Assembly (NCBI GenBank): GCA_014323865.1
Contig: JACONG010000006.1
Coordinates: 1 to 64,000 of the forward strand
Length of the DNA: 64,000 bases
Direction of reading: 5' to 3'
Source: Rhodospirillales bacterium
GTDB lineage: Bacteria; Pseudomonadota; Alphaproteobacteria; SP197
The position numbers were made by a program, and so were the translations under genes. Below the pieces are notes generated by a model. The model was not told the origin of the DNA. It did no database searches and was given only the letters and a program-made list of their open reading frames with translations. Shown here in pieces: positions 1 through 64,000 of the stretch; within the stretch, counting starts at the first letter, position 1; the number at the start of each line of letters is the position of its first letter.

Positions 1-1
1 T

Positions 2-751
2 GATCGTAATGGTGCTACCGGCATCCATGAGGCCGTCATTGATGCCGATATGGCAGGCAAGGTGTACGATCACCGTGGGAGATTGCTGGTACGGGGAGGC
101 GTTACCGGAACCCATGATGTTGGGTGGTACCTTCCCGGTAGTATAGAAGATGGTGAGTTCTTCGCTATCCAGACTGGAAACGGAAAGCCCGTTCGGGTCG
201 TCAGGTTTGGCACTCCGCCACCTCCTACAATTGCACGTTTCATGTTTGGTCCCATTCCTTCGGGCTTCAGCCTTTTTGCAAGGGAAAGCGGTAACTTTGC
301 CTTGATTGGTGCCGCCATGGATGCCGGTCATCTTGCCGCTCCCGATGCTCTCCCGGATGGGAAAGGCACCTTGACAGGGTATGTCAAGCTCGACAATGTT
401 TACAGTAGCAGCATACCTCGTAAGGGCGTTGGCAGTCTCACAATCGACGCCGATTTCGGTGCAGGGACGGTCACGACAATGGCAAGCCAATTTGTACGGG
501 ATTTTGATGGCTGGGGTCTTAACGGGACTCTTGAAGGTCGTGGAACGATCGATCGAACGACAATCAGCAGCACCCTGGATGGTGTTCTTTATGGACCTGG
601 TGATTCTTACTTTTATTACGATGCCGATCTGGCAGGCAAGGTGTACGATGACGATGGGACATTGTTGGTGCATGGAGCACTTACAGGAACCGTTGATTCA
701 AATGCCATTGAAGGCGGAGAGTTCTACGCCGTCCAGAACGATGTACAGTGA
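2..751 (+). CDS. TbpB-like beta-barrel surface protein, 5'-partial
   Basis: The reading frame is open to the left window edge, so only about 249 C-terminal residues are visible. They are rich in Gly, Thr and Asp, with alternating short beta-strand phrases such as GTLTGYVKLDN, GSLTIDADFGAGTVTT and LNGTLEGRGTI. The protein ends in GGEFYAVQ, the usual ending of the eight-stranded barrel domain of transferrin-binding-protein-B-like and Slam-dependent surface lipoproteins. A closing module (DAD-AGKVYD...LVHG-LTG...EGGEFYAVQ) appears twice, near nt 41-170 and nt 622-738, so two barrel domains are probably arranged in tandem. A related sequence lies at 58.5-59.0 kb. A signal peptide or lipobox would be outside the window. 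Base composition is less GC-rich than in neighbouring genes. Ligand unknown; binding of heme or a metal carrier is inference from the fold. Confidence 0.65.
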   Translation, partial: DRNGATGIHEAVIDADMAGKVYDHRGRLLVRGGVTGTHDVGWYLPGSIEDGEFFAIQTGNGKPVRVVRFGTPPPPTIARFMFGPIPSGFSLFARESGNFALIGAAMDAGHLAAPDALPDGKGTLTGYVKLDNVYSSSIPRKGVGSLTIDADFGAGTVTTMASQFVRDFDGWGLNGTLEGRGTIDRTTISSTLDGVLYGPGDSYFYYDADLAGKVYDDDGTLLVHGALTGTVDSNAIEGGEFYAVQNDVQ

Positions 752-757
752 TCCGGG

Positions 758-800
758 ACGTGCAGGCGACATTGCCGCCGCCTGCACGTTTCCTCGTTCT
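758..800 (+). terminator. Rho-independent-type terminator after the barrel gene
   Basis: A perfect 11-bp inverted repeat (758-768 with 779-789, arm ACGTGCAGGCG) begins 7 nt after the stop codon. It is followed by a pyrimidine-rich TTTCCTCGTTCTTCCT tract. Confidence 0.7.
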
Positions 801-1030
801 TCCTGATCGCCTCCCGAAGACCGGTCAGGGCAGGATGTTGCGGAAGAACCGAACTCCACCGAACTCCCTGAACCTCCGCGCCTGAAGGACCGGTCTTCGC
901 CGTATAGCCAACGCCCCTTTCGGTCAACGCCCGTATGGCGGCCTCAAGTACGACTCGCCTGCCCCGCACGCGCCCCCACAGCCCCCGACGCATCGCCGAT
1001 GACCCGCGAGATCGAAGAGCGCCATGTCAT

Positions 1031-1165
1031 TCACCTTGCGCAGGCTGCGGGGTCGCGGGCGACGCCCCGGTCTTCGAGGTACTCGGAGAGCTCACCGGAC
1101 ATGTACATCTCCTTCATGATGTCGCAGCCGCCCACAAACTCGCCCTTCACCTGGAGCTGGGGAAG
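1031..1165 (-). pseudogene. grxD (monothiol glutaredoxin) 3' fragment
   Basis: The encoded LPQLQVKGEFVGGCDIMKEM and the following SGELSEYLEDRGV match the C-terminal half of Grx4/GrxD proteins (TIPQL-VKGEFVGGCDI). The N-terminal thioredoxin half with the CGFS active site is missing. The fragment is joined in frame at about 1165 to a piece of an unrelated hydantoinase-type gene, so this is not a functional glutaredoxin. The normal GrxD C-terminus and its stop codon are kept. Confidence 0.7.
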
Positions 1166-1400
1166 GGTCGCAATGGTCGATCCGTGCACGAAGATCTGGC
1201 AGTTGCCGAATACTTCGCCGCTCTTCAGGCCGTGACTGTCAGCCAGGGCATTGACGGTTGCGAGAATGCCGTGCGCCGGATCGTCGGGGGCGACGGACCT
1301 TGGCGACGAACAGCAGACCGTTCGTATCGTGCAGCACGAGATCGGTAAAGGTCCCGCCCACATCGACACCGATGCGCCAGGGCGCATGCGGCCGGGGCTG
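1166..1400 (-). pseudogene. hyuA/oxoprolinase-family N-terminal fragment, frameshifted
   Basis: One frame, read from about 1380 downward, gives WRIGVDVGGTFTDLVLHD, the signature N-terminus of hydantoinase A/5-oxoprolinase proteins. A second frame continues it as PDDPAHGILATVNALADS and then IFVHGSTIAT, also typical of the family. A frameshift near 1290 separates them and there is no clean start codon. The family is normally about 680 residues; only about 75 remain before the sequence jumps into grxD. It reads as a remnant left by a deletion that fused two genes. Confidence 0.65.
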
Positions 1401-1427
1401 GAACCGTCGGTCATCGGACGCGGGGGC

Positions 1428-2450
1428 TCAGAACTCGCGGTTGACGCAGAAGTTGATCAGTTCGAGCAGTGCGTCGCGATAGGCGTTGTCGGGGAAGTTC
1501 GCGAGCATGCGACGGGCCTCGTCGCCATGACGGCGGGCCTCGGCCATCGAGTCCTGCAGCGTGTTGTGGCGCGCCAGCAGCGTCATGGCATGTTCGAGGT
1601 CGCCGTCGTGCTGGTCCTCTTCCTCCAGCGTGCGCTGCCAGAAGGCGCGCTCCTCGGCGTCTCCCCGCTGGATTGCCAGTACAACCGGCAGGGTGACCTT
1701 GCCATCGCGGAAGTCGTCCCCCACGGCCTTGCCGAGATCGGCCTGGCGTGCGGAATAGTCCAGCACGTCGTCGACCAGCTGGAAGGCGATGCCGAGGCTT
1801 ATGCCATAGGTGCGCAAGGCCTGCTGCTCTGTGGCATCGCGATCGGCGACGACAGCGCCGATCTCGCTCGCGGCGGCGAATAGCGTCGCCGTCTTGGCCT
1901 GAATCACGCTCATGCAGGCGTCGACGCCGGTCGAAACGTCGTTCGAGATCATCAGCTGGTCGACCTCGCCCTCGGCGATCACGGCAGAGGCTTCCGACAG
2001 GATGCGCAGGACCTCAAGCGAACCGTCCGCGACCATCAGCTGGAATGAGCGGCTGAACAGGAAGTCGCCGACCAGAACCGACGGTTTGTTGCCCCAGACG
2101 GCATTCGCTGTCGCCTTGCCGCGACGCAGACCGCTGTTGTCGACCACGTCGTCGTGGAGCAGGGTGGCTGTGTGAATGAACTCCACGCAGGCAGCCAGAT
2201 TCACGTGCCGGCTGCCCTCGTAGCCGCACATGCGGGCCGTGGTCAGCGTCAGGATCGGACGCAGCCGCTTCCCGCCCGATGCGACGAGGTGGCCGGCCAA
2301 CTGCGGGATCAGGGTGACCGGGCTTTGCAGGTAGTCGACGATGACCTGATTGACGCGATTGAAGTCGTCGGCCACGAGTTCGCGCAGGCGCTCGAACGAC
2401 TGGCGCGTGGCGCTGCTCGCCTGGTTTTCGAGGGGGGCTGCGGCAGTCAA
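1428..2450 (-). CDS. ispB: polyprenyl (octaprenyl-type) diphosphate synthase
   Basis: 340-residue trans-isoprenyl diphosphate synthase that extends farnesyl diphosphate with isopentenyl diphosphate to make the ubiquinone side chain. The first aspartate-rich motif DDVVD is at residues 100-104 (LLHDDVVD), GGKRLRP is near 59-65, and the second motif DDVLD is at 227-231 (FQLVDDVLDY). Length is normal for the family. It is divergent from the DUF2007/TrmN6 pair, an arrangement common in alphaproteobacteria. Product chain length cannot be read from the sequence. Confidence 0.93.
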   Translation of the reverse strand: MTAAAPLENQASSATRQSFERLRELVADDFNRVNQVIVDYLQSPVTLIPQLAGHLVASGGKRLRPILTLTTARMCGYEGSRHVNLAACVEFIHTATLLHDDVVDNSGLRRGKATANAVWGNKPSVLVGDFLFSRSFQLMVADGSLEVLRILSEASAVIAEGEVDQLMISNDVSTGVDACMSVIQAKTATLFAAASEIGAVVADRDATEQQALRTYGISLGIAFQLVDDVLDYSARQADLGKAVGDDFRDGKVTLPVVLAIQRGDAEERAFWQRTLEEEDQHDGDLEHAMTLLARHNTLQDSMAEARRHGDEARRMLANFPDNAYRDALLELINFCVNREF

Positions 2451-2590
2451 CGATGGCTCCTGACCGAAACGGGAGAAGCGCTGGCTTGACCGGCCGTGGG
2501 GAAAGGGTCAGCATCGCCTCGGGCGCGGACTGTAGCAACGGACGGCCCCCCACGAAAGCGTTGCTCACCAACGAACGCATGCGGACAGTC

Positions 2591-2809
2591 ATGAAGGAAA
2601 TCATGCGCACCAACGACCTCGTGTCGATTTCCTTCGCCCAGGCCCTGCTGAAGGATGCTGACATCGCGCACGACGTCTTCGATCAGAACATGAGCAGCCT
2701 CGAGGGTGGCGTGATCGCGATCCAGCGTCGCCTCGTCGTGCTCGACGAAGATGCTGTTGAGGCGCGCCGCATCCTCAGTGATGCCGGCCTTGATGTCCGC
2801 GACGTCTGA
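2591..2809 (+). CDS. DUF2007 putative signal-transducing protein
   Basis: 72-residue small protein whose MKEIMRTND-VSISFAQALL start and MSSLEGGV-AIQRRLVVLDED core match the DUF2007 family, a small soluble domain related to the PII fold. The start at 2591 was chosen because MKEIMRTND aligns with the family N-terminus; an ATG at 2579 is an alternative. Its 3' end overlaps the start of the next gene by 17 nt, so the two are probably translationally coupled. No biochemical function is established. Confidence 0.75.
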   Translation: MKEIMRTNDLVSISFAQALLKDADIAHDVFDQNMSSLEGGVIAIQRRLVVLDEDAVEARRILSDAGLDVRDV

Positions 2810-3536
2810 CGACAGCTTCACACTTCTGGGTGGCAGGGTCCGCATGGCCGCGATGGGGTGCGGCCTGAAACCCACGACCGATGCCGTGATGCTTGCCGCA
2901 GCCGCCGATGTCGGTCCGGGGGCGTCCGTGTTTGATGCCGGTTGCGGCGCGGGGGCGGTGGCCCTCTGCCTGCTGGCGCGACTGCCTGACCTTCGGGTCG
3001 CCGGGATGGAGCGTGAACCCGAACTGGCAGCTCTTGCCGCGCGCAATGTGGCGCTGAACGGAGTCGAAGGCTTGTTGTCGATCGTGTGCGGGGATCTGGC
3101 TGATGGCGACCTCTGCCCGGGTCCCTTCGATGCCGTCGTGACCAATCCGCCATATCTCGAAGAACGGGCGGTCCGTGTACCCTCCGATCACCTGCGGGCG
3201 GCGGCGATGGTCGAGACCATGCCGCTCGGCGACTGGGTCGCCGCCTGCATCCGCCGTGTGCGGACGGGCGGGGTCCTCTATCTAGTCCACCGGCCCGAAC
3301 GACGGCGCGAGATTGAGGACACGCTTGTCGGGTTGGGCTGCGGGGCGGCTGTCATCCCGCTCTTGCCACGGGCAGGGGCCCGGGAGCCCGAACGCATTCT
3401 CGTTCGTGCCACCGTCACTGCTGCACAGGACGGCGTGATCGATGCATCGCCCATGGTTCTCCACGAATCGGGCGGGCGGTACACGGTGCATGCGGAGGCC
3501 GTGTTGCGGGATGGCGAACCGATCGATTGGTTCTGA
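2793..3536 (+). CDS. TrmN6-like tRNA1(Val) A37 N6-methyltransferase
   Basis: 247-residue class I SAM-dependent methyltransferase. The SAM-binding motif VFDAGCGAGAV is at residues 46-56 and the amino-methyltransferase motif NPPY at 118-121, as in the YfiC/TrmN6 group that methylates A37 of tRNA-Val. The KPTTDAVMLAAA segment near residue 26 is typical of this group. The start overlaps the DUF2007 gene. A DNA or protein N-methyltransferase role is a weaker alternative. Confidence 0.8.
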   Translation: MSATSDDSFTLLGGRVRMAAMGCGLKPTTDAVMLAAAADVGPGASVFDAGCGAGAVALCLLARLPDLRVAGMEREPELAALAARNVALNGVEGLLSIVCGDLADGDLCPGPFDAVVTNPPYLEERAVRVPSDHLRAAAMVETMPLGDWVAACIRRVRTGGVLYLVHRPERRREIEDTLVGLGCGAAVIPLLPRAGAREPERILVRATVTAAQDGVIDASPMVLHESGGRYTVHAEAVLRDGEPIDWF

Positions 3537-3583
3537 TTGGTCCAAGTGAACACGATTTGGTTCACTTTTGACCAAATTGACCA
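3537..3583 (+). promoter_or_regulatory. inverted repeat upstream of the serine-cycle operon
   Basis: The left arm TTGGTCCAAGTGAAC starts directly after the TrmN6 stop (3537-3551) and is mirrored at 3560-3575 (GTTCACTTTTGACCAA) with one bulge and one mismatch; a further TTGACCA follows at 3577-3583. TGGT...ACCA half-sites resemble operators of FCD-type GntR regulators (LldR/PdhR class). The element lies about 100 nt before sga. It could instead be a terminator for the upstream gene, but there is no clear U-run. Confidence 0.45.
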
Positions 3584-3680
3584 GAACTTCGGTGAATTCG
3601 AGAACATTCCCGCGCATGAGAATCGGGTAAATCCCGCGTTCTTTGGCGAGTTTTTTCACCTCTCCTGGGAGTCCCGCGCG

Positions 3681-4874
3681 ATGCTTGGCCAGAACCCGAT
3701 CTTCATTCCCGGCCCGACCAATATCCCCGATCGCATTCGCAAGGCGATCAATCTTCCCATGGAAGACATGCGCGCACCGGATTTTCCGGAGTTCGTGCAT
3801 CCGCTGCTCGCCGACCTCAAGACCATCTTCCGCATGGCCGACGGCGAGGTCTTCGTCTTCCCGTCGTCGGGCACCGGTGGCTGGGAAGCCGCGCTGACCA
3901 ACACACTCAGCCCCGGTGACAAGGTGCTGAACACGCGGCTGGGCCAGTTTTCGCTGCTCTGGTCGATGATGTGCGAGCGCCTCGGCCTCGAGGTCGTCAA
4001 CTGCGATGTGACCTGGGGTGAGGGTGTGCCGGTCAAGCGTTACGCCGAGATCCTGGCCGCTGATACCAGGCACGAGATCAAGGCCGTCCTAGTCTGCCAC
4101 AACGAGACTGCCACGGGCGTCACCAGCGATGTCGCCGCGGTGCGTGAAGCCATGGACGCCTGCGGCCATCCCGCGCTACTCTTGGTCGACGGCATCAGCT
4201 CGATCGCCTCGATCGACTTCCGCATGGCCGAGTGGGGCGTTGACATCGCCGTCGCCGGCTCCCAGAAGGGTTTCATGCTGCCCGCCGGCCTCGCCATGGT
4301 CGCGGTCAGCGAGAAGGCGCTCGAAGCCGGCAAATCGGCCAAGCTGCCGCGCTGCTACTTCGCCTTCGACTGGATGCTCGACGTCAACCGTCAGGGCTAC
4401 TTCCCCTACACGCCGGCCACGACGCTGCTGCGCGGCCTGCGCGAATCGATCGACATGCTGACCGAGGAAGGTCTTGAGAACGTCTTCGCCCGCCATCACC
4501 GCATGGCCGAAGGTGTTCGGCGTGCCGTCGACGCATGGGGCCTCTCGCTCTGCGCTGCCGAGCCGCGCTGGTACTCCGACACCGTGAGCGCGATTTGTGT
4601 GCCCGGGGGCGTCGACTCCGGTGCTGTCGTGAAGGTGGCCTATGAGACCTATGGTCTCTCGCTCGGCGTCGGCCTGACCCAGGTCGCGGGCAAGGTCTTC
4701 CGCATCGGCCATCTCGGCCAAGTGACGGACCTGATGCTCGTTTCGGCCATCGCGGGCGCCGAAATGGCCATGAATGATGCCGGTGTCAGCATTGCGTTCG
4801 GCTCCGGTGTGGCAGCCGCGCAGGCGTGGTACGCCGAAACGTCGTCGCTGGCGCTTGCCGACGCCGCCGTGTAG
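3681..4874 (+). CDS. sga: serine-glyoxylate aminotransferase
   Basis: 397-residue PLP-dependent class V aminotransferase that converts serine + glyoxylate to hydroxypyruvate + glycine in the serine cycle. It opens with the typical [14 protein letters not shown], has [11 protein letters not shown] (residues 62-72) for PLP phosphate binding, [11 protein letters not shown] near 167-177, and the Schiff-base lysine at 196 in [12 protein letters not shown]. The frame is open upstream, but [14 protein letters not shown] at 3681 matches family starts. mtkA and mtkB follow, which supports serine-cycle use rather than purine or photorespiratory use. Confidence 0.9.
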
Positions 4875-4989
4875 CCGGCTCAACCCAGGCTCCGATCGAG
4901 TAGAGGCGGGAGGCCGGTCACGGCCGACGACCCGATTCGGTGCGTCTCCCGATCGGACGCCACCACGGTCACTCACGGGGGAGGAACCG

Positions 4990-6165
4990 ATGGATATCCA
5001 TGAGTATCAGGCCAAGGAGCTCCTGGCCGGGTTTGGCGTTCCGGTTCCGCGTGGCGGGCTGGCATACAGCCCTGAACAGGCAGCCTATCGCGCCCAGGAG
5101 CTGGGTGGCGAGCTCTGGGCCGTCAAGGCACAAGTCCATTCCGGTGCGCGCGGCAGGGCCGGCGGCATCAGGATCTGCAACGACCAGCACGAGGTCTGGG
5201 ACGCTGCCGACGAGCTGCTCGGCAAGCGCCTGGTCACCAACCAGACCGGCGAGAAAGGCAAGCTGATCGGCCGCCTCTATGTCGAGGAGGCGACCCGGTT
5301 CGACCGCGAGATCTATCTCGGCCTCGTGCTCGACCGGAAGTCCGAGCGCATCATGCTCGTGGCCTCGGACGCCGGCGGCATGGAGATTGAGGAGATTGCG
5401 GACAAGGAGCCCGACAGCATCCTGCGCGTCCTGATCGACCCGGCAGTCGGTCTCGAGAGCTTCCAGGCCCGCGAGATCGCCTTCGGTCTCGGCCTCACGG
5501 TCGCCCAGGTCGGCCAGATGAATGAGATACTGCTCGGCTGCTATCGCGCCTTCACCGAACTCGACGCCACGATGGTGGAGATCAACCCGCTGGCGGTCAC
5601 GATCGACAGCCACCTGGTCGCGCTCGATGCCAAGATGAGCTTCGACGACAACGCGCTCTTCCGCCGCCCCAATGTCTCGGAGTTCCGCGATAAATCCCAG
5701 GAGGACGTGCGCGAGCGCGATGCCGCCGACCGTGGCCTCGCCTATGTAGGGCTCGACGGCAACATCGGCTGCATTATCAACGGCGCCGGTCTCGCCATGG
5801 CCACGATGGACATGATCAAGCATGCCGGCGGCGAGCCCGCGAACTTCCTCGATATCGGCGGCGGGGCCAGCCCCGAGCGTGTCACCAAGGCGTTCAACCT
5901 CGTGCTTTCGGACGACGGCGTGGAGACGATCCTCGTGAACATCTTCGCCGGCATCAACCGCTGCGACTGGGTCGCCGAGGGTGTCGTCCAGGCCGTACAG
6001 AAGCTCGATCTCCAGGTTCCGCTGGTCGTTCGCCTCGCAGGTACCAATGTGGAAGAGGGACGCAAGATCCTCTCGGACAGCGGCCTCGACATCATCACCG
6101 CCGACACCCTGGCCGACGCCGCCGAAAAGGCCGTCGCCGCCTGGAAGAGTGTGAAGGAGGGCTGA
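4990..6165 (+). CDS. mtkA: malate-CoA ligase subunit beta
   Basis: 391 residues of the ATP-grasp/succinyl-CoA-synthetase beta family. The [20 protein letters not shown] start, the [15 protein letters not shown] nucleotide loop and the VEINPLAV magnesium site are visible, as are GGGASPERV and [15 protein letters not shown] in the C-terminal CoA-ligase domain. Adjacency to sga and mtkB favours malate thiokinase over succinyl-CoA synthetase; the sequence alone does not exclude the latter. A GGGGGAGGAA Shine-Dalgarno tract precedes the ATG. Confidence 0.87.
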
Positions 6166-6168
6166 GCC

Positions 6169-7050
6169 ATGGCCATTCTGCTCGACGAGAACACCAGGGT
6201 CATCGTCCAGGGTTTCACCGGCAAGACCGGCACCTTTCACGCCCAGGAGGCGATCGACTACGGCACCAACGTCGTTGGTGGCGTCACCCCAGGCAAGGGC
6301 GGCACCGAGCATCTCGGCCGTCCGGTCTTCAACACCGTACGCGAAGCCGTGAAGACCGCGGGTGCGGAAGCCAGCCTCGTGCTCGTGCCGCCGCCGTTCG
6401 CTGCCGACGGCATCATGGAGGCGGCGTCCGCCGGCATCCGCTTCTGCGTCGCCATCACCGACGGCATCCCCGCCCAGGACATGATGCACGTGAAGCGCTA
6501 CATGCGCCGCTACCGATTCGAGGACCGCATGCGGCTCGTCGGCCCCAACTGCGCGGGCGTGATCAGCCCTGGCCGCGCCATGATGGGCATCATGCCAGGT
6601 CATATCTACAAGCAGGGCAACGTCGGCATTGTCGGGCGTTCGGGAACGCTGGGCTACGAGGCCGCAAGCCAGATGCAGGCGCTCGGCATCGGCATCTCGA
6701 CCAGCGTTGGCATCGGCGGCGACCCGATCAACGGCTCCAGCTTCAAGGACATCCTGGAGCTCTTCGAGGCCGATCCCGACACCCACGCTGTCATGATGAT
6801 CGGCGAGATCGGGGGCCCCCAGGAAGCCGAAGCCGCCGAGTACGCCCGGAACAACATGATCAAGCCTGTCGTCGCCTATGTCGCCGGTCTCACGGCACCG
6901 AAGGGCCGCAGGATGGGCCACGCTGGCGCCATCATCTCGGCCTTCGGCGAAAGTGCGGCTGAGAAGGTGGAGATCCTGAAGGAGGCCGGTGTCACCGTGG
7001 CCCCGAGCCCGGCGGAACTCGGCAGCACGATGGCAGACGTGCTGGGTTAG
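6169..7050 (+). CDS. mtkB: malate-CoA ligase subunit alpha
   Basis: 293 residues; the alpha partner of MtkA, making malyl-CoA from malate, CoA and ATP. It has a Rossmann CoA-binding N-terminus (VIVQGFTGKTGTFHA), GPNCAGVISPG near residues 125-135, and the phospho-histidine H251 in RRMGHAGAIIS. It starts 3 nt after the mtkA stop, so the two are co-translated. Malyl-CoA lyase, PEP carboxylase and hydroxypyruvate reductase, often clustered with these genes in methylotrophs, are not in the window; ppdK 7.6 kb downstream could supply PEP. Confidence 0.87.
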   Translation: MAILLDENTRVIVQGFTGKTGTFHAQEAIDYGTNVVGGVTPGKGGTEHLGRPVFNTVREAVKTAGAEASLVLVPPPFAADGIMEAASAGIRFCVAITDGIPAQDMMHVKRYMRRYRFEDRMRLVGPNCAGVISPGRAMMGIMPGHIYKQGNVGIVGRSGTLGYEAASQMQALGIGISTSVGIGGDPINGSSFKDILELFEADPDTHAVMMIGEIGGPQEAEAAEYARNNMIKPVVAYVAGLTAPKGRRMGHAGAIISAFGESAAEKVEILKEAGVTVAPSPAELGSTMADVLG

Positions 7051-7205
7051 GCAGCCGCCCGCCGCCAGAGATCCTGGGCGGGTTTGGAGTGATCGGCGAG
7101 GAAGTCGGCGGACTGCTGGCGCTTCGGTGTCGTCAGACGGAAGCGCTGCCCTGCCGTGGCGCGGAAGGCGTTGTTGTGGCCCGCAGGGATCGTGCCGGTG
7201 GTCAT
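7047..7205 (-). pseudogene. DUF1989 (urea-carboxylase-associated) N-terminal remnant
   Basis: A 52-codon ORF too short for usual gene calling. It encodes IPAGHNNAFRATAGQRFRLT followed by a QQSADFLA phrase, which looks like the first 45 residues of DUF1989 proteins (IPAG...FRV-AGQRFRI...ADF-A). The family is normally about 200 residues, and the metal-binding cysteines and rest of the fold are missing. It lies downstream of, and on the same strand as, the polyamine-binding protein, and its stop overlaps mtkB by 4 nt. Most likely a truncated gene. Confidence 0.4.
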
Positions 7206-7322
7206 CGCCTGTGCCCTCCCGTCTCGTGTTGCGCCATGGTCGGGGTGAAGGGTGGGGAGCCCCGGTCAATTGCCGTCGTCCAAAGAGAAGGGCCGGAGCG
7301 TTGCCGCCCCGACCCAATCCCG

Positions 7323-7348
7323 TTTCCAAAGATGCCCGTCTTTGGAAA
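7323..7348 (-). terminator. perfect 10-bp hairpin after the binding-protein gene
   Basis: TTTCCAAAGA (7323-7332) and TCTTTGGAAA (7339-7348) are perfect inverted arms around a 6-nt loop, 15 nt past the stop codon at 7363. There is no T-run, so a Rho-independent terminator or an mRNA 3'-stabilising stem are both possible. Confidence 0.5.
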
Positions 7349-7362
7349 TCGAAGCCTGCGGC

Positions 7363-8553
7363 TTACATGCCGGCCTTGACTTCCTCGAACATGCGCTGGA
7401 TGTCTTCCTTCGGAGTCATCTCGATCTGGAAGATGCCGGTCGAGAGCAGGTCCTCCGGGTTCTTCGAGAGACCGCGGGCCGAAAGCTCTTCTTCGGACAC
7501 CATCTCGTAGGCGCGCTGGTTGGCGTGACCATAACCGAGGGTGATGATCCCCCAGACGCCGGCCTCGGCCGAGATATAGGAGTCGATGACGTTGTGCGCC
7601 TTGATCACCATCTCTTCGTCATTGGCGTCGTTGGCAGGATGACGGACCAAGCCGCATATCCAGGTCATCGCGCCTTCCCTGGGCTGCATGAACATGACCG
7701 GCAGGCCCTGGTTGCGTAGCGCCGTGATCGAACTGTTCCACGTCGCAGCGGCAACCAGCTCACCGGAAGCGAGCGACTGCTCGATGTCCGACATCGTGTT
7801 CGAGTAGTAGCGCAGCAGCGGCAGCTGCTCGCGCAGCAGGTTGGCGGTCAGCTCCATGTCGGCGGAGTCGCTGAGGTCGTACGGGTTCTCGACGCCGCCG
7901 TAGATCGAAGCCACTGCAACACCGTCGATCAGGCTGTCGATCATCGACAGACGGCCCGAATACTTCTCATCCCACAGGATGCCCCAGGTGTGGTTCTCGA
8001 CGTCGACGTACTCGGGCGCGAGATCGGTGCGGAAGGTGACCGAGGTCTGCCCCCATTCCATCGGCACGAAGACGCGGTTGCCGCCTTGGATCGAATTGTC
8101 GACTTCCTTCAGAGTCGGTATGATCTGGTCCCAGTTGCTGAGCAGGTCGGTGTCGATCGGAGCCAGCAGGCCGGCATCGAACCAGCGGCGCAGCTCATAG
8201 GTGCACGGCGTCATGACGTCGGGCTCGAAGCCGGCGCGCATCTTGGCGAAGGCTTCTTCCTCGTCGCCCCAGAAGGCGAAGTTCGAGGCGCAGCCGTACT
8301 TCTCCACGTACTGCTTGTGGAGATTGACATCGTCGTAGCCCGCCCAGGTGAAGGTCAGGGGAGCAGAATCGTCGCCGCAGCTCTCTGCCGGAATCTCTTC
8401 CTGCGCGTGCGCACCGGTGGTCAGCGGCACGACGGCCATTCCGAAACCGAAAGCCCCCAGGATCGAATGGATTTCACGGCGGGAATACTTGCCGCCGCGG
8501 ATGCCGTCAGTGATCTGATTGACATCCAGCTTGCTTGCATCAAGACGCTTCAT
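7363..8553 (-). CDS. spermidine/putrescine-type ABC transporter substrate-binding protein
   Basis: 396-residue PotD/PotF-like periplasmic binding protein. The N-terminus carries a twin arginine (SRREIHSILGAFGFGMAVV) and an AHAQ cleavage site near residue 51, so Tat export is likely. The mature part has FTWAGYDDVNLHKQYVEKYG, then EAFAKMRAGFEPDVMTPCTYELRRW and VFVPMEWGQTSVTFR, typical of the polyamine subgroup. No permease or ATPase genes adjoin; upstream are gene ghosts and a GcvT-like gene. Ligand could be a polyamine or another small amine. Confidence 0.85.
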   Translation of the reverse strand: MKRLDASKLDVNQITDGIRGGKYSRREIHSILGAFGFGMAVVPLTTGAHAQEEIPAESCGDDSAPLTFTWAGYDDVNLHKQYVEKYGCASNFAFWGDEEEAFAKMRAGFEPDVMTPCTYELRRWFDAGLLAPIDTDLLSNWDQIIPTLKEVDNSIQGGNRVFVPMEWGQTSVTFRTDLAPEYVDVENHTWGILWDEKYSGRLSMIDSLIDGVAVASIYGGVENPYDLSDSADMELTANLLREQLPLLRYYSNTMSDIEQSLASGELVAAATWNSSITALRNQGLPVMFMQPREGAMTWICGLVRHPANDANDEEMVIKAHNVIDSYISAEAGVWGIITLGYGHANQRAYEMVSEEELSARGLSKNPEDLLSTGIFQIEMTPKEDIQRMFEEVKAGM

Positions 8554-8749
8554 TGGTCGTGTTCTCCCTTTTTGAAGCCTTTACGGCGGCCTCACGCCAC
8601 CGCATGGCTCTTCTTGTTCCATGCCGACCATTCGTGGTCAACATTGCTGTAGCGATTGTGAAGCCGCCTCCCGGGCAGACGATGGCCGTTTCGCGGCGAG
8701 GAGATGGCATGGCGGATTCGGTTCGCGCCCCGGATGCCGGACGAGAACA

Positions 8750-9089
8750 CGGGCTTGTCGTGCCGCGCAATCCGGCTGCCTTCGTCGTGCGATACGACAG
8801 TCTTTCCTGATGCTGGCGCGAGCCAGGGTAACGGGTCGCCGGAAATCGCACGATTTGATGCCCTGCGGAGCTCCGCTCGACGCTGCGGTTGACCGGGCCT
8901 TCGACAACACGCCGGTCCATCGGCTCTGGCTCGACGTACTCGTCGAGAACCCCCGTGCGAAGCGCGTTTACGAGTGCCATGGCTTTACGCAGGAGGACGT
9001 GTTTCGCCAGTCTTTCGTTCTGCCTGGTGGTGGCCGCACCGATTGCGCTGTGCTTTCGCCCGGAGCGGGAAGCGAGCGAGCAGCGCTAG
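8750..9089 (+). pseudogene. GNAT acetyltransferase (RimJ/RimL type) remnant
   Basis: Reading across frames gives AAFVVRYDSLS, then VHRLWLDVLVENPRAKRVYE followed by CHGFTQEDVFRQSF, and a third piece ending RPEREASEQR and a stop at 9089. In order these match acetyl-CoA-binding and C-terminal parts of RimL-like N-acetyltransferases. At least two frameshifts and loss of the N-terminus make it nonfunctional. It converges on, and overlaps by 4 nt, the GcvT-like gene. Confidence 0.55.
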
Positions 9090-10248
9090 ACGTTGGCGAC
9101 GGTAAGCCCGCGCGGGATCTTCTTTTCGCTGTCGTAGAAGGGCAGGGCGACGATTTTGCCCTCGTGTTCGCTGCCGTCGGCCAAGGTTACCGTGACCTGC
9201 CGGCCGATCCAGTCGTCGGCTTTCTCGAAGCAGACAAAGGCAATGCCGCAGTCCAGATAGGGTGACCAGGCACCGGATGTCGTGCGTCCGACGGCTTCAC
9301 CTTGCCAACCGATCCTTGTGTCGGCCAGGGGTGCTGCGGTCGGGCAGGTCACGCCGAAGAAACGGCATCCCTTGTCGGCTTGCACCAGGGCAGCCTTGCC
9401 GATGAAATCCGTCTCCTTGTCGAGCGTGACGAAATGCCCGAGGCCGGCATCGAACGGCGTCATCGCCGCATCCATGTCGGTGCCGTTGTCCATGATCGCC
9501 GCTTCGATGCGGCGGATGCCCATGGATTCAAGGCTGGCGTGGATCAGGCCATGCGTTTCGCCCTTGGCCAGGATGTGCCGGAACATGGCGCGGCCGTCCA
9601 TGGCTTCGGGCGCAAGCGGATAGAGCTCGAAACCCATCTCGCCGGTCCAGCCGGTGCGCGAGGCCAGGAACGGATGGCCGTCGATTGCGACCTCGTGGAC
9701 CGAGAAGTACCTGAACGGATCTGGCGCGCCGCCATCGAGCAGGTCCGGCAGCATATCGAGTGAGCGCGGCCCCTGGATCTGCAGCACCCAGGAATCGGGA
9801 TCGCTGATCCGGACGTCCATGCCGAGCGCGTGGGCCTCAAGCCAGGGCAGGAACTCACCGTCGGCCAGGACATACCAGAAGCGGTTCTCGCCCGCTTCAT
9901 CAGCACGCCGTCCATCAGAATGCCGCCGTGCTGGTTGCAGCTGATGGCATAAATCGCACGCCCCTCGTGCAGCTTCGAGATGTCGCGACAGAACACCTTG
10001 TCAAGCAGGGCACAGGCGTCCGGCCCGGAGATCTCGATCGGATGCTCGGGCACGTCATAGAGCGCAGTCTGTCGGCGCAGGTGCCAGTAGTCGCTGATCG
10101 GGTCGTCACCGAGCCCCAGCGCGTAGAAGCGGCGGCCCAGAAGGGCCTTGTCCGTGAGGTATGCCGGCATCCAGGGCGACATGTTGAAACGTTTCGCGCT
10201 GATGCGCACGGTGGCGTGCGCGCTGGCATAGTTCGAGGTGTTGCTCAT
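9086..10248 (-). pseudogene. GcvT-like aminomethyltransferase, one frameshift
   Basis: A full-length (about 387-residue) aminomethyltransferase/GcvT-family protein split by one frameshift near 9890. Upstream frame: WHLRRQTALYDVPEHPIEIS, DACALLDKVFCRDI, CNQHGGILMDGVLMKR. After a 1-nt shift the other frame continues GENRFWYVLADGEFLPWLEA, then VLQIQGPRS and SRTGWTGEMGFELYP, with an intact C-terminus. Family members bind tetrahydrofolate and demethylate glycine, dimethylglycine or dimethylsulfoniopropionate. Everything except the single shift looks intact, so either a very recent mutation or a sequencing error is plausible. The substrate cannot be assigned. Confidence 0.75.
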
Positions 10249-10307
10249 GGCGGCGTTCCCATTGTCGGCGGGACCATCGTTGCTGGCCGCACCCTTGTCC
10301 AGCCTGC

Positions 10308-10778
10308 TCAGATCCGGTCGACCATGCGTGCCATCACCAGGCAGGGATTCCGGGGGTCGTAGAGGTCGGGAATCTCGGCTGCCGGTGCAAAGCCCATAGC
10401 CGTGTAGAACTGGCGCGTTCCCGCATGGAACGGATCGTCGGATGCATCGCTCAGGGTTTTCACGGTCAGCAGCCTGACGTTCTGTTGTCGACAGCGATCA
10501 ATGGTCGCCGCGATCAGCGCACGGCCAGCACCGCTTCCGTGGTGATCGGGCAGCACGCCGATCGCGTGGATATTGATGGTGCCGGGCGTGACGATCTCCA
10601 GGCTGGTGAAGCCGATGGACTTGTCGTCACGGCGGGCCGCCAGCATCGGCAGACGATCGGCCGCGTCGATATCGTCCTGTGTCGCCTCTTCAATGCCGAA
10701 CCAGTCAGACAGGGCGCGCAGGACCATGTCGGCCAGCGCGGCCTTGTCTGTGTGGCGTTCCTCGACGGTGATCGTCAT
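10308..10778 (-). CDS. GNAT family N-acetyltransferase
   Basis: 156 residues. The acetyl-CoA-binding motif is INIHAIGVLPDHHGSGAGRAL (residues about 69-88, R/Q-x-x-G-x-G/A form SGAGRA), followed by LLTVKTLSD and a C-terminal FYTAMGFAPAAEIPDLYD typical of GNAT beta-strands 6-7. The substrate is unknown. It sits 60 nt upstream of, and in line with, the GcvT-like gene. Confidence 0.8.
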   Translation of the reverse strand: MTITVEERHTDKAALADMVLRALSDWFGIEEATQDDIDAADRLPMLAARRDDKSIGFTSLEIVTPGTINIHAIGVLPDHHGSGAGRALIAATIDRCRQQNVRLLTVKTLSDASDDPFHAGTRQFYTAMGFAPAAEIPDLYDPRNPCLVMARMVDRI

Positions 10779-10825
10779 GATCTGCCACAGGTGGGAACGA
10801 TGGACACCATGGATTTCGAGAACCC

Positions 10826-11289
10826 GCGGTTCTGAAAAAGTCTTCTTCGACGTTCATAACATGCTGCCGCAGGAAGGGCCGGGCAATGCCGCCTCGACCG
10901 CGCGGGCGCTTGAGCTTGCCGGGCCGCTGCCCGATGCGCCGCGTGTGCTCAATCCCGGCTGCGGTCCCGGACCGCCATCGACCTCCAGGCTCCGTTTGTC
11001 GAAGAGGGCACTGCCGAGATGGGCACGGGCGATCGCGTGACGGTCCAGGAGGGCGACATGGGCGAGCGTGCGGCTGCACCCTGTTGGGCGACTTTGTTCT
11101 GCCGCGCGAGGCCTTGTGGGACGAGTGCTACCTGCTGATCGTCGCTCGTATCGAGGTAATCGCGCCCAAACTGCACCGGGGATGTGGAGGCTGAAGAGAT
11201 GCTCGCCTGGCACTGCAAGGAGGGCGAGCGCGATCTATCGCGAGCATGGCGATTGCGGCGGCTACCTCTTCATGGTGCTTGCGGTGTGA
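10826..11289 (+). pseudogene. class I SAM-dependent methyltransferase remnant
   Basis: Four collinear pieces in different frames: LPQEGPGNAASTARALELAG then APRVLNPGCGPG (SAM motif I); TAIDLQAPFVEEGTAE with DRVTVQEGDMG; GDFVLPREALWDECYLLIVA; and IYREHGDCGGYLFMVLAV with a stop at 11289. In this order they match a family of about 250-residue methyltransferases (PR-GPG...VLDLGCG...FVLPE-AWWD-YY...YRRYSDYYGYVF). The central part is deleted and at least three frameshifts occur. Confidence 0.6.
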
Positions 11290-11314
11290 CACCGGCGCAG
11301 GCAAAACCACAGCC

Positions 11315-11617
11315 ATGTTCTCATTTCAGAAACTTGCGATTTTTGCGATCATCCTCGCGGTGCTCTGGCTCGGCTTCCGGTTCGTCGGCAATCTCGAGAA
11401 AAAGCGCAAGGCTGAGGAACGGCTGACGCGACCGAGCTGGCGAGAGCGCTTCAGCCGAGGCGGTCGCAAGCCCGGTGTCGAGAAGGCGCGCGCGGGCGCG
11501 CGCGAGCCGGTCGGCGATGTCGACATGATCGCCTGTCGCGTTTGCGGCGACTATGTTGCAGCCGCCGGGGCGAAGGCTTGTGGACGCACTGACTGTCCGT
11601 ACCCCCGGTCGTCTTGA
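11315..11617 (+). CDS. small membrane-anchored protein with CxxC motifs, upstream of glyQ
   Basis: 100 residues. One transmembrane helix (residues about 6-24, LAIFAIILAVLWLGFRFV) is followed by a basic linker and a C-terminal zinc-ribbon-like CRVCGDYVAAAGAKACGRTD ending in a CPYP motif. Such proteins are commonly found just before glyQ in alphaproteobacteria, but their function is unknown. The start at 11315 gives the membrane anchor at the N-terminus. Predicted topology: short N-tail outside, Cys-rich domain in the cytoplasm. Confidence 0.72.
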   Translation: MFSFQKLAIFAIILAVLWLGFRFVGNLEKKRKAEERLTRPSWRERFSRGGRKPGVEKARAGAREPVGDVDMIACRVCGDYVAAAGAKACGRTDCPYPRSS

Positions 11618-11681
11618 CCCGCGCGAGAGCGCCTCATAGGTTCCGCCCGCCGGCTCGCCGGCCTTCCGTTTCAGGAGTCGC

Positions 11682-12578
<897 letters not shown>

Positions 12579-12581
12579 GCG

Positions 12582-14648
12582 ATGGCCGAGTTCCTGCTTG
12601 AAGTAATGTCTGAAGAAATCCCTGCAAGAATGCAGTGCAACGGTGTTAAAGCTCTGCATGAGAACCTTCAGAGAATTCTTGACAAGGAGCGTGTTCGTGC
12701 TGAAGAAACAGAAGTTCATGTAACACCGCGGCGGCTGGTCGTGGTGCTGCAGGGGCTGCCGGAACGTCAGCCCGATCTCCATGATGAACGCAAGGGCCCC
12801 AGGGTCGGTGCGCCGGACAAGGCGGTCGAAGGTTTCGCCCGTTCGGCCGGCGTCGCCGTGTCGGATCTCGAGGAGCGCGAGACCGACAAGAGGGCCATCT
12901 GGTTTGCGCGGATCCACCGTCCCGGACGTGCCATCGCCGAGCTTCTGGCCGAAGCCGTGCCGCAGGCCATGGCCGACCTGACCTGGCCGAAGTCCATGCG
13001 CTGGGGTGACCATAGCGCCCGCTGGGTACGGCCGATCTCCTCGATCGTGGCGCTGCTCGACGGTGCGGCCGTGCCGTTCGCCTTCGGTCCCGTCAGCTCA
13101 GGCCAGACGACACGGGGCCACAGATTCCTGGCACCCGATCCATTCGAGGTCACCGGCTTTGCGGACTATCGCGATCGCCTGCGCGCCGCTCATGTCATCA
13201 TCGACCACGCTGAGCGCCGGGCGATTGTTGCAGAGGGCGCTGCCAAACTCGCCGAAGCCGAGGGGCTCACGGTGGAAGACAGCCCCGGCCTGCTGGACGA
13301 GGTCGCAGGGCTTGTCGAATGGCCGGTGCCTGTTGTCGGCGGTTTCGATCCCGCCTTCATGGAAATGCCGCAGGAGGTGCTGGTCACCGAGATGACCCGG
13401 CACCAGCGTTGTTTCCCGCTGCGCGATGCTGCAGGCGCACTGGCGCCCCGCTTCGTCTTTACCGCCAACATGGAAGGCGGCGATGGCGGCCGGATCGTCA
13501 CGGCCGGCAACGAGCGGGTGCTCGCCGCCCGGCTGTCGGACGGCCGCCACTTCTGGGATCAGGACCGCAAGCGGACGCTCGAGAGCCGCGTGCCGGACCT
13601 CGCCAACATCGTGTTCCACACGAAGCTGGGAACCGTCGCCGAGCGGGTTGTGCGCATGGAAATGCTGTCCGAGGCCCTGGCCGATTCGGTTCCCGGTTGC
13701 GATGCCGCCCTGGCCCGCCGCGCCGCCCATCTCGCCAAGGCTGATCTGCCGAGCGAGATGGTGGGAGAATTCCCGGAGTTGCAGGGCGTCATGGGCGCCT
13801 GCTATGCCCGCTACGACGGCGAGGACGAGGCCGTTGCCGCAGCTGTTTCCGAGCACTACAGCCCCCAGGGCCCGTCCGATGCTTGCCCCACAGCACCGGT
13901 CAGCATCGTTGTGGCGCTGGCCGAGAAGCTCGACACGCTTGTCGGTTTCTTTGCGATCGATGAAAAACCGACGGGTTCGCGCGATCCCTTTGCCTTACGC
14001 CGTGCAGCATTGGGTGTGATCCGGCTGATCCTCGAAAACCGCCTGCGGATGCCGCTTCTGGGCGCTTTTGCCACCGCACGCGAAGCCTATGGCGAATGGG
14101 ACGGCGCCGCCGAGACCGTCGGCGACGATCTCCTCGCCTTCTTCGCCGACCGCCTGAAGGTGCATCTGCGTGACGAGGGCGTCGGGCATGATCTGATCGA
14201 TGCGGTGTTCGCCCAGGGTGCCGATGACGATCTGGTTCGTCTGATGGCGCGGGTTCACGCGTTGCAGGCGTTTCTGGCGACCGAGGACGGTGCGAACCTG
14301 CTCAGTGCCTACAAGCGTGCAGCCAACATCGTGAGCATTGAAGAAAGGAAGGACAATCGGGCCTTCGATGGTGCGGTCCACGACGGTAAGCTTGCGCAGG
14401 ACGAGGAGCGCGCCGTCGTGGTGGCCCTTGCGACGGCTGACGCGGCTTCTGGACCTGCGTTGTCAGAGGAACGGTTCGAGGATGCCATGACCGCGCTTGC
14501 CGCGCTGCGTCGGCCGGTCGACGCCTTCTTCGATCATGTCACGGTCAACGCGGAGGATGTTGCTCTGCGTGAGAACCGTTTGAACCTGCTGTCGGCGATC
14601 CGTGCAACCATGGACCGCGTCGCCGACTTCTCGAAGATCGAGGGTTAA
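12582..14648 (+). CDS. glyS: glycine-tRNA ligase beta subunit
   Basis: 688-residue beta subunit providing tRNA recognition. MAEFLLEVMSEEIPARMQ and TPRRLVVVL at the N-terminus, TWPKSMRWG near residue 129, and the HD-like and anticodon-binding C-terminal region are present. The first about 48 codons after codon 5 are oddly AT-rich (13 of 43 codons from 12597 to 12725 end in G or C), unlike the rest of the gene, although the protein sequence there is normal for the family. ppdK starts 2 nt after the stop. Confidence 0.96.
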   Translation: MAEFLLEVMSEEIPARMQCNGVKALHENLQRILDKERVRAEETEVHVTPRRLVVVLQGLPERQPDLHDERKGPRVGAPDKAVEGFARSAGVAVSDLEERETDKRAIWFARIHRPGRAIAELLAEAVPQAMADLTWPKSMRWGDHSARWVRPISSIVALLDGAAVPFAFGPVSSGQTTRGHRFLAPDPFEVTGFADYRDRLRAAHVIIDHAERRAIVAEGAAKLAEAEGLTVEDSPGLLDEVAGLVEWPVPVVGGFDPAFMEMPQEVLVTEMTRHQRCFPLRDAAGALAPRFVFTANMEGGDGGRIVTAGNERVLAARLSDGRHFWDQDRKRTLESRVPDLANIVFHTKLGTVAERVVRMEMLSEALADSVPGCDAALARRAAHLAKADLPSEMVGEFPELQGVMGACYARYDGEDEAVAAAVSEHYSPQGPSDACPTAPVSIVVALAEKLDTLVGFFAIDEKPTGSRDPFALRRAALGVIRLILENRLRMPLLGAFATAREAYGEWDGAAETVGDDLLAFFADRLKVHLRDEGVGHDLIDAVFAQGADDDLVRLMARVHALQAFLATEDGANLLSAYKRAANIVSIEERKDNRAFDGAVHDGKLAQDEERAVVVALATADAASGPALSEERFEDAMTALAALRRPVDAFFDHVTVNAEDVALRENRLNLLSAIRATMDRVADFSKIEG

Positions 14649-14650
14649 GC

Positions 14651-17299
14651 ATGACGCAATGGGTTTACGCCTTCGGGGGTGGGGCGTCGGAGGGCGATGC
14701 CTCGATGAAAGCCTTGCTGGGCGGCAAGGGTGCCAATCTTGCCGAGATGGCGAGCCTGGGCCTGCCGGTTCCCCCAGGCTACACGATCACGACCGAAGCA
14801 TGCATGGCGTTCTACGAGTCCGGCAAGGCCTTCCCCGATGGCGTGGAAACGCAGGCCGCGGACGCGCTGAAGGCCGTCGAGGAGACCGTCGGCCGACGAT
14901 TTGGCGATGCGGCGGACCCGCTTCTTGTCTCGGTGCGCTCCGGCGCGCCGGTCTCGATGCCGGGCATGATGGACACCGTGCTCAATCTGGGCCTCAACGA
15001 CGAAACCGTCGCCGGCCTCGCGACCTCCAGCGGTGATGCGCGGTTCGCCTGGGACAGCTACCGCCGTTTCATCCAGATGTATTCCGACGTGGTGTTGGGC
15101 CTCGACCATGGTGACTTCGAGGACATCCTTGACGACGTGAAGGACGAGGAGGGTGTGTTCGAGGATGCCAGGCTGACCCCCGAGGCGCTCAAGACCGTGG
15201 TTTCGCGCTACCGCGCGTACGTTGCCGACCGGCTCGGCCACCCGTTCCCGCAGGACCCCAATAAGCAGCTCTGGGGCGCGATCCGGGCGGTGTTTGCCTC
15301 CTGGCACAACCAGCGCGCCATCGACTACCGCACGATCCACGACATCCCCGATGATCTCGGAACAGCCGTCAACGTTCAGGCGATGGTCTTCGGCAATATG
15401 GGCACCGACTGCGCCACAGGCGTTGCCTTCACGCGAAATCCCGATAACGGTGCCAACGAGAGCTTCGGAGAGTTTCTGGTGAACGCCCAGGGCGAGGACG
15501 TGGTGGCCGGTATCAGGACGCCGCATCGCATCGCTTCGACCGGCGACGGCTCGTCGATGGAAGAGGTCATGCCCAAGGCGTTTGCCGAGCTGATGGCGAT
15601 CAACGCCAAGCTCGAAAGCCACTATCGCGACATGCAGGACGTCGAGTTCACGATCGAGAAGGATCGGCTCTTCATGCTGCAGACGCGTTCGGGCAAGCGT
15701 GGCATCCAGGCGGCGCTGAAGATCGCCGTGGACATGGCCGACGAGGGCCTGATCACGCGCGAGGAAGCGGTCTGCCGGATCGATCCCAAGGACCTCGACC
15801 GCCTGCTGCATCCGGTGCCCGACCCCAAGGCACCGCGCAAGGTCATCGCGCGCGGCTTGCCGGGTTCGCCGGGTGCCGCTTCGGGCATGGCGGTGTTCCA
15901 TGCCGATGATGCCCAGGCGATGAGTGCCGAGGGCAGGGCCGTGATCCTGGTGCGGCCCGAGACCAGCCCCGAGGATATCCACGGCATGCATGCCGCTCGC
16001 GGCATTCTGACCAAGCATGGCGGCCAGACCAGCCATGCCGCGCTCGTCGCGCGCGGCATGGGTCGCCCATGTGTGACGGGTGCGGGTTCGATCCGCGTCG
16101 ACACGGAAGCCGGAACCTTCGGCATCGGCGACATCAGCGTGAAGCGCGGCGATGTCATCACCATCGACGGCTCCACCGGCGAGGTGATCCTGGGCGAGAT
16201 TCCGACCATTGAGCCGGAGCTCTCCGGCGAGTTCGCGACGATCATGAAATGGGCCGATACCGTGCGTGAACTCAAGGTGCGAGCCAACGCCGAGACGCCG
16301 GAGGACGCTGCCAAGGCGCGCGAATTCGGTGCCGAGGGCATCGGACTCTGCCGTACCGAGCACATGTTCTTCGAGGACGAGCGCATCATCGCCATGCGCG
16401 AGATGATCATGGCTGAGGACGAGTCCGGCCGTAAGGCACCGCTCGACCGCATCCTGCCGATGCAGCGCGACGACTTCGTCGCCCTGTTCCGCATCATGGC
16501 GGGCTTGCCGATCACGATCCGTCTGCTCGATCCGCCGTTGCACGAGTTCGTGCCCGTCAGCAACCACGAGCTGGAAGAGCTGGCAAGCCATATGGGAGCC
16601 GATGTCGAGCATGTCCGCATCCGTGCAGGATCGCTGAAGGAACTGAACCCGATGCTCGGTCATCGCGGCTGCCGCCTGGGCATCTCACACCCTGAGATCT
16701 ATGCCATGCAGGCGCGGGCGATTCTGGAGGCGGCGGTCGAGGCGGAGACATCCGAGGGTGCGCCGGTCCTGCTGGAAATCATGGTGCCGCTGGTCGCAAC
16801 GAAGCGGGAGCTCGACATCATCCGCAGTCGTATCGAAGCCATTGCGCAGCAGGTGCGCGAGGAGACCGGTGGCGACCCGCAATACCAGATCGGCACGATG
16901 ATCGAGCTGCCGCGCGCCGCCCTGCGCGCCGCGGAGATCGCCGAAAGCGCGGAATTCTTCAGCTTCGGCACCAACGATCTGACCCAGACAACCTTTGGCA
17001 TCAGCCGGGACGATTCCGGCCGCTTCCTGGAGCGTTATCAGGCCGAAGGCGTGTTCGAGGTCGATCCCTTCGTCAGTCTCGACACCGAAGGCGTGGGCGA
17101 GCTGGTCGCCATGGCGTCCGAACGGGGCCGAACCACGCGTGCCGATATCAAGCTCGGTATCTGTGGCGAGCACGGCGGCGATCCTGCCTCGATCACGTTC
17201 TGCCAGCAGACCGGCCTCGACTACGTCTCGTGCTCGCCATACCGCGTGCCGATTGCGCGTCTCGCGGCGGCCCAGGCAGCGATTCGCCAGAAAGGATGA
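14651..17299 (+). CDS. ppdK: pyruvate, phosphate dikinase
   Basis: 882 residues. An ATP-grasp N-terminal domain (LLGGKGANLAEMASLGLPVP) is followed by the phospho-histidine swivel domain (GILTKHGGQTSHAALVARGM, catalytic His in QTSHAA) and a PEP/pyruvate TIM barrel ending in GICGEHGGDP with the catalytic Cys. It interconverts pyruvate and PEP with ATP and phosphate. Location directly after glyQS is typical for alphaproteobacteria. Here it could feed PEP into the serine cycle. Confidence 0.96.
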   Translation: MTQWVYAFGGGASEGDASMKALLGGKGANLAEMASLGLPVPPGYTITTEACMAFYESGKAFPDGVETQAADALKAVEETVGRRFGDAADPLLVSVRSGAPVSMPGMMDTVLNLGLNDETVAGLATSSGDARFAWDSYRRFIQMYSDVVLGLDHGDFEDILDDVKDEEGVFEDARLTPEALKTVVSRYRAYVADRLGHPFPQDPNKQLWGAIRAVFASWHNQRAIDYRTIHDIPDDLGTAVNVQAMVFGNMGTDCATGVAFTRNPDNGANESFGEFLVNAQGEDVVAGIRTPHRIASTGDGSSMEEVMPKAFAELMAINAKLESHYRDMQDVEFTIEKDRLFMLQTRSGKRGIQAALKIAVDMADEGLITREEAVCRIDPKDLDRLLHPVPDPKAPRKVIARGLPGSPGAASGMAVFHADDAQAMSAEGRAVILVRPETSPEDIHGMHAARGILTKHGGQTSHAALVARGMGRPCVTGAGSIRVDTEAGTFGIGDISVKRGDVITIDGSTGEVILGEIPTIEPELSGEFATIMKWADTVRELKVRANAETPEDAAKAREFGAEGIGLCRTEHMFFEDERIIAMREMIMAEDESGRKAPLDRILPMQRDDFVALFRIMAGLPITIRLLDPPLHEFVPVSNHELEELASHMGADVEHVRIRAGSLKELNPMLGHRGCRLGISHPEIYAMQARAILEAAVEAETSEGAPVLLEIMVPLVATKRELDIIRSRIEAIAQQVREETGGDPQYQIGTMIELPRAALRAAEIAESAEFFSFGTNDLTQTTFGISRDDSGRFLERYQAEGVFEVDPFVSLDTEGVGELVAMASERGRTTRADIKLGICGEHGGDPASITFCQQTGLDYVSCSPYRVPIARLAAAQAAIRQKG

Positions 17300-17303
17300 T
17301 CCG

Positions 17304-18014
17304 GTGCGGTTTCAGGCCATCAGCTTCGATTGCTACGGCACGCTGATCGACTGGGACACCGGTATCGGATTGTGGTTGGAGAACTGGGCATCGTTGAAGG
17401 GCATTGCCGTCCAGACGCATGAGCTGCTTGAGGATTTCGCGCGTCATCAGCGGGCCGAGCAGACCAGGCAGCCATTCCAGTCCTACCGCATGGTTCTGGG
17501 CAACGCATTTCGCAACCTCGGGGCGCAGACCGGTGTCGAAACGACGGATGGCGAGGCTGACGAGTTCGCTGCCACCGCCGGGACCTGGCCGCCGTTCGAG
17601 GATACGGTCGCCGCGCTGAGGGAGCTCAAGCGGCAGGGCCGTGTGCTCGCCGTTATCAGCAATGTCGACAACGACCTTTTCACCGAAACCCGCGAATTGC
17701 TGGGCGAACCCTTCGATATCGCCATCACGGCCGAGGATGTGCAGGGCTACAAGCCGGAGCCGCCCCATTTCAACGCCCTGCGTGCAGCGATCACGGATCG
17801 CGGCATCGCCGAGGAGGCGCTGCTTCACACCGCCCGCAGCCGGTTTCACGACATCGCGACGGCCAATGCGCTCGGCTGGTCCAACTGCTTGGTCGACCGC
17901 CGCCATGACAAGCCGGGTCGCGGCGTCGGCCTGCCGTCCGATGCCGTGCCGACGTGGACGGTGACCAGCATGGCAGGCTTCATCAATCTGCTGACGGAGA
18001 TTGATCCGGTCTGA
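17304..18014 (+). CDS. HAD-superfamily hydrolase, haloacid-dehalogenase type
   Basis: 236 residues with a GTG start four bases after the ppdK stop. Motif I is ISFDCYGTLIDWD (nucleophile Asp near residue 8), motif II VISNVDND, motif III lysine in YKPEPPHF, and a terminal acidic motif is suggested near ALGWSNCLVDR. The cap region resembles the 2-haloacid dehalogenase (type II) subgroup. Substrate unknown; a phosphatase role is also possible. Confidence 0.82.
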   Translation: MRFQAISFDCYGTLIDWDTGIGLWLENWASLKGIAVQTHELLEDFARHQRAEQTRQPFQSYRMVLGNAFRNLGAQTGVETTDGEADEFAATAGTWPPFEDTVAALRELKRQGRVLAVISNVDNDLFTETRELLGEPFDIAITAEDVQGYKPEPPHFNALRAAITDRGIAEEALLHTARSRFHDIATANALGWSNCLVDRRHDKPGRGVGLPSDAVPTWTVTSMAGFINLLTEIDPV

Positions 18015-18091
18015 TTTCTGACGTTAGGGCTGGCGCGCGGCCAGGATGCGGTAAAGCACCTTGCGGCGTGACCGGGCAAGACGACGGAGCC

Positions 18092-18982
18092 TCAGAACGA
18101 GACCCAGTCCGGTTTGACCGGTGTGACGCGCACGTCGCCAGCCATGACCTCCGCTGCGTCGCCGCCGACTTCCTCGAGGCGGTCGGTTCGGATCAGAGCG
18201 ATGCCGCGACCGTTGATGGCGCTGCGCAGCTCGCCGATTTCGGCAGTTCCGACGGTGATCGGCGTTCCGGCATCGGGCAGATCGTCATCGGCCTTCACCG
18301 CGAAGAGACGGCGGCGTACCGTACCGCGGTACTTGGTGCGCGCCGTCAGTTCCTGGCCTACGTAACAGCCCTTCTCGAAGTCGACGGCGTTCAGCTCCTC
18401 GAAGTTGCTCTCCAGGATGAACGACTTGTCGACGAGCACGTCGGCACCGGCCTCGGGCACGGCAAGCGCCATGCGATGGGTGTGGTAGTCGTCCAACGTG
18501 CCTTCCACGTGGTCAGCCAGAGGCTGCGTGTCGGCAGGGTGGAGGCAACGCACGCCGAGGGTGGCGAGCCGGGGATCAACCATGTAAACGACGGCATCGT
18601 TGCGCCAGGCGTTGCCGATGCGACTGTGAAGCTTCACGGCTTCGCTTGCGCCGTCTCCGATCAGGGCGGTCACCACAACGTCGTCAGATACGTCGGTGAT
18701 CTCGGCCCTGGCGCGCAACTTGTAGAAGCCCAGGCGCTTGGAAAGCTCTGCAGCGCGGTTGTGCGCGGTGTCGATCAGAAGTCCGCCCGTGCCGTCATCC
18801 GCCATGATGAAATCGAACAGAAACTTCCCCTGAGGCGTCAGCAGCGCCGAATAGATCGCGCGGGTCGGATCGACACGCTCGACGTTGTTGGTCACGATAC
18901 CCTGCAGAAAGCCCCTGGCCTCGGGGCCGGATACCCTGAGAACGGCGCGATCGGTGAGGGCGATACGCTTCAGGTCGGTCAT
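18092..18982 (-). CDS. ygfZ: tRNA-modifying/Fe-S repair protein YgfZ
   Basis: 296 residues, related to GcvT but with the YgfZ signature KGCYVGQELTAR (residues about 193-204). FLQGIVTNNVERV near the start and QGKFLFDFIM are also diagnostic. It helps maintain Fe-S enzymes in a folate-dependent manner. The ORF could start 28 codons earlier, but MTDLKRIALTDRAVLRVSG at 18982 fits the family. It is divergent from the glycan cluster. Confidence 0.9.
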   Translation of the reverse strand: MTDLKRIALTDRAVLRVSGPEARGFLQGIVTNNVERVDPTRAIYSALLTPQGKFLFDFIMADDGTGGLLIDTAHNRAAELSKRLGFYKLRARAEITDVSDDVVVTALIGDGASEAVKLHSRIGNAWRNDAVVYMVDPRLATLGVRCLHPADTQPLADHVEGTLDDYHTHRMALAVPEAGADVLVDKSFILESNFEELNAVDFEKGCYVGQELTARTKYRGTVRRRLFAVKADDDLPDAGTPITVGTAEIGELRSAINGRGIALIRTDRLEEVGGDAAEVMAGDVRVTPVKPDWVSF

Positions 18983-19080
18983 GAAGGCTCTCCGGTCGAT
19001 GTTTTGACAATGGTGCGACCACACCGCCGAGGCAAGGGTTACGCTTGGCGTTCCCTTCGGAGGCACCTATAAGATGCGCC

Positions 19081-20109
19081 ATGAAAATCCTCTTTTTCGA
19101 CGATTCGTTCCTATACGACAGCTACACTCCGCGCCACGACCCCATGGGTGGACCGGAGAAGGGGTTGGTCTACCTTGCGGAGGCCCTGGCGCGCCGCGGG
19201 CAGGACGTTGTCGTGCGCAATCGCTGTGAGGCGCCGCGGGGTCTTCGCGGCGTGGCGTGGCGCCCGATCGACGACGGCGAGGAAGACGGTGCTGATCTCG
19301 TGGTTGCCTTGCGCGATCCGCGACTGCTCGATCGGGCCCCGGCATCGGGCGTTCGTGTTCTTTGGCTGGCCACGCCCGGTGCGCTTCTGACGCAGGGGGC
19401 GATGGCCGAATCCATGGGCCGTCACAGCGATTGCAAGCTGGTCTTCATGGGCGATTATCACAGGGCAACATGGCCGGAGGACGATGCCAGGGCTTCGATC
19501 ATTCAGCCCGGTGTCGCCCCGCCCTACATGGTGTCTGAGGGACCGGCCGGCTACTGGCCGCCGCGCGCCGTCGTCACGACCCATCCCAGGGTTGGCATGG
19601 AGCGGCTTCTCGATCTCTGGTGCCGCAGGATCGAGCCGATGATCTCCGGGGCGCAGCTTCACATCTTCTCGGGCCTTTTCGCGCGCGCCGCATCGAGCAA
19701 GAAGATCGACGCCGATGTCACCGCGATCTACCGCAAGGCTGAGGCGGCTGCGGACCAGGGTGTGATGATCCGCCGCCCGGTGCCTGATGCGGATATGACC
19801 GAGGAGTATCGCCACGCGCGTGTCCACATCTACCCGGCATCGCCGCGTGAGATTTATGCGGCCACCCTGGCGGAGTCACAGGCCTCGGGCTGCCCGGGCG
19901 TGACGTTCCGTGAGGGAGCGGCCCAGGAGCGAATCCGCGACAGCCAAACCGGGTTTCTCGCGCCGGACGACGAGGCCTTCGCCAACTGCTCGATCCTCTG
20001 CCTGAAGGAGGACATCGTGTATCGGGGCCGCTCGAAGGATGCCTGGGAGATGAAGCGCGACCGAAGCTGGGACGATGCCGCCGAAGAGTTCGAGGCGCTC
20101 GCGCGCTGA
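19081..20109 (+). CDS. glycosyltransferase-like protein, first gene of glycan cluster
   Basis: 342 residues. It begins MKILFFDDSFLYDSYTPRHD, which is followed by MGGPEKGLVYLAEALARRGQ, a nucleotide-sugar-like N-terminal Rossmann pattern. Later ARVHIYPASPREIYAATLAE and SQASGCPGVTF match the GT-B acceptor/donor EX7E-like region of family 4 transferases. No closer assignment is possible. It heads a run of five close genes on this strand ending in asnB-like. Confidence 0.7.
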   Translation: MKILFFDDSFLYDSYTPRHDPMGGPEKGLVYLAEALARRGQDVVVRNRCEAPRGLRGVAWRPIDDGEEDGADLVVALRDPRLLDRAPASGVRVLWLATPGALLTQGAMAESMGRHSDCKLVFMGDYHRATWPEDDARASIIQPGVAPPYMVSEGPAGYWPPRAVVTTHPRVGMERLLDLWCRRIEPMISGAQLHIFSGLFARAASSKKIDADVTAIYRKAEAAADQGVMIRRPVPDADMTEEYRHARVHIYPASPREIYAATLAESQASGCPGVTFREGAAQERIRDSQTGFLAPDDEAFANCSILCLKEDIVYRGRSKDAWEMKRDRSWDDAAEEFEALAR

Positions 20110-20121
20110 GATCGCCCGGCC

Positions 20122-21060
20122 ATGAAGCTGTTGTTCATCACATCGAACAGGCTGGGCGACGCCGTTCTGTCGACCGGTCTGCTGGGACATCTGAGCGAGA
20201 GCATTGATGTATCGACGACCGTCGCCTGCGGGCCGGTCGCATCGCGACTGTTCGAGCTCCTTCCGGGCATTGACCGCGTGATTCCCATCGCGAAACGGCG
20301 CCACGGGGGACACTGGCGCGACCTTTGGCGTCAGGTTGTCGGCACACGCTGGGATCTGGTCGTCGACCTCCGTGCCTCGCCGATGTCCTATGTGATCCGT
20401 GCGCGCGGTCGTCGCATCATGTTCAAGGCCGGAGCGGGACATCGGGTGGAGAGCCTGGCGGCGTGGTATGGCGTTCAACCGCCACCGGCACCGCGCATCT
20501 GGTCGTCCGCGGAGCATGTGGATGACGCGGCCGATCTCTTGCCCGGCGAGGAGCCGATCCTGGGCCTGGCGCCGACAGCCAACTGGCAGGGCAAGATCTG
20601 GCCGGCCGAACGCTTCGTCGCGCTTGCCGAAGGCCTGACCACTGGTGACGGTCCCCTGGCCGGTGCCCGTATCGCCGTGTTCGGCGGTCCCGGCGAGGAT
20701 GCTCTGGTCAGACCGGTCCTGGATGGGCTCGGTGACGATCGTGCCATCAATCTTGTGGGCGGCCGCCATCTCCTCACGGTCGCCGAATGTCTCCGACTCT
20801 GCCGCCTCGTGGTCTCCAACGACAGCGGCTTGATGCACCTCGCCGCGGCGTCCGGTGCGCCGACACTCGGTCTGTTCGGGCCGAGCCGGGTCGAGCATTA
20901 TGCGCCTTGGGGTTCGCACTCTGCGTCCGTGACGACTGAGGTGGCCTACGATGATCTGTTTGCACCGGACTACGACCGGCACACCACAGGTTCGCTGATG
21001 ACGACGCTGTCGGTCGACGCCGTCCTCAGCGTCGCGCGATCCCTGCTGGAGCGCACGTGA
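20122..21060 (+). CDS. glycosyltransferase family 9 (heptosyltransferase type)
   Basis: 312 residues of the ADP-heptose:LPS heptosyltransferase fold. LLFITSNRLGDAVLSTGLLG at the N-terminus, ILGLAPTANWQGKIWPAERF and VVSNDSGLMHLAAASGAPTL with GLFGPSRVEHYAPWG are family hallmarks. It likely adds a sugar to the LPS inner core at the cytoplasmic face of the inner membrane. Its stop overlaps the next start (GTGA). Confidence 0.85.
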   Translation: MKLLFITSNRLGDAVLSTGLLGHLSESIDVSTTVACGPVASRLFELLPGIDRVIPIAKRRHGGHWRDLWRQVVGTRWDLVVDLRASPMSYVIRARGRRIMFKAGAGHRVESLAAWYGVQPPPAPRIWSSAEHVDDAADLLPGEEPILGLAPTANWQGKIWPAERFVALAEGLTTGDGPLAGARIAVFGGPGEDALVRPVLDGLGDDRAINLVGGRHLLTVAECLRLCRLVVSNDSGLMHLAAASGAPTLGLFGPSRVEHYAPWGSHSASVTTEVAYDDLFAPDYDRHTTGSLMTTLSVDAVLSVARSLLERT

Positions 21061-21815
21061 GCGCGGTGCGGCTGAGTGCGGTGGTGGTGGCGCACAACGA
21101 GGAGGAGAACCTCGACGCCTGCCTCGCCACGCTTGCCTTCTGCGATGAGATCGTCGTGGTGCTCGACCGCTGTACCGATCGCTCTGCCGAGATCGCCCGT
21201 CGCCATACCGAGCGGATCATCGAAGGTGCCTGGGAGATCGAAGGGCTGCGACGCAACACGGGCCTTGATGCGGCGACCGGCGACTGGATCATCGAGCTGG
21301 ATGCGGACGAGCGCGTGACCCCCGCGCTCGCGGACGAGATCCGGGAAACAATCGCCGATGCGACAGGGCCGGCCCACTACCTGATTCCGTTCGACAACTA
21401 TGTCGGAACCCGTCGGGTTCGGTATGGCTGGGGGGCGTACTGGGGCGTATCGGCGGCAATCCGCCTCTTCACTCCGGGCGCAAAGCGTTGGGGCAGCGAA
21501 TGGGTCCATCCCAGCCTGGAGATCAAGGGCGAGCGCCGCCGGCTGACCGAACGCATCGACCACCTGGTCGATCGCGATATCTCCGACATGATCGCGCGGC
21601 TCGATCGCTATACGGCCTTACACGCCCGTGATCTCCGGGATTCCGGCGATATCGGTTCTCTCTGGCGCAATGTGCTTCGTGTCTTCGGTCGTTTCTGGAA
21701 GTGTTACATCGGTCGCTCCGGATGGCGCGAGGGTGGTTGGGGATTCCTGATCGCACTGTTTGCCGGTCTCTATCCGCTCCTGTCGCACCTGCGTGCCCGG
21801 TTGGAGGACGGCTGA
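21057..21815 (+). CDS. glycosyltransferase family 2 (WaaE/KdtX-like)
   Basis: 252 residues, GTG start. LSAVVVAHNEEENLDACLAT and VVLDRCTDRSAEIA form the GT-A nucleotide site, with IIELDADERVTPAL carrying a DxD-type motif near residue 82. These match the beta-1,4-glucosyltransferase WaaE/KdtX group of LPS core enzymes. It ends in a hydrophobic GGWGFLIALFAGLYPLLSHL segment suggesting membrane association. It overlaps both neighbours by 1-4 nt. Confidence 0.85.
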   Translation: MSAVRLSAVVVAHNEEENLDACLATLAFCDEIVVVLDRCTDRSAEIARRHTERIIEGAWEIEGLRRNTGLDAATGDWIIELDADERVTPALADEIRETIADATGPAHYLIPFDNYVGTRRVRYGWGAYWGVSAAIRLFTPGAKRWGSEWVHPSLEIKGERRRLTERIDHLVDRDISDMIARLDRYTALHARDLRDSGDIGSLWRNVLRVFGRFWKCYIGRSGWREGGWGFLIALFAGLYPLLSHLRARLEDG

Positions 21816-22837
21816 TGCGCGTCGTTCAGGCCATGGCGGGTGGGGAGGTCGGCGGCGCGGAAGCGTTTTTCGTCCGCTTGGTCACGGCCCTTGCCGAAAC
21901 GGACGTGGAGCAGGCCGCCATCATCCGTAGCCATCCCGACCGCGCCGAGGCGCTCGCCAGGGTAGGGATTGCCACCCGTCAGCTGCGGTTCGGCGGCAGG
22001 CTGGATATCCGCAGCCGGCTCGATTATCGGCGCGCATTGCGGGAGGCTGACCCCGACATCGTGATGACCTGGATGAAGCGCGCATCGGGCCTCTGCCCGT
22101 CGGGACGGTTCGTGCAGATCGGCCGCCTCGGCGGGTTCTACGATCTGAAGTACTATCGCCGCTGTGGCCACCTCGTGGGCAACACCCGGGGCATCGTCGA
22201 CCACATCACGGCGCAGGGCTGGCCCGCCAAACGTGCTCACATGATCTCGAACTTCGTCGACACGAGCTTTGCCGTGCCGATGGCCCGCGCCGAGCTCGAT
22301 ACGCCCGATGACGTGCCGCTGATGGTGGCGCTGGGCAGGCTGCATCCCAACAAGGCGTTCGATGTCCTGATTGAGGCCATGGTCGATGTCCCCGAGGCCT
22401 GGCTCTGGCTTGCCGGCAACGGGCCGCTCGATCTTCATCTCAAACACCACGCCGCCGACCGGGGCGTCGAGAATCGCATCCGGTTCCTGGGCTGGCGCGA
22501 CGACACCGCAGCACTTCTCGAAGCAGCCGACCTGCTTGTCTGTCCTTCGCGCCATGAACCTCTGGGCAACGTGATTCTTGAAGCCTGGGCACGGCGTGTA
22601 CCGGTTGTCGCGGCGGCAAGTCAGGGGCCTTCCGAGCTGATCATCGACGGGGACACCGGCCTGCTTGCCGATGTCGACGATGCCTATGGTCTCGCCAGGC
22701 GAATTCGCGACGCGCTTGCCGATCGCGAGGGCATGGCCGCGATGGCCGAGCGTGGCCTGGCGGCCTACGAGGCGCGGTTCAGCCAGACCGCAATCGTGGC
22801 CCAGTTCCGCGACCTCTTTGAGCAGGTGTTGCGCTGA
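21815..22837 (+). CDS. glycosyltransferase family 4
   Basis: 340 residues, GT-B fold. AGGEVGGAEAFFVRLVTAL at the N-terminus, LMVALGRLHPNKAFDVLIEA mid-protein, and CPSRHEPLGNVILEAWARRV contain the EX7E motif of retaining transferases. GPSELIIDGDTGLLADVDD follows. Starts in a TGATG overlap with the upstream GT2 and ends in TGATG with the asnB-like gene, so the cluster is one translational unit. Confidence 0.87.
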   Translation: MRVVQAMAGGEVGGAEAFFVRLVTALAETDVEQAAIIRSHPDRAEALARVGIATRQLRFGGRLDIRSRLDYRRALREADPDIVMTWMKRASGLCPSGRFVQIGRLGGFYDLKYYRRCGHLVGNTRGIVDHITAQGWPAKRAHMISNFVDTSFAVPMARAELDTPDDVPLMVALGRLHPNKAFDVLIEAMVDVPEAWLWLAGNGPLDLHLKHHAADRGVENRIRFLGWRDDTAALLEAADLLVCPSRHEPLGNVILEAWARRVPVVAAASQGPSELIIDGDTGLLADVDDAYGLARRIRDALADREGMAAMAERGLAAYEARFSQTAIVAQFRDLFEQVLR

Positions 22838-24600
22838 TGTGCGGTCTTGCCGGCGTGATGGCGCGGCCCGGCGCGGAGATCCCGGAATCCGTGCTGCAGG
22901 ACCTTGCCAGCGCCATCGCGCACCGTGGTCCCGACGGCGAGGGGCGCTACCGCAACGGGCCTCTTGCCATGGTGCAGACCAGGCTGGCGATTATTGATCT
23001 TGTGACGGGGGATCAGCCGCTCTTCGGACCCTCCGGCCAGGTCCTGGTCGCCAACGGCGAGATCTACAATCACATTGAGTGGCGTCGCGTTCTGAAAGAG
23101 GTGCCGTTTCAGACGGCGTCCGATTGCGAGGTCCCGCTCCACCTCCATGAACGCGAGGGCATGGCCTTCGCCAGGGGATTGCGGGGTATGTATGCGATCG
23201 CGCTCTACGAGCCCGGTCCCGAAACGCTCTATCTGGCGCGCGATCCGTTCGGCATCAAGCCGCTCTATGTGGCCGAGACGCCCCTCGGGTTTGCCTTTGC
23301 GTCAGAACCTCAGGCCCTGATCGCTGCGCGGCTTGTGACGCCCGAGGTTGACGAGGCAAAACGTGCCGAGCTCCTGCAGTGCCAGTTCACCACGGGACGC
23401 CGGACGATCTACCAGGGGATCGAACGATTGTTGCCCGGCGAGACGGTTGCGGTTCGTCACGGGCAAATTGTCGAACGTCAGCGGCGCGATGCCTTGCCCG
23501 AACTCGACACTGCATCGTGGGACGAAGACGATGCCCTTGAACGCTTGGACGCCGCGCTGATCGACAGCGTACGGGTGCACGAAAGATCCGACGTTCCCTA
23601 TGGGCTGTTCCTCTCGGGCGGCGTCGACAGCTCGGCGATCATCGCGGCGATGACGCGCATCGACGAGCACCCGGTGCGCGCCTACACGATCGGTTTCGAC
23701 GTGTCCGGGATGCGGGATGAACGCATGCACGCCGCCGCGGTCGCACGCGCTGCCCGCGCAGAGCATGTCGAGGTGAGCTTCGGGCGGGACGACTTCTGGC
23801 GTCTGCTGCCGCGCGTTGCCGAAGCCATGGACGACCCGGCGGCCGACTACGCCACCCTGCCAACCCTGCGGCTTGCGGAGGTCGTGCGCGAATCCCTGAA
23901 GGTCGTGTTGTCGGGCGAGGGGGGTGATGAACTCTTCGCGGGCTACGGACGTTATCGCCGGTACTTGCGTCATCCGCTCTTGGGAGGCGGCAGGTTGCGG
24001 CGGCGCGGGACGTTCGACCGCTTCGGCACCGTTGCCCGGTTGCCGTCGGACTGGCGCAGAGGGTTCGATGAGGCCGAGAACGATGCCGCGCGACCGGGAC
24101 GGTCGAAGCTGCAGGTCGCGCAGGCGAGCGAGGTCGCGGAATGGTTGCCGAACGATCTGCTCGCCAAGCTCGACCGTTGCCTGATGGCCCATGGCGTCGA
24201 GGGGCGCGTTCCCTTGCTTGATCCCCATGTCGCCGATGTCGGGTTTCGCCTCACCGACGACCTCAAGATTCGCAAGCGTCGGGGCAAGTACCTGCTCAGG
24301 CACTGGCTCGACCGCGAACTGCCGGAAGCCGATGCGTTTTCGGCGAAGCGAGGCTTCACGGTTCCGGTCGGCGCATGGATTGCCGAACGCGGATCGAAAC
24401 TCGGCCGTCTCGTCGCCCGCACGCCCGGCCTCGAGAACTGGGCCAATCCGCGCGGCGTGGAGGACGTGTTTTCGAAGGCTGCGGATCGCGCGACCGGGTT
24501 CGCGGCCTGGACGCTGCTCTTCTACGCCCTCTGGCACCGCCGGCATGTCGAAGGGTTGCCGTTCGAGGCGATGGATGTGGAGACGATTCTGAAGATCTGA
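22837..24600 (+). CDS. asnB: asparagine synthase (glutamine-hydrolysing) family protein
   Basis: 587 residues. Class II glutaminase with Cys2 (MCGLAGVMARPG) and ANGEIYNH, then the ATP-pyrophosphatase loop LFLSGGVDSSAI (residues about 256-267) and VLSGEGGDELFAGYGRY. Length and motifs fit AsnB. Being the last gene of a glycosyltransferase cluster suggests it may amidate a glycan or sugar acid rather than make free asparagine; that is inference. Stop is 7 nt from the stop of the convergent gene. Confidence 0.85.
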   Translation: MCGLAGVMARPGAEIPESVLQDLASAIAHRGPDGEGRYRNGPLAMVQTRLAIIDLVTGDQPLFGPSGQVLVANGEIYNHIEWRRVLKEVPFQTASDCEVPLHLHEREGMAFARGLRGMYAIALYEPGPETLYLARDPFGIKPLYVAETPLGFAFASEPQALIAARLVTPEVDEAKRAELLQCQFTTGRRTIYQGIERLLPGETVAVRHGQIVERQRRDALPELDTASWDEDDALERLDAALIDSVRVHERSDVPYGLFLSGGVDSSAIIAAMTRIDEHPVRAYTIGFDVSGMRDERMHAAAVARAARAEHVEVSFGRDDFWRLLPRVAEAMDDPAADYATLPTLRLAEVVRESLKVVLSGEGGDELFAGYGRYRRYLRHPLLGGGRLRRRGTFDRFGTVARLPSDWRRGFDEAENDAARPGRSKLQVAQASEVAEWLPNDLLAKLDRCLMAHGVEGRVPLLDPHVADVGFRLTDDLKIRKRRGKYLLRHWLDRELPEADAFSAKRGFTVPVGAWIAERGSKLGRLVARTPGLENWANPRGVEDVFSKAADRATGFAAWTLLFYALWHRRHVEGLPFEAMDVETILKI

Positions 24601-24611
24601 CGTCGCGTCAG
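24597..24611. terminator. short hairpin across two convergent stop codons
   Basis: CTGACG-TCG-CGTCAG spans the asnB-like stop and the end of the convergent gene. The stem is 6 bp with a 3-nt loop and no U-run; weak. Confidence 0.3.
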
Positions 24612-25417
24612 TTCAGCGCCGGCATGTCGATGACGTGGCCTTCCCGCGCCAGCGAGCTTGCGGACAGCTGCCGCTGCATCGCTTCTTCCCTGCGGAAGAG
24701 TTCGCTGTCGGAGGCCTCCGGCGGATGGTCTGTGATGACGACGTGACCGATCTCGGCGCGCTGCGCCAGTTCGATCGCAATCCGGTCGGCCTCCTTCATG
24801 TCATCGCACAGAAGGCTCAGGATCAAGAGATCGCACCCGAGCAGGAAGTCGATGAGGTGCGACAGATCCCCGGGTGGTCGAAGGGCGCATGCGTAGCCGA
24901 GCGAGCGATGGCCGCATTGCAGCCTGTAGGCCGTGCCCGGCAGCCCGCAGGTCACCGGAATGGAGACAACCTCAATACCGGGAACGAGGTCGAAGGACTG
25001 CCCGGCCTCGAAGTCGTTGAACGCGAGCTCAGCATTGAAGATATCGATCGGGACGGGAAACACGGGGTCGGTCATCAGACGGGTCAGAACCGCCTTGATG
25101 CTGCCTTCCTCGGGTTTGTGGCCGCACCAGAACGAGAAGCTGTTTTTCGGATGGAAGGCCGCAGCAAAGAAGGGCAGGCCGCAGATCCGGTTGAAGTTGG
25201 TGTGGCTGAAGAGCAGATCGCCCTGAACCGGGGAGCGGTCCATGAGGGCCTGACCCAGCACACGCAGACCGGTTCCGGCGTCGAATACGATAATCCGGTC
25301 GCCGCAGTCGATCTCGACACAGGGGGAATTGCCGCCGAACTCGGTTGTCTCGCCACCCGGCGAGGGAAGGCCGCCCCTGACACCCCAGAAAGTCACCGCT
25401 GAACGCTGATCTGCCAA
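24608..25417 (-). CDS. metallo-beta-lactamase-fold protein lacking the metal site
   Basis: 269 residues. VTFWGVRGGLPSPGGETTEF, then FGGNSPCVEIDCGDR and FDAGTGLRVLG, then GLPFFAAAFHPKN, match cyclic-nucleotide phosphodiesterase-like MBL proteins. The key SHTHWDHI motif reads SHTNFNRI, so two metal-binding His and the Asp are replaced. The later HDAQYT and GHST metal ligand segments also read LILSLLC and EADR. The rest of the fold is undisturbed, so it is probably a stable, catalytically dead domain with a binding or sensing role rather than a decaying gene. Confidence 0.8.
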   Translation of the reverse strand: MADQRSAVTFWGVRGGLPSPGGETTEFGGNSPCVEIDCGDRIIVFDAGTGLRVLGQALMDRSPVQGDLLFSHTNFNRICGLPFFAAAFHPKNSFSFWCGHKPEEGSIKAVLTRLMTDPVFPVPIDIFNAELAFNDFEAGQSFDLVPGIEVVSIPVTCGLPGTAYRLQCGHRSLGYACALRPPGDLSHLIDFLLGCDLLILSLLCDDMKEADRIAIELAQRAEIGHVVITDHPPEASDSELFRREEAMQRQLSASSLAREGHVIDMPALN

Positions 25418-25512
25418 AACGAAATCCCCGATGCGGGAAAGACCAATTCATATCAGATAGATTAAGATCAAGTCATGACAAGGCGTGTCGCAGACGTGGC
25501 GGGCGATGTGAA

Positions 25513-25662
25513 GACGCCATCTGCCACACCTGCGGCGCGCTCCTGATCGGTCGCGACGGGCACGAACCCACCATGTGGGGCCTGACCGACGACGGCCGCT
25601 GCAGCTACCTTCCGCACCCCCCTTGCCACGGCGTCTTCGACGGCCCGTCCGGTCGGTGGTGA
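25513..25662 (+). pseudogene. AmmeMemoRadiSam-type radical SAM protein C-terminal fragment
   Basis: A 49-codon open stretch without a start codon encodes ICHTCGALLIGRDG, a LTDDGRCSY segment and ends GVFDGPSGRW. CxxCG...I-RDG...GRC...G-FDGP-G-W is the zinc-ribbon-like tail of AmmeMemoRadiSam-system radical SAM enzymes. The radical SAM barrel itself is absent. Probably a 3' remnant. Confidence 0.45.
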
Positions 25663-25796
25663 GAAAGCGCATGGCGTCGACTTTGCCTCCCGATGATCCA
25701 GGTTCCCGCCGGCATTCAAGAAAACCCGAACGCTCCCGCATCTGCTCACAAGGCAGAGTGCGACGGGGCCCTACCGGGATGATCGTCCCGAAACGA

Positions 25797-27203
25797 TCAG
25801 ACGCTGTAGTACATCTGGTACTCGAGCGCGCTCGTCGTCGTCTCGGCGAGATGAAGATCCTGCCGCTTGATGTGCAGATAGGCTTCGATCATGTCCTCGG
25901 TGAAGACGCCGCCCTTGAGCAGGAATTCGTGGTCCTTCGCCACGGCGCGCACGGCCTCACGCAGGCTGCGGCAGACCGTCGGCAGATCGACGATCTCGTC
26001 CTTGGGCATATCGTAAAGGTTGCGCTCGAGCGCCTCGCCAGGATTGATCTTGTTCTCGATACCGTCGAGACCGGCCATCAGCATGGCTGAGAATGCCAGG
26101 TAGGGGTTGGCCGATGCGTCCGGGAAGCGGACCTCGACACGCTTTGCATTCGGGCTCTCAGCGTGCGGAATGCGGCACGAAGCCGAGCGATTGCGGGAAG
26201 CATAGGCGAGGAAGACCGGCGCCTCGTAGCCCGGAACCAGGCGCTTGTAGCTGTTGGTCGTCGGGTTGGTGAAGGCGTTCAGCGCACGGCCGTGCTTGAT
26301 GATGCCACCGATGTAGTAGAGCGCCTCCTGCGACAGTCCCTGGTATTTGTCGCCGGCGAAAACGGGCTTGCCGTCCTTCCAGATCGACTGATGGCAATGC
26401 ATGCCCGAGCCGTTGTCGTGCATGACCGGCTTGGGCATGAAGGTCGCCGTCTTGTTCCAAGCGTCGGCCACGTTATGCACGACATACTTGTACTTTTGAA
26501 CGTTGTCGGCGCAGTTCACAAGCGTGTCGAATTGTATGCCGAGCTCATGCTGGCTGGGCGCAACCTCGTGATGATGCTTCTCTACGCTGACGCCCATGCG
26601 AATCAGGCTAAGCACCATATCGCTGCGCATGTCCTGATGCTGATCGACTGGCGGCACCGGGAAGTAGCCACCCTTGGGACTTGGGCGATGACCCCGGTTT
26701 CCTTCGGGAAAGTCCTCGCCGGATTTGAAAGGATCTTCCCGAGAGTCAGTGAAGAAGTATGTCGAGTTCGGCATGACATCGAATCGCACGCTCTCGAAGA
26801 CGAAGAACTCCGGCTCCGGGCCGAAGTTTGCTGTGTCGCCGATGCCGGTCGATTGCAGGTGTTTCTCGGCGCGCCGTGCGACACCGCGGGGATCGCGATC
26901 GTAACGCTCCCCTGTCGTGGGCTCGTGCACGTCACAGACGATGACCAGCAAATTCTTGGAGAAGGGATCCTCCACGCAAGTTTCGAGCTGCGGCTTGAGC
27001 TGCATGTCGGACTCGTTGATGTCCTTCCAGCCGGTGATCGACGAGCCATCGAACAGCAGGCCTTCGGTAAGGAAGTCCTCGGTGATGGTATCCTTGTGAT
27101 GGGACAGATGCTGCCACTTGCCCTTCGGATCGGTGAAACGGAAATCGACGAAATCAATGTTGTCGCGCTCAAGGCGCGCGATCACCTCTGCTGCGGTAGT
27201 CAT
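25797..27203 (-). CDS. glnA: type I glutamine synthetase
   Basis: 468 residues; forms glutamine from glutamate, ammonia and ATP. DFRFTDPKGKWQHLSHH, the EPEFFVFE metal site, KHHHEVAPSQHELG, the ATP-binding KPVMHDNGSGMHCHQS and NRSASCRIP are present. The adenylylation tyrosine is in NLYDMP, indicating GlnE control. The start at 27203 follows GAGGAGACGATC. glnB, usually upstream in alphaproteobacteria, is not here. Confidence 0.97.
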   Translation of the reverse strand: MTTAAEVIARLERDNIDFVDFRFTDPKGKWQHLSHHKDTITEDFLTEGLLFDGSSITGWKDINESDMQLKPQLETCVEDPFSKNLLVIVCDVHEPTTGERYDRDPRGVARRAEKHLQSTGIGDTANFGPEPEFFVFESVRFDVMPNSTYFFTDSREDPFKSGEDFPEGNRGHRPSPKGGYFPVPPVDQHQDMRSDMVLSLIRMGVSVEKHHHEVAPSQHELGIQFDTLVNCADNVQKYKYVVHNVADAWNKTATFMPKPVMHDNGSGMHCHQSIWKDGKPVFAGDKYQGLSQEALYYIGGIIKHGRALNAFTNPTTNSYKRLVPGYEAPVFLAYASRNRSASCRIPHAESPNAKRVEVRFPDASANPYLAFSAMLMAGLDGIENKINPGEALERNLYDMPKDEIVDLPTVCRSLREAVRAVAKDHEFLLKGGVFTEDMIEAYLHIKRQDLHLAETTTSALEYQMYYSV

Positions 27204-27370
27204 GATCGTCTCCTCTGTCCGCATAATCCCAGGACCCGACCGATACAGCCAGCTGAGCATTCACGATATCAACTTGGCAGTCTATCAGACAATTCGAAGA
27301 AAACCTAGTGCAGAGTGAACGATTTCACGAAATCGTCATAACATCACGTGCCATGGCTGTGTGAACCGAA

Positions 27371-27892
27371 TCAGGCGGTTAGCGCCGCGACCACCTCATC
27401 GAACACGGCATCAGCGCGCTCATGCATCTCGGCCTCCGTCAGGGGCTGGATCGGATGCTTCACATAGATGGCGCCCGCGTTGAAACCATGGATTTCACGC
27501 CATGCCTTGACCCCGGACTCGAACTCCTCCGAGAACAGGGCGACGGCGGGAAGGCCCTTCCGATCAATCTCCAGCATGTCCTGCAGACTGCACGACGTAC
27601 AAGAGCCTCAATCGGCCAGCGCCTCGACGACGACGTCGCAGCGTTCGGTGATCTCAGCCGTAACGGCGTCGGAGGCCTTCTTGGCGAAGGTCTCCTTGGC
27701 GAACCGCTCGACCTTGATGCCGAGTTCACCAAAGCGCGCCTCAAGCCGGTCAAGCAGCAGATCGCCCTGCCGCTTGGTGATGTCGAGCAATCCGACGGTC
27801 AGACCGTCGAGCGACGCCGGTGGCGCCTTGCGCTCGCGTATCCCGCCCGACCGTTCCGAGGTCGGATCGAGCAGGGTCGTGCTGTGCGTCAT
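27371..27892 (-). CDS. UGSC-family selenoprotein with in-frame UGA (Sec95)
   Basis: Read through a TGA at 27610-27608, the frame encodes 173 residues: 94 before and 78 after the stop. The junction reads CDVVVEALAD-U-GSCTSCSLQ, the defining motif of the UGSC (seleno)protein family, whose other members have Cys or Sec at that position. Upstream ASLDGLTVGLLDI and downstream IDRKGLPAVALFSEEF and VKHPIQPL are family-like, and codon use and GC content are continuous across the TGA. A SECIS-like hairpin follows. The start overlaps the upstream gene's stop (ATGA), so the two are translationally coupled. Family function is unknown; a redox role via U-G-S-C-T-S-C is inference. A simple nonsense mutation is the alternative, but it would have to fall exactly at the conserved Sec/Cys position. 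Confidence 0.88.
27578..27596 (-). promoter_or_regulatory. candidate bacterial SECIS hairpin
   Basis: The mRNA segment GUCGUGCA-GUC-UGCAGGAC forms an 8-bp stem with one G-G mismatch and a GUC apical loop. The loop starts 19 nt after the UGA. From memory, E. coli fdhF has UGCA-GGUC-UGCA, with the loop 18 nt after its UGA, so both the core and the spacing match what SelB recognises. The stem lies inside the coding sequence, as bacterial SECIS elements do. Confidence 0.7.
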
Positions 27893-29307
27893 GGCACAAT
27901 CTCCCTCGTTATGGGTTGCGACCCGCGCGGACCGCTGGCCCAGCCATGGATGATAGTGGAGAATAGCCCGGCGTTGCTACCGGTTCGAACCAACTGGAGG
28001 TCGCCGGGGCCGAATTTCGGAATCAGCGTGCCGTCCGTCGAACGCACCGTGGCACCGGCTTCGACATCGGCTTCGTTGCGCCCTGTGCGATCCATCAGAG
28101 CGTAGAAGATGCGGGCGCGATCCCACCCGGCCGCGCGGTAGACCGACCAGTACTCGCCCGACAGCACCAGCATGGCACCCTGGCCACCACCGGCATCCTG
28201 CGGATGGCCGAAGGCATTGAGTGTCATGGCGATGTTGTCGGTCAGCGCGTCCGGTTCGCGGGCGTTTTCCATGTTGTGGATGCTGGTGCCGCAGAATCCG
28301 AACACGGTCACGGCGGACTTGCCCGGCTCGATGCCGCGTGACTGTGCCAGGGACTGCCAGGCGTCATCCGATTCATCCTCAGCGAAACACAGGCCGAACT
28401 TGCCTGGGTGGCCGAAGGTGGAGCGGTCCGTGCCGCCAGGCATGGCGCCGCCGAGATTGATCACGAGAAGCTGGAGGGCTCGCGCGATCGTGGCGTTCGC
28501 ACGGTTGCCGTGGCCCAGGGCATTGTGGCCGGTGTTCATGCCGATGCGCTTGGCCACAGGGCCGTTCACGACCACGCAGACACCGGCGCCCATCGTGGTC
28601 GACATCAGGCCTTGCCAGGCAAAATCCGGATCCATCGCGGCATCGAGCGCGGCCAACACCACGGGGAGGTGCTCGGGTCGGCATCCGGCCATCACGGCAT
28701 TGATGGCAGCTTTCTCGACTGTGCAGGTCGCACCCGAGGGCGGAATGATACCCAGAACCTCATCGGGCTTGTGGCCTGTGCCGTCGAGCATGCGCAAAAC
28801 GCGGGCCGGTGTCGGTGTCACGACCGGAAGGCCGTCGGTCCAGCCCTGGTCAAAGGCGTACTCCATCGGATCGTCGGGGAAGTCGACGATGACCTTGCAC
28901 GCGCTGAGTCCGGTGTCGCCGAACCGGGCCTGTAGTTCCTCGGCCATGCCGGAGGCGACCGACAGCGATCCGCAGCCGGGCCGTTCCTCGGGTAAGTCGA
29001 TGCCGAGATCGTTGACGCCGGTCAGGTTCTGCCATTCGCCGCGATGCCAGCCGATGACCCTACCCGTCTCGCGGCCGCCCTCACGTCGTATCAGCGTCGG
29101 CACGATGTCGGTTTCAAGCGCGAACGAGGCCTGGAGATCACGATCGTCGATCACGGCAAGCCCGCGCGGAAACTCCGGATTGTCCTGGGAGTAGATCGCC
29201 TTGAGATCGCCCAGCCGCTTCAGTTCGGCCGCCACCGGCGCGATGAGCTGACAGGTCGGACAATCCTCCTTGAGGACAAGTGCGAGGCCGTCTGCGGGCA
29301 GGTCCAT
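27889..29307 (-). CDS. thioredoxin-fold protein, UGSC partner
   Basis: 472 residues. The N-terminal about 90 residues form a thioredoxin-like domain with a CPTC motif (VLKEDCPTCQLIAPVAAEL). A long second domain follows, with FDQGWTDGLPVVTPTPARV, IIPPSGATCTVEKAAINAVM and MNTGHNALGHGNRANATI, then AVTVFGFCGTSIHN. The second domain is of unknown function; homologues occur next to UGSC proteins as I recall. The stop overlaps the UGSC start (ATGA), implying a two-protein system. CPTC could reduce the selenenylsulfide of the UGSC protein; that is inference. Confidence 0.7.
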   Translation of the reverse strand: MDLPADGLALVLKEDCPTCQLIAPVAAELKRLGDLKAIYSQDNPEFPRGLAVIDDRDLQASFALETDIVPTLIRREGGRETGRVIGWHRGEWQNLTGVNDLGIDLPEERPGCGSLSVASGMAEELQARFGDTGLSACKVIVDFPDDPMEYAFDQGWTDGLPVVTPTPARVLRMLDGTGHKPDEVLGIIPPSGATCTVEKAAINAVMAGCRPEHLPVVLAALDAAMDPDFAWQGLMSTTMGAGVCVVVNGPVAKRIGMNTGHNALGHGNRANATIARALQLLVINLGGAMPGGTDRSTFGHPGKFGLCFAEDESDDAWQSLAQSRGIEPGKSAVTVFGFCGTSIHNMENAREPDALTDNIAMTLNAFGHPQDAGGGQGAMLVLSGEYWSVYRAAGWDRARIFYALMDRTGRNEADVEAGATVRSTDGTLIPKFGPGDLQLVRTGSNAGLFSTIIHGWASGPRGSQPITREIVP

Positions 29308-29390
29308 GGGCGCATCTCCGGAAGGGAAGACATGTCGTCAGGTGATGCTACGATCCCCGCCGTTACAACCAAAGCCCAAAGGGAGATCCC

Positions 29391-29741
29391 ATGTCCGATA
29401 TTCAACGCCTTGAGCCTGCCGCACTCTTCAGCGGCGCCGTCATCCACGGCGACACCGTCTATCTCTCCGGCAAGGTCGCGTCTGACAGCTCGCTTGACGT
29501 GAAGGCCCAGACCCAGGACATTCTCGACCAGATCGATGCCACACTGGCGGCCTGCGGCACCGACAAGTCGAAGCTGCTGACCGTGATGATCTGGCTCACC
29601 GACATGGGCACCTGGGCCGAGATGAATGAGGTCTACACGCCGTGGATCGATCCAGACAACAAGCCCTGCCGCGCCTGCGTTGGCGCGTCGCTCGCGGCAA
29701 CGGAATTCCTCGTCGAGATCCAGTGCGTCGCCGCGCGTTAA
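29391..29741 (+). CDS. RidA/YjgF family protein
   Basis: 116 residues; starts LEPAALFSGAVIHGDTVYLS, contains a DILDQIDATLAACGTDKSKL helix, and ends CRACVGASLAATEFLVEIQC with the conserved Arg and E of the trimer-interface pocket. RidA proteins deaminate reactive enamine/imine intermediates from PLP enzymes. Divergent from the UGSC operon with 83 nt between starts, which must hold both promoters. Ends within the 3' end of the SDR remnant. Confidence 0.88.
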   Translation: MSDIQRLEPAALFSGAVIHGDTVYLSGKVASDSSLDVKAQTQDILDQIDATLAACGTDKSKLLTVMIWLTDMGTWAEMNEVYTPWIDPDNKPCRACVGASLAATEFLVEIQCVAAR

Positions 29742-30085
29742 CGGCAGGCGTATGAGCCGCCGTCGACTTCGAGCAGGGCACCGGTCAGGAACTTCTGATT
29801 GGGATCGGGGAGGAAGCAGCCGGCGTTGTTGACCAGGATGTCGAGGCCGCTCATCCCGTCGATCGCGCCGGCGACCAGCGCCCGGCATGCCGCTGCCCTT
29901 CCGATATCGCCGGGGGCTGAGACCATGTTCTCACCGCCGAGTTCTGCGATGGTCGCCGCCACGTCGTCGCCCTTTCGGCCATTGATCGCGACCCGTGCGC
30001 CGTGCTCCAGGAATGCCTTGGCAGCGGCCTTGCCGATACCGCGGGTCGAACCGGTAATCGGAACGCGTTTGCCCGAGAAGCTCAT
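29738..30085 (-). pseudogene. short-chain dehydrogenase with internal deletion
   Basis: 115 residues instead of about 250. The N-terminal Rossmann part is intact (PITGSTRGIGKAAAKAFLEH, then LDILVNNAG), but after CFLPDPNQ it jumps directly to the C-terminal KFLTGALLEVDGG motif. The catalytic Ser-Tyr-x-x-x-Lys region is missing. Reading frame is preserved, so a short product may be made but cannot be an active dehydrogenase. It is the last gene of an operon with carbonic-anhydrase-like and phytanoyl-dioxygenase genes. Confidence 0.75.
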
Positions 30086-30101
30086 GTCCGCTCTTCCGTT
30101 G

Positions 30102-30638
30102 TCAGCGGTAATCGTCCAGCTCGTGGACGTACCATTCGGCGTTGCCCCTGATCCACGCGATCTCCTCGTCGGTGAGGTCGCGCAGCTTCATGGCCGGCAC
30201 ACCGCCCCAGAGTTCGCCCGACTTGACCACCTTGTTCGGGGCGACCAGAGCGCCGGCCGCGACCTGGGCGTGTTTCTCGACCACGGCGCCGTCGAGCACC
30301 GTGGCGCTGGACCCGGTCAGGGTCTCGTCGTGCAGGTGGCAGGCGTGCAGATGGACGTTGTGACCCAGCGTGACCCAATCGCCGATGATCGTCGGGAACC
30401 TGGTGCTGACGTGAACGACGCAGCCGTCCTGAACGTTCGAGCCGTGTCCGATGCGGATCGGACCGTCGTCGCCGCGCACGACAGCGTTGAACCAGACACT
30501 CGAGTCCGGCCCCATCTCGACATCGCCAATCACCGCCGCGCCGGGCAGGATGAGCGCGCTGTCGTCGATCCGCGGCCAGACATCCTTGCAGGGCATGACG
30601 ATGGGGCCGGGCGGGGTCGGCCAGCGGTCCTGCGCCAT
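30102..30638 (-). CDS. gamma-carbonic-anhydrase family hexapeptide protein
   Basis: 178 residues with left-handed beta-helix hexapeptide repeats (IGDVEMGPDSSVWFNAVVRG, IRIGHGSNVQDGCVVH). The metal-binding histidines are in VTLGHNVHLHACHL. Family includes YrdA/PaaY and gamma-carbonic anhydrases; enzyme activity is often absent in bacterial members. Start overlaps the PhyH stop (TAATG). An alternative start lies 14 codons downstream (MPCKDVWPRID). Confidence 0.83.
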   Translation of the reverse strand: MAQDRWPTPPGPIVMPCKDVWPRIDDSALILPGAAVIGDVEMGPDSSVWFNAVVRGDDGPIRIGHGSNVQDGCVVHVSTRFPTIIGDWVTLGHNVHLHACHLHDETLTGSSATVLDGAVVEKHAQVAAGALVAPNKVVKSGELWGGVPAMKLRDLTDEEIAWIRGNAEWYVHELDDYR

Positions 30639-31510
30639 TACTCGGCGGCCGTCTTCTGACCCTGAAGGCCGAAGAAGCTGTCGTCGTCGTAAGGCAGGGG
30701 TACCTCGATGGTCATGTCCTTCAGGCGGGCGAAGCGGGTCGATTTCCCGCGTACGATCTTGCCATGGTAGCTGTTCGGCATGGCCGGTTCCTTGAGCGCA
30801 AAGGCGTCGGCTGCCGTGTAGTCGCAGATCAGCAGCGCGCGCGGTCGGTCGGTCAGGTTCGGACCGCCGCCATGGGCCATCCAGGTGTGCATGATGACGA
30901 GGTTGCCGGCCTTGCCGGTCATCGGGACGGCCCTGGCCTCAAGCTCCTTGCTCGTCTCGGCGTCGATGCTGCCGGTGAACGCGCCATTCTCGTCGTGATG
31001 GCTGAACGGCGTCTTGTGGGAGCCGGGAACCACGGTCAACGGCCCCATCTCCTCGTCGGTGTCCGACAGGAAGAGCAGGGTGGTCACCATGCTGTCGTTG
31101 GTATGGGGGTCGTAGGCGTGGTCCTGGTGCCAGCCGACATGGGTGTCGGTGCCCGGCAGCTTTACGTTGATCTTGCAGTGATGAAACTTCACGTCGGGCC
31201 CGATGCAGTCAGCGACGTGGTCGGGCACGGTGCTGTCGAACAGCGCGGCGCGCACGGCCTCGGAGATTTCGATCGGGTTGGAGACCCGGCGCAGGCGCGG
31301 ATGCTCGGCCGTGTGCCCGCCTTCGAGGTCGAAGCGGGCCTTGCCGTCGAGGCAGGTACCCCAGTTGGTGACGTGGCCTCGGCTCTCTTCGATCCAGTCG
31401 TCGAGCTGGGCGCGAAGGGCGTCGAGATGCGGGCCGGTCAGCACGCCGCGGCAAACGACGTAACCGTCGCGCTCGAACTGCTCTTTCTGTTGGTCGGTCA
31501 GAAAAGACAT
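30638..31510 (-). CDS. phytanoyl-CoA dioxygenase (PhyH) family protein
   Basis: 290 residues. Fe(II)/2-oxoglutarate oxygenase: FERDGYVVCRGVLTGPHLDAL at the N-terminus, WHQDHAYDPHTND holding the HxD pair, and VIMHTWMAHGGGPNLTDRPR holding the distal His and the 2OG-binding Arg. Family members hydroxylate phytanoyl-CoA, ectoine or methylphosphonate-type substrates; the substrate here is unknown. First gene of a three-gene unit. Confidence 0.87.
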   Translation of the reverse strand: MSFLTDQQKEQFERDGYVVCRGVLTGPHLDALRAQLDDWIEESRGHVTNWGTCLDGKARFDLEGGHTAEHPRLRRVSNPIEISEAVRAALFDSTVPDHVADCIGPDVKFHHCKINVKLPGTDTHVGWHQDHAYDPHTNDSMVTTLLFLSDTDEEMGPLTVVPGSHKTPFSHHDENGAFTGSIDAETSKELEARAVPMTGKAGNLVIMHTWMAHGGGPNLTDRPRALLICDYTAADAFALKEPAMPNSYHGKIVRGKSTRFARLKDMTIEVPLPYDDDSFFGLQGQKTAAE

Positions 31511-31568
31511 GGGGTGCTCCTTCCAGAACGCTCCAATCTAGTCCCGCCGAGCGGCGTGGTGCAAAGTT

Positions 31569-31739
31569 TTAGCTGCCGGCCTCGCACTCCGAAATCGCGG
31601 TCTTGAGGTCGGAGTATTCGGTGCAGCCGAGCCGACAGATACCGTCAAGCGCCTCAGGCTGCTCCCGGGCCCTGCCGACGGCGCCGATTGTCAGGTACTC
31701 GCGGGCGTCCCTGGATAGAGTACGACAAAGAGCCTTCAT
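31569..31739 (-). CDS. small hypothetical protein (56 aa)
   Basis: Starts MKALCRTLSRDAREYLTIG and ends CTEYSDLKTAISECEAGS. A strong Shine-Dalgarno (GGGGAGA, about 8 nt spacing) precedes the ATG at 31739. Four cysteines, no signal peptide, no recognised family. It sits alone 59 nt upstream of PhyH on the same strand. Confidence 0.5.
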   Translation of the reverse strand: MKALCRTLSRDAREYLTIGAVGRAREQPEALDGICRLGCTEYSDLKTAISECEAGS

Positions 31740-31973
31740 GGTGCCGATCTCCCCATTTGATTCGATCCGGGGTTAAGGCTGACGGCCCGACGTGGCCGTC
31801 GGCAGACCGGATTGATCACGATTTTGCAACCGGCGACGTCAGAGTTTTACGCAGGTCGTCATTTCCTGCAGAGGACCCGATCACGCTCATGGCTGAACGC
31901 GCACCTTGTATTCGCCACAATCGGTTCCAATCTGACCTCAGGGCAGACCGCAAAGATCGGATTAAGGTCGGAT

Positions 31974-32270
31974 ATGAGCGATCAGCAGGAAACCATGGAG
32001 CACAAGCCCCTGGAGGAACACCGTGACTTCGGTGAAATCCGTGGCACCGTCATCAAGCTGGTGATGGCGTCGCTGATCGTGGGCTTCGTGATGCACTGGT
32101 TCGGCTGGACGTACATCGACATCCTGCGCGCGCTGACTGAGGACTTCGAGCAGCTCTTCACCAACTTCGTCGACATCATCTTCTGGATCGCCGAGATCAT
32201 CCTGCTCGGCGCGACCATCATCGTGCCGGTCTGGCTAGTGGTCCGCCTGATGGGACGGGAGAAGGGTTAG
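31974..32270 (+). CDS. DUF6460-like small inner-membrane protein
   Basis: 98 residues with two transmembrane helices (VIKLVMASLIVGFVMHWFGW and WIAEIILLGATIIVPVWLVV) flanking a helical linker with LRALTEDFEQLFTNFV. The pattern matches the small alphaproteobacterial DUF6460 family. The start at 31974 is preceded by AAGG. Function unknown. Confidence 0.65.
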   Translation: MSDQQETMEHKPLEEHRDFGEIRGTVIKLVMASLIVGFVMHWFGWTYIDILRALTEDFEQLFTNFVDIIFWIAEIILLGATIIVPVWLVVRLMGREKG

Positions 32271-32776
32271 GTCCTTCCTTCCGCGACGACTTCACAAAGC
32301 CAATCCTTGAGCAGCAGGGCGCCGGGCTCGGTGCAGGGAGCAAGGGTTTCGCAGGTCACCTTGCTGCACACCGGAATCGCACGATCCCTGGTCAGGCGGG
32401 AGCCCTTCGGTCCGGATCGACATGATGAGGTGAATATCGATGCCGGGGTGGCGATGGCGAAATCCCACGAGCCGCGGCGTGAGCCAGAGCACGGCGAACG
32501 AGGTGGTCGCGCGCACCGTGATGGTCTCGGCATCGGCCGTGTCGAAAATGCCTGTGGTTGCCGAGGTTGGATCCTCGAACGCCTTGCGCACCGTTGGCAG
32601 ACAGGCGTGGCCGAGACGTTCGAACAGGGGAAACCCCGGCGCTCCTCAAGGTTGCGAACCCGGGTGCTGATCGCCTTCGGCGTTCGTCCGGGTCCCCCGG
32701 ATGTACCGGCGAGGCTCTCGCGGCGGGCGAAGACCTCGAGGGCGCGTAGCCAGTTGGCGGGCGGCAACGGGTGCAT
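32267..32776 (-). pseudogene. LysR-family regulator (GcvA-like), frameshifted and truncated
   Basis: The start is intact, with a GGAGG site and ATG at 32776 encoding LPPANWLRALEVFARRESLA. TPKAISTRVRNLEERRGFP continues the helix-turn-helix in the same frame. From about 32590 the effector domain lies in another frame (RATTSFAVLWLTPRLVGFRH, HPGIDIHLIMS). A final frame change ends near 32267. Only about 170 of about 300 codons remain. It is divergent from the MttB-like gene, which it probably once regulated. Confidence 0.7.
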
Positions 32777-32913
32777 CGCGACCTCCTCCTCGTCTGGACA
32801 AAAGTTTTCCTGTATCTCGGCCACAACAGATTTCCTTCGATGTCCTGTCATATCCGCGCGATGCTCTCTGCCCCCATGAGGAGGATCGCGTGGCGCAGGA
32901 AGTGGAGAGCCCG

Positions 32914-34470
32914 ATGGAATCCGGTTCGAGCGGGTCGACATCGAACGGTTCGCGACGTGCTGGCGGTCGTGCGGCACGCCAAGCGCGCCGACGCAGCGAT
33001 CCCGGCCGGGCACCTGCCATCGTTCGGCGCACGATTCCCGTCTACGACCTGCTCGACGACGATGCGCTGGCGGCGATCGAGGCCCAGGCCGACTGGATTC
33101 TGAAGGAGATCGGGATCGAGTTCCGGGGCGACGACGAGGCCCTGGCGCTGTTCCGCGAGGCCGGTTGCAGCATCGACGGTTGCCGGGTGCGCTTCGATCC
33201 CGGTCATGCCACGGCGCTGGCGGCCACTGCGCCCGGCGAATTCCGCATGGAGAGCAGGGACCCGGGCCGATCAATCGTGCTGGGCGGTGACCATGTCGTC
33301 TTCATGCCGGGCTACGGCTCGCCCTTTGTCACCGATCTCGACCGGGGACGGCGTTACGCGACGCTGGAGGACTTCGAGGCCTTCGTGAAGCTGAGTTTCA
33401 TGACGCCATGGCTGCACCACGGCAGCGGAACCGTGTGCGAGCCGGTCGACATCCCGGTCAACAAGCGTCACCTCGACATGGTCTATGCCCATCTGCGCTG
33501 GTCGACCAAGCCGTTCATGGGCGGTGTGACGGCGCCCGATCGCGCCCGGGACTCGATCGAGATGGCGCGGATCGCGTTCGGCGCAGACCATGTAGACGAG
33601 AAATGCGTCATCCAGGCCAACATCAACGTCAACTCGCCGCTGGTCTACGACGGTGTCATGTCGTCGGCCCTGCGCATCTACGCCGAGGCGGGCCAGAGCA
33701 CGGCGATCTCGCCGGCCATCTTCGGTGGCGCGATGGGGCCGGTGACCCAGCCGGCGGTTCTGGCCCAGACCCATGCGGAAATCATCGCCGGGATCGCGCT
33801 GAGCCAGCTCGTGCGGCCGGGCACGCCGGTGGTCTACGGCAACTTCAACACCACGATGAATCTGAAGACCGGCGCGCTGACCTTCGGGACGCCCGAGGCC
33901 AATCTTTCGAACATGGCCTTCGCTCAACTGGGGCGCAGGCTGGGCGTACCGGTGCGTTGCGGCGGTCAGCTCACGGCATCCAATGCGGCTGACGGGCTCG
34001 CCATGCAGGAGTCGACCTCGTTCATGCTGGCCGCAATCCTGGCGGGCTCGAACTTCGTCTATCACGCAGCAGGCTGGCTCGAGGGCGGGCTGACCATGAG
34101 TTACGAGAAGTTCGTCATGGACCTCGACCACTGCGGCATGATGCTGCGCATGATCGCGGGGCTCGAGGTCAACGAAGCGGCATTTGCGAAGGACGCCTAT
34201 GAGGAGGCGGGGCCCGGCCAGGCCTTCTTCGGCACACAGCACACGCTGGCGAACTTCGAGACCGCCAACTATGTCTCCGAGTTGCTCGACGCAGGGCCTT
34301 ACGAGACCTGGATGGAAAACGGTGCGCCCGACGCGGCGCAGCGCGCCAATGGCCGCTGGAAGCAGATGCTGGCCGACTACGAAGCGCCTGCAATCGACCC
34401 GGCTGTCGACGAAGAACTCAGGGATTTCATGACACGGCGCAAGGCCGCCATGCCGGACCAATGGTACTGA
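32914..34470 (+). CDS. MttB-like (trimethylamine/betaine methyltransferase family) protein
   Basis: 518 residues. IPVYDLLDDDALAAIEAQAD, ILKEIGIEFRGDDEALALF, VFMPGYGSPFVTDLDRGRRY and CGGQLTASNAADGLAMQEST are characteristic of the MttB superfamily of corrinoid-protein methyltransferases. There is no in-frame amber codon, so this is a non-pyrrolysine member, the group that includes glycine-betaine methyltransferases. A cognate corrinoid protein gene is not in the window. The ATG at 32914 follows a GTGGAGAG site; the first about 40 residues are Arg/Ser-rich and poorly conserved. Confidence 0.85.
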   Translation: MESGSSGSTSNGSRRAGGRAARQARRRSDPGRAPAIVRRTIPVYDLLDDDALAAIEAQADWILKEIGIEFRGDDEALALFREAGCSIDGCRVRFDPGHATALAATAPGEFRMESRDPGRSIVLGGDHVVFMPGYGSPFVTDLDRGRRYATLEDFEAFVKLSFMTPWLHHGSGTVCEPVDIPVNKRHLDMVYAHLRWSTKPFMGGVTAPDRARDSIEMARIAFGADHVDEKCVIQANINVNSPLVYDGVMSSALRIYAEAGQSTAISPAIFGGAMGPVTQPAVLAQTHAEIIAGIALSQLVRPGTPVVYGNFNTTMNLKTGALTFGTPEANLSNMAFAQLGRRLGVPVRCGGQLTASNAADGLAMQESTSFMLAAILAGSNFVYHAAGWLEGGLTMSYEKFVMDLDHCGMMLRMIAGLEVNEAAFAKDAYEEAGPGQAFFGTQHTLANFETANYVSELLDAGPYETWMENGAPDAAQRANGRWKQMLADYEAPAIDPAVDEELRDFMTRRKAAMPDQWY

Positions 34471-34493
34471 CGCTCAACCCAAGGGGGACACCG

Positions 34494-34712
34494 ATGAGCA
34501 GGATGACACGCATTCCCCGCCAGCGACGTTTGCAGAGCGATGCGAAACAGGCTGGATTCAACTGGATGCCGATTGTTTCAACACGGCGCGGGGGTCGGGA
34601 TCAGGGTGTTGTTGTGGCGGTGCCGATGCTGTCGCGTGCCCTTTCGGCCTTGCCTTCGTCGCTGCCCGGTGCCGGATGGAAGATCGCGGCGGGGTCATGC
34701 CAGGACGAGTGA
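34494..34712 (+). CDS. hypothetical ORF (72 aa) after the MttB-like gene
   Basis: A strong AAGGGGGA Shine-Dalgarno sits 7 nt before ATG at 34494, 24 nt after the MttB-like stop. The product (MSRMTRIPRQRRLQSDAKQA...) has no recognised domain. The good ribosome site suggests the original gene continued into something longer that is now lost, or a small coupled protein. Confidence 0.35.
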   Translation: MSRMTRIPRQRRLQSDAKQAGFNWMPIVSTRRGGRDQGVVVAVPMLSRALSALPSSLPGAGWKIAAGSCQDE

Positions 34713-34756
34713 CGCCTGCCGTCTTCGTTTCGCGTCCCCGATCCCGGCCCCGCCGG

Positions 34757-35431
34757 TCAGTCAGACCGCGCTTTGTTCAGCGTCCGGAACACGGGATGGT
34801 TGCGCACCGCTTTGTTATGTTTGGCAAGATCGGCGGCGAGCTTGCCGTCTCCGGCCCGCGCGCCGATGTCGGCCCCGGCGTCGATCAGGGCCTGCACGGT
34901 CTCCGCTGTGCCCAACCGCGCCGCCCGGTGCAGCGGTGTCAAGCCGCCTTTCTCCCGCGCACCAATGTCGGCCCCAGCCTTGATCAACGCCTTCACAGTC
35001 TCCGCTGTGCCGCCACCTGCCGCTAGGTCCAGCGGCCTGTTGTCGTTTAGGTCTCGCGCCTCAATGTCGGCACCGGCCTTGATCAGGGCGCGCACATTCT
35101 CCACCATGCCGTGCTCCACCGCCATGTGCAGCGGTGTGCGGTCGGCACTCCCCCGAGCCTCGATGTCGGCACCAGCCTTGACCAAGGCCGCCACGGTCTT
35201 CGCTTTGCCCCAACGCACCGCATCGTGCAGCGGGGTATCGTGGCCAATGTTACACTCGTTGACGTCAGCACCGGCCTTGATCAGGGCCTGAACCGTCGCC
35301 GGAGTGCCCTTAGCCGCCGCATCGTGCAACAGTGCCATACCGTATGCGTCGCTCTCGGCAAGAAGTAGCTGGATGGTGAGCGTGTCGCCTTTCCGAGCGG
35401 CGCAGCGCAGCGATGTCAAAAGATTTGACAT
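34757..35431 (-). CDS. ankyrin-repeat protein
   Basis: 224 residues made of about six ankyrin repeats, e.g. DTPLHDAVRWGKAKTVAALV, KAGADIEARGSADRTPLHMA, EHGMVENVRALIKAGADIEA. ATG at 35431 has an AAGGGG site; a GTG 24 codons upstream is possible. No signal peptide or enzymatic domain. Such proteins mediate protein-protein contacts and are frequent in host-associated bacteria. Confidence 0.85.
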   Translation of the reverse strand: MSNLLTSLRCAARKGDTLTIQLLLAESDAYGMALLHDAAAKGTPATVQALIKAGADVNECNIGHDTPLHDAVRWGKAKTVAALVKAGADIEARGSADRTPLHMAVEHGMVENVRALIKAGADIEARDLNDNRPLDLAAGGGTAETVKALIKAGADIGAREKGGLTPLHRAARLGTAETVQALIDAGADIGARAGDGKLAADLAKHNKAVRNHPVFRTLNKARSD

Positions 35432-35489
35432 GTCATTCCCCTTCGTTACCAGCGCGGGATTGCGCTCGTCATCCATTCTTGTGTTGATC

Positions 35490-35843
35490 TCATTTCTGTT
35501 CACAGAACCAATTTTCGCTAGGTTTCACTCTGTCTTTATCTCCAAACCTATAAAGACCGGCTTCACCTCCCGCAATTAGAATAAGCTGAACGTTGTCAAA
35601 CTCATCGATGTCCCACCTACGCTCAAAACCAGAAGTCCACATAGGGGTGTTTATTGTTGTGCCGTTCCACGTCACGGATGTTTCTGTCAGCGTAAGGTTT
35701 CCATGTGTCAGATAACTAGGCTCACATTCCCAGATCAGGCCTTCCGCTTCGGCTTGGCCGGCCAGCAGCAGCGTTGCCAGCATTGCGCCCGCGATCCCGT
35801 GGCGGGTCCTGCCACGCACATCCCGTGTCTCGGTGTCCGTCAT
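35490..35843 (-). CDS. secreted hypothetical protein
   Basis: 117 residues. A signal peptide (GIAGAMLATLLLAGQAEAEG, cleavage after AEA near residue 34) precedes a beta-rich domain with two Cys (WECEPSYLT, NWFCEQK) that could form a disulfide. No family recognised. Lies just upstream of the ankyrin gene on the same strand, overlapping only that gene's possible upstream GTG start. Confidence 0.6.
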   Translation of the reverse strand: MTDTETRDVRGRTRHGIAGAMLATLLLAGQAEAEGLIWECEPSYLTHGNLTLTETSVTWNGTTINTPMWTSGFERRWDIDEFDNVQLILIAGGEAGLYRFGDKDRVKPSENWFCEQK

Positions 35844-36386
35844 TCTCTCGTCTCCTCAACCATGCCGATCCAGAGGGCTCGGCGGGTTGACGCCCGGGCG
35901 CATCTCCATAGCCCGAACGTCAGAGCCCGATTCCGATAAATGTTCTATGCGGGCGCAATGTAGCGCACGAGAGACGCATCGGACAATTGCTGCGTCACAA
36001 TGTGCGCCGGAATTGTGCTCCAGAGGGGCAGCAGGGCTCTCACGGCCCATGTGCGGTGCCCCGACGGACGATCCGTCACGGACTGGCCGGGTGAGATGTA
36101 TGGTCGGGAACAACAGCGACAAGGCGTCCGCGCGTGGCAATCGCCTCATATCGTTGCCGTCCATGCATGGTCGCACCCGGGCTTCCGGTATCACGACGAC
36201 AGGAGCGCGGTCGACCAACTCTCGACAGGTCAGCGACCATCAAGCGCGATGGTGGCGGCCGTGCCGGGTGTTGTCTCGGCAAGTCGCGCCACCAGGGCTT
36301 GTGGGGGCGTCGTGGTCCATGGCTCAGGCACGATCGAGCCGAAAGAACTTGTGGGTCGACATGGCCGGACCTTATCCGCCGCGGAG
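35844..36386. other. 543-bp stretch with no recognisable gene
   Basis: Open frames here read as low-complexity Arg/Ser/Pro shadow translations. No family fragments, tRNA or convincing terminator were seen. It separates the secreted-protein gene start from the bipA stop. Confidence 0.5.
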
Positions 36387-38210
<1,824 letters not shown>

Positions 38211-38301
38211 GGCGTGATGCCCGGCGGTTGAGGGTGGGCAGGTTATCGGAACGCGTGAACTGCGCGGCCTTTAACGCAGTGCACTCCCTGGGAGCAAGCA
38301 T

Positions 38302-38554
38302 TCAGGCCATCGGCTTGAGCGTGTGGAGGCCGTCGGAATCGACCGGATGGTTGGCAAGGACGCGATCGTCCTGCCGCATGCGCCGGCATCGTGGCGCCAG
38401 CCGGAAGGGCTCGTCGGTCAGGCAGCCCCGGGCAGAGCCACGGTTACCCAGAAACATGCCTACCCGGAAACATGCCGCGGCCCTCGTGGGCGATGATTTC
38501 GCCCCAGAGGGTGACGCGCTTCTGGAGCGGCGAGGTGCGGGGGCATTCGGTCAT
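38302..38554 (-). pseudogene. small gene broken by a 16-bp tandem duplication
   Basis: From ATG at 38554 the frame reads LQKRVTLWGEIIAHEGRGMF, then shifts. Removing one copy of the 16-bp repeat (38445-38460 / 38461-38476) restores LGNRGSARGCLTDEPFRLAP and runs to a stop at 38302, giving 78 residues. W-G-E-x-x-AH-x-x-RG-x-x-x-GNRG resembles the N-terminus of an uncharacterised family whose usual members also carry a C-terminal AGHRPCAECRR motif, absent here. Confidence 0.55.
38445..38476 (+). repeat. 16-bp tandem duplication
   Basis: TACCCAGAAACATGCC directly followed by TACCCGGAAACATGCC, one mismatch. It adds 16 nt to the small gene on the opposite strand and destroys its frame. Confidence 0.9.
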
Positions 38555-38600
38555 GGCCCAGCGTCCGTGTTAGAACAGGAACAAGAGAAGGTTACGCCGG

Positions 38601-40382
38601 ATGGCATTTCTTGAACAGGCCCTGATTTTCCTGGCCGCGGCCGTGGTCGCGGTGCCGCTGGCCAAGCGTGCGGGCCTGGGCTCGGTCCTGGGCTACCTGC
38701 TCGCAGGCGTGGCGGTCGGCCCGTGGGTGCTGAATCTGGTCCATGGCGAGAAGGACATCCTGCATTTCGCGGAGTTCGGCGTCGTTCTGCTGCTCTTCGT
38801 CATCGGTCTCGAACTGCAGCCCAGGCGGCTCTGGGCGATGCGCAGGTCGGTCTTCGGGTTCGGCGGTGCGCAGGTCACGGTGACGGCCCTCGTGTTGTTC
38901 CTGGTCGCCCTGGCGATGGGGCTCAACACCGGGTCCGCGATTGTCATTGGCCTCGCGCTGTCGCTTTCGTCGACGGCATTTGCCTTGCAGATTCTCGCCG
39001 AACGCAACGAGCTTGCGACCCGGGCCGGCCGTTCGTCGTTCTCGATTCTGCTGTTCCAGGATCTCGCCGTGATCCCGATGCTGGCGCTGATCCCGCTGCT
39101 CGCTGTGCCCGACGTCACCCACTCCGACGACAGCTTCCTCGTGGGTGCGGGCAAGGCGATCGCGATGATCACGCTCGTCGTGGTCGGCGGCCACTTTCTG
39201 CTGCGTTACGTGCTTCGTGCCGTGGCTCGCTTCGGCACGCACGAGGTCTTCACGGCGATGACGCTCTTCACCGTCATCGGTGTCGCCGTGCTGATGGAAC
39301 TTGTCGGCCTGTCGATGGCACTGGGCGCCTTCATCGCGGGCGTTCTGCTGGCCGAGAACGAATACCGGCACGAACTCGAGGCCGACATCGAGCCGTTCAA
39401 GGGGCTGCTGCTGGGCCTGTTCTTCATGGCCGTCGGCATGACGCTGAATGTCGGCCTGGTCATCGAAATGCCGCTCACCATCGTCGGACTCGCGATCGGG
39501 CTGATCGCAGTCAAGGTGATCCTGTTGATCGGTCTGTCACGCGCTGTCGGCACGACATGGAAGGCTTCCCGCAACATCGCGGTGACGCTGTGTCAGGGCG
39601 GTGAGTTCGCCTTCGTCATCGTGAACGAGGGAACGATGTCGCTTCTGCTGGCACCCGAGACCGCCGAGCTCATCGTGGTCATCGTGACCTTCTCGATGGC
39701 GGCGACGCCGCTGCTCTTCATCATCAACGACGCCATCGACCGTCGCACCCGCGAGGAGGAGCCGGAATACGAACGGCACATCGAGGAAGAAAACCAGGTG
39801 ATCATCGCCGGCTTCGGTCGTGTCGGTCAGATCGTCGGTCGCATCCTGCGAGCCCGCAAGATCGGCTTCACGGCCCTGGAGACCAGCGCCGAGCAGGTCG
39901 ACTTCGTGCGTCGCTTCGGCAACAAGATCTACTATGGCGATGCCAGCAGGGTTGAGTTGCTGCGCGCGGCCAGTGCCGACGACGCCGTGCTCTTCGTTCT
40001 GGCGATCGAGGATGTCGCTCGCTCCATGGCGACGGCCCGCACGGTGTGCAAGCACTTCCCCAATCTCACGGTTTATGCCCGGGCGCGGAACCGACAACAT
40101 GCGCTGCAGCTGATGGAACTCGGCATCACGCATATCACCCGCGACACCTTCCACTCGAGCCTCGAGATGTCGCACGACATCCTGATGGCGCTCGGGTTCG
40201 GCGACTACGAGAGCCGGCGCACGGTCAACACGTTCAGAGACCACGATGTCGCTCGTCTGGAACACCAGCACCGGATGGGACAGGACGCGGCGGCTTCGGC
40301 CGAAGACAGCAAGGCCTGGACCCGGGAACTCGAAGAAATGTTCTCGCAGGACGAGAAGGAGGCCGCCGAGGAGCGGCGCTAG
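38601..40382 (+). CDS. KefB/KefC-type cation:proton antiporter
   Basis: 593 residues. About twelve transmembrane helices of the CPA2 family (GYLLAGVAVGPWVLNLVHGE, FGVVLLLFVIGLELQPRRLW, FSILLFQDLAVIPMLALIPL) and a cytoplasmic TrkA-N domain with NAD-binding VIIAGFGRVGQIVGRILR. It exchanges K+ or Na+ for H+ at the inner membrane. No KefF/KefG ancillary gene nearby. Upstream GAGAAGG serves as ribosome site. Confidence 0.9.
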   Translation: MAFLEQALIFLAAAVVAVPLAKRAGLGSVLGYLLAGVAVGPWVLNLVHGEKDILHFAEFGVVLLLFVIGLELQPRRLWAMRRSVFGFGGAQVTVTALVLFLVALAMGLNTGSAIVIGLALSLSSTAFALQILAERNELATRAGRSSFSILLFQDLAVIPMLALIPLLAVPDVTHSDDSFLVGAGKAIAMITLVVVGGHFLLRYVLRAVARFGTHEVFTAMTLFTVIGVAVLMELVGLSMALGAFIAGVLLAENEYRHELEADIEPFKGLLLGLFFMAVGMTLNVGLVIEMPLTIVGLAIGLIAVKVILLIGLSRAVGTTWKASRNIAVTLCQGGEFAFVIVNEGTMSLLLAPETAELIVVIVTFSMAATPLLFIINDAIDRRTREEEPEYERHIEEENQVIIAGFGRVGQIVGRILRARKIGFTALETSAEQVDFVRRFGNKIYYGDASRVELLRAASADDAVLFVLAIEDVARSMATARTVCKHFPNLTVYARARNRQHALQLMELGITHITRDTFHSSLEMSHDILMALGFGDYESRRTVNTFRDHDVARLEHQHRMGQDAAASAEDSKAWTRELEEMFSQDEKEAAEERR

Positions 40383-40442
40383 GCCGGCTCGCGAGAGACC
40401 GCTCCAGCTGGCGAAGACGATCACCTTCGCGATCCCGTCAGG

Positions 40443-40628
40443 ATGGGCGTTCCGGCCGCCGGCCGGAGCTTCGCCGAGACCGGCTTTGCCGGGACGACCA
40501 CGCGGGATATCGCGCGACGTGCCAGCCTGCTGCAACCGTCGCTCTGCCATAACTTCGGCAACACATCGGCCATGCTGGAGGTCCCGATCGAACGAGCCGA
40601 TAGGCTCCTGGTCGACCATGCCGCCTAA
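40443..40628 (+). pseudogene. TetR-family regulator, HTH fragment
   Basis: FAETGFAGTTTRDIARRASL, then QPSLCHNFGNTSAMLE, is the N-terminal helix-turn-helix of TetR proteins (FAE-GF-GT-TRDIA--A-L-QPSLYHHFGNK-A-L). It stops after about 60 codons and the ligand domain is absent. Confidence 0.6.
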
Positions 40629-40636
40629 ATAGCAAA

Positions 40637-40665
40637 GCCCCGCCGCGGTACGTCCGAGGCGGGGC
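40637..40665 (+). terminator. GC-rich hairpin
   Basis: GCCCCGCC (40637-40644) pairs with GGCGGGGC (40658-40665) around a 13-nt loop; no U-run follows. It lies after the TetR fragment stop and could serve the KefB-type gene. Confidence 0.5.
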
Positions 40666-40832
40666 AATGCGTGGTCAGGCGGTAGCATGGTTAACCCCCT
40701 TTCCCGACATGTCGCCCGTCTGTCCGGCCTTGCGCCGGCGGGCATTCGATCCATCAATTGAAAGGACCGACAGTCATCTTCGCCCATACGCGGATTTTGT
40801 CAATTTCTATGATAAGCCGGCTGTGAATCGTG

Positions 40833-41462
40833 TCACCCGGCAAAGCGGCGCAGCACGTTGCGCGTGACCTGCTCGGCCTGGTTATCCCGGAGGCGCAGGC
40901 TGTTGACCCATTCGCAGCAGGCAGCGGTGAAGACCTCACCGCGACCGCGCCTGAAGTTGACGATCATGCCGTTGCCGCGCTCGACGCGTTCGAGCGTTTC
41001 GGGGGGCGTCTCGCCATGACGCCGCTCGGCCATGACGCTGTGGTCGAGTGTGCCGATGCAGAGGTCTTCGCCTCACAGGCTGAAATCGGCCTCGGCGTTG
41101 GTCGCCGGTCCCATGGCCAGGATTTCGATGCCCTCGGGCGCACCGTCCTCGCCGGTCGGGAAGGGCAGGCTGTCCCCGACGATGTGGTCAAGACCGTCGA
41201 CCTCGTAGCCGAAGACCCGGCTGTCGCCGCCCGGAACATCGCCGTAGCCGAGCCAGGCATCCTCGAACGCCCGGTGCCTGTGGCGGTTGACAATGAACCC
41301 GCCGGAACCGCGCCCGACGCAGTGACCGAGGCCGGCCAGGCCGGCGCAGATGCCGCGTGAGGCGTTCACGCCGAGTTCGCGGGTCTCTTGCAGGAACGAC
41401 GCACCGTCGGCTTCGGCCATGATTGGCGTGACGCCGTTCCCGGTTCGCGACCGCAACGTATT
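40833..41462 (-). pseudogene. N,N-dimethylformamidase large-subunit-like C-terminal remnant
   Basis: From about 41462 the frame reads GSGGFIVNRHRHRAFEDAWL, VFGYEVDGLDHIVGDSLPFP, GAPEGIEILAMGPATNAEAD, then a TGA at 41075-41073. The same frame continues GEDLCIGTLD and VERGNGMIVNFRRGRGEVF, ending NVLRRFAG. These match the C-terminal third of dimethylformamidase beta-type proteins. The N-terminal two thirds are missing, so the TGA is probably a nonsense mutation in a dead gene. Confidence 0.6.
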
Positions 41463-41504
41463 CGTCGGTCAACAGGGCATGAACGCAAGCTCTTGTCTGC
41501 ACAC

Positions 41505-43733
41505 TCAAGGCCCACCACCCTCCATGGCATTCCGATTCTGCCAGCCATCGAAGACGCAAGTCACGGCATCCACAACGGTCTGACGCGGTTTGTCCGTCTT
41601 GTAAGCCTTGAGAATTTTCCTGCGAACGTGACGCTCCAAGGCTTTGCCTGCCTCGGACTGCGCCAGCACATGGAGGAACCCGAGTACCACCAACCGCTCG
41701 TCTTCGCCGCAGGCCACGAGATCTTCCAAGGCCACGACGATCGCATCCGGAAGGCCCCAGGCCTCGAAATCGTCGAGTGTCGGAAATGGCCGCATGGCCC
41801 ATGCGTTCAGCAACGCGACGAGCCCGGTTGGGTCGATAATCCCCGCTGCCGAGCGTCCCCGAAACGTGGGAGCTTCAGACCGCAACGAATAACATTCTTC
41901 GGCGGCCGGCAAGGAGGAAGGGTCAAGATCGTAACAGAGAGCCTCTGCGTGAACAGAACGTCGTGCCGCGTGCACCGTTCCCATCCCGTGCCATCCCGCG
42001 GCAACGACCTGGGGCACCTTATGGATTTCCGGGAGATGATCTGCCTTTTCGCCCTCGGCCCGGACATGGACCACGACATAGTTCGTCCATTGGCTCATGA
42101 GCTGATAGCTGACGGCAAGCTCGGTCGCTTCGTTGGGGTCATTCATGCCGAAAACACGCTGAGCGGCGGCAAGGCGAGCTAGGGTGGATGGCGACGCTCC
42201 TTCGGATCCAGGCACCGTCGGGCCTTCGTCGAACGAGAGGACCTCCGTCTCATGGCTGACAGTGCGTCCGTCGGCCAGCGTCACATCCAGGGTGACCGTG
42301 CCTGCCGGCTTCTCGGCGAACCAGGAAAAAACGTGCAAGGTGTCGCCGCCATAAACGGTCTGCAGCGGATTGGGCATGCTTCGCAGCGGCGCTGCAGGCC
42401 AGCGGATACCGGCGCTCTTGGCACGTGGCGCGTACATGCGCTGGAAATGGCGGTGGACGCGAATGGCCATATCCTCACGCGGAGCGACAAACTCGCAGGC
42501 ACCGCCCGTCGCCTCGGCAAGCCCGCGCACGAGGTGCTCGGCGACCGCGCTGCCCACCCCGACCGTGAAGATGCGATGGCCGGACCTCTTCGCACGAGCG
42601 ATGACTTCGTCGCTGTTCCAGGCCGCGCCATCTGTGATGAGCAGAAGGTCACATGGCAGGTCCGCCTCGTCGCGAGCTCCGTATGCGGCATCGAGCGCGG
42701 CCCCGATTTCGGTCCCGCCCATGTCGGCGTCGAGGGCACGAACGAAGCGTCGCGCCTGGGCGAGTGTCGTCTCCGAGACTGGCGTCTCGCGGCCGAACAG
42801 CGCCCGGTGGCTGCTGCCAAAGGAGATGATCTCAAAGAGATCGCTCGCCCGCAGCCCGTCCAGAATCCGCTCCAGCGCATCCCGCGCCTGGGCAATGGAA
42901 TCGCCACCCATCGAGCCCGAGCAGTCGACCACGATCTTGACGCTGCGGCGCTCATCGTGGCTGGCCACAGGCACCTCTGGCCGGAAGCTCGCCAAGGCCA
43001 CCCAGCCATCGAGGTCCCGCGCGACCAGTGCGCTGGCGGCTTCCGATCGAGAGAGGCAGGCCTCAAGGACGAAGTCGCGATCCATGGCCGGTGCGCCGGT
43101 GAGCGCGATGATCGTCGCCTCCGCTTCCGGCGCGACGCTGACGCTGTGCGAAGGGGAATTGAAGCGCGCGTCCTTGAGCAGCCCGCGCACAGCCATCCTG
43201 AGACTGAACGCTCGTTCCGCGTCGAAGGCGTACTCAGGTGCCTGGTGCGGTAAGAGGCCTGCCGAGGCGGGATTGCCGTAACGGGGTGCAATCGTCGTGG
43301 GCATCGCGAAGCGGATGCGGTCGCCGTTCCAGCGCAGCAGAAGGCCGTAGCGGAAGCGGATCGTGGCCGCTTCGCCCGGCAAGAGATTGCCTACGCTCGC
43401 TGTGTACAGTCCGGGTTCGGCCTGCTCCAGCAACACAGCGGCATCACCGTCAGTGATCGCCTCCTCATAGCGGCGCTCTCCCTCCGCTTTCTCGACCACC
43501 ACACCGGCAAGCTTGCGGTCGCCGATCTCGACCTCGAAGCCGAGAAGCACGCCATCCAGGGGAAGGGGGAAGGTGTAGACCGCCTCGATGTTCGTCGCTT
43601 CGGGATTGCGATAGCGTTGCGTGACTGTGACCTCCGCCATGAGGTCGTTGATCGACGCTTCGGCGCTCACCTCTTCGAGGACGATGGCCTCACCGCGCAC
43701 ACCCTTCAAGATCGCTGCTGCACTCACGCTCAT
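41505..43733 (-). CDS. VIT and von Willebrand factor A domain protein
   Basis: 742 residues. VIT domain at residues about 1-130 (VTVTQRYRNPEATNIEAVYTF), then a VWA domain near 265-440 with an intact MIDAS (VVDCSGSMGGDSIAQARD, and a DMGGTEIGAAL loop), then a long C-terminal region with predicted helices. No signal peptide or C-terminal anchor, so cytoplasmic. Its ATG overlaps the MerR stop by one base. Function unknown in bacteria; probably a metal-dependent protein-interaction scaffold. Confidence 0.85.
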   Translation of the reverse strand: MSVSAAAILKGVRGEAIVLEEVSAEASINDLMAEVTVTQRYRNPEATNIEAVYTFPLPLDGVLLGFEVEIGDRKLAGVVVEKAEGERRYEEAITDGDAAVLLEQAEPGLYTASVGNLLPGEAATIRFRYGLLLRWNGDRIRFAMPTTIAPRYGNPASAGLLPHQAPEYAFDAERAFSLRMAVRGLLKDARFNSPSHSVSVAPEAEATIIALTGAPAMDRDFVLEACLSRSEAASALVARDLDGWVALASFRPEVPVASHDERRSVKIVVDCSGSMGGDSIAQARDALERILDGLRASDLFEIISFGSSHRALFGRETPVSETTLAQARRFVRALDADMGGTEIGAALDAAYGARDEADLPCDLLLITDGAAWNSDEVIARAKRSGHRIFTVGVGSAVAEHLVRGLAEATGGACEFVAPREDMAIRVHRHFQRMYAPRAKSAGIRWPAAPLRSMPNPLQTVYGGDTLHVFSWFAEKPAGTVTLDVTLADGRTVSHETEVLSFDEGPTVPGSEGASPSTLARLAAAQRVFGMNDPNEATELAVSYQLMSQWTNYVVVHVRAEGEKADHLPEIHKVPQVVAAGWHGMGTVHAARRSVHAEALCYDLDPSSLPAAEECYSLRSEAPTFRGRSAAGIIDPTGLVALLNAWAMRPFPTLDDFEAWGLPDAIVVALEDLVACGEDERLVVLGFLHVLAQSEAGKALERHVRRKILKAYKTDKPRQTVVDAVTCVFDGWQNRNAMEGGGP

Positions 43734-44158
43734 TACGATGTCTCCTTCTTCAGCTTGTTCAAAAGTACCGCTGCCTGCCGTGCCAGCGAGCGCACCTCTT
43801 CAGGCGCCAGTCCCGCCTCCCGCGGCTCGATGACGAGCTCCACGCCCGGACGGAGCATGATGTGGCTCCGGACAGATACGTCACCGGGTCGTCGGGGGCG
43901 CTCCGGCGGGACCACCCCGCCTTCCTCCGGTGCGGACACGAGTTCCCGTATCCGTTCGAGATTGAGGCCCGCGCGCTGCCATTTGCGAATTGTCAGCAGC
44001 TGCTCGAGATGTCCTCTTGTGTAGTAGGCACCTCGCTTGGCTCCCTCCGGGCGATCGACCAGTCCCTCCTGGATGTAAAAACGGACCGTGCGTCTCGGCA
44101 GATCCGCCAGGCTGCAAAGCTCGTCGAGCGAAAAGCGTTCGGTATCGTTCGGCATCAT
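43733..44158 (-). CDS. MerR-family transcriptional regulator
   Basis: 141 residues. FSLDELCSLADLPRRTVRFY and IQEGLVDRPEGAKRGAYYTR form the winged helix-turn-helix, followed by a coiled-coil helix (LEQLLTIRKWQRAGLNLERI). The C-terminal effector region is short and lacks metal-binding cysteines. Coupled by TAATG to the VIT/VWA gene, whose expression it likely controls. Upstream TATATA-rich DNA at 44159-44175 is a plausible promoter. Confidence 0.88.
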   Translation of the reverse strand: MMPNDTERFSLDELCSLADLPRRTVRFYIQEGLVDRPEGAKRGAYYTRGHLEQLLTIRKWQRAGLNLERIRELVSAPEEGGVVPPERPRRPGDVSVRSHIMLRPGVELVIEPREAGLAPEEVRSLARQAAVLLNKLKKETS

Positions 44159-44783
44159 GGAATAGTATATAGCAGTGCAACTGTCGAAAACAAGTGTTAA
44201 TTTATGATTCGTCGATTTCCCCGGCCATCCCTCAGTCCCACGGCTCGGAAAGTGGCCAGGGCTGGTCGTTCAACGAATGGCAATGGGCCCGCGGCCCGTT
44301 CCGGCGGAGGCTTGCCGCTGGCTGGCAGCGTCCGGCAGGGAGGGGGAGAGGGGGAGAGGGCGATCGGTGACGCGTCCCGGGGGCGAACCATGTTGACCCA
44401 GCCGGCGCGGCCCGATGATCTGACGGCGGACAAGCATCCAGCACGGTGGAGGTGGTCAACGCCAAGACCCACGAAACCCGTACCTGGCCCCGATCAAGGG
44501 CTGTCATGCGTGGCTCGAAGCCGTTGGAACAGCTACCTGACCGGTACCCAAGCCATGTGGTCGCGAAGGGGATTGGGGGATCAGAAAACATAACTTTGGG
44601 CCTTGCAAACGATGCCATGGACAGCCCCAAGCCCTTGAAAATCTCTGGATCATCACCACGTAAAGATGTTTAGTGAGCCCCTCGACGGTCCGGACCTTGA
44701 CCTCGTGACATCAATTGCACAGCAGGAGGCCCCTCAAGAAGGCCGCAGCCAAGAACGCAACAACGACTGAAAGGAGAACAGGA
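44159..44783. other. 625-bp stretch without a recognised gene
   Basis: Contains a purine-rich GGGAGGGGGAGAGGGGGAGA run near 44340 and short frames without family resemblance. Composition becomes AT-richer toward 44590-44780. Likely part of an island scar with the next two entries. Confidence 0.4.
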
Positions 44784-45071
44784 ATGACGATCAACACTCT
44801 CAAGACAGATGTTGCATATCGGCACCCAGTCCCCGGAGCCTCGAATGATAAACTAATCCAGTTCAAAGCCAAGTTCTATAAGAAGACTCCTTGTTACGTG
44901 ATAGCACTGCTTCTTGATGGCTTGGGTGGCCAAGTCAAACGCGAGTTCGATAAGGCCAGAGTCCACTTCGAGATCAAGGGGGAGATGGTCAAGATCACCA
45001 TGCTCAAGGAGCACATGTGCCCGAAGGTGAAGGTGCACCTAAGAGCAATCGAGGAAAGCACCCTGCTCTAG
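44784..45071 (+). CDS. hypothetical protein in island scar
   Basis: 95 residues from an ATG preceded by GGAGAACAGGA. Basic protein with FKAKFYKKTPCYVIALLLDG and FDKARVHFEIKGEMVKITML. AT-richer codons (AAT, ATA, AAA) than flanking genes, suggesting acquisition. No family recognised. Confidence 0.5.
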   Translation: MTINTLKTDVAYRHPVPGASNDKLIQFKAKFYKKTPCYVIALLLDGLGGQVKREFDKARVHFEIKGEMVKITMLKEHMCPKVKVHLRAIEESTLL

Positions 45072-45286
45072 GCGAGAAAGAAGGATTGAAAGTTCGTGAC
45101 ATCGCAAGGTGAACGAGAAGGAGAGCGATGTCGAGATCACGGCCACGCAGGCGTATATCAAGCGTCGTAGGTGAACTCACCCCCTCAAGACCGACTGATG
45201 GGGCAAGGGAGCCGACTCCGGCTGGTCCCCAACCCGAGGAGGGTGAGATGATCGGGCACCCTGTGCCCGGAGCCTTGACGTTCAGG

Positions 45287-45376
45287 ATTTCGCAGTACCT
45301 CGGGCACAGCGATTCGCAAATTACGGAGCGGGTTTATGCAAGAGTCTCGCCCGATGACCAGGCTGACGCCCTATGA
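45287..45376 (+). pseudogene. tyrosine recombinase (integrase) C-terminal fragment
   Basis: ISQYLGHSDSQITERVYARV followed by SPDDQADAL is the end of phage-type integrases: LGHS with the catalytic His region and the Tyr nucleophile in ERVYARV. The rest of the gene is absent. It ends 73 nt from the 3' end of tRNA-Val, where such integrases usually recombine. Confidence 0.65.
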
Positions 45377-45449
45377 TGCGTTTGAACGGTTTTCGGTGCA
45401 ATGACACCGAAGAGCACTGTCCGGTAGAGGGCCAAGTGCCTGATTCAGG

Positions 45450-45524
45450 TGGTGGGCGCAGCTGGGATTGAACCAGCGACCCCTGCCGTGTGAAGACAGT
45501 GCTCTCCCGCTGAGCTATGCGCCC
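45450..45524 (-). tRNA. tRNA-Val (CAC)
   Basis: 75 nt including encoded CCA. Acceptor GGGCGCA/TGCGCCC, D-stem GCTC/GAGC, anticodon arm CTGTC-TTCACAC-GGCAG with anticodon CAC, and T-arm GCTGG-TTCAATC-CCAGC all fold. Confidence 0.95.
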
Positions 45525-45572
45525 ACCGCGGTCGGGAAGTGTAACGTTCTTAAAAGGTGGGCCCGCGGGCTG

Positions 45573-45665
45573 TCAAGCGCCGGCGGTCATCCCGATCTCG
45601 CAGCCGCCGCGCATGACCGCCGTGACGACAAGCGCCAGACCGACGAGGATGAAAGCGAAATCCAT
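45573..45665 (-). CDS. possible 30-aa membrane peptide
   Basis: MDFAFILVGLALVVTAVMRG, then GCEIGMTAGA: one hydrophobic helix with a polar tail, as in small bacterial membrane proteins. Weak AGGG site at about 10 nt. Could be chance. Confidence 0.3.
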   Translation of the reverse strand: MDFAFILVGLALVVTAVMRGGCEIGMTAGA

Positions 45666-45706
45666 GCAGAGCCCTGTCTCCCAATCCCGCCTTCAGCGCT
45701 TGGAAT

Positions 45707-46576
45707 CTACTCCAGGGTCGTGACCGCCGCCTTCACGCGTCCGTTGCCGCGCGCGATGTCGAAGCCGCGAACGGATGGCACAACTTCGAAGCACTCCTCG
45801 GCGATGTTCAGAACGCCTGCCAGGCAGAGCTCACCGTCCTCGATCCGGTAGGTGCCGCTCTCGGTCTCGCTGAGGTTGTCGGCTGAGGTTCCGCGCCGCA
45901 CAGTCACGGCATCGCCGTCCGCAGCGAAGCTCGCGCCGTAAAACGGGTCGCCGTAGTGCATGAAGCTCTCGCCTGACAGCGTATGGCCGGGGATGATGGC
46001 GAGCAGGGTCGCATCCGAGAGCGCAACGGCCCCGTCATTAATCTCAACCACACCCGCACGCATCTCGATCGCACGATTGACGATCTCGTCGCGGTGGTTG
46101 ACCTGATAGTAGTTGTCGCCGTCCGTATAGATGTTGGTGCAGTTGATGTCCTGGCCGAGCGTCAGGCAGAGCTGATCGTCCACGATGTCCCAGCCGCCGG
46201 ACCAGGTGAAGCCCGTGTCGTCCATGCCCTTGAAGCCGCCGTCCGCCGTGTGGTTTTCGTCGTACCAGTGGAAGGTCCCGGTATCCTCGTTGTAGCGCAG
46301 GCCGAAACGCGCGACGTCGCTGTGCGCCGCAGCGAGCGCATCGCCGGTCAGCAGCTGCGCCGATGCCGGCACATCCTCGAGATTGGGATCGCCGAAGAGC
46401 TCCAACAGAACTGGCTTCCAGATCAGCATGATGATGGTCCCGCCGATACCGAACGCGGGCAGAAGCAACGCGCCGAACACGTGCCACTTGCCTTCGCGGG
46501 CGGCCATGATCGAGATGTAGAGACAGGCGAGCGCGGCACCACCAAAGGTGATGAGTACGAAGATTCCAATCCACAT
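45707..46576 (-). CDS. hypothetical membrane protein
   Basis: 289 residues. Two N-terminal transmembrane helices (GIFVLITFGGAALACLYISI and FGALLLPAFGIGGTIIMLIW) are followed by a soluble region with paired cysteines in two similar blocks, GTFHWYDENHTADGGFKGMD with DQLCLTLGQDINC, and SGTYRIEDGELCLAGV with EECF. The blocks look like repeated small beta modules, each with a likely disulfide, probably periplasmic. No family recognised. Start at 46576 gives the membrane anchor; the frame is open further upstream but not hydrophobic. Confidence 0.6.
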   Translation of the reverse strand: MWIGIFVLITFGGAALACLYISIMAAREGKWHVFGALLLPAFGIGGTIIMLIWKPVLLELFGDPNLEDVPASAQLLTGDALAAAHSDVARFGLRYNEDTGTFHWYDENHTADGGFKGMDDTGFTWSGGWDIVDDQLCLTLGQDINCTNIYTDGDNYYQVNHRDEIVNRAIEMRAGVVEINDGAVALSDATLLAIIPGHTLSGESFMHYGDPFYGASFAADGDAVTVRRGTSADNLSETESGTYRIEDGELCLAGVLNIAEECFEVVPSVRGFDIARGNGRVKAAVTTLE

Positions 46577-46824
46577 GGCGGTAACGCCTACCCCCGCTTG
46601 AAGCCGTGTTTTCCAGCGCGGAGTTGCACCGTCCCCGGACCGGCTCCGCCAGACTTCTCTCAGGAAACAGTGTCGTGCGCAAAAAGGCAAAGCCTTTGTT
46701 GTTCGCCCTCCTGGCATTTCTTGGCCGATTGTAGATTGTTTGGAAACATGACTTCTGGTTGCAACAACAAAGTGGACAGTCATGAACGTCAAAGCGCTTG
46801 TCGGCGCCGCCGACACCCACGCAT

Positions 46825-46962
46825 GTGAGGCTTGTCGAGCTCGAAGGACTTGCTCCCGACCTGTTCGACTGCAACCATCCCGTCGTTGGTGGCACCATGG
46901 GAGGCGACCGATGCGTCGGGAACGTGGCAGACCTTCTGCGGGGCCTGTGCCCCGGCGTCTGA
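46825..46962 (+). other. possible gene fragment, 45 codons
   Basis: GTG-initiated frame VRLVELEGLAPDLFDCNHPV and VGGTMGGDRCVGNVADLLRG has natural-looking composition, unlike the other frames in this 420-bp gap (46577-46995). No family recognised. Nothing else found in the gap. Confidence 0.25.
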
Positions 46963-46995
46963 CGCCGTACGGCTTGTTGCACCGCAACGCAGGCG

Positions 46996-49296
46996 TCAAT
47001 CGGCGATGGGCAGGTCGTAAGCCTCGACCGGAGGCAGATTGCCGCCGAATCGCTCGCATTGGACAAGGGCGGAGTTGCACGAAGGACCCTGACTCAGGCT
47101 GGAACAGCCCTGGTCGCGGGTCAGCACGTTCGGATTGCCGTGGCGTTCCAGGGCTGACGGCTCGCCGGGCTCGTCGCTGTCGAACCAGGAGCCCGTGGCA
47201 ACATTGATGACACCCGGGCGGATGCGTTCGGTCACGACGGCACCGGCGAGGCAGGCGCCGCGTCCGTTGAAGATGCGCAGGATGTCGCCATCGACGATGC
47301 CGCGCGCGGCCGCATCGTCGGGGTGGATCAGGCAGGGCTCGCGGCCGCGTATCTTTGTCGCCTGGCTGGCGCTGCCGGGATCGAGCTGGCTGTGGAGTCG
47401 CCCGGCCGGCTGATCCGACATCAGGTGCAGCGGATGATGCGCGGCGTCGGCGCTGCCGAGCCACTCCCGGGGTTCGCGCCAGACCGCATGGCCGGGGCAG
47501 TCGTTGTAACCGAACCCGGCGATGGTTTCGCTGAAGAGTTCGATTTTGCCCGATGGCGTGGGGAGCGGATGGGCGTCCGGGTCCTCGCGTAGCTTCGCGA
47601 GTTTCGCGGTGGTGTCGTTCCCGGTCGGGATCGAGAGCATGCCGCCCGACCAGAAGGTCTCGAAGTCAGGCAGGTCGCAGCCGGCGCGGTGGGCGTTGTT
47701 GCGGGTGATGCCCCACATATGGCGGATCCAGCCCATCTCGTCGCGGCCTTCGGTGAAGTCATCGCGCTTGCCGAAACGGTCGGCGAGATCGGCGCAGATA
47801 TCGTGGTCGTTGCGCGCCTCGCCGAAGGGGTCGGCCAGCTTGTGCATGGGTGTAAAGAAACCGCCGTGGGCGCTCGCCGCCCAGTCGTTGCGCTCCAGGA
47901 AGGTGGTGGCCGGCAGCACGATATCGGCCACACGGCAAGTCGGCTGGAAGAAGCTGTCGTGCACGATGACGGTGTCGGGACGGCGGAAGGCCTGGACCAG
48001 CCGATGCAGGTCCTGATGGTGGTGGAACGGGTTGCCACCCGCCCACCAGACCAGCCCGATCTCGGGCATCGTCACGTCTTCGCCGTTGTAGGGCATGGTG
48101 CTGCCGGGCTGGAGCAGCATGTCGGCCACGCGGCTGACCGGGATGTAGCGTTGCTCTCCGGGTTTGATCTGCGGGAACGCCGCCTTGCGGAAGGGCAGGC
48201 GGCCCACGCCGTAGTTGTTGAAGGTGCCGAGCCCATAGGCCATCCCCTCGCCGGGCCGCCCGATGCCGCCCAGAAGGGCCGCCAGCGCGCAGGCCATCCA
48301 GAACGGCTGCTCGCCGTTATCGGCCCGCTGCAGCGCCCAGGCGACGGCGATCAGCGTTCTCTTCTCCGCCATGCGCCGCGCGAGATCGACGATGGTCGCT
48401 TCGTCGAGTTCCGTCAGCGCCGCCGCCCAGGCGGGCGTCTTGGGCGTGCTGTCGGACTCGCCCATCACATAGGCGATGACCTGGTCGCCGCCAACGCAGC
48501 AGCGTTCCAGGAAGGCGTGGTCGACATTGCCGTGTTCGATCAGCCAGTGGGCGCAGGCGAGCATCAGCGCAACGTCGGAATTGGGGCGCGGTGCCAACCA
48601 TTGCACATCCGCCAGGTTGTCGTGTTCGTGCCGGATCGGTGAGACCGAGACGACCTCCACGCCCGCCTTCAGGCAGGAATCGAGGCTCTCGTTGTCGACA
48701 TGGGGGCCGGTGCTGCCGGCATCGATCTGCGCGTTCTTGAAGGGCAGGCCGCCGAAACAGACCAGAAGCTCCGTGTTTTCTCGGATCGTCGGCCAGTCGT
48801 GCCCAGCGTTGATCATGCCGAACGAACCCAGGAAACGCGTCACGACCACCTCGGCCGCGGCGGAGGAATAGGTGTTGAGCGCGGCGACGTAACCGCCGGT
48901 GAGGTTCAGGAAACGCTTGAGCTGGCTCTGGGCGTGATGAAAGCGCCCAGCCGAGGCCCAGCCGTAGGACCCGCCGAACACGCCATCCGACCCCAGCCGG
49001 TCGCGTGTCGATTGCAGGGCTTCGGCGGCAAGGTCGAGCGCGCTGTCCCAGGCGACCGGCACGTAACGCTCCCGCCCTCGCCCTTCGCGGCTGTCGGGAC
49101 CATTGGCCAGATAGCCTTCGCGCACGAGCGGGCAGGGGATGCGTGCGCGGGGATCGGCGACATCGGCCAGATTGGCGGAGATGCGGGCAGGGTCTGGATC
49201 ATCGCCGGCCGGGCGCATCTCCGGCAGGCCGCCATCCGTCCGGATCTGACCTTCGTAAATGCCCCAGTGGGCGGCGGTGGCGACACGATCCGACAT
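46996..49296 (-). CDS. BisC/DMSO-reductase-family molybdopterin oxidoreductase
   Basis: 766 residues. THWG-like AHWGIYEGQIRTDGG start, the serine-ligand region SYGWASAGRFHHAQSQLKRF, MPEIGLVWWAGGNPFHHHQD and the MGD-binding C-terminal domain (HLMSDQPAGRLHSQLDPGSA). No N-terminal Fe-S CxxC cluster and no Tat signal, so a cytoplasmic biotin-sulfoxide/trimethylamine-N-oxide/methionine-sulfoxide type enzyme. ATG at 49296 fits the family start. Converges with nothing; upstream is a TauD ghost on the other strand. Confidence 0.87.
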   Translation of the reverse strand: MSDRVATAAHWGIYEGQIRTDGGLPEMRPAGDDPDPARISANLADVADPRARIPCPLVREGYLANGPDSREGRGRERYVPVAWDSALDLAAEALQSTRDRLGSDGVFGGSYGWASAGRFHHAQSQLKRFLNLTGGYVAALNTYSSAAAEVVVTRFLGSFGMINAGHDWPTIRENTELLVCFGGLPFKNAQIDAGSTGPHVDNESLDSCLKAGVEVVSVSPIRHEHDNLADVQWLAPRPNSDVALMLACAHWLIEHGNVDHAFLERCCVGGDQVIAYVMGESDSTPKTPAWAAALTELDEATIVDLARRMAEKRTLIAVAWALQRADNGEQPFWMACALAALLGGIGRPGEGMAYGLGTFNNYGVGRLPFRKAAFPQIKPGEQRYIPVSRVADMLLQPGSTMPYNGEDVTMPEIGLVWWAGGNPFHHHQDLHRLVQAFRRPDTVIVHDSFFQPTCRVADIVLPATTFLERNDWAASAHGGFFTPMHKLADPFGEARNDHDICADLADRFGKRDDFTEGRDEMGWIRHMWGITRNNAHRAGCDLPDFETFWSGGMLSIPTGNDTTAKLAKLREDPDAHPLPTPSGKIELFSETIAGFGYNDCPGHAVWREPREWLGSADAAHHPLHLMSDQPAGRLHSQLDPGSASQATKIRGREPCLIHPDDAAARGIVDGDILRIFNGRGACLAGAVVTERIRPGVINVATGSWFDSDEPGEPSALERHGNPNVLTRDQGCSSLSQGPSCNSALVQCERFGGNLPPVEAYDLPIAD

Positions 49297-49504
49297 GCCG
49301 CTTCTCTGGCACAGGCCATGCGGCGTGTCAGCATCACGGTGTTGTGCCACAAGGTGCGCCGAACACGGGGACAGAGACATGACGGCATTCGATTCGCCGC
49401 GCCCCGGGAAGAACGTCGCTTTCGCCCATGTCCGTCTTCCTGGGGATGTGGAGCAGGTTGATGTCGGAGACGACCGCCGTCATGCTCAGCGAGCTGGCAC
49501 TGTT

Positions 49505-49706
49505 ACTCAGCGCGACCATCTGCTGCGCATGCTGTGCGCGTTCGCCGAACATCCGAACGACCGGATGCGCCACCATCTGGCAGCCCAACGACCTCGGCAC
49601 GTGGGACAACCGCTGCATCATGCATATCGCCACGCCCAACTTCACCAGCCACAGCAGGATGCACCGCATCACGGTGCTGGGTGACCAGCCGTATCACGAG
49701 GGTGGT
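49505..49706 (+). pseudogene. TauD/TfdA dioxygenase C-terminal remnant
   Basis: LLRMLCAFAEHPNDRMRHH in one frame, then WQPNDLGTWDNRCIMHIATP with MHRITVLGDQP in another. The W-x-P-x-D-x--x-WDNR-x-MH-A-x-P...-MHR-TV-GD pattern is the C-terminal core of TauD/TfdA 2-oxoglutarate dioxygenases, with the distal His and 2OG Arg. One frameshift and no N-terminus. The second piece is in frame with the next gene and has no stop before it, so an automatic start call would wrongly include it. Confidence 0.6.
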
Positions 49707-50972
49707 ATGAAGCTCACGCCCGACGAACAAGCCATGGCGGATGGCCGCCGCGGCCCAGTGCTCGAGTTCGCCATCGGTCTGCTGGCCAAGGCCGGGGCGC
49801 TGCACGGCGCGGAACGGTTCCAACCGATTGCGGCAGCCTATGTGAACACGACCTTCGCGGCGATCCAGCCGCACCACGATTTCCTGAAATGGGTCGCGGA
49901 CGAGGGGACCGAGGTTGCGGTGCCGACCTGCACGAACGTCGGGGTCCACGACCCCGACAACCCGCTGCTCCGGCGCGACGAGGAGGGGTTGCGCGATTCG
50001 ACGCGCAGCCGCGCGCTCAGGGACTTGCACGCGAAAGTCGGCTGCAAGCTTGCCATGACCTGTGCGCCTTATCAGCTTCCGGGCGCGCCGGGGTTCGGGG
50101 CGCAGATCGCGGTCTCGGAATCGAATGCGGTGAGCTACTTCAACAGCGTCGTCGGTGCGCGCACGCTGAAGTACGGAGACTACATCGACCTTTGCGCCGG
50201 GCTGACCGGCCGCGTGCCGCTGTGCGGGCTTCACACCGACGAGGGCCGCCTGGCGACGCTGCATCTCGAGGTTGCGACGTTGCCCGAGGCGCTGGCCGCC
50301 GACGATCTCTCCTATCACCTGATCGGTCATGCCATGGGGCGCAAGGTCGGCATGAAGATCCCTGTGCTCACGGGCGTGAACCCGGCTGCCACGCCGGAGA
50401 ACCTTCGCGGCATCAGTGCGACCGGAGCCTCGGCGGGCGGGGTGGCGATGTATCACGCGGTGGGCCTGACGCCAGAGGCGCCCACACTGGATGCTGCGAC
50501 CGGCGGGCGCGAGGTGGAGCAGGGCGCGATCACCGTCGATGACGTCATTGCGTCCAGGAACGAGATGACCGGATTCACGAAAGGCCCCATCGACGCCGTG
50601 GTGATCGGCACGCCGCATGTACCCCTCAACGAAGTGGAACGTCTCGCCGGGCTGATCGACGGCCGCCGGGTGAAGAACGACATGCCGTTCTACATCCAGA
50701 TGAACCGCTTCGTCCTCGAATGCGCCCGCGAGCAGGGCTGGATCGACACCATCGTCGCCGCGGGCGTGACGCCGGTGGTCGATACCTGCCTCTACTGGCG
50801 GCCGGTGGCCCATGGCCTGGTCGGCCGCGTCATGACGAATTCCGGCAAATATGCCTACTACGCGCCCGGCGAACTGCCGGTCGAGACGGCGATCGCCAGC
50901 CTTGATGAATGCGTTGAGTCGGCTGTGCGCGGCGAAGTCTGGCGCAACCCCGACCTGGAGCTCGCAGCATGA
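49707..50972 (+). CDS. aconitase X large (catalytic) subunit
   Basis: 421 residues from MKLTPDEQAMADGRRGPVLE, the family start. AAAYVNTTFAAIQPHHDFLK, VAVPTCTNVGVHDPDNPLL and MTCAPYQLPGAPGFGAQIAV (cluster Cys region), CGLHTDEGRLATLHL and PFYIQMNRFVLECARE match AcnX. AcnX proteins dehydrate cis- or trans-3-hydroxy-L-proline or mevalonate 5-phosphate. The small subunit gene follows with a 4-nt overlap. Confidence 0.85.
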   Translation: MKLTPDEQAMADGRRGPVLEFAIGLLAKAGALHGAERFQPIAAAYVNTTFAAIQPHHDFLKWVADEGTEVAVPTCTNVGVHDPDNPLLRRDEEGLRDSTRSRALRDLHAKVGCKLAMTCAPYQLPGAPGFGAQIAVSESNAVSYFNSVVGARTLKYGDYIDLCAGLTGRVPLCGLHTDEGRLATLHLEVATLPEALAADDLSYHLIGHAMGRKVGMKIPVLTGVNPAATPENLRGISATGASAGGVAMYHAVGLTPEAPTLDAATGGREVEQGAITVDDVIASRNEMTGFTKGPIDAVVIGTPHVPLNEVERLAGLIDGRRVKNDMPFYIQMNRFVLECAREQGWIDTIVAAGVTPVVDTCLYWRPVAHGLVGRVMTNSGKYAYYAPGELPVETAIASLDECVESAVRGEVWRNPDLELAA

Positions 50973-51368
50973 CGCCGCTCAAGCCGCTGATCGGGGGCAG
51001 TGTCGACGCGCCCGTGCTCGTGCTCAATGCGCCGATCAGCTTCTGGGGTGGCGTCGACCATGAAACCGGCCGCATCACCGACAAGAGCCACCCGCAGCTC
51101 GGCGTTCTCGTTGGCGGCGCATGCATGGTCGTGCCCAACATCCGTGGCTCCGGCGGCACGCCCGGCAACCTCGCCGACACCCTGCGGCGGGGCTGCGGGC
51201 ATCGTGATCGGCTATCCCGACGTCAACGTCATGACCGGCATCGTCGTCGCGAACAGACTTTACGGCACGTTCTGTCCCATGTTCCTGGCCGACGAAGAGC
51301 AGCGCACGGCGTTCGCGACGGGCATGCGCGCGACGATCGGGGAAGGGGGCGAGGTGACATTCTGCTGA
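50969..51368 (+). pseudogene. aconitase X small (DUF126 swivel) subunit, frameshifted
   Basis: Frame one gives GGSVDAPVLVLNAPISFWGG, VDHETGRITDKSHPQLG and GSGGTPGNLADTLRRG. After a shift near 51185 the next frame continues AAGIVIGYPDVNVMTGIVVA, then NRLYGTFCPMFLADEE, to 51368. Together they make a normal-length (about 130-residue) swivel subunit. A single-base change separates it from an intact gene, so it may be recent decay or a sequence error; without it AcnX would be inactive. Confidence 0.75.
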
Positions 51369-51722
51369 TGCCGATCCTGGTCAGCCGATTCTGGTCACGG
51401 GCAACACCAACGCGCCCACGGTCATGCTGAGAGCTTACTTCGGATCGCCCACATCTGCAACGCCGTGATTCCCGTCTTCCAGTTCGAGGCCGCCAACATT
51501 CATGCCAGCTGATGGCCGAACCTGGAGCGCTGATTCCTGGCCTTCGACGACCTGGGGTGCGCCGCGCGCTCGGCCGATAGGTCAGAAAGACGGGGAACGG
51601 GCGGAACACGTGCTCCGGCAGGCAGCGCACGAGGGATTCCCGTCCCCGGATGACGCGATGTCGTATTGATGTCGTATTGGCGCACGAGAGCCGGAGCATG
51701 AGGGCAAGGGGGAGAGGAGCCG
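51369..51722. other. 354-bp stretch with degraded sequence
   Basis: Short readable pieces (AVIPVFQFEAANIHAS, LMAEPGALIPGFDDL) in different frames suggest a dead gene, but I cannot name a family. No RNA gene or terminator seen. Confidence 0.3.
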
Positions 51723-52391
51723 TTAGAGTTCGGGCAGCACGGTGTGCAGTTCGTCCATGCGGTCGATCAGGCGGTCGCCGCCGAGTTCTTCCACGGGGAT
51801 GGTCGTGTAACCGTAGCGAACCAGCACGCAGGGCATGTCGAGACCCTTCGCAGCATCGAGGTCGGCGCGGCTGTCACCGATCATGATGGCGTCGGCGGGC
51901 TCCACGCCAAGGCGTTCCAGTACCACGCCGATGTGTCGGGGGTCGGGCTTCATCACACCGGTGTCACCGCCCACGACGGCGCCCATGAACGGCAGCAGGC
52001 CGAATTCGCGGACCACGATGTCGGTCGCAACCTGGCGCTTGTTGGTGCAGATGCCGAGGGCGACACCGTCGCCATGCAGCGTTTCGATGGTCTCGCGGAC
52101 CGTAGGGTAGACGCTGGAGAGCCGGGTGCTGCGCGGAACGTAGTGATGGCGGAAACGCTCGTTGAACCAGTCGACACCCTGCTCGGGCATGCCACCGGTC
52201 TGGTCGAGGGCGCGGTCGATCAGGCCGGTCCAGCCGGTGCCCACCATCTCCCGGATCATCCGGTCGGTGAAGCCGACCCGTCCGAGTTCCGCCATGACCA
52301 TGTTGAGCGCATCGGCAATGTCGGGCGCGCTGTCGATCAACGTGCCGTCGAGATCGAACACGACGGCTTGGAAACGGTGACGACGCGGCAC
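51723..52391 (-). CDS. gph: phosphoglycolate phosphatase-like HAD hydrolase
   Basis: 222 residues. Motif I VVFDLDGTLIDSAPDIADAL, cap with GTGWTGLIDRALDQ, motif II GICTNKRQ, motif III lysine in KPDPRHI, motif IV MIGDSRADLDAAKGL. These fit Gph, which removes the phosphate of 2-phosphoglycolate. It faces away from glmU; the 168 nt between them must hold both promoters. Confidence 0.87.
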   Translation of the reverse strand: MPRRHRFQAVVFDLDGTLIDSAPDIADALNMVMAELGRVGFTDRMIREMVGTGWTGLIDRALDQTGGMPEQGVDWFNERFRHHYVPRSTRLSSVYPTVRETIETLHGDGVALGICTNKRQVATDIVVREFGLLPFMGAVVGGDTGVMKPDPRHIGVVLERLGVEPADAIMIGDSRADLDAAKGLDMPCVLVRYGYTTIPVEELGGDRLIDRMDELHTVLPEL

Positions 52392-52559
52392 GGCTGGCTC
52401 CTGCGGCGGGCGGGCACACCCTACGTTGGCACTTCTTCCCCATCAACACGGGTGCTGTAAGCCTTTGAAAGACTGTTTGTCTTGGCCGGTTCCGGATCGT
52501 TGTGGCACGTTTCGGCCCCCTTCCGGGCACACATGTTCCTTTCTCCAGATGAGGTCTCC

Positions 52560-53945
52560 ATGACCGATGATCTCGCCCTTCCGGGTGTTGCCGTGGTGGT
52601 GTTGGGGGCAGGGCTCGGCTCCCGCATGAAATCGGACCTGCCAAAGGTCATGCACCGGATCTGCGGTCGTCCGATGGTCAACCATGTGCTTGATGCTGCT
52701 GCGGGGATTGCGCCCGAGCGAACCGTGGTGGTGATCGGTCCCGGCATGGACGACCTGGCGCGGGCGGTCGCGCCGGCGATCACAGCGGTCCAGAAGACGC
52801 CCCGCGGTACGGCCGATGCGGTAAAGGCAGCGCGCGATGCGCTGCAGGGTTTCAACGCCGGTGACGTGATCGTGGTGTCTGGCGATGCTGCAACCATCGA
52901 AGCACGGACGCTCCATGACCTCGTTGTGGCCCGTCGGTCGAGCGGTGCCGCGGTCGTCGTTCTCGGCATCAATGTCCGGACCGCGAACCGGTACGGACGC
53001 CTGGTCGTCGACGCGACGGGTGGCCTCAGGAAGATTGTTGAGTTTTGTGATGCATCAGATAAGGAAAAGTCAATAAGCCTTTGTAATTCAGGAATGATGA
53101 GCATTGACGTGTCGGTTCTGTTCGATCTTGTGGACGCGATCGGCAATGACAATGCCAAGGGTGAGTTCTATCTGACGGACATCGTCGAACTGGCGTGCCG
53201 GAAAGGCGGTCACGTCGCGGTTCTGGAGATCGACGATCCCGATGACACGATCGGGGCTGACGACCGCGCCGACCTGGCCCGCTTCGAGGCCGTGATGCAG
53301 CGCCGCCTGCGCGAGCGCGCCATGGCCGAAGGCTGCGGCATGATGGCACCCGACACGGTCTATCTCTCCTGGGACACACGGATTGGCCGCGACGTGACCA
53401 TCGAACCCCATGTCGTGATCGGGCCGGGCGTCTGCATCGGCGACGGGACGATCGTGAAAGCGTTCAGCCATCTCGAGAACTGCGTTGTCGGCAAGAACAC
53501 GCGTGTCGGGCCCTATGCGCGGTTGCGGCCCGGCGCGGACGTCGGTGACGGTGCGCACATCGGCAACTTCGTCGAGGTCAAGAACGCAGCCATCGAGCCC
53601 GGCGCGAAAGCCAATCATCTGAGCTACATCGGCGATGCCCGTATCGGCGCAGGCGCCAACGTCGGGGCGGGCACGATCACCTGCAACTACGACGGCTACC
53701 TGAAGCACCACACCGATATCGGCGCGGGTGCGTTCATCGGTTCCAACACGGCGCTCATCGCGCCGGTCAAGGTCGGTGACGGCGCGATCGTGGGGGCCGG
53801 CAGCACCGTCACGCGCGACATTCCGGCCGATGCGCTGTCCGTGGAACGTTCGGACCAGATCACACGGGAGGACGCTGCGCCCCGGGTTCACGAACGCAAG
53901 GCGGCCGAAAAGGCGCGTCGCAAACAAGAACAACAGAAAGGTTAG
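52560..53945 (+). CDS. glmU: bifunctional GlcNAc-1-P uridylyltransferase / GlcN-1-P acetyltransferase
   Basis: 461 residues. Uridylyltransferase domain with VVVLGAGLGSRMKSDLPKVM; C-terminal left-handed beta-helix with GNFVEVKNAAIEPGAKANHL and GAGTITCNYDGYLKHHTDIG. It makes UDP-GlcNAc for peptidoglycan and LPS. ATG at 52560 follows GAGGTCTCC. A short stretch (53028-53108) uses unusually AT-rich codons, including ATA, TCA, GGA and AGG, within a conserved protein segment. glmS follows after 3 nt. Confidence 0.95.
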   Translation: MTDDLALPGVAVVVLGAGLGSRMKSDLPKVMHRICGRPMVNHVLDAAAGIAPERTVVVIGPGMDDLARAVAPAITAVQKTPRGTADAVKAARDALQGFNAGDVIVVSGDAATIEARTLHDLVVARRSSGAAVVVLGINVRTANRYGRLVVDATGGLRKIVEFCDASDKEKSISLCNSGMMSIDVSVLFDLVDAIGNDNAKGEFYLTDIVELACRKGGHVAVLEIDDPDDTIGADDRADLARFEAVMQRRLRERAMAEGCGMMAPDTVYLSWDTRIGRDVTIEPHVVIGPGVCIGDGTIVKAFSHLENCVVGKNTRVGPYARLRPGADVGDGAHIGNFVEVKNAAIEPGAKANHLSYIGDARIGAGANVGAGTITCNYDGYLKHHTDIGAGAFIGSNTALIAPVKVGDGAIVGAGSTVTRDIPADALSVERSDQITREDAAPRVHERKAAEKARRKQEQQKG

Positions 53946-53948
53946 TCC

Positions 53949-55772
<1,824 letters not shown>

Positions 55773-55915
55773 GGCGGGGGCTGGCGGTCGACTCCGCCGA
55801 CTTCCGTTTTGACTGGGCGCGCAGGACCAAAGCCCCATTGCAGATCGAGGGGATCGGGACCGAGGCCTACGCGCTGGACGACCACCCTGCTGACCGCCGG
55901 ACAGGAAAAAGGCCC

Positions 55916-56893
55916 ATGAAGACGCGGATCACTGATCTCTTCGGCATCGAACATCCGATCATCCAGGGCGGCATGCACCATGTCGGTTTCGCCGAGATGG
56001 CCTCGGCCGTCTCGAACGCGGGCGGTCTCGGCATCCTCACGGCGCTGACCCAGCCGTCGCCGGAGGCGCTCGCGGACGAGATCGCGCGCTGTCGCGAGAT
56101 GACGGGCAAGCCCTTCGGCGTGAACCTGACCTTCCTGCCGTCGTTCCGCCAGCCCGACTATCCCGGTTACGTGAGGGCAATCATTGAGGGCGGCGTGAAG
56201 GCGGTCGAGACCGCCGGCAACAATCCGGTCCAGGTCCTGCCGCCGCTCAAGGAAGCGGGCGTTGCCGTGATCCACAAGTGCACCTCGGTGCGCCACTCGC
56301 TGAAGGCACAGTCGATCGGCTGCGATGCGGTCTCGGTCGACGGCTTCGAGTGCGGGGGTCATCCGGGCGAGGACGATATCCCCAACATGATCCTGCTGCC
56401 GCGTGCAGCCGACGAACTCGAGATCCCCTTCGTCGCCTCGGGCGGCATGGCCGATGCGCGTTCGCTGGTCGCCGCCATGGCGCTGGGGGCGGAAGGCATG
56501 AATATGGCGACGCGCTTCATTGCGACGCAGGAGGCACCCGTCCACGACAACGTCAAACAGGCGATCCTTCAAGCGACCGAGCGCGACACGCGGCTCATCA
56601 TGCGCCCGTTGCGCAACACCGAGCGTGTGCTGAACAACAACGCGGTCGAGGAGATTCTCGCCAGGGAAAGGGAACTCGGCGACGCCATCACGATTGAAGA
56701 CATCGCCGAGGAGGTCGGTGGCGTCTATCCGCGTATCATGCAGCAGGGCGAGCTCGACGCCGGTGCCTGGTCCTGCGGCATGGTCGCGGGTCTCGTCTAC
56801 GACATCCCGACCGTGAAGCAGCTCATCGACCGCATCGTGAGCGCGGCCGAAGCCCTGGTCCGCAAGCGGCTGGAAGGTTTCCTCGCGGCGTAG
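55916..56893 (+). CDS. nitronate monooxygenase family flavoprotein
   Basis: 325 residues. MKTRITDLFGIEHPIIQGGM start, HVGFAEMASAVSNAGGLGIL, AVSVDGFECGGHPGEDDIPN (FMN/phosphate region) and SGGMADARSLVAAMALGAEG fit the 2-nitropropane dioxygenase/nitronate monooxygenase TIM barrel. It oxidises propionate-3-nitronate-type toxins; some members are enoyl reductases. Start preceded by AGGAAAAAGG. Confidence 0.87.
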   Translation: MKTRITDLFGIEHPIIQGGMHHVGFAEMASAVSNAGGLGILTALTQPSPEALADEIARCREMTGKPFGVNLTFLPSFRQPDYPGYVRAIIEGGVKAVETAGNNPVQVLPPLKEAGVAVIHKCTSVRHSLKAQSIGCDAVSVDGFECGGHPGEDDIPNMILLPRAADELEIPFVASGGMADARSLVAAMALGAEGMNMATRFIATQEAPVHDNVKQAILQATERDTRLIMRPLRNTERVLNNNAVEEILARERELGDAITIEDIAEEVGGVYPRIMQQGELDAGAWSCGMVAGLVYDIPTVKQLIDRIVSAAEALVRKRLEGFLAA

Positions 56894-56934
56894 GCGGCGG
56901 GCCGCACAGGGCACCGACCGGAGACCTGGCGGTC

Positions 56935-57110
56935 TTGCACCGGGCGATCGAAAGCATGGCGGCAGAGATTTCGTAGCCCGTGACGTCCGGGCCTTGTGCC
57001 ACAAACGGGGCACTGATCCGTTCGGTGTCGCATCCCGGCGCGATCATGCGGGCGGAGCGTTCGGGTCGCGTGATACTGCGCGGCGATGCGGGTGAAATCG
57101 GCATTGGCCA
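56935..57110 (-). pseudogene. SAM methyltransferase fragment
   Basis: ANADFTRIAAQYHATRTLRP in one frame and RMIAPGCDTERISAPFVAQG, then PDVTGYEISAAMLSIARC, in another correspond to the start of ubiE-like methyltransferases (Y-RIA--Y-A...ILE-GCGTGRI--P-A--G-DVTG-DIS--ML-IAR). The SAM-binding glycines are partly lost (GCDTER for GCGTGR). Only about 60 codons remain. Confidence 0.5.
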
Positions 57111-57154
57111 GGGGATCCGTGTCCTTCTCGTCTGCCGGCGAGCAGCCCATGGGC

Positions 57155-58366
57155 CTATGCGTTGGCACGCACAGCCCGTTCGAGCCTTTCCATGGCGTCC
57201 TGCACCACGGCGCGCGGGCAGGCGACGTTCATCCGGGCGAACCCCGTTCCGCCGGGACCGAAGGCGCTGCCGGCTTCGAGCCGGATGCGTGCCCGGCTGA
57301 GAATCCGTTCGATCAGCACGTCTTCCCCGAGACCCGCGCCGCGCATGTCGATCCATTGCAGGTAGGTGCCTTCAATTGCAATCGGCTGGAACTCGGGCAG
57401 GCGTTCGGCGCAGAAGTCGCGGACCAGCGCCATGTTCCCCGATACATAGGCGAGCAGGGCGTCGAGCCATGGACCGCCGTCCCTGAAACCCGCCATCAAA
57501 CCCGCCTTCGAGACCGGGTTCAGGCCCCAGTTGCCGTCATGCAGGCTGCCTTCGGCATAGGCCTCGCGCAGCGTCTTGTCGGGGATGATGACGTTGGACA
57601 GGTGGAGGCCCGCCAGGTTCATGGTCTTGGAGAGCCCGCTTGCCTGAATGGTCTTCGCAGTGGCTTCGCCCGCGACGCTGAGGAACGGGACGAGCCTGTG
57701 ACCAGGCATGATGAGATCGCCGTGAATCTCGTCGGCGAAGATCATGACGTCGTGGCGCAGGCAGATCTCCGCCATGCGCGTGAGCTCGTCGGCTGTGAAG
57801 CAGCGGCCCACGGGGTTGTGCGGATTGCACAGGATGAAGAGCCGGACGGCGGGATCAGCGCAAGCGTCCTCGAAACTGTCGAGGTCGATCTCGTAGCGGC
57901 CGCCGTGGAAGGTCAGCTCGTTGGTGACGACCTCGCAGTTGTTGACCGAGATCGCATCGAAAAAGGGCGGGAAGGCGGGCGTCTGCAGCACGATCCTGCT
58001 GCCTTGGGGAATGAACCGTCGGATCGTCAGGAACAGGCTCGGAAGCACGCCGCGGTGGGTCAGCACCCAATCCGGCGCGATCGCCCAGTGGTGCCGCTCC
58101 AGCTGCCAGCACAGAACAGCCTCACGATAGGCGTCGCTCTCGGCGGTGTAGCCGAGGATGCCGTGATCGATACGCGCCTTCATGGCCGCGGTGACGCAGG
58201 GCGGGGCGGCAAATTCCATATCGGCGACCGACATGGAGATGGGAGCCGGGCCCTCGCCCTCGAACAACGCCGTGGGCGCGTCCTGGCCGTGTGCTGCCAT
58301 CGAGAAATCCCACTTCGCCGCAAACGTGTTGCGGCGATCGATGACCGTGTCGAAATCGAAACTCAT
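57155..58366 (-). CDS. MalY/PatB-type PLP enzyme (cystathionine beta-lyase)
   Basis: 403 residues. FDTVIDRRNTFAAKWDFSMA at the N-terminus, SMSVADMEFAAPPCVTAAMK, FILCNPHNPVGRCFTADEL, IFADEIHGDLIMPGH and the PLP lysine in ASGLSKTMNLAGLHLSNVII. These are MalY/PatB features; such enzymes cleave cystathionine or cysteine C-S bonds. It is monocistronic here. Confidence 0.88.
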   Translation of the reverse strand: MSFDFDTVIDRRNTFAAKWDFSMAAHGQDAPTALFEGEGPAPISMSVADMEFAAPPCVTAAMKARIDHGILGYTAESDAYREAVLCWQLERHHWAIAPDWVLTHRGVLPSLFLTIRRFIPQGSRIVLQTPAFPPFFDAISVNNCEVVTNELTFHGGRYEIDLDSFEDACADPAVRLFILCNPHNPVGRCFTADELTRMAEICLRHDVMIFADEIHGDLIMPGHRLVPFLSVAGEATAKTIQASGLSKTMNLAGLHLSNVIIPDKTLREAYAEGSLHDGNWGLNPVSKAGLMAGFRDGGPWLDALLAYVSGNMALVRDFCAERLPEFQPIAIEGTYLQWIDMRGAGLGEDVLIERILSRARIRLEAGSAFGPGGTGFARMNVACPRAVVQDAMERLERAVRANA

Positions 58367-58473
58367 GAACGTCTCCGGCTGTCGGTTCCCAGGACCTCTC
58401 TACCTGCGTGGCGTCATGACCTCAACGGGCAGGGGTTCGGTCAGATAGGGCAGGTGTCCGACACGCGGGGACC

Positions 58474-59019
58474 ATGAATCGTCGGCACGGCGACGTGCTC
58501 GGCAATCGCCTCCATGATTGCGAACCAGGCGAAGCGTGCTGTCGTGTTGGTTCTGGCTATCTTCGAGCTGCGAGGGGCGTTTCTTCTTCGCAAGGCACCT
58601 TGACGGGATATGTCAAGGCCGACAACCTCTTCTCGGATCGTCGTGTCATCGGCAATCTCACAATATCTGCCAATTTTAGTACAGGTGCGGTCACGACAAT
58701 CGCAGGCGATTTCAGCCAGTTTGACGACGGTGCCTTGTCGGGGACGCTCACGGGTAGCAGAACGATCAATCTGAGCACGATTAACAGTTCCCTGGATGGT
58801 ACGATTACCCTCTCGGAAGAGGGTACGAATATCGACACAACTGTCGACGGGACAATGTCCGGTCGCGTGCGCGATATAGGTAGCGTGCTGGGTGGCGCAA
58901 GCGGTGCTGAGAACGATACGCGCAGGTTGTTCGTACACGGAGGCCTTACAGGCACCTTTACGACGGGCGAAACTGCCGATGATATCGACGGTGGAGCGTT
59001 TTACGCTATCCAGAACTGA
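58474..59019 (+). CDS. TbpB-like barrel domain, apparently N-terminally truncated
   Basis: From about nt 58590 the product (GTLTGYVKADNLFSDRRVIG, NLTISANFSTGAVTTIAGDF, LSGTLTGSRTINLSTINSSL, ending GGAFYAIQN) matches the last domain of the protein at the start of this window in order and spacing. The 39 residues before it look non-natural and contain no signal peptide or lipobox, so the gene has lost its 5' end or another start is used. Probably a partial paralogue with no export signal. Confidence 0.55.
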   Translation: MNRRHGDVLGNRLHDCEPGEACCRVGSGYLRAARGVSSSQGTLTGYVKADNLFSDRRVIGNLTISANFSTGAVTTIAGDFSQFDDGALSGTLTGSRTINLSTINSSLDGTITLSEEGTNIDTTVDGTMSGRVRDIGSVLGGASGAENDTRRLFVHGGLTGTFTTGETADDIDGGAFYAIQN

Positions 59020-59036
59020 AGTGCAGTAAGGAAGAC

Positions 59037-59059
59037 TTCAGGCGGCATGGCCGCCTGAA
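59037..59059 (+). terminator. hairpin after the second barrel gene
   Basis: TTCAGGCGGC-ATG-GCCGCCTGAA, a perfect 10-bp stem 17 nt after the stop codon, followed by ATCCTCTGTG. No strong U-run. Confidence 0.55.
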
Positions 59060-59095
59060 ATCCTCTGTGTCTCCCGATGCAGAGCAGATTGACGC

Positions 59096-59166
59096 ACCCG
59101 GTTGGAATCCCATCAGGTTCCAGCCGGGTGCGGTCCGTTCTGGCCTGACAATGTTCTGGCCTGTCA
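59096..59166 (+). repeat. adjacent inverted and direct repeats
   Basis: ACCCGGTTGGAA (59096-59107) pairs with TTCCAGCCGGGT (59118-59129) with one G-T pair. Then GTTCTGGCCTGACA (59137-59150) recurs as GTTCTGGCCTGTCA (59153-59166), a 16-bp period. Origin unknown. Confidence 0.6.
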
Positions 59167-59189
59167 GGGATCGCACAGGCAGACCACTG

Positions 59190-59447
59190 CTGCCCGCACT
59201 CCACGACGCCCAACGACGCATGTCCCCGCATCAGCGTCATCCAGAGGTGCCGGTAGACAATACACGCGCTCCGGCATGGCGATCATGCCGTCGGCTTCGA
59301 CGATGTCGGCGTCGTCGGTCGCGATGTCCGGAGAGACCGCGACGAGTCTGTCGTCCCTGATCAGGATATAACCACGCTGGATTTTGCCCCGATTGCGGGG
59401 GCGACCGATGGCACGGTGGCGTTTCGGATCAGGCATCGGGTCGTCAT
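59190..59447 (-). pseudogene. amidohydrolase N-terminal remnant
   Basis: MTTRCLIRNATV from ATG at 59447, then in another frame RGYILIRDDRLVAVSPDIAT and VEADGMIAMPE, then MTLMRGH in a third. This follows the N-terminus of cytosine-deaminase-like amidohydrolases (LIRNATV...G-VLI-DDRI-AVGPDI...DA-GMIVMPGFV-TH-H-W-TLMRG). The metal-binding HxH is gone. At least two frameshifts. Confidence 0.6.
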
Positions 59448-59536
59448 GGCGCGCTCGTGCCCAGCTGCTATGGTGAGCCAGGCCAGAGCATGGTGGCCGG
59501 GCGGCCACAAGCACCGCCTTCCTGACGGAGAAGAGT

Positions 59537-60307
59537 GTGAGTATCTGGGGAAAGATCTTCGGCGGCGTTGCCGGATTTGCGATGGATGGGCCACTTGGCG
59601 CGATCCTGGGCGCGGCGGCAGGCCATCTCGTCGACCAGGGATTGCGCAGGGGCGACCCCGCGACCGGACAGAGCGGGGAGGCCGCTCACCGGCTCGGCCG
59701 GGAAGACCTTCAGGTCGCCTTCGCGGTCGCCGTCATCACACTCGCAGCCAAGCTCGCCAAAGCGGACGGCCATGTCACGAAGGCCGAGATCGCGGCGCTC
59801 AAGCGCGTCGTCCGGATACCCGACGACGCTACAAGGCACATCGCTCGCATCTTCAACGATGCCAAGAAAAGCCCGGAGGGGTTCGAGCCCTATGCCCGGC
59901 AGATCGCAACCCTCCTGCGCAACAATCGCCCGATGCTGGAGAACCTTCTCGGTACGCTGCTGATGATCGCCCACGCCGACAAGACCTATCATCCGGCCGA
60001 GCAGGCTTTCATCGCCGAGGTCGGCCACATCTTCGGCTTCTCACCGGTCGAGATTCGAAGAATCGAAAACATGTTCGTTGCTGGTGCCCCGTCGACCGGG
60101 CCCGATCCCTACGAGGTGCTGGGTGTCGATGCCTCGGCGAGCGACAACGACGTCAAATCCGCCTACCGCAAGTTGCTGCGCGAAAACCACCCCGACACGG
60201 TCGTGGCTCAGGGCCTGCCTGAGGAGTTCGTCGAGGTGGCAAACAGGAAGATGGCCAAAATCAACGCCGCCTACGACCGCATCAAGGCAGAACGGGGCCT
60301 GTCCTGA
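59537..60307 (+). CDS. DjlA-like protein (TerB + J domain)
   Basis: 256 residues, GTG start. A glycine-rich N-terminal segment (GKIFGGVAGFAMDGPLGAIL) could insert in the membrane. A TerB-like helical domain covers residues about 55-170 (TLAAKLAKADGHVTKAEIAA), and a C-terminal J domain starts at DPYEVLGVDASASDNDVKSA with the HPD motif in RENHPDTVV. It would act as a DnaK co-chaperone. Length is close to DjlA. Confidence 0.87.
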   Translation: MSIWGKIFGGVAGFAMDGPLGAILGAAAGHLVDQGLRRGDPATGQSGEAAHRLGREDLQVAFAVAVITLAAKLAKADGHVTKAEIAALKRVVRIPDDATRHIARIFNDAKKSPEGFEPYARQIATLLRNNRPMLENLLGTLLMIAHADKTYHPAEQAFIAEVGHIFGFSPVEIRRIENMFVAGAPSTGPDPYEVLGVDASASDNDVKSAYRKLLRENHPDTVVAQGLPEEFVEVANRKMAKINAAYDRIKAERGLS

Positions 60308-60311
60308 CCAC

Positions 60312-60423
60312 TCACGCCGCTGGCCCGGACTGCTGCGCGGGCAGAATGACGGTGATCCGCATTCCGCTCCCTGGCGCGCTGTCGATCGCCAGACCGAGAC
60401 CGGTGCCGAGTCGATCCGTTTCC
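60312..60423 (-). pseudogene. sensor histidine kinase C-terminal fragment
   Basis: EETDRLGTGLGLAIDSAPGS and GMRITVILPAQ: the G2 box GTGLGLAI is joined directly to the last strand (SAPG-G-R-TV-LP) of an HATPase domain, losing the about 25 residues between. No kinase upstream. Confidence 0.55.
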
Positions 60424-60441
60424 TCAACCGCCGCCGGCAGT

Positions 60442-60725
60442 GGTCAGCGTCTCGATGACACCGTGTTGGGCCGTCCGATGAATCTGGCCGCCGCCTTCAG
60501 GACCTGGCCGAGCCCGGCACGATCCTGATCGACGGTCAGGTTTCCTGCGACGCCTTCGAACAGATCACGCCCAAGGGGTTCGCGCGTCCGATTCGGATCT
60601 GCACGGTGAACGACTTCCTTTCGGAAGAGCGCCGGGACAGGCGGTGTGAGTTCTCATGGGTCGGCGAGCGCGTCGAAGTCAATGAAATCGACAGCTCCGA
60701 CATCAAGACGGCGATGTTCCGTTAG
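60442..60725 (+). pseudogene. class III adenylate cyclase C-terminal fragment
   Basis: RLDDTVLGRPMNLAAAFR in one frame and LAEPGTILIDGQVSCDAFEQ, then KGFARPIRICTV, in the next. G-D--G--VNLAARLQ-LAEPGTIL...KGFARP---- is the cyclase catalytic core end. A frameshift near 60505 separates them. The catalytic aspartates would lie upstream and are absent. Confidence 0.6.
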
Positions 60726-60729
60726 GCAG

Positions 60730-61527
60730 TCAGGCGCTGAACAGGACCAGAATCTTCGCCGATGTTGCAACCTTCTCCGTCGCACGGCCGAAACCCAGCA
60801 GGCTCCCGAGCGTGCCACCGAAGGCGCCCATCACCAGCAGATCCGCATGCATCTCGTTGACCTGGGCGAGCAGGGAGCGTGCCCAGCCACGCGCCGAAAG
60901 GCTTCGGTCGCCATAGCTTTTCCACTGCGCGACGGGGATATTCCAGGCAGAGAGGTAACTTTCGAGTTCCGCGTCCGTCTCGCTGCCTTCACGGCTGAGC
61001 ACGGTGAAGCTCTCGGCCTTGCGGATCAGCGGCAGGGCGGCACGCAGCGCACGGCCTGACTGCAACGTTCCGTTCCAGGACATCACGACATTCCTGATCG
61101 GACCTGTCCTGGGTTCGGGCGGCATCACGACCACCGGGCTGCCGATATCCCAGAGCGCTGAGTTCAGCGCCACGGCATTCGGGCCCTCGGTGTCCGACAG
61201 CCGTTCGAGCATCAGAACGTCATGATAGGGTGCGGCCATTTCCAGCACATGCGCCGGGCCAGCCTCCATGTCGACGAAGCGACAGCCGGCATAATCCCTG
61301 GCTTCGGCGTCAAAGGCTGCTTTCGCTGCGTCGAGACGCTCATCGACCTCGCTCGAATTGTCGTAGGTCGCGATGGCCATGTCGAAGCTCGCTGCGGTCA
61401 GCAGGACCGGCGCTCGGTTGTGATAGACTGACAGCTGCGCGTCGGCCGCCTGTGCGAAGGAGACGGCCGTCTTCAGCGATGCGGCGTCATTCTCCGACCC
61501 GTCGATCACCACGGCAATGCTTCTCAT
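60730..61527 (-). CDS. universal stress protein (two-domain UspA)
   Basis: 265 residues. MRSIAVVIDGSENDAASLKT begins the first Usp domain; the second starts near IRNVVMSWNGTLQSGRALRA and ends MGAFGGTLGSLLGFGRATEK, a variant of the G-x2-G-x9-GS ATP loop. Start at 61527 has GGGAG 8 nt upstream; a longer start 6 codons earlier is less likely. Cytoplasmic stress role. Confidence 0.87.
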   Translation of the reverse strand: MRSIAVVIDGSENDAASLKTAVSFAQAADAQLSVYHNRAPVLLTAASFDMAIATYDNSSEVDERLDAAKAAFDAEARDYAGCRFVDMEAGPAHVLEMAAPYHDVLMLERLSDTEGPNAVALNSALWDIGSPVVVMPPEPRTGPIRNVVMSWNGTLQSGRALRAALPLIRKAESFTVLSREGSETDAELESYLSAWNIPVAQWKSYGDRSLSARGWARSLLAQVNEMHADLLVMGAFGGTLGSLLGFGRATEKVATSAKILVLFSA

Positions 61528-61623
61528 AATGGACTCCCAAGTCATACCCTTCAGGTCGTGTCAACCTTGTGACACTCGTGATCGCAAGTCCAACGGACTT
61601 TCAGGGCTCCGATGTGACCGAAG

Positions 61624-61945
61624 TCACGGCTTCCAAAGAGTGAACCCCCGTGGGACCCGGCCACACCGCCCATCAGCGCACCACGACCGGCGCCCCGCAG
61701 GACTTCGCCGCCCGATATCCCGGTGTCGGCCGTTGCGGTGCCAGACGAGGACGCCGTGGCCGGGTCGTATGCGCCAGGGATAGCCGTCGCCCTCGGGGGT
61801 GATCGAAGTCCTGGTCGATGAACGCAAGATTGCAGGCGACGCCAGCGCGCACTGAATCGACTGGTTCTCCTCTTCGAACAGGCGGCGAGTACGAGTGTCG
61901 CTGCCAGCAGGTAGACGAGCGGCAAGGGGCACGCAAAGAGCGAAA
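61624..61945 (-). pseudogene. glycine-zipper lipoprotein, frameshifted
   Basis: A lipoprotein-like signal (PLPLVYLLAATLVLAACS) is in one frame. After a shift EEENQSIQCALA follows, and a glycine zipper (GISGGEVLRGAGRGALMGGV) lies in the first frame again. The original was probably a short YMGG/glycine-zipper outer-membrane-type lipoprotein. No ATG precedes the signal in frame. Confidence 0.45.
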
Positions 61946-61958
61946 TGGAGAGGGCGTG

Positions 61959-62048
61959 TGGCGGACGGGGAGGGATTCGAACCCCCGAGAGACTCACGCC
62001 CCTGACGGTTTTCAAGACCGCTGCCTTCAACCACTCGGCCACCCGTCC
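61959..62048 (-). tRNA. tRNA-Ser (TGA)
   Basis: 90 nt including encoded CCA. Acceptor GGACGGG/CCCGTCC, anticodon arm CGGTC-TTGAAAA-CCG with anticodon TGA, a long variable arm (CAGGGGCGTGAGTCTCT region) and T-loop GGTTCGAATCC. Confidence 0.95.
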
Positions 62049-62081
62049 GTTCGGGTTATTTGCGGCTTTCGACCGCCCGCG

Positions 62082-62330
62082 TCAATCGTCGGATGCTGAC
62101 GTGAGCCTGCGCCACGGCAGCCAAACCGCAATCGTTTCGGCGATCATGACGTCGCCGTCGTCACCGGGATGGACACCATCACCGGCCATGAGCGTAGCCT
62201 TGTAACGTTCGCGCGCAAGAAACGACGGGAAGAGCCTGGGATATGCCGTCGATCTTCTCGCACAGCACGATGCAGTCGCAGGCCATGTCGCCCTCGGGAA
62301 GACCGCCCGCATCGCGCCTGTCGCCGGGGC
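62082..62330 (-). pseudogene. SGNH/GDSL hydrolase C-terminal remnant
   Basis: FPSFLARERYKATLMAGDGV followed by HPGDDGDVMIAETI contains the block V motif D-G-V-HP-x-D-x-G with the catalytic Asp and His of SGNH hydrolases. An upstream piece (EGDMACDCIVLCEKIDGI) is in another frame. The nucleophile Ser block is absent. Confidence 0.5.
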
Positions 62331-62374
62331 TCGGGCAAGGCTAGATTCCCGGTAACGAACACAAGGAGGCGCGC

Positions 62375-63157
62375 ATGACGACGCAGTACACGGACCGGGT
62401 CATCGAAGGCATGCAATCGCTCTACGGCAAGGGGTTTCTCTCACCGGGCGGGCCCGACGAGATGGCCGTCTTCCTTGATGGTATCGACCTCGGCGGTTGC
62501 CACGTCCTCGACATGGGATGCGGCATCGGCGGCGCCTCCCTTATGCTGGCGGGCGAGTTCGGCGCGGCACGCGTCACAGGCGTCGACATCGCTGCGGACC
62601 TGGTCGAACGCGCGCAGGCAGCGGCCGAAGCAGCGAGCCTGGCAGACAAGACCACGTTCCAGCCGATCGAACCCGGACCGTTCCCGTTTGCCGATGCGTC
62701 GTTCGATGCCGTCTTCATCAAGGACGTCGTCTGCCACATCGAAGACAAACACGCTGTCTTCGCCGAGGTCGCCCGTGTCCTGAAACCGGGCGGCAGGCTG
62801 TTGTGCGCTGACTTCGCCGACGGTGAGACCAGGGACGAACGCGCCCGGCTCTACGACGACTGGATCGCCGCCATGCAGGTCTATGGTCTCAGCTTCCACT
62901 TCGAGAAGCTCGGCACCTACACCTCAGCCTGTGAGGCCGCCGGGCTCGAAGACATCTCCGTGCGCGACCACACCAGGCTCTCGGCCCATGCCGCCGAACG
63001 CGAGATGACATTTGTGACCGGTCCGGACGCGGGCCCGCTGCGCGAGGCGCTGGGCGAGGAGAAATTTGCCGCGCGGATCGCTGCCAGCACCACGCGCTTC
63101 AAGGCACTCGGTTCAGGTGCTCTTCACCACGTGCACATGTTCGCGACAAAAATCTGA
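62375..63157 (+). CDS. class I SAM-dependent methyltransferase (phosphoethanolamine-methyltransferase-like)
   Basis: 260 residues. YTDRVIEGMQSLYGKGFLSP resembles PMT/glycine-sarcosine-type starts; SAM motif I HVLDMGCGIGGASLML near residues 44-59, motif IV FDAVFIKDVVCHIEDK, post-motif FAEVARVLKPGGRLLCADF. It likely methylates a small molecule; substrate uncertain. ATG has ACAAGGAGG upstream. Confidence 0.8.
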   Translation: MTTQYTDRVIEGMQSLYGKGFLSPGGPDEMAVFLDGIDLGGCHVLDMGCGIGGASLMLAGEFGAARVTGVDIAADLVERAQAAAEAASLADKTTFQPIEPGPFPFADASFDAVFIKDVVCHIEDKHAVFAEVARVLKPGGRLLCADFADGETRDERARLYDDWIAAMQVYGLSFHFEKLGTYTSACEAAGLEDISVRDHTRLSAHAAEREMTFVTGPDAGPLREALGEEKFAARIAASTTRFKALGSGALHHVHMFATKI

Positions 63158-63219
63158 TCGCGGGATCAGCGGAAGGCGAGACCGCCGCTCACCACTCTAC
63201 AAGGTGGCGAAGACAGAGC

Positions 63220-63237
63220 GCCGCAGTTCGCTGCGGC
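63220..63237 (+). terminator. UUCG-capped hairpin
   Basis: GCCGCAG-TTCG-CTGCGGC, a perfect 7-bp stem with a stable TTCG tetraloop, 62 nt after the methyltransferase stop. No U-run. Confidence 0.45.
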
Positions 63238-63252
63238 ATCGGTGTGAACGGG

Positions 63253-63669
63253 ATGGAATCGGACGCCTTCCTTCTTGCCAAGGCGTTGGTCACGGCGATG
63301 CCGGCTGCCTGGCTGACGCTCGGCGTGCTCGACAACATCATCCATCCCTCGGTCAATCGAAACGACGTTGCCCGGGTGCTCGCGCTCGAAGCGGTCGAGG
63401 GTTGGCCGGAGGTGAAGCAGCAGGTCGGTCACCGGGCCATCACCAAGCCGATGGTCGGCCGCATCGTCTTCAGCTTCGTGCTCCTGGGTGAACTCCTCGC
63501 GACGGCTCTGTTGTGGGCCGGTTCGATCTGGTTCTTCCTGGCCTGGCTCGGCACGGCTGATGCCTGCGCCAACGATCGCGATCTTCATCAGGGTCCGTCC
63601 GCTCCGAATGCCGCCTGGCGATCGAACGCAGCTGCATCCTCGATCAATGTGGCGAGACGTTCGGCATGA
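63253..63669 (+). CDS. DUF2165-like membrane protein, probably truncated
   Basis: Residues about 1-100 look genuine: ALVTAMPAAWLTLGVLDNII, GHRAITKPMVGRIVFSFVLL and LLATALLWAGSIWFFLAWLG give two or three transmembrane helices of the DUF2165 type (small integral membrane proteins with an AITSP-like motif). After about 63552 the frame runs antisense through the start of another gene and through creatininase, and composition looks unnatural. The 3' end is likely lost. A GTG at 63244 is an alternative start. Confidence 0.5.
   Translation: MESDAFLLAKALVTAMPAAWLTLGVLDNIIHPSVNRNDVARVLALEAVEGWPEVKQQVGHRAITKPMVGRIVFSFVLLGELLATALLWAGSIWFFLAWLGTADACANDRDLHQGPSAPNAAWRSNAAASSINVARRSA
63553..63588 (-). pseudogene. 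start of a FAD/NAD-binding oxidoreductase gene, cut off
   Basis: The ATG overlaps the creatininase stop (TGATG) and encodes MKIAIVGAGIS, the dinucleotide-binding beta-alpha start of amine-oxidase-like flavoproteins. The frame then enters the tail of the DUF2165-like gene, so nearly all of the gene has been deleted. Confidence 0.4.
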
Positions 63670-64000
63670 TGGTCAAGAAGGGCCTCACCGGTCTCGGCTG
63701 TGGCACCAGCTGCGTTGCCGACGACTCCAAGCGGGTTCAGGTCTTCAACCTGCCAGGCAAAGCCGAGACTGCCACCGTGGCCGAATCGCTTGTGGTTCGC
63801 GGCCAGCAGGCGGGCGTTCGAGGCAAAGTCGTCGGCCTGCTCCATGCGCACGAGTTCGGGCCGCAGCGCGAGCATGATTGAGGTTTCGCAAAGGCCGCCA
63901 TGATGCCCGTGGTCGCGCTCATCGGCGTCGATCAGGCCTTCAGGCAGCGACCAGCCCATGTAGTTGGCGCGCACGACCAGCATGGCGAGACGCGCGCGCA
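63588..64000 (-). CDS. creatininase family protein, 5'-partial
   Basis: 137 C-terminal residues visible; the frame is open to the right edge. LPEGLIDADERDHGHHGGLC and ETSIMLALRPELVRMEQADD contain the conserved HxG-GxxETS motif of creatinine amidohydrolases, which coordinates metal and substrate. The family hydrolyses creatinine or similar small cyclic amides. Confidence 0.8.
   Translation of the reverse strand, partial: RARLAMLVVRANYMGWSLPEGLIDADERDHGHHGGLCETSIMLALRPELVRMEQADDFASNARLLAANHKRFGHGGSLGFAWQVEDLNPLGVVGNAAGATAETGEALLDHHAERLATLIEDAAAFDRQAAFGADGP

Follow-up and report, generated by a model that had tools for sequence, protein, structure and literature searches.

What is it that selection preserves when a metallo-beta-lactamase (MBL) fold has lost most of its metal ligands? 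The question is raised by a single gene in the stretch of 64,000 nucleotides analysed here (the window), for which a sequence-only reading had proposed that a catalytically dead MBL domain is maintained by selection, perhaps as a ligand sensor next to a glycan cluster. The clean 269-codon frame on which this proposal was built was recovered in our study, on the minus strand, which had not been named (Table 1). A GTG or TTG codon is found near the same start place in seven of the eight core orthologues, with starts picked by script. The replacement of HTHWDHI by HTNFNRI and the intact fold motifs WGVRGG and FDAGTG were likewise confirmed in the sequence. The length had been described as intact too, which holds for the 269 open codons but not entirely for the protein, as the GHST loop is deleted.

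Table 1. Position and strand of the features in the window, with the evidence for each
Feature	Position	Strand	Basis
Glycan cluster	19045..22837	+	neighbourhood searches
GT4-like glycosyltransferase gene	19045-20109	+	
GT9 gene	20122-21060	+	
GT2 gene	21057-21815	+	
GT4 gene	21701-22837	+	
AsnB-type asparagine synthase/amidotransferase gene, tail-to-tail neighbour, 7 bases apart	22837..24600	+	neighbourhood searches
Degenerate gene, predicted MBL fold, 269 aa, TTG start	24608..25417	-	frame, AlphaFold2 model, structural matches
N-terminal half, residues 8-135, strongest constraint in dead lineage	25013..25396	-	selection analyses
Motif I FDAGTG, residues 45-50, intact	25268..25285	-	sequence, ligand mapping
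Former motif II HxHxDH, residues 72-77, now H-T-N-F-N-R	25187..25204	-	sequence and ligand mapping
Former motif III His, now C157 (C/S/G in core orthologues)	24947..24949	-	ligand mapping
Former motif IV bridging Asp, now A178	24884..24886	-	ligand mapping
Deleted GHST loop (approximate site), counterpart of RNase Z proton-donor His	24782..24808	-	alignments; motif role from PMC3161902
Former motif V, D230 for ligand His, then invariant H231	24725..24730	-	ligand mapping

Ligand loss and the predicted fold

The seven canonical ligands were fixed by aligning a profile of nine intact relatives to RNase Z sequences from the PDB. All of them had been taken as replaced; six indeed are, while H72, the first His of HxHxDH (H1), is kept. 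In motif II the second His (H2), the Asp and the last His (H4) became N74, N76 and R77, respectively, and the His of motif III, the Asp of motif IV and the His of motif V are substituted as given in Table 1. The deleted loop aligns with the HST motif of RNase Z, the His of which is described as the proton donor (PMC3161902). The second His of FHHDP was also considered as the motif V ligand and rejected, as it is the first His that lines up with the ligand in RNase Z sequences. H231 is conserved in all 23 degenerate sequences and in all 71 others (among them the partly degenerate L047), so its conservation is no evidence of metal binding.

None of the Pfam and NCBIfam models matched the window protein at E ≤ 1, and a sequence search of the PDB gave a single weak match (E 0.31). 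The AlphaFold2 model, computed from an alignment of ten orthologues, reached a mean pLDDT of 84.7 and a pTM of 0.86; its first Foldseek match was YhfI (6kns), and its top structural match by VIA-align was RNase Z (4gcw; Z 22.5, rmsd 2.9 over 239 residues). From the model and these structural matches an alpha-beta-beta-alpha MBL fold of the RNase Z/YhfI type is predicted with fair confidence, although it was unseen by the sequence libraries searched. The superfamily ligand set of HxHxDH and motifs III-V is, at six of its seven positions, gone. Even the most eroded clade, with all seven ligands lost, still models as an RNase Z fold (pLDDT 86.3; Z 25.4 over 230 residues).

The likeness to RNase Z/ELAC proteins is one of structure, and the intact relatives align to their motifs II-V and HST motif as well. 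The dead protein, in contrast, is without that ligand set and HST loop, and even the intact relatives stay far under the equivalog cut-offs: with the RNase Z equivalog of NCBIfam, whose cut-off is 292.95 bits, the intact paralogue scored 60.7 and the window protein gave no match at E ≤ 1.

Conservation and selection in relatives

Matches at E ≤ 1e-3 were found in 36 of 61 genomes (the source genome and its relatives). In the order, which is one family with 16 genomes examined, every genome has exactly one degenerate copy, its match free of stop codons, and at least one intact paralogue; of the 40 matches reaching E ≤ 1e-30, 16 are degenerate and 24 intact. A singleton loss, with close relatives retaining HxHxDH, is thereby ruled out. 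The motif II substitutions are shared within the core group, all eight core orthologues reading HTN(F/V)NR; two further copies have TTRFNH, one HSQFDH and one HTQFDR, and the four degenerate copies of the window's own genus carry RPTVVR and have lost 7/7 ligands. Eight orthologues have named records, all of them metagenome-assembled genomes; Alphaproteobacteria is the label of seven (three of these being Rhodospirillaceae), and one is assigned only to Proteobacteria.

Across 94 sequences the ligand states are bimodal, 70 keeping 7/7, 23 degenerate ones lacking between 3 and 7, and a single cyanobacterial sequence lacking 2; the count leaves out L054 and L056 (partial), L062 and L063 (repeats of L012 and L014), 20 loci repeating included sequences, and L141-L168, which were unread for motifs. 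H2 of HxHxDH and the motif V His are both replaced in each of the 23. Seven of the degenerate sequences form a second clade (SxxRFDH), found in another alphaproteobacterial family, which retains the Asp and H4 of motif II. Among the matches listed from a class sample of 385 genomes, this clade stands out in three, all of that one family, with scores of 553.6, 511.7 and 438.6 bits and the next match at 361.9. A single origin of the two degenerate clades is neither favoured nor rejected by the trees (p-AU 0.496); with the eight motif columns masked, a branch of support 0 separated the 23 degenerate sequences from the others (L047 counted among the latter). A recent duplication within the family is unsupported, the dead clade not being nested in the family's intact paralogues.

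It is conceivable that the protein is a re-purposed enzyme with another site, holding one metal or none. The eight core orthologues all share H72, R77, D230 and H231, and L012 retains H1, the Asp, H4 and the bridging Asp, so that some degenerate members may still bind metal; the second clade, as said, keeps two ligands. Against this stand the uniform replacement of H2 and the motif V His, a retained set that varies by group and the absence of the proton-donor loop from the core clade, and we regard such a re-purposing as quite unlikely.

Purifying selection was evident in the degenerate lineage. NG86 estimates of dN/dS were between 0.065 and 0.272 in 17 of 17 degenerate pairs, to be read with dS > 1 in many pairs and with YN00 giving no result for 10 of 19 pairs. 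A pseudogene, for which dN/dS near 1 or a broken frame would be expected, is ruled out by these values. When the alignments were split at residue 135, dN/dS of the N-terminal half was below that of the C-terminal half in all seven degenerate pairs (0.013-0.157 vs 0.079-0.373), six of which share no sequence once L015-L021 is left out; among intact paralogues the N-terminal half was lower in three of eight pairs. Counts of invariant columns across eight matched genomes gave the same picture, with 82/127 N-terminal and 28/129 C-terminal columns in the dead copies and 79/127 and 65/129 in the intact ones. The N/C permutation of columns, treated as independent, yielded p 5e-5, and 11 of 256 circular shifts reached the observed difference. 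Constraint in the dead lineage has shifted to the N-terminal half, and no such shift is seen in the intact paralogues of the same genomes. That a long antisense frame (24635-25402, plus strand) imposes the constraint is disfavoured, since the two halves differ little in dS for L006/L007 (1.34 and 1.43).

The sequence-only reading was therefore right that selection keeps a catalytically dead domain of predicted MBL fold, given dN/dS far below 1 and a degenerate copy in every genome of the order, and we consider the window protein very probably a selected pseudoenzyme. Were it instead a redundant paralogue under relaxed decay and heading for loss, the loose C-terminal half and the several forms of ligand erosion would be accounted for, but neither the low dN/dS in every pair, down to 0.013 in the N-terminal half, nor the lack of stop codons in the matches of all 16 genomes would, which leaves this course highly improbable.

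Neighbourhood of the gene

The asnB gene forms the end of the glycosyltransferase cluster, and the degenerate gene lies tail-to-tail with it. A cluster asnB is present in 10 of the 16 genomes of the order and is convergent with the dead gene in all 10, the spacing being within about 70 bases in eight, about 820 bases in one and about 2 kb in one; three of the seven second-clade sequences also adjoin asnB. No intact MBL gene was seen beside asnB among the matches listed. The six remaining genomes keep the dead gene without a cluster asnB, five of them having no match at E ≤ 1e-40 and one a 39% partial match only. The suggested link to the glycan cluster thus stands as a conserved position and is weakened as a functional one. 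The dead protein might scaffold or regulate the neighbouring glycan (LPS-core-like) machinery, chiefly AsnB, which would explain the recurrent tail-to-tail arrangement, but its gene is convergent to the cluster and persists in the genomes devoid of asnB; its function therefore does not depend on asnB, of which it is no accessory, and we hold the glycan role to be improbable. The gene is most likely regulatory.

Other neighbours of the dead gene were recorded. Just upstream of it, a glutamine synthetase gene (25797-27260, minus strand) looks like a local insertion, since no homologue at E ≤ 1e-15 occurred in the 25 neighbourhood loci searched. Further upstream on the minus strand are genes for a 94-aa UGSC-family protein (27608-27892) and for a 472-aa protein without Pfam match (27889-29307), both of which are near the dead gene in many relatives. 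Several members of the second clade have a glutathione S-transferase gene ahead of the MBL gene (L169 2477-4011; L040, L044).

Possible origin and role

The intact paralogues carry [T/S]HxHxDH and match PF12706. In PMC9293780 the same signature and PF12706 are those of the atypical class-II phosphodiesterases (PDEs; Rv1339, YhfI, CpdA). In the source genome the intact paralogue, at C16:503599-504417, has a methyltransferase gene after it and then a class III cyclase gene, and of 19 intact-copy neighbourhoods 13 have a methyltransferase directly after and eight a cyclase within 3 kb. Taken with these neighbours, the signature suggests cyclic nucleotides as substrates of the intact family. The row of intact MBL, Methyltransf_24 protein and class III cyclase genes of the source genome (L065 9602-12731, contig C16) recurs in other families and may be a cyclic-nucleotide module. 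The window protein resembles the atypical class-II PDEs in its predicted fold, as its first Foldseek match indicates, and differs from them in lacking the signature (SHTNFNR), which its intact paralogue in the same genome has, as well as any Pfam match and the di-metal ligands.

The reading that we prefer, with a probability of roughly 0.4, is that the protein is a metal-free pseudo-hydrolase derived from PDE-like MBLs, which would act by binding an anionic ligand, a partner or both. Its ancestor would belong to an alphaproteobacterial MBL family resembling the atypical class-II cyclic-nucleotide PDEs. Early loss of H2 in motif II and of the motif V His would have left the catalytic metal pair no longer held, and the other ligands would then have eroded along differing routes. 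Arg in the former zinc pocket may bind a nucleotide- or phosphate-type anion without cleaving it, and the conserved N-terminal surface may pass the signal to a partner. This particular mechanism, of an Arg pocket and signalling through the N-terminal half, we put forward tentatively. Arg at a former motif II His (H1, H2 or H4) occurs in 22 of 23 degenerate sequences and in 1 of 71 others (L047 among the 71), a pattern compatible with an anion site having replaced the zinc; the count is to be read with the fact that His to Arg is a single-transition codon change and that the independent events are few. That pocket residues vary by group (HTNFNR, RPTVVR, TTRFNH) argues against one conserved ligand. 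The ligand sensor proposed earlier from the sequence is possible. The boldest version, a bacterial class of metal-free receptors derived from cyclic-nucleotide PDE-type MBLs, in which Arg stands in for zinc, the old substrate or another phosphorylated ligand is reported intact and the N-terminal half signals, is in our estimation unlikely.

The main rival is a dead subunit which would pair with an active MBL paralogue and regulate it, by analogy with CPSF100-CPSF73 and INTS9-INTS11. CPSF100, INTS9 and the N-terminal half of long tRNase Z likewise keep the MBL fold without motif II ligands (PMC4819959, PMC7980224 and PMC3161902), and the same combination is predicted here from the model. Those proteins are, however, eukaryotic and multi-domain or fused, while the window protein is bacterial, single-domain and stand-alone; its 269-aa chain aligned with RNase Z from its residue 6 to 269 and has no Pfam domain, leaving no beta-CASP domain. 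Besides the CPSF100 and INTS9 precedents, pairing would agree with at least one intact paralogue in each of the 16 genomes of the order, with the relative YhfI being a homodimer (as stated in PMC9293780) and with constraint centred on one half, as a contact surface might be. On the other hand, it is common across the class for a genome to have intact-type relatives but no dead copy among the matches listed, so the co-occurrence of dead and intact copies says little, and the two copies of the source genome are on separate contigs and about 30-35% identical. Pairing thus appears rather unlikely, and we favour the metal-free binding protein.

The MBL pseudoenzymes in the literature consulted are eukaryotic RNA-processing subunits, and no bacterial stand-alone one of such kind was found in the open-licence literature searched; the lineage described here is stand-alone and bacterial. 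Ligand loss within it is graded, from 3 to 7, and intact paralogues in the same genomes provide internal controls, so that the lineage lends itself to asking how a metallohydrolase turns into a non-catalytic protein and which portion of the fold retains a use. Should a nucleotide still bind in the pocket, the protein would represent an unrecognised type of receptor. Outside the two degenerate clades, the cyanobacterial relative L047 (2568-3422) has Arg at H4 and the motif III His, possibly an independent start of the same decay.

Follow-up and report, generated by a model that had tools for sequence, protein, structure and literature searches.

A UGSC-family selenoprotein gene of a Rhodospirillales bacterium and its constant, previously undescribed partner: candidate subunits of a selenoreductase

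The window, i.e., the whole stretch of 64,000 nucleotides analysed here, carries on its minus strand two open reading frames in the same frame, one of 94 amino acids at positions 27608–27892 and the other of 68 amino acids, counted from its first ATG, at positions 27371–27577, the sole separator of the two being a TGA triplet at 27610–27608. Reading through this triplet yields a single gene at 27371–27892, ending with the stop codon TGA at 27371–27373, whose product consists of 173 residues with selenocysteine 95 (Sec95) within the sequence D-U-G-S-C-T-S-C. A previous sequence-only reading of this DNA had proposed precisely this arrangement and had named UGSC as the family; the frame and the read-through translation bear out the former, while the latter is confirmed by profile searches, in which residues 29–172 of the read-through protein match NCBIfam NF041046 (“UGSC family (seleno)protein”) with 132.4 bits, the cut-off being 125, and residues 7–172 match Pfam PF24696 (“UGSC”) with 142.5 bits, the cut-off being 25. 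Since both alignments cross the TGA, the family match covers both sides of it and is far beyond chance. Furthermore, a UGSC gene with exactly one in-frame TGA is found in all nine genomes of the same genus, and the segment 27371–27892 truly encodes a new representative of an established selenoprotein family. Its description as “hidden” is correct insofar as it appears as two fragmentary ORFs, but the NCBI annotation library does contain a UGSC model, so that the gene is visible to pipelines making use of NF041046.

The assignment of the TGA at 27608–27610 (minus strand) to Sec95 is based on these same-genus genomes and on the codons of the homologues. To prevent bias, the homologues were sought by means of a query alignment whose Sec column had been masked (X); among the best 80 named homologous loci the codon in this column is TGA in 77 and TGT or TGC in three, so that the expectation of either Sec or Cys at this position holds throughout. 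The genome from which the window derives (2.82 Mb, 18 contigs, 99.9% complete) also contains the machinery that the earlier reading had suggested looking for: selD (227778–228671, 286 bits), tRNA-Sec (229876–229966, 75.1 bits, anticodon TCA by ARAGORN), selB (230189–232048, 427 bits) and selA (232075–233421, 566 bits) are clustered within ~6 kb on contig 4. Outside the lineage, tRNA-Sec was found in 11 of 13 Sec-form genomes, with a best score of at least 67 bits, whereas it was absent from all six Cys-form genomes tested, in which the best match did not exceed 52 bits and was a tRNA-Ser according to ARAGORN. The two Sec-form genomes in which the tRNA-Sec search gave no match (G454 and G456) are metagenome or draft assemblies, and the gene is perhaps missing because these drafts are incomplete. 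The Cys forms of UGSC in Bacteroidota were too rare to contribute further sequences, and one Cys-form gene (L043/L046, genome G330), split into two frames with a TGA located elsewhere in a genome without tRNA-Sec, is probably a pseudogene; L043 was left out of the Sec counts. Two other genes of the window's own genome contain an in-frame TGA: a GrdB/PrdB-like gene beside selD (G000:C4:226395–227231; L183, L212), with the TGA within T-P-V-U-P-L-C, which is likely a second selenoprotein of this organism, and another weak GrdB/PrdB-like match (74 bits) at G000:C16:91029–91544, with one such codon.

Bacterial SECIS elements consist of a hairpin with a G-containing loop located ~16–37 nt behind the UGA. 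Fold z-scores, codon constraint and pair counts point to a SECIS-like stem-loop that starts from the UGA of the UGSC gene and spans 27562–27613 (minus strand), with an apical hairpin UGCA-GUC-UGCA at 27582–27592 whose conserved loop GU occupies 27587–27588; the loop G sits 20 nt behind the UGA, in keeping with the above distance, and the apical hairpin resembles the element of E. coli fdhF. Downstream of the UGA the fold z-score is −2.7 when 54 nt are folded and −4.0 with 76 nt. Base-pair covariation is uninformative in this element, four of the seven pairs being invariant, and because the pairs hardly vary the choice of codons was used as a test instead. In 113 distinct Sec genes, which are related by descent and whose counts are thus non-independent events, every Ser specified by the seventh codon downstream of the UGA is written AGT (85/85) and every Cys TGT (28/28), and the hairpin loop therefore reads GU in all of them. 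In the five Cys-form genes the same codon is TGC, TCG or TCT, never AGT or TGT, and in neighbouring genes AGT accounts for 7.6% of the Ser codons. The fixed synonymous loop codon points to selection acting on the RNA as well as on the protein, and the presence of a SECIS hairpin at the UGSC TGA can be regarded as supported at the codon level.

These data also bear on the possibility that the TGA is a true stop and the locus a pseudogene or the product of a sequencing error. Nothing but the interruption of the frame by the TGA speaks for this explanation, and its probability is practically nil: the TGA recurring at the same codon in the homologues, its single occurrence in every same-genus genome, the presence of tRNA-Sec, selA, selB and selD and the fixed loop codon lead, for practical purposes, to its rejection.

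The start of the UGSC gene overlaps by four bases (ATGA, 27889–27892) the stop of an upstream gene located at 27889–29307 of the same strand. This gene, the more novel part of the locus, was overlooked in the sequence-only reading. It encodes 472 residues comprising a thioredoxin-like domain (residues 1–100, 29008–29307), with a CPTC motif at 29251–29262, and an undescribed domain of ~340 residues (residues ~130–472, 27892–28920) that is also found alone beside UGSC paralogues; between the two lies Cys112 (TGC, 28972–28974) within R-P-G-C-G-S. The identity of the N-terminal domain is indicated by both a profile match with PDB thioredoxins (E = 4e-4) and Foldseek, which returned thioredoxins with a probability of 1.00. 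On the other hand, the partner as a whole matched no family of Pfam or NCBIfam above cut-off, and its large domain, although highly conserved and modelled with confidence (pLDDT of the partner model 92.9), found no confident structural match by fold; the matches with class I fumarase and cyclic amide hydrolase were weak, with low TM scores, and were not used. No homology between the partner and UGSC was detected.

A homologue of the partner lies upstream, on the same strand, at 78 of the 80 UGSC loci, and the spacing between the two genes is −4 in 50 of 77 loci. Of the two loci lacking it, one is interrupted by the end of a contig and the other (L095) is a real exception; conversely, at L145 the partner is present with no UGSC gene within 1.5 kb. 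By this comparison of loci, the two genes constitute a conserved two-gene unit, of which the partner half was previously undescribed. The pair is also present in the genomes of the cultured relatives Reyranella aquatilis and Noviherbaspirillum galbum.

The partner itself appears to contain selenium in some bacteria. When Sec is written as Cys in the partner alignment, column 112 is an invariant Cys; the corresponding codon is TGA in nine loci, which belong to Burkholderiales or were drawn from the order of one of their number, and in all nine the frame runs on to full length. At the loop of the hairpin that can be drawn behind this TGA the Gly codon is GGG in 9/9 TGA forms, compared to 12/82 in the Cys forms, and eight of the nine possess CUCG-A-GCC-CGGGGU-GGC-CGAG or a closely similar hairpin; the ninth (L144) has a different hairpin with the GGG loop at the same place. 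The folding energy behind the partner TGA is not exceptional with respect to the Cys forms, so that support comes from the hairpin and the codon choice. The tree of the partners requires three changes of state between Sec and Cys, with L144 standing apart and L057, a Cys form, nested among the Sec forms; this history can be read as Sec being gained twice and lost once, the direction not being derived from the tree. Of the three genomes with TGA partners that were examined for tRNA-Sec, two (L066 and L106) contain it and in one (L116) none was found, while at five of the remaining six loci a TGA-type UGSC gene lies beside the partner. A TAG found inside the partner gene at L113:8857–8859 (W-*-P-G-C-G-S), at a non-conserved place and with close relatives intact, is an error or the mark of a pseudogene, and was left out of the count of Sec forms. 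Since none of the family libraries searched contains a model of the partner, annotation probably splits its Sec forms into two fragments; Table 1 of a 2026 review (119 families; PMC13188914) lists UGSC and, within that table, nothing matching the partner by name or motif.

The window's genome contains a single UGSC–partner pair. The partner's large domain is encountered without thioredoxin as well, many Burkholderiales genomes having several copies of it, and at each of 14 such loci (L147–L160) a UGSC paralogue with TGA lies beside it. Among 20 larger regions, 18 contain TctC receptors (PF03401), and some contain CoA-transferases, MmgE/PrpD, short-chain dehydrogenases, a 2-hydroxyacid dehydrogenase or arylmalonate-decarboxylase-like proteins. 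This vicinity of the paralogous pairs to carboxylate-binding proteins and organic-acid enzymes is a hint, but only a hint, at organic acids as substrates, TctC being common in Burkholderiales. Variants of the arrangement are found at L178 and L180, where one UGSC gene accompanies two tandem partner-domain genes, suggesting a three-gene version of the pair, and at L165, where a very divergent UGSC paralogue (2501–2944, plus strand; TGA, 51 bits, motif C-U-G-S-C-T-P) lies close to a partner-domain gene of its own (3089–3913, plus strand). Within the window, and apart from the pair, a short-chain dehydrogenase of 115 residues (29738–30085, minus strand) lacks, without a shift of frame, ~120 internal codons that its relatives L048 and L049 possess, which is due either to a deletion or to an assembly fault, while a full-length MttB-family methyltransferase (32701–34470, plus strand) has no in-frame TAG and does not reach the cut-off of the pyrrolysine-type model.

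Immediately behind the thioredoxin-type pair, five loci (L056, L063, L067, L070 and L086) carry selA and selB; at a further locus, L122, selB and then selA come after the pair. This proximity would be expected if the pair served selenium metabolism, for instance in the reduction of a selenium compound or its delivery to SelD, but it is also expected for any selenoprotein gene moving together with its machinery. In the window's genome the pair and the sel cluster are on different contigs, Cys forms persist in genomes devoid of tRNA-Sec and Burkholderiales have several paralogous pairs next to TctC-type binding proteins, so that we deem a role of this kind rather improbable.

As to the UGSC protein itself, its AF2 model (pLDDT 93.5) has flavodoxin-like and related alpha/beta proteins as nearest structures and locates Sec95 at the N-terminal end of a helix; the predicted fold is Rossmann/flavodoxin-like. 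The thioredoxin fold assumed for UGSC in work on the marine selenoproteome (PMC2398784) is not supported by this model, the thioredoxin-like part of the pair being the N-terminal domain of the partner. The corresponding functional premise, namely that UGSC is a general thiol-disulfide redox protein of the thioredoxin type and the partner merely its reductase, with no conversion of a substrate, draws on the UxxC motif of UGSC and on the thioredoxin domain of the partner; it conflicts with the confident model, with the loss of the second Cys of T-S-C in paralogues (UGSCSSG, UGSCTSW and UGACTSW), and with both the high conservation of the partner's large domain and the location of paralogous pairs in organic-acid gene clusters, which are more like what one would expect of a substrate-using enzyme. 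We hold this explanation to be unlikely, if somewhat less so than a role in selenium metabolism.

A different relationship emerges from comparisons with reductase families. When 24 diverse UGSC proteins were searched, their main recurring non-self matches were five models of GrdB, GrdF, GrdH and PrdB, namely TIGR01917, TIGR01918, NF040794, TIGR04483 and NF040795, with a best E of 4.9e-4, TIGR00777 (AhpD) appearing twice with E of 0.05, and one UGSC paralogue directly matches the reductase B families for sarcosine and glycine. A profile–profile alignment with GrdB/PrdB-like proteins superimposes the Sec residues of the two sides and likewise their Cys residues (P = 8.6e-4, hhalign probability 24%); its score of 30.7 lies above the maximum of 22.6 reached by 60 block-shuffled controls. 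The outcome was similar for a smaller set, in which one out of 100 column shuffles nearly equalled the real score. UGSC is not a member of these families, as its highest score, 18.8 bits, falls short of their cut-offs (65 to 800), and for the partner neither Pfam nor NCBIfam gave a match of the GrdE/PrdA kind, i.e., the pyruvoyl-bearing second subunit. A distant kinship between UGSC and the Sec domain of GrdB/PrdB is probable, the link being suggestive rather than proof and weak in absolute terms (hhalign 24%, HMMER E near 1e-3).

Taken as a whole, the explanation that we favour, with fair though far from complete confidence, is that the UGSC selenoprotein and its partner form a two-subunit selenoreductase fed by thioredoxin. 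UGSC would arise when SelB directs read-through at the UGA (27610–27608), aided by the hairpin just downstream, an origin that the comparative data support, and would be translated together with the upstream partner gene. In light of their constant adjacency and of the four-base overlap, the two proteins most likely belong to a single enzyme as its subunits. The selenolate of Sec95 would attack or reduce a small organic substrate at the interface with the partner's large domain and would be left as a selenenyl sulfide with either Cys98 or the partner's Cys112; the latter residue, for which some Burkholderiales have Sec, would together with the CPTC-bearing thioredoxin domain supply the electrons restoring Sec95, these electrons presumably coming from free thioredoxin in the paralogous pairs lacking this domain. 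Sec insertion, the SECIS element, the constant pairing, the thioredoxin domain and the Cys112/Sec exchange are the elements of this scheme supported by comparison.

UGSC, an as yet uncharacterised family, is among the commonest selenoprotein families in surface waters, with 255 sequences in an ocean survey (PMC2398784); the constant partner, the predicted fold and the probable distant relation to reductases now make the question of its function testable. The UGSC protein alone is already known; what is new, in that it was not found in the literature examined, is the pair, the Sec forms of the partner and the GrdB/PrdB link. The surroundings of the locus thus contribute an undescribed partner family, which would add a selenoprotein to the catalogue, and a mechanism amenable to testing. 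The broader proposition that UGSC and partner represent a hitherto unrecognised, GrdB/PrdB-related class of selenoreductases with two subunits, distributed across Proteobacteria with several pairs per genome in Burkholderiales, where the partner would be a further selenoprotein family having Sec in place of the relay Cys112, stands in our judgement at about even chances.

Among known systems, the Global Ocean Sampling data (PMC2398784) contain, in fusion with UGSC, an Unknown_1 domain that is likewise conserved and UGSC-linked and might correspond to the partner. The VPGUxxT thioredoxin-like selenoprotein (NF041383) is thioredoxin-like and has a P-G-U motif resembling the P-G-U-G-S of the partner, but the Sec-form partner L066 gave no match to the NF041383 model at E up to 10. 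With the UGSC family (NF041046/PF24696) the window's protein shares a full-length match above both cut-offs, the U-G-S-C motif and the Sec/Cys exchange in the same column, and itself differs in nothing. Finally, GrdB, GrdF, GrdH and PrdB (PF07355, TIGR01917/01918/04483) are enzymes of fermenting clostridia, whereas the hosts of the UGSC pair are mostly Proteobacteria, and UGSC, with its 173 residues, falls far below their cut-offs; like UGSC, however, they bear a Sec-x-x-Cys motif that follows a strand and opens a helix, and these reductases function with a thioredoxin-type reductant and a second subunit, a likeness to the UGSC pair.

Follow-up and report, generated by a model that had tools for sequence, protein, structure and literature searches.

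In Escherichia coli, SelB needs two features of the selenocysteine insertion sequence (SECIS), a U that stays unpaired in the 5' strand beneath the apical stem and a G-U in the apical loop. The two E. coli elements retrieved for comparison are those of fdhF, with the core UGCA-GGUC-UGCA and its loop 18 nt after the UGA (as given in the first-pass annotation of the DNA described here, and now confirmed from the fetched sequence), and fdnG, with AGCAA-GUC-UUGCU and 19 nt to the loop. The bacterial SECIS consensus given in the legend of Fig 2 of PMC13188914 comprises an apical loop of 3-9 nt, an upper stem of 4-16 bp, a G at loop position 1 or 2 that is often followed by G or U, a distance of 16-37 nt between UGA and loop and a minimum free energy (MFE) of at most -7.5 kcal/mol. 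The UGSC-containing selenoprotein family is described in PMC2398784, where the GOS data are credited with 255 forms containing Sec and 21 containing Cys, and it appears in the relevant passages of the review literature without assigned function.

The window analysed here, i.e., the whole stretch of 64,000 nt from a Rhodospirillales bacterium, carries on its minus strand a gene of 173 codons (27371..27892) whose open reading frame starts at 27892 and reaches an in-frame UGA at codon 95 (27608..27610, read 27610-27608); read through as far as the stop codon (27373-27371), it gives a product of 173 residues with the motif ALAD-U-GSC-TSC. This frame matches the Pfam family UGSC (PF24696, E 1.9e-41), the sole family matched in Pfam up to E 10, and NCBIfam NF041046 "UGSC family (seleno)protein" (132.4 bits, over the curated cut-off of 125), and with its U-G-S-C motif the protein belongs to the UGSC family. 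The UGA within the UGSC motif and the nearby Cys are common to this protein and to the family as represented by PF24696, NF041046 and the UGSC passages of PMC2398784, from which no notable difference was seen. Conservation among homologues and the occurrence of Cys at the same place in other UGSC homologues point to selenocysteine as the residue encoded by the UGA. A structure model of the protein (mean pLDDT 75, built from 3 sequences) shows an alpha-beta fold of flavodoxin/CheY-like type in which a helix begins at the Sec; its structural matches are to common folds and tell little.

The hairpin following the UGA (GUCGUGCA GUC UGCAGGAC) lies where the first-pass annotation had placed it, at 27578..27596 of the minus strand; 11 nt separate the UGA from the stem and 19 nt separate it from the loop. 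Counting k positions on from the UGA leads to plus-strand base 27608-k, so that 27596-27578 are positions 12-30. Below the apical loop GUC (27586..27588) there are 4 bp (UGCA/UGCA), a G.G mismatch that was absent from that annotation, and 3 bp (GUC/GAC); in predicted folds of the family genomes the structure extends to 27574..27600 (minus strand) by three further pairs under a C.A mismatch. All of this falls within the published consensus: a loop of three nucleotides starting with GU, a stem of 4 bp over the mismatch followed by 3 bp (8 pairs in most relatives), a spacing of 19 nt and an MFE of -16.8 kcal/mol over 48 nt or -10.0 over 27 nt. The hairpin is very probably a genuine bacterial SECIS of known kind in a known selenoprotein family and, as a real selenocysteine signal, would make it almost certain that the UGA is read as selenocysteine. 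The basis for this reading lies in the sequence, namely the UGA, the hairpin, their conservation, the machinery genes and the co-occurrence of these genes with UGSC.

Taken singly, the fold is unremarkable, both against 200 dinucleotide shuffles (z -1.66; 14/200 fold equally well) and against 300 synonymous-codon shuffles of the window's gene (z -0.81, rank 61/300). A loose generic bacterial-SECIS rule made for this analysis is satisfied by 1192 of the 1792 TGAs in the window, and generic criteria give no discrimination in this genome; the single-sequence energy tests and the rule were both set aside as uninformative for this sequence. The UGCA-G..-UGCA core follows only one of the 1792 TGAs. 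Covariance scoring, which the first-pass annotation had proposed, gives 57.3 bits at the hairpin with a family model that includes the hairpin sequence itself, far over the next best scores of 7.7 bits in the window and 16.8 in the genome; the background-level score that the same annotation had named as a refutation was therefore not seen. L123, a homologue that the model does not contain, reaches 44.4 bits. The two weak extra matches in the same genome (16.8 and 16.3 bits) were considered as further SECIS and rejected, neither lying in a selenoprotein-like frame. The hairpin is regarded as more than chance because of the comparative evidence, not because of the single fold. The ordinary energy against synonymous shuffles, together with a stem partly set by the amino acids, speaks for a different reading, in which an ordinary stop codon or a sequencing error accounts for the UGA, the hairpin being a product of chance or a by-product of the C-S-L-Q-D motif; the comparisons that follow make that reading very unlikely.

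The UGSC gene is present in 13 of the 16 genomes of the family, where homology continues across the UGA; each copy has exactly one TGA, in frame and at the UGSC site in 13/13. The same apical hairpin is present in all 13, and its loss from close homologues that share the UGA, which the first-pass annotation had named as grounds for abandoning the idea, was thus not observed. Codons +4, +5, +6, +7, +8, and +10 are the same in 13/13 sequences, and the remaining hairpin codon, +9, alternates between CAG and CAA, its third base being the unpaired mismatch base. Based on the 53 amino-acid-invariant degenerate codons across these sequences, synonymous change is lacking in 6/7 hairpin codons (+4 to +10) vs. 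3/42 codons outside +1 to +13 (Fisher p 4e-5, phylogeny ignored). The two codons preceding the UGA (GCC GAU, 27611-27616) are likewise frozen in 13/13 family members. A UGA shared by 13/13 homologues and followed by frozen synonymous codons argues against a plain stop or an error in the sequence.

At the class level, a UGSC profile search was positive in 37 of 385 genomes and 101 stretches were extracted (the match rows G291:C5, G198:C154, G218:C121, and G200:C149 are not among them), one of which, a 26-aa fragment, was dropped. The site is TGA in 96 of the remaining 100, in keeping with an in-frame TGA in nearly all class-level homologues; four lack it (three Cys forms, which were scored, and L060, which was not scorable). 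The 96 TGA stretches reduce to 89 distinct 45-nt segments, from which 11 sites belonging to other subfamilies (10 where TP follows UGSC or UGAC, 1 UGAC-STAC) were excluded because the loop is shifted or unclear, leaving 78 alphaproteobacterial Sec-type sites that align gap-free. In the subfamily with TP (10 sites: L098, L103, L105, L107-L113) the stem is CCCGC/GCGGG-like and the loop G-U lies one nucleotide nearer the UGA.

Among the 78 distinct aligned sites the loop G-U is invariant (78/78), the loop codon being AGU in 59 and UGU in 19. Serine at this residue is encoded by AGU in 59/59 cases, compared with 5.2% over the 497 Ser codons in the rest of these genes, and cysteine by UGU in 19/19, compared with 23.5% of 68 Cys codons; this constancy of AGU/UGU is a further point against an ordinary stop. 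The 8-pair stem shows standard pairing in 90.5% of 624 cells, with a covariation of 0.174 vs. 0.087 in shuffles (0/500) that is lower with the partner column displaced by 1 to 3 positions. One central pair is C-G in 63 sites and G-C in 15, with no exception; this main compensatory change (C-G to G-C, 15/78) coincides with few amino-acid changes and therefore represents few independent events. Wobble-wobble covariation at two lower-stem pairs falls short of significance (p 0.12 and 0.32). Against synonymous-codon shuffles, the 96 Sec genes have a mean z of -2.0, and 52 of them stand at or below rank 15/300. At the position of the G.G mismatch, 10/78 rows are unpaired; most relatives have a G.U, G.C, or A.U pair and this genus has G.G or G.A. 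That the hairpin is the decaying remnant of a SECIS, the gene itself now ending at the UGA, as such a mismatch might suggest, is extremely improbable, given that the mismatch is common to the whole family, that the other hairpin codons are frozen and that codons 3' of the UGA are still conserved.

The Cys homologues serve as natural controls that separate the selected features of the hairpin (loop G-U and pairing) from those dictated by the protein. Eleven are readable at the loop codon (L094, L096, L115, L124, L125, L145, L146, L147, L148, L150, L151) and none of them (0/11) has AGU or UGU there, although five encode Ser or Cys at the loop residue: UCG (L125), UGC (L146, L148), AGC (L147), and UCC (L150). 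The clearest case for comparison is L125, whose protein motif CGSCTSCSTHD is almost that of the Sec forms and which has UCG at the loop codon and no hairpin, contrary to what a mere by-product of the protein motif would give; its score of 20.5 bits with the covariance model is attributed to sequence similarity. On the other side, some Cys homologues keep the stem: in the haloarchaeal Cys forms the stem is present and the GU loop absent, from which it follows that the protein accounts for part of the stem but not for the loop. One of the three Cys genes scored against synonymous shuffles (L115) ranks 7/300. The features that appear to be under selection are, then, the invariant loop G-U and the pairing, while the stems differ among homologues and are in part shaped by the protein.

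The genome encodes the complete set selA, selB, selC, and selD that defines a Sec-decoding organism, all within 6 kb (about C4:227667 to 233442). The tRNA-Sec (selC) has a UCA anticodon (75.1 bits), and the SelB of this genome is alignable with E. coli SelB (PDB 5lzb) over residues 1-620, including the C-terminal winged-helix stretch. SelD (L130:5668-7908) lies C-terminally in a frame of 746 aa that resembles, in its N-terminal part, an FAD/NAD-dependent oxidoreductase. Neither SelD nor the formate dehydrogenase of this genome has an in-frame TGA at its match, so that this genome offers no further SECIS for comparison. Across the genomes surveyed, a SelB domain occurs in 32 of 34 with UGA-type UGSC vs. 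21 of 351 others (Fisher 3e-30, phylogeny ignored); the two UGA-type genomes lacking a SelB match are 77% and 86% complete, and genomes that have only non-TGA UGSC forms contain SelB in 1/3 cases. At the family level, SelB is found in 13/13 carriers of UGSC and in 1/3 non-carriers. In addition to opposing a plain stop, the sel genes bear on the idea that the UGA is read through as another residue (by tryptophan or near-cognate suppression), the hairpin acting as a general stimulator without SelB. A stable 3' hairpin can indeed stimulate read-through in general, but the tRNA-Sec with its UCA anticodon, the co-occurrence of SelB, the substitution of Cys and not Trp in homologues and a loop sequence constrained beyond what stability alone would require leave this idea with hardly any probability.

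If the hairpin is a SECIS, SelB bound to GTP and selenocysteyl-tRNA-Sec would bind its apical stem-loop through the C-terminal winged-helix domain, the loop G-U being what SelB would read. The hairpin would stand at the ribosome entrance with the UGA positioned in the A site, where delivery of selenocysteine by SelB would let translation go on past the UGA; in the UGSC protein the residue may have a redox role. The first-pass annotation had argued for SelB recognition from the likeness to fdhF. The SECIS reading behind that argument is supported and the sel genes are present; the identity of the stem is not the signal, since homologues use UGGA/UCCA and other stems. The likeness to fdhF consists of the UGCA/UGCA apical stem and the G at the start of the loop, whereas fdhF has a 4-nt loop (GGUC) after 18 nt and a 5' U that is unpaired, and the shared UGCA stem is probably a coincidence. 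By the sequence of the loop and by spacing, fdnG is the better E. coli match: it has the same apical A-GUC-U loop at 19 nt after the UGA, but an AGCAA/UUGCU stem with an unpaired 5' U below it instead of UGCA/UGCA and a G.G mismatch, and it encodes an unrelated protein. The unpaired 5' U under the apical stem, present in both E. coli elements, is absent from the UGSC hairpin, which has there a 1x1 G.G mismatch that is a pair in most relatives.

Although correct, the finding is an ordinary one except for a near-constant unnamed neighbour gene. This upstream partner (27889..29307, minus strand; 472 aa) overlaps the start of the UGSC gene as ATGA. No family was found for it in Pfam or NCBIfam, and its profile gave no match in the PDB; its structure model was set aside at a mean pLDDT of 42.7. 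The first 100 residues look thioredoxin-like and contain CPTC, with weak PDB thioredoxin matches for the N-terminal region and a weak match to TIGR01068 in 3/17 members (best E 0.0012); Cys209, in a M-A-G-C motif (numbering of the 27889-29307 protein), is invariant in 17 aligned members. A relative of the partner is found by tblastn at 104 of 108 UGSC loci (some loci being duplicates of one place), on the same strand as UGSC in 96/96 scored loci (64 upstream, 32 downstream), and in 7/7 plasmid records that carry UGSC (Archaea, Actinomycetota, Betaproteobacteria). In an Arthrobacter plasmid (L150:145-3319) trxB and trxA come first, followed by the partner and then by UGSC in its Cys form. In Acidovorax sp. 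T1 plasmid p2-T1 (L149:2501-2791) the UGSC gene has the UGA, AGU at the loop and an 8-bp stem; the record calls its product hypothetical and has it stop at the Sec UGA, and the adjoining partner gene is without annotation in its table. No mention of the partner was found in the UGSC passages of PMC2398784, PMC9312934, PMC13188914, and PMC7539508, and it may still be reported. Elsewhere in the window there are a gene that matches the Pfam family MTTB (trimethylamine methyltransferase; 32701-34470, E 1.2e-209) and a 115-aa short-chain dehydrogenase frame (29738-30085) that matches the first half of the family profile only and looks internally deleted or frameshifted.

These observations suggest that UGSC and its partner constitute a thioredoxin-fed two-component selenoenzyme. 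A fuller proposal, which we put forward tentatively and at somewhat under even odds, is that of an undescribed two-gene selenoenzyme in which the partner, with its invariant Cys209, would associate with UGSC in a complex, and thioredoxin (which here seems to be fused to the partner N-terminus and in Arthrobacter is encoded by the adjoining trxB-trxA) would feed electrons for the reduction of some substrate in the manner of glycine/proline reductase, though unrelated to it by any test made here, with SelB reading its SECIS by the loop G-U alone, without the bulged U of E. coli. Kinship of UGSC with the glycine/proline reductase family was itself considered and set aside, the Pfam search up to E 10 having returned UGSC alone.

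For the UGSC family, the SECIS reading fixes the reading frame of the gene, which annotation can cut short at its UGA (the Acidovorax sp. T1 plasmid is an instance), and the tight neighbour gene offers a testable route to UGSC function.
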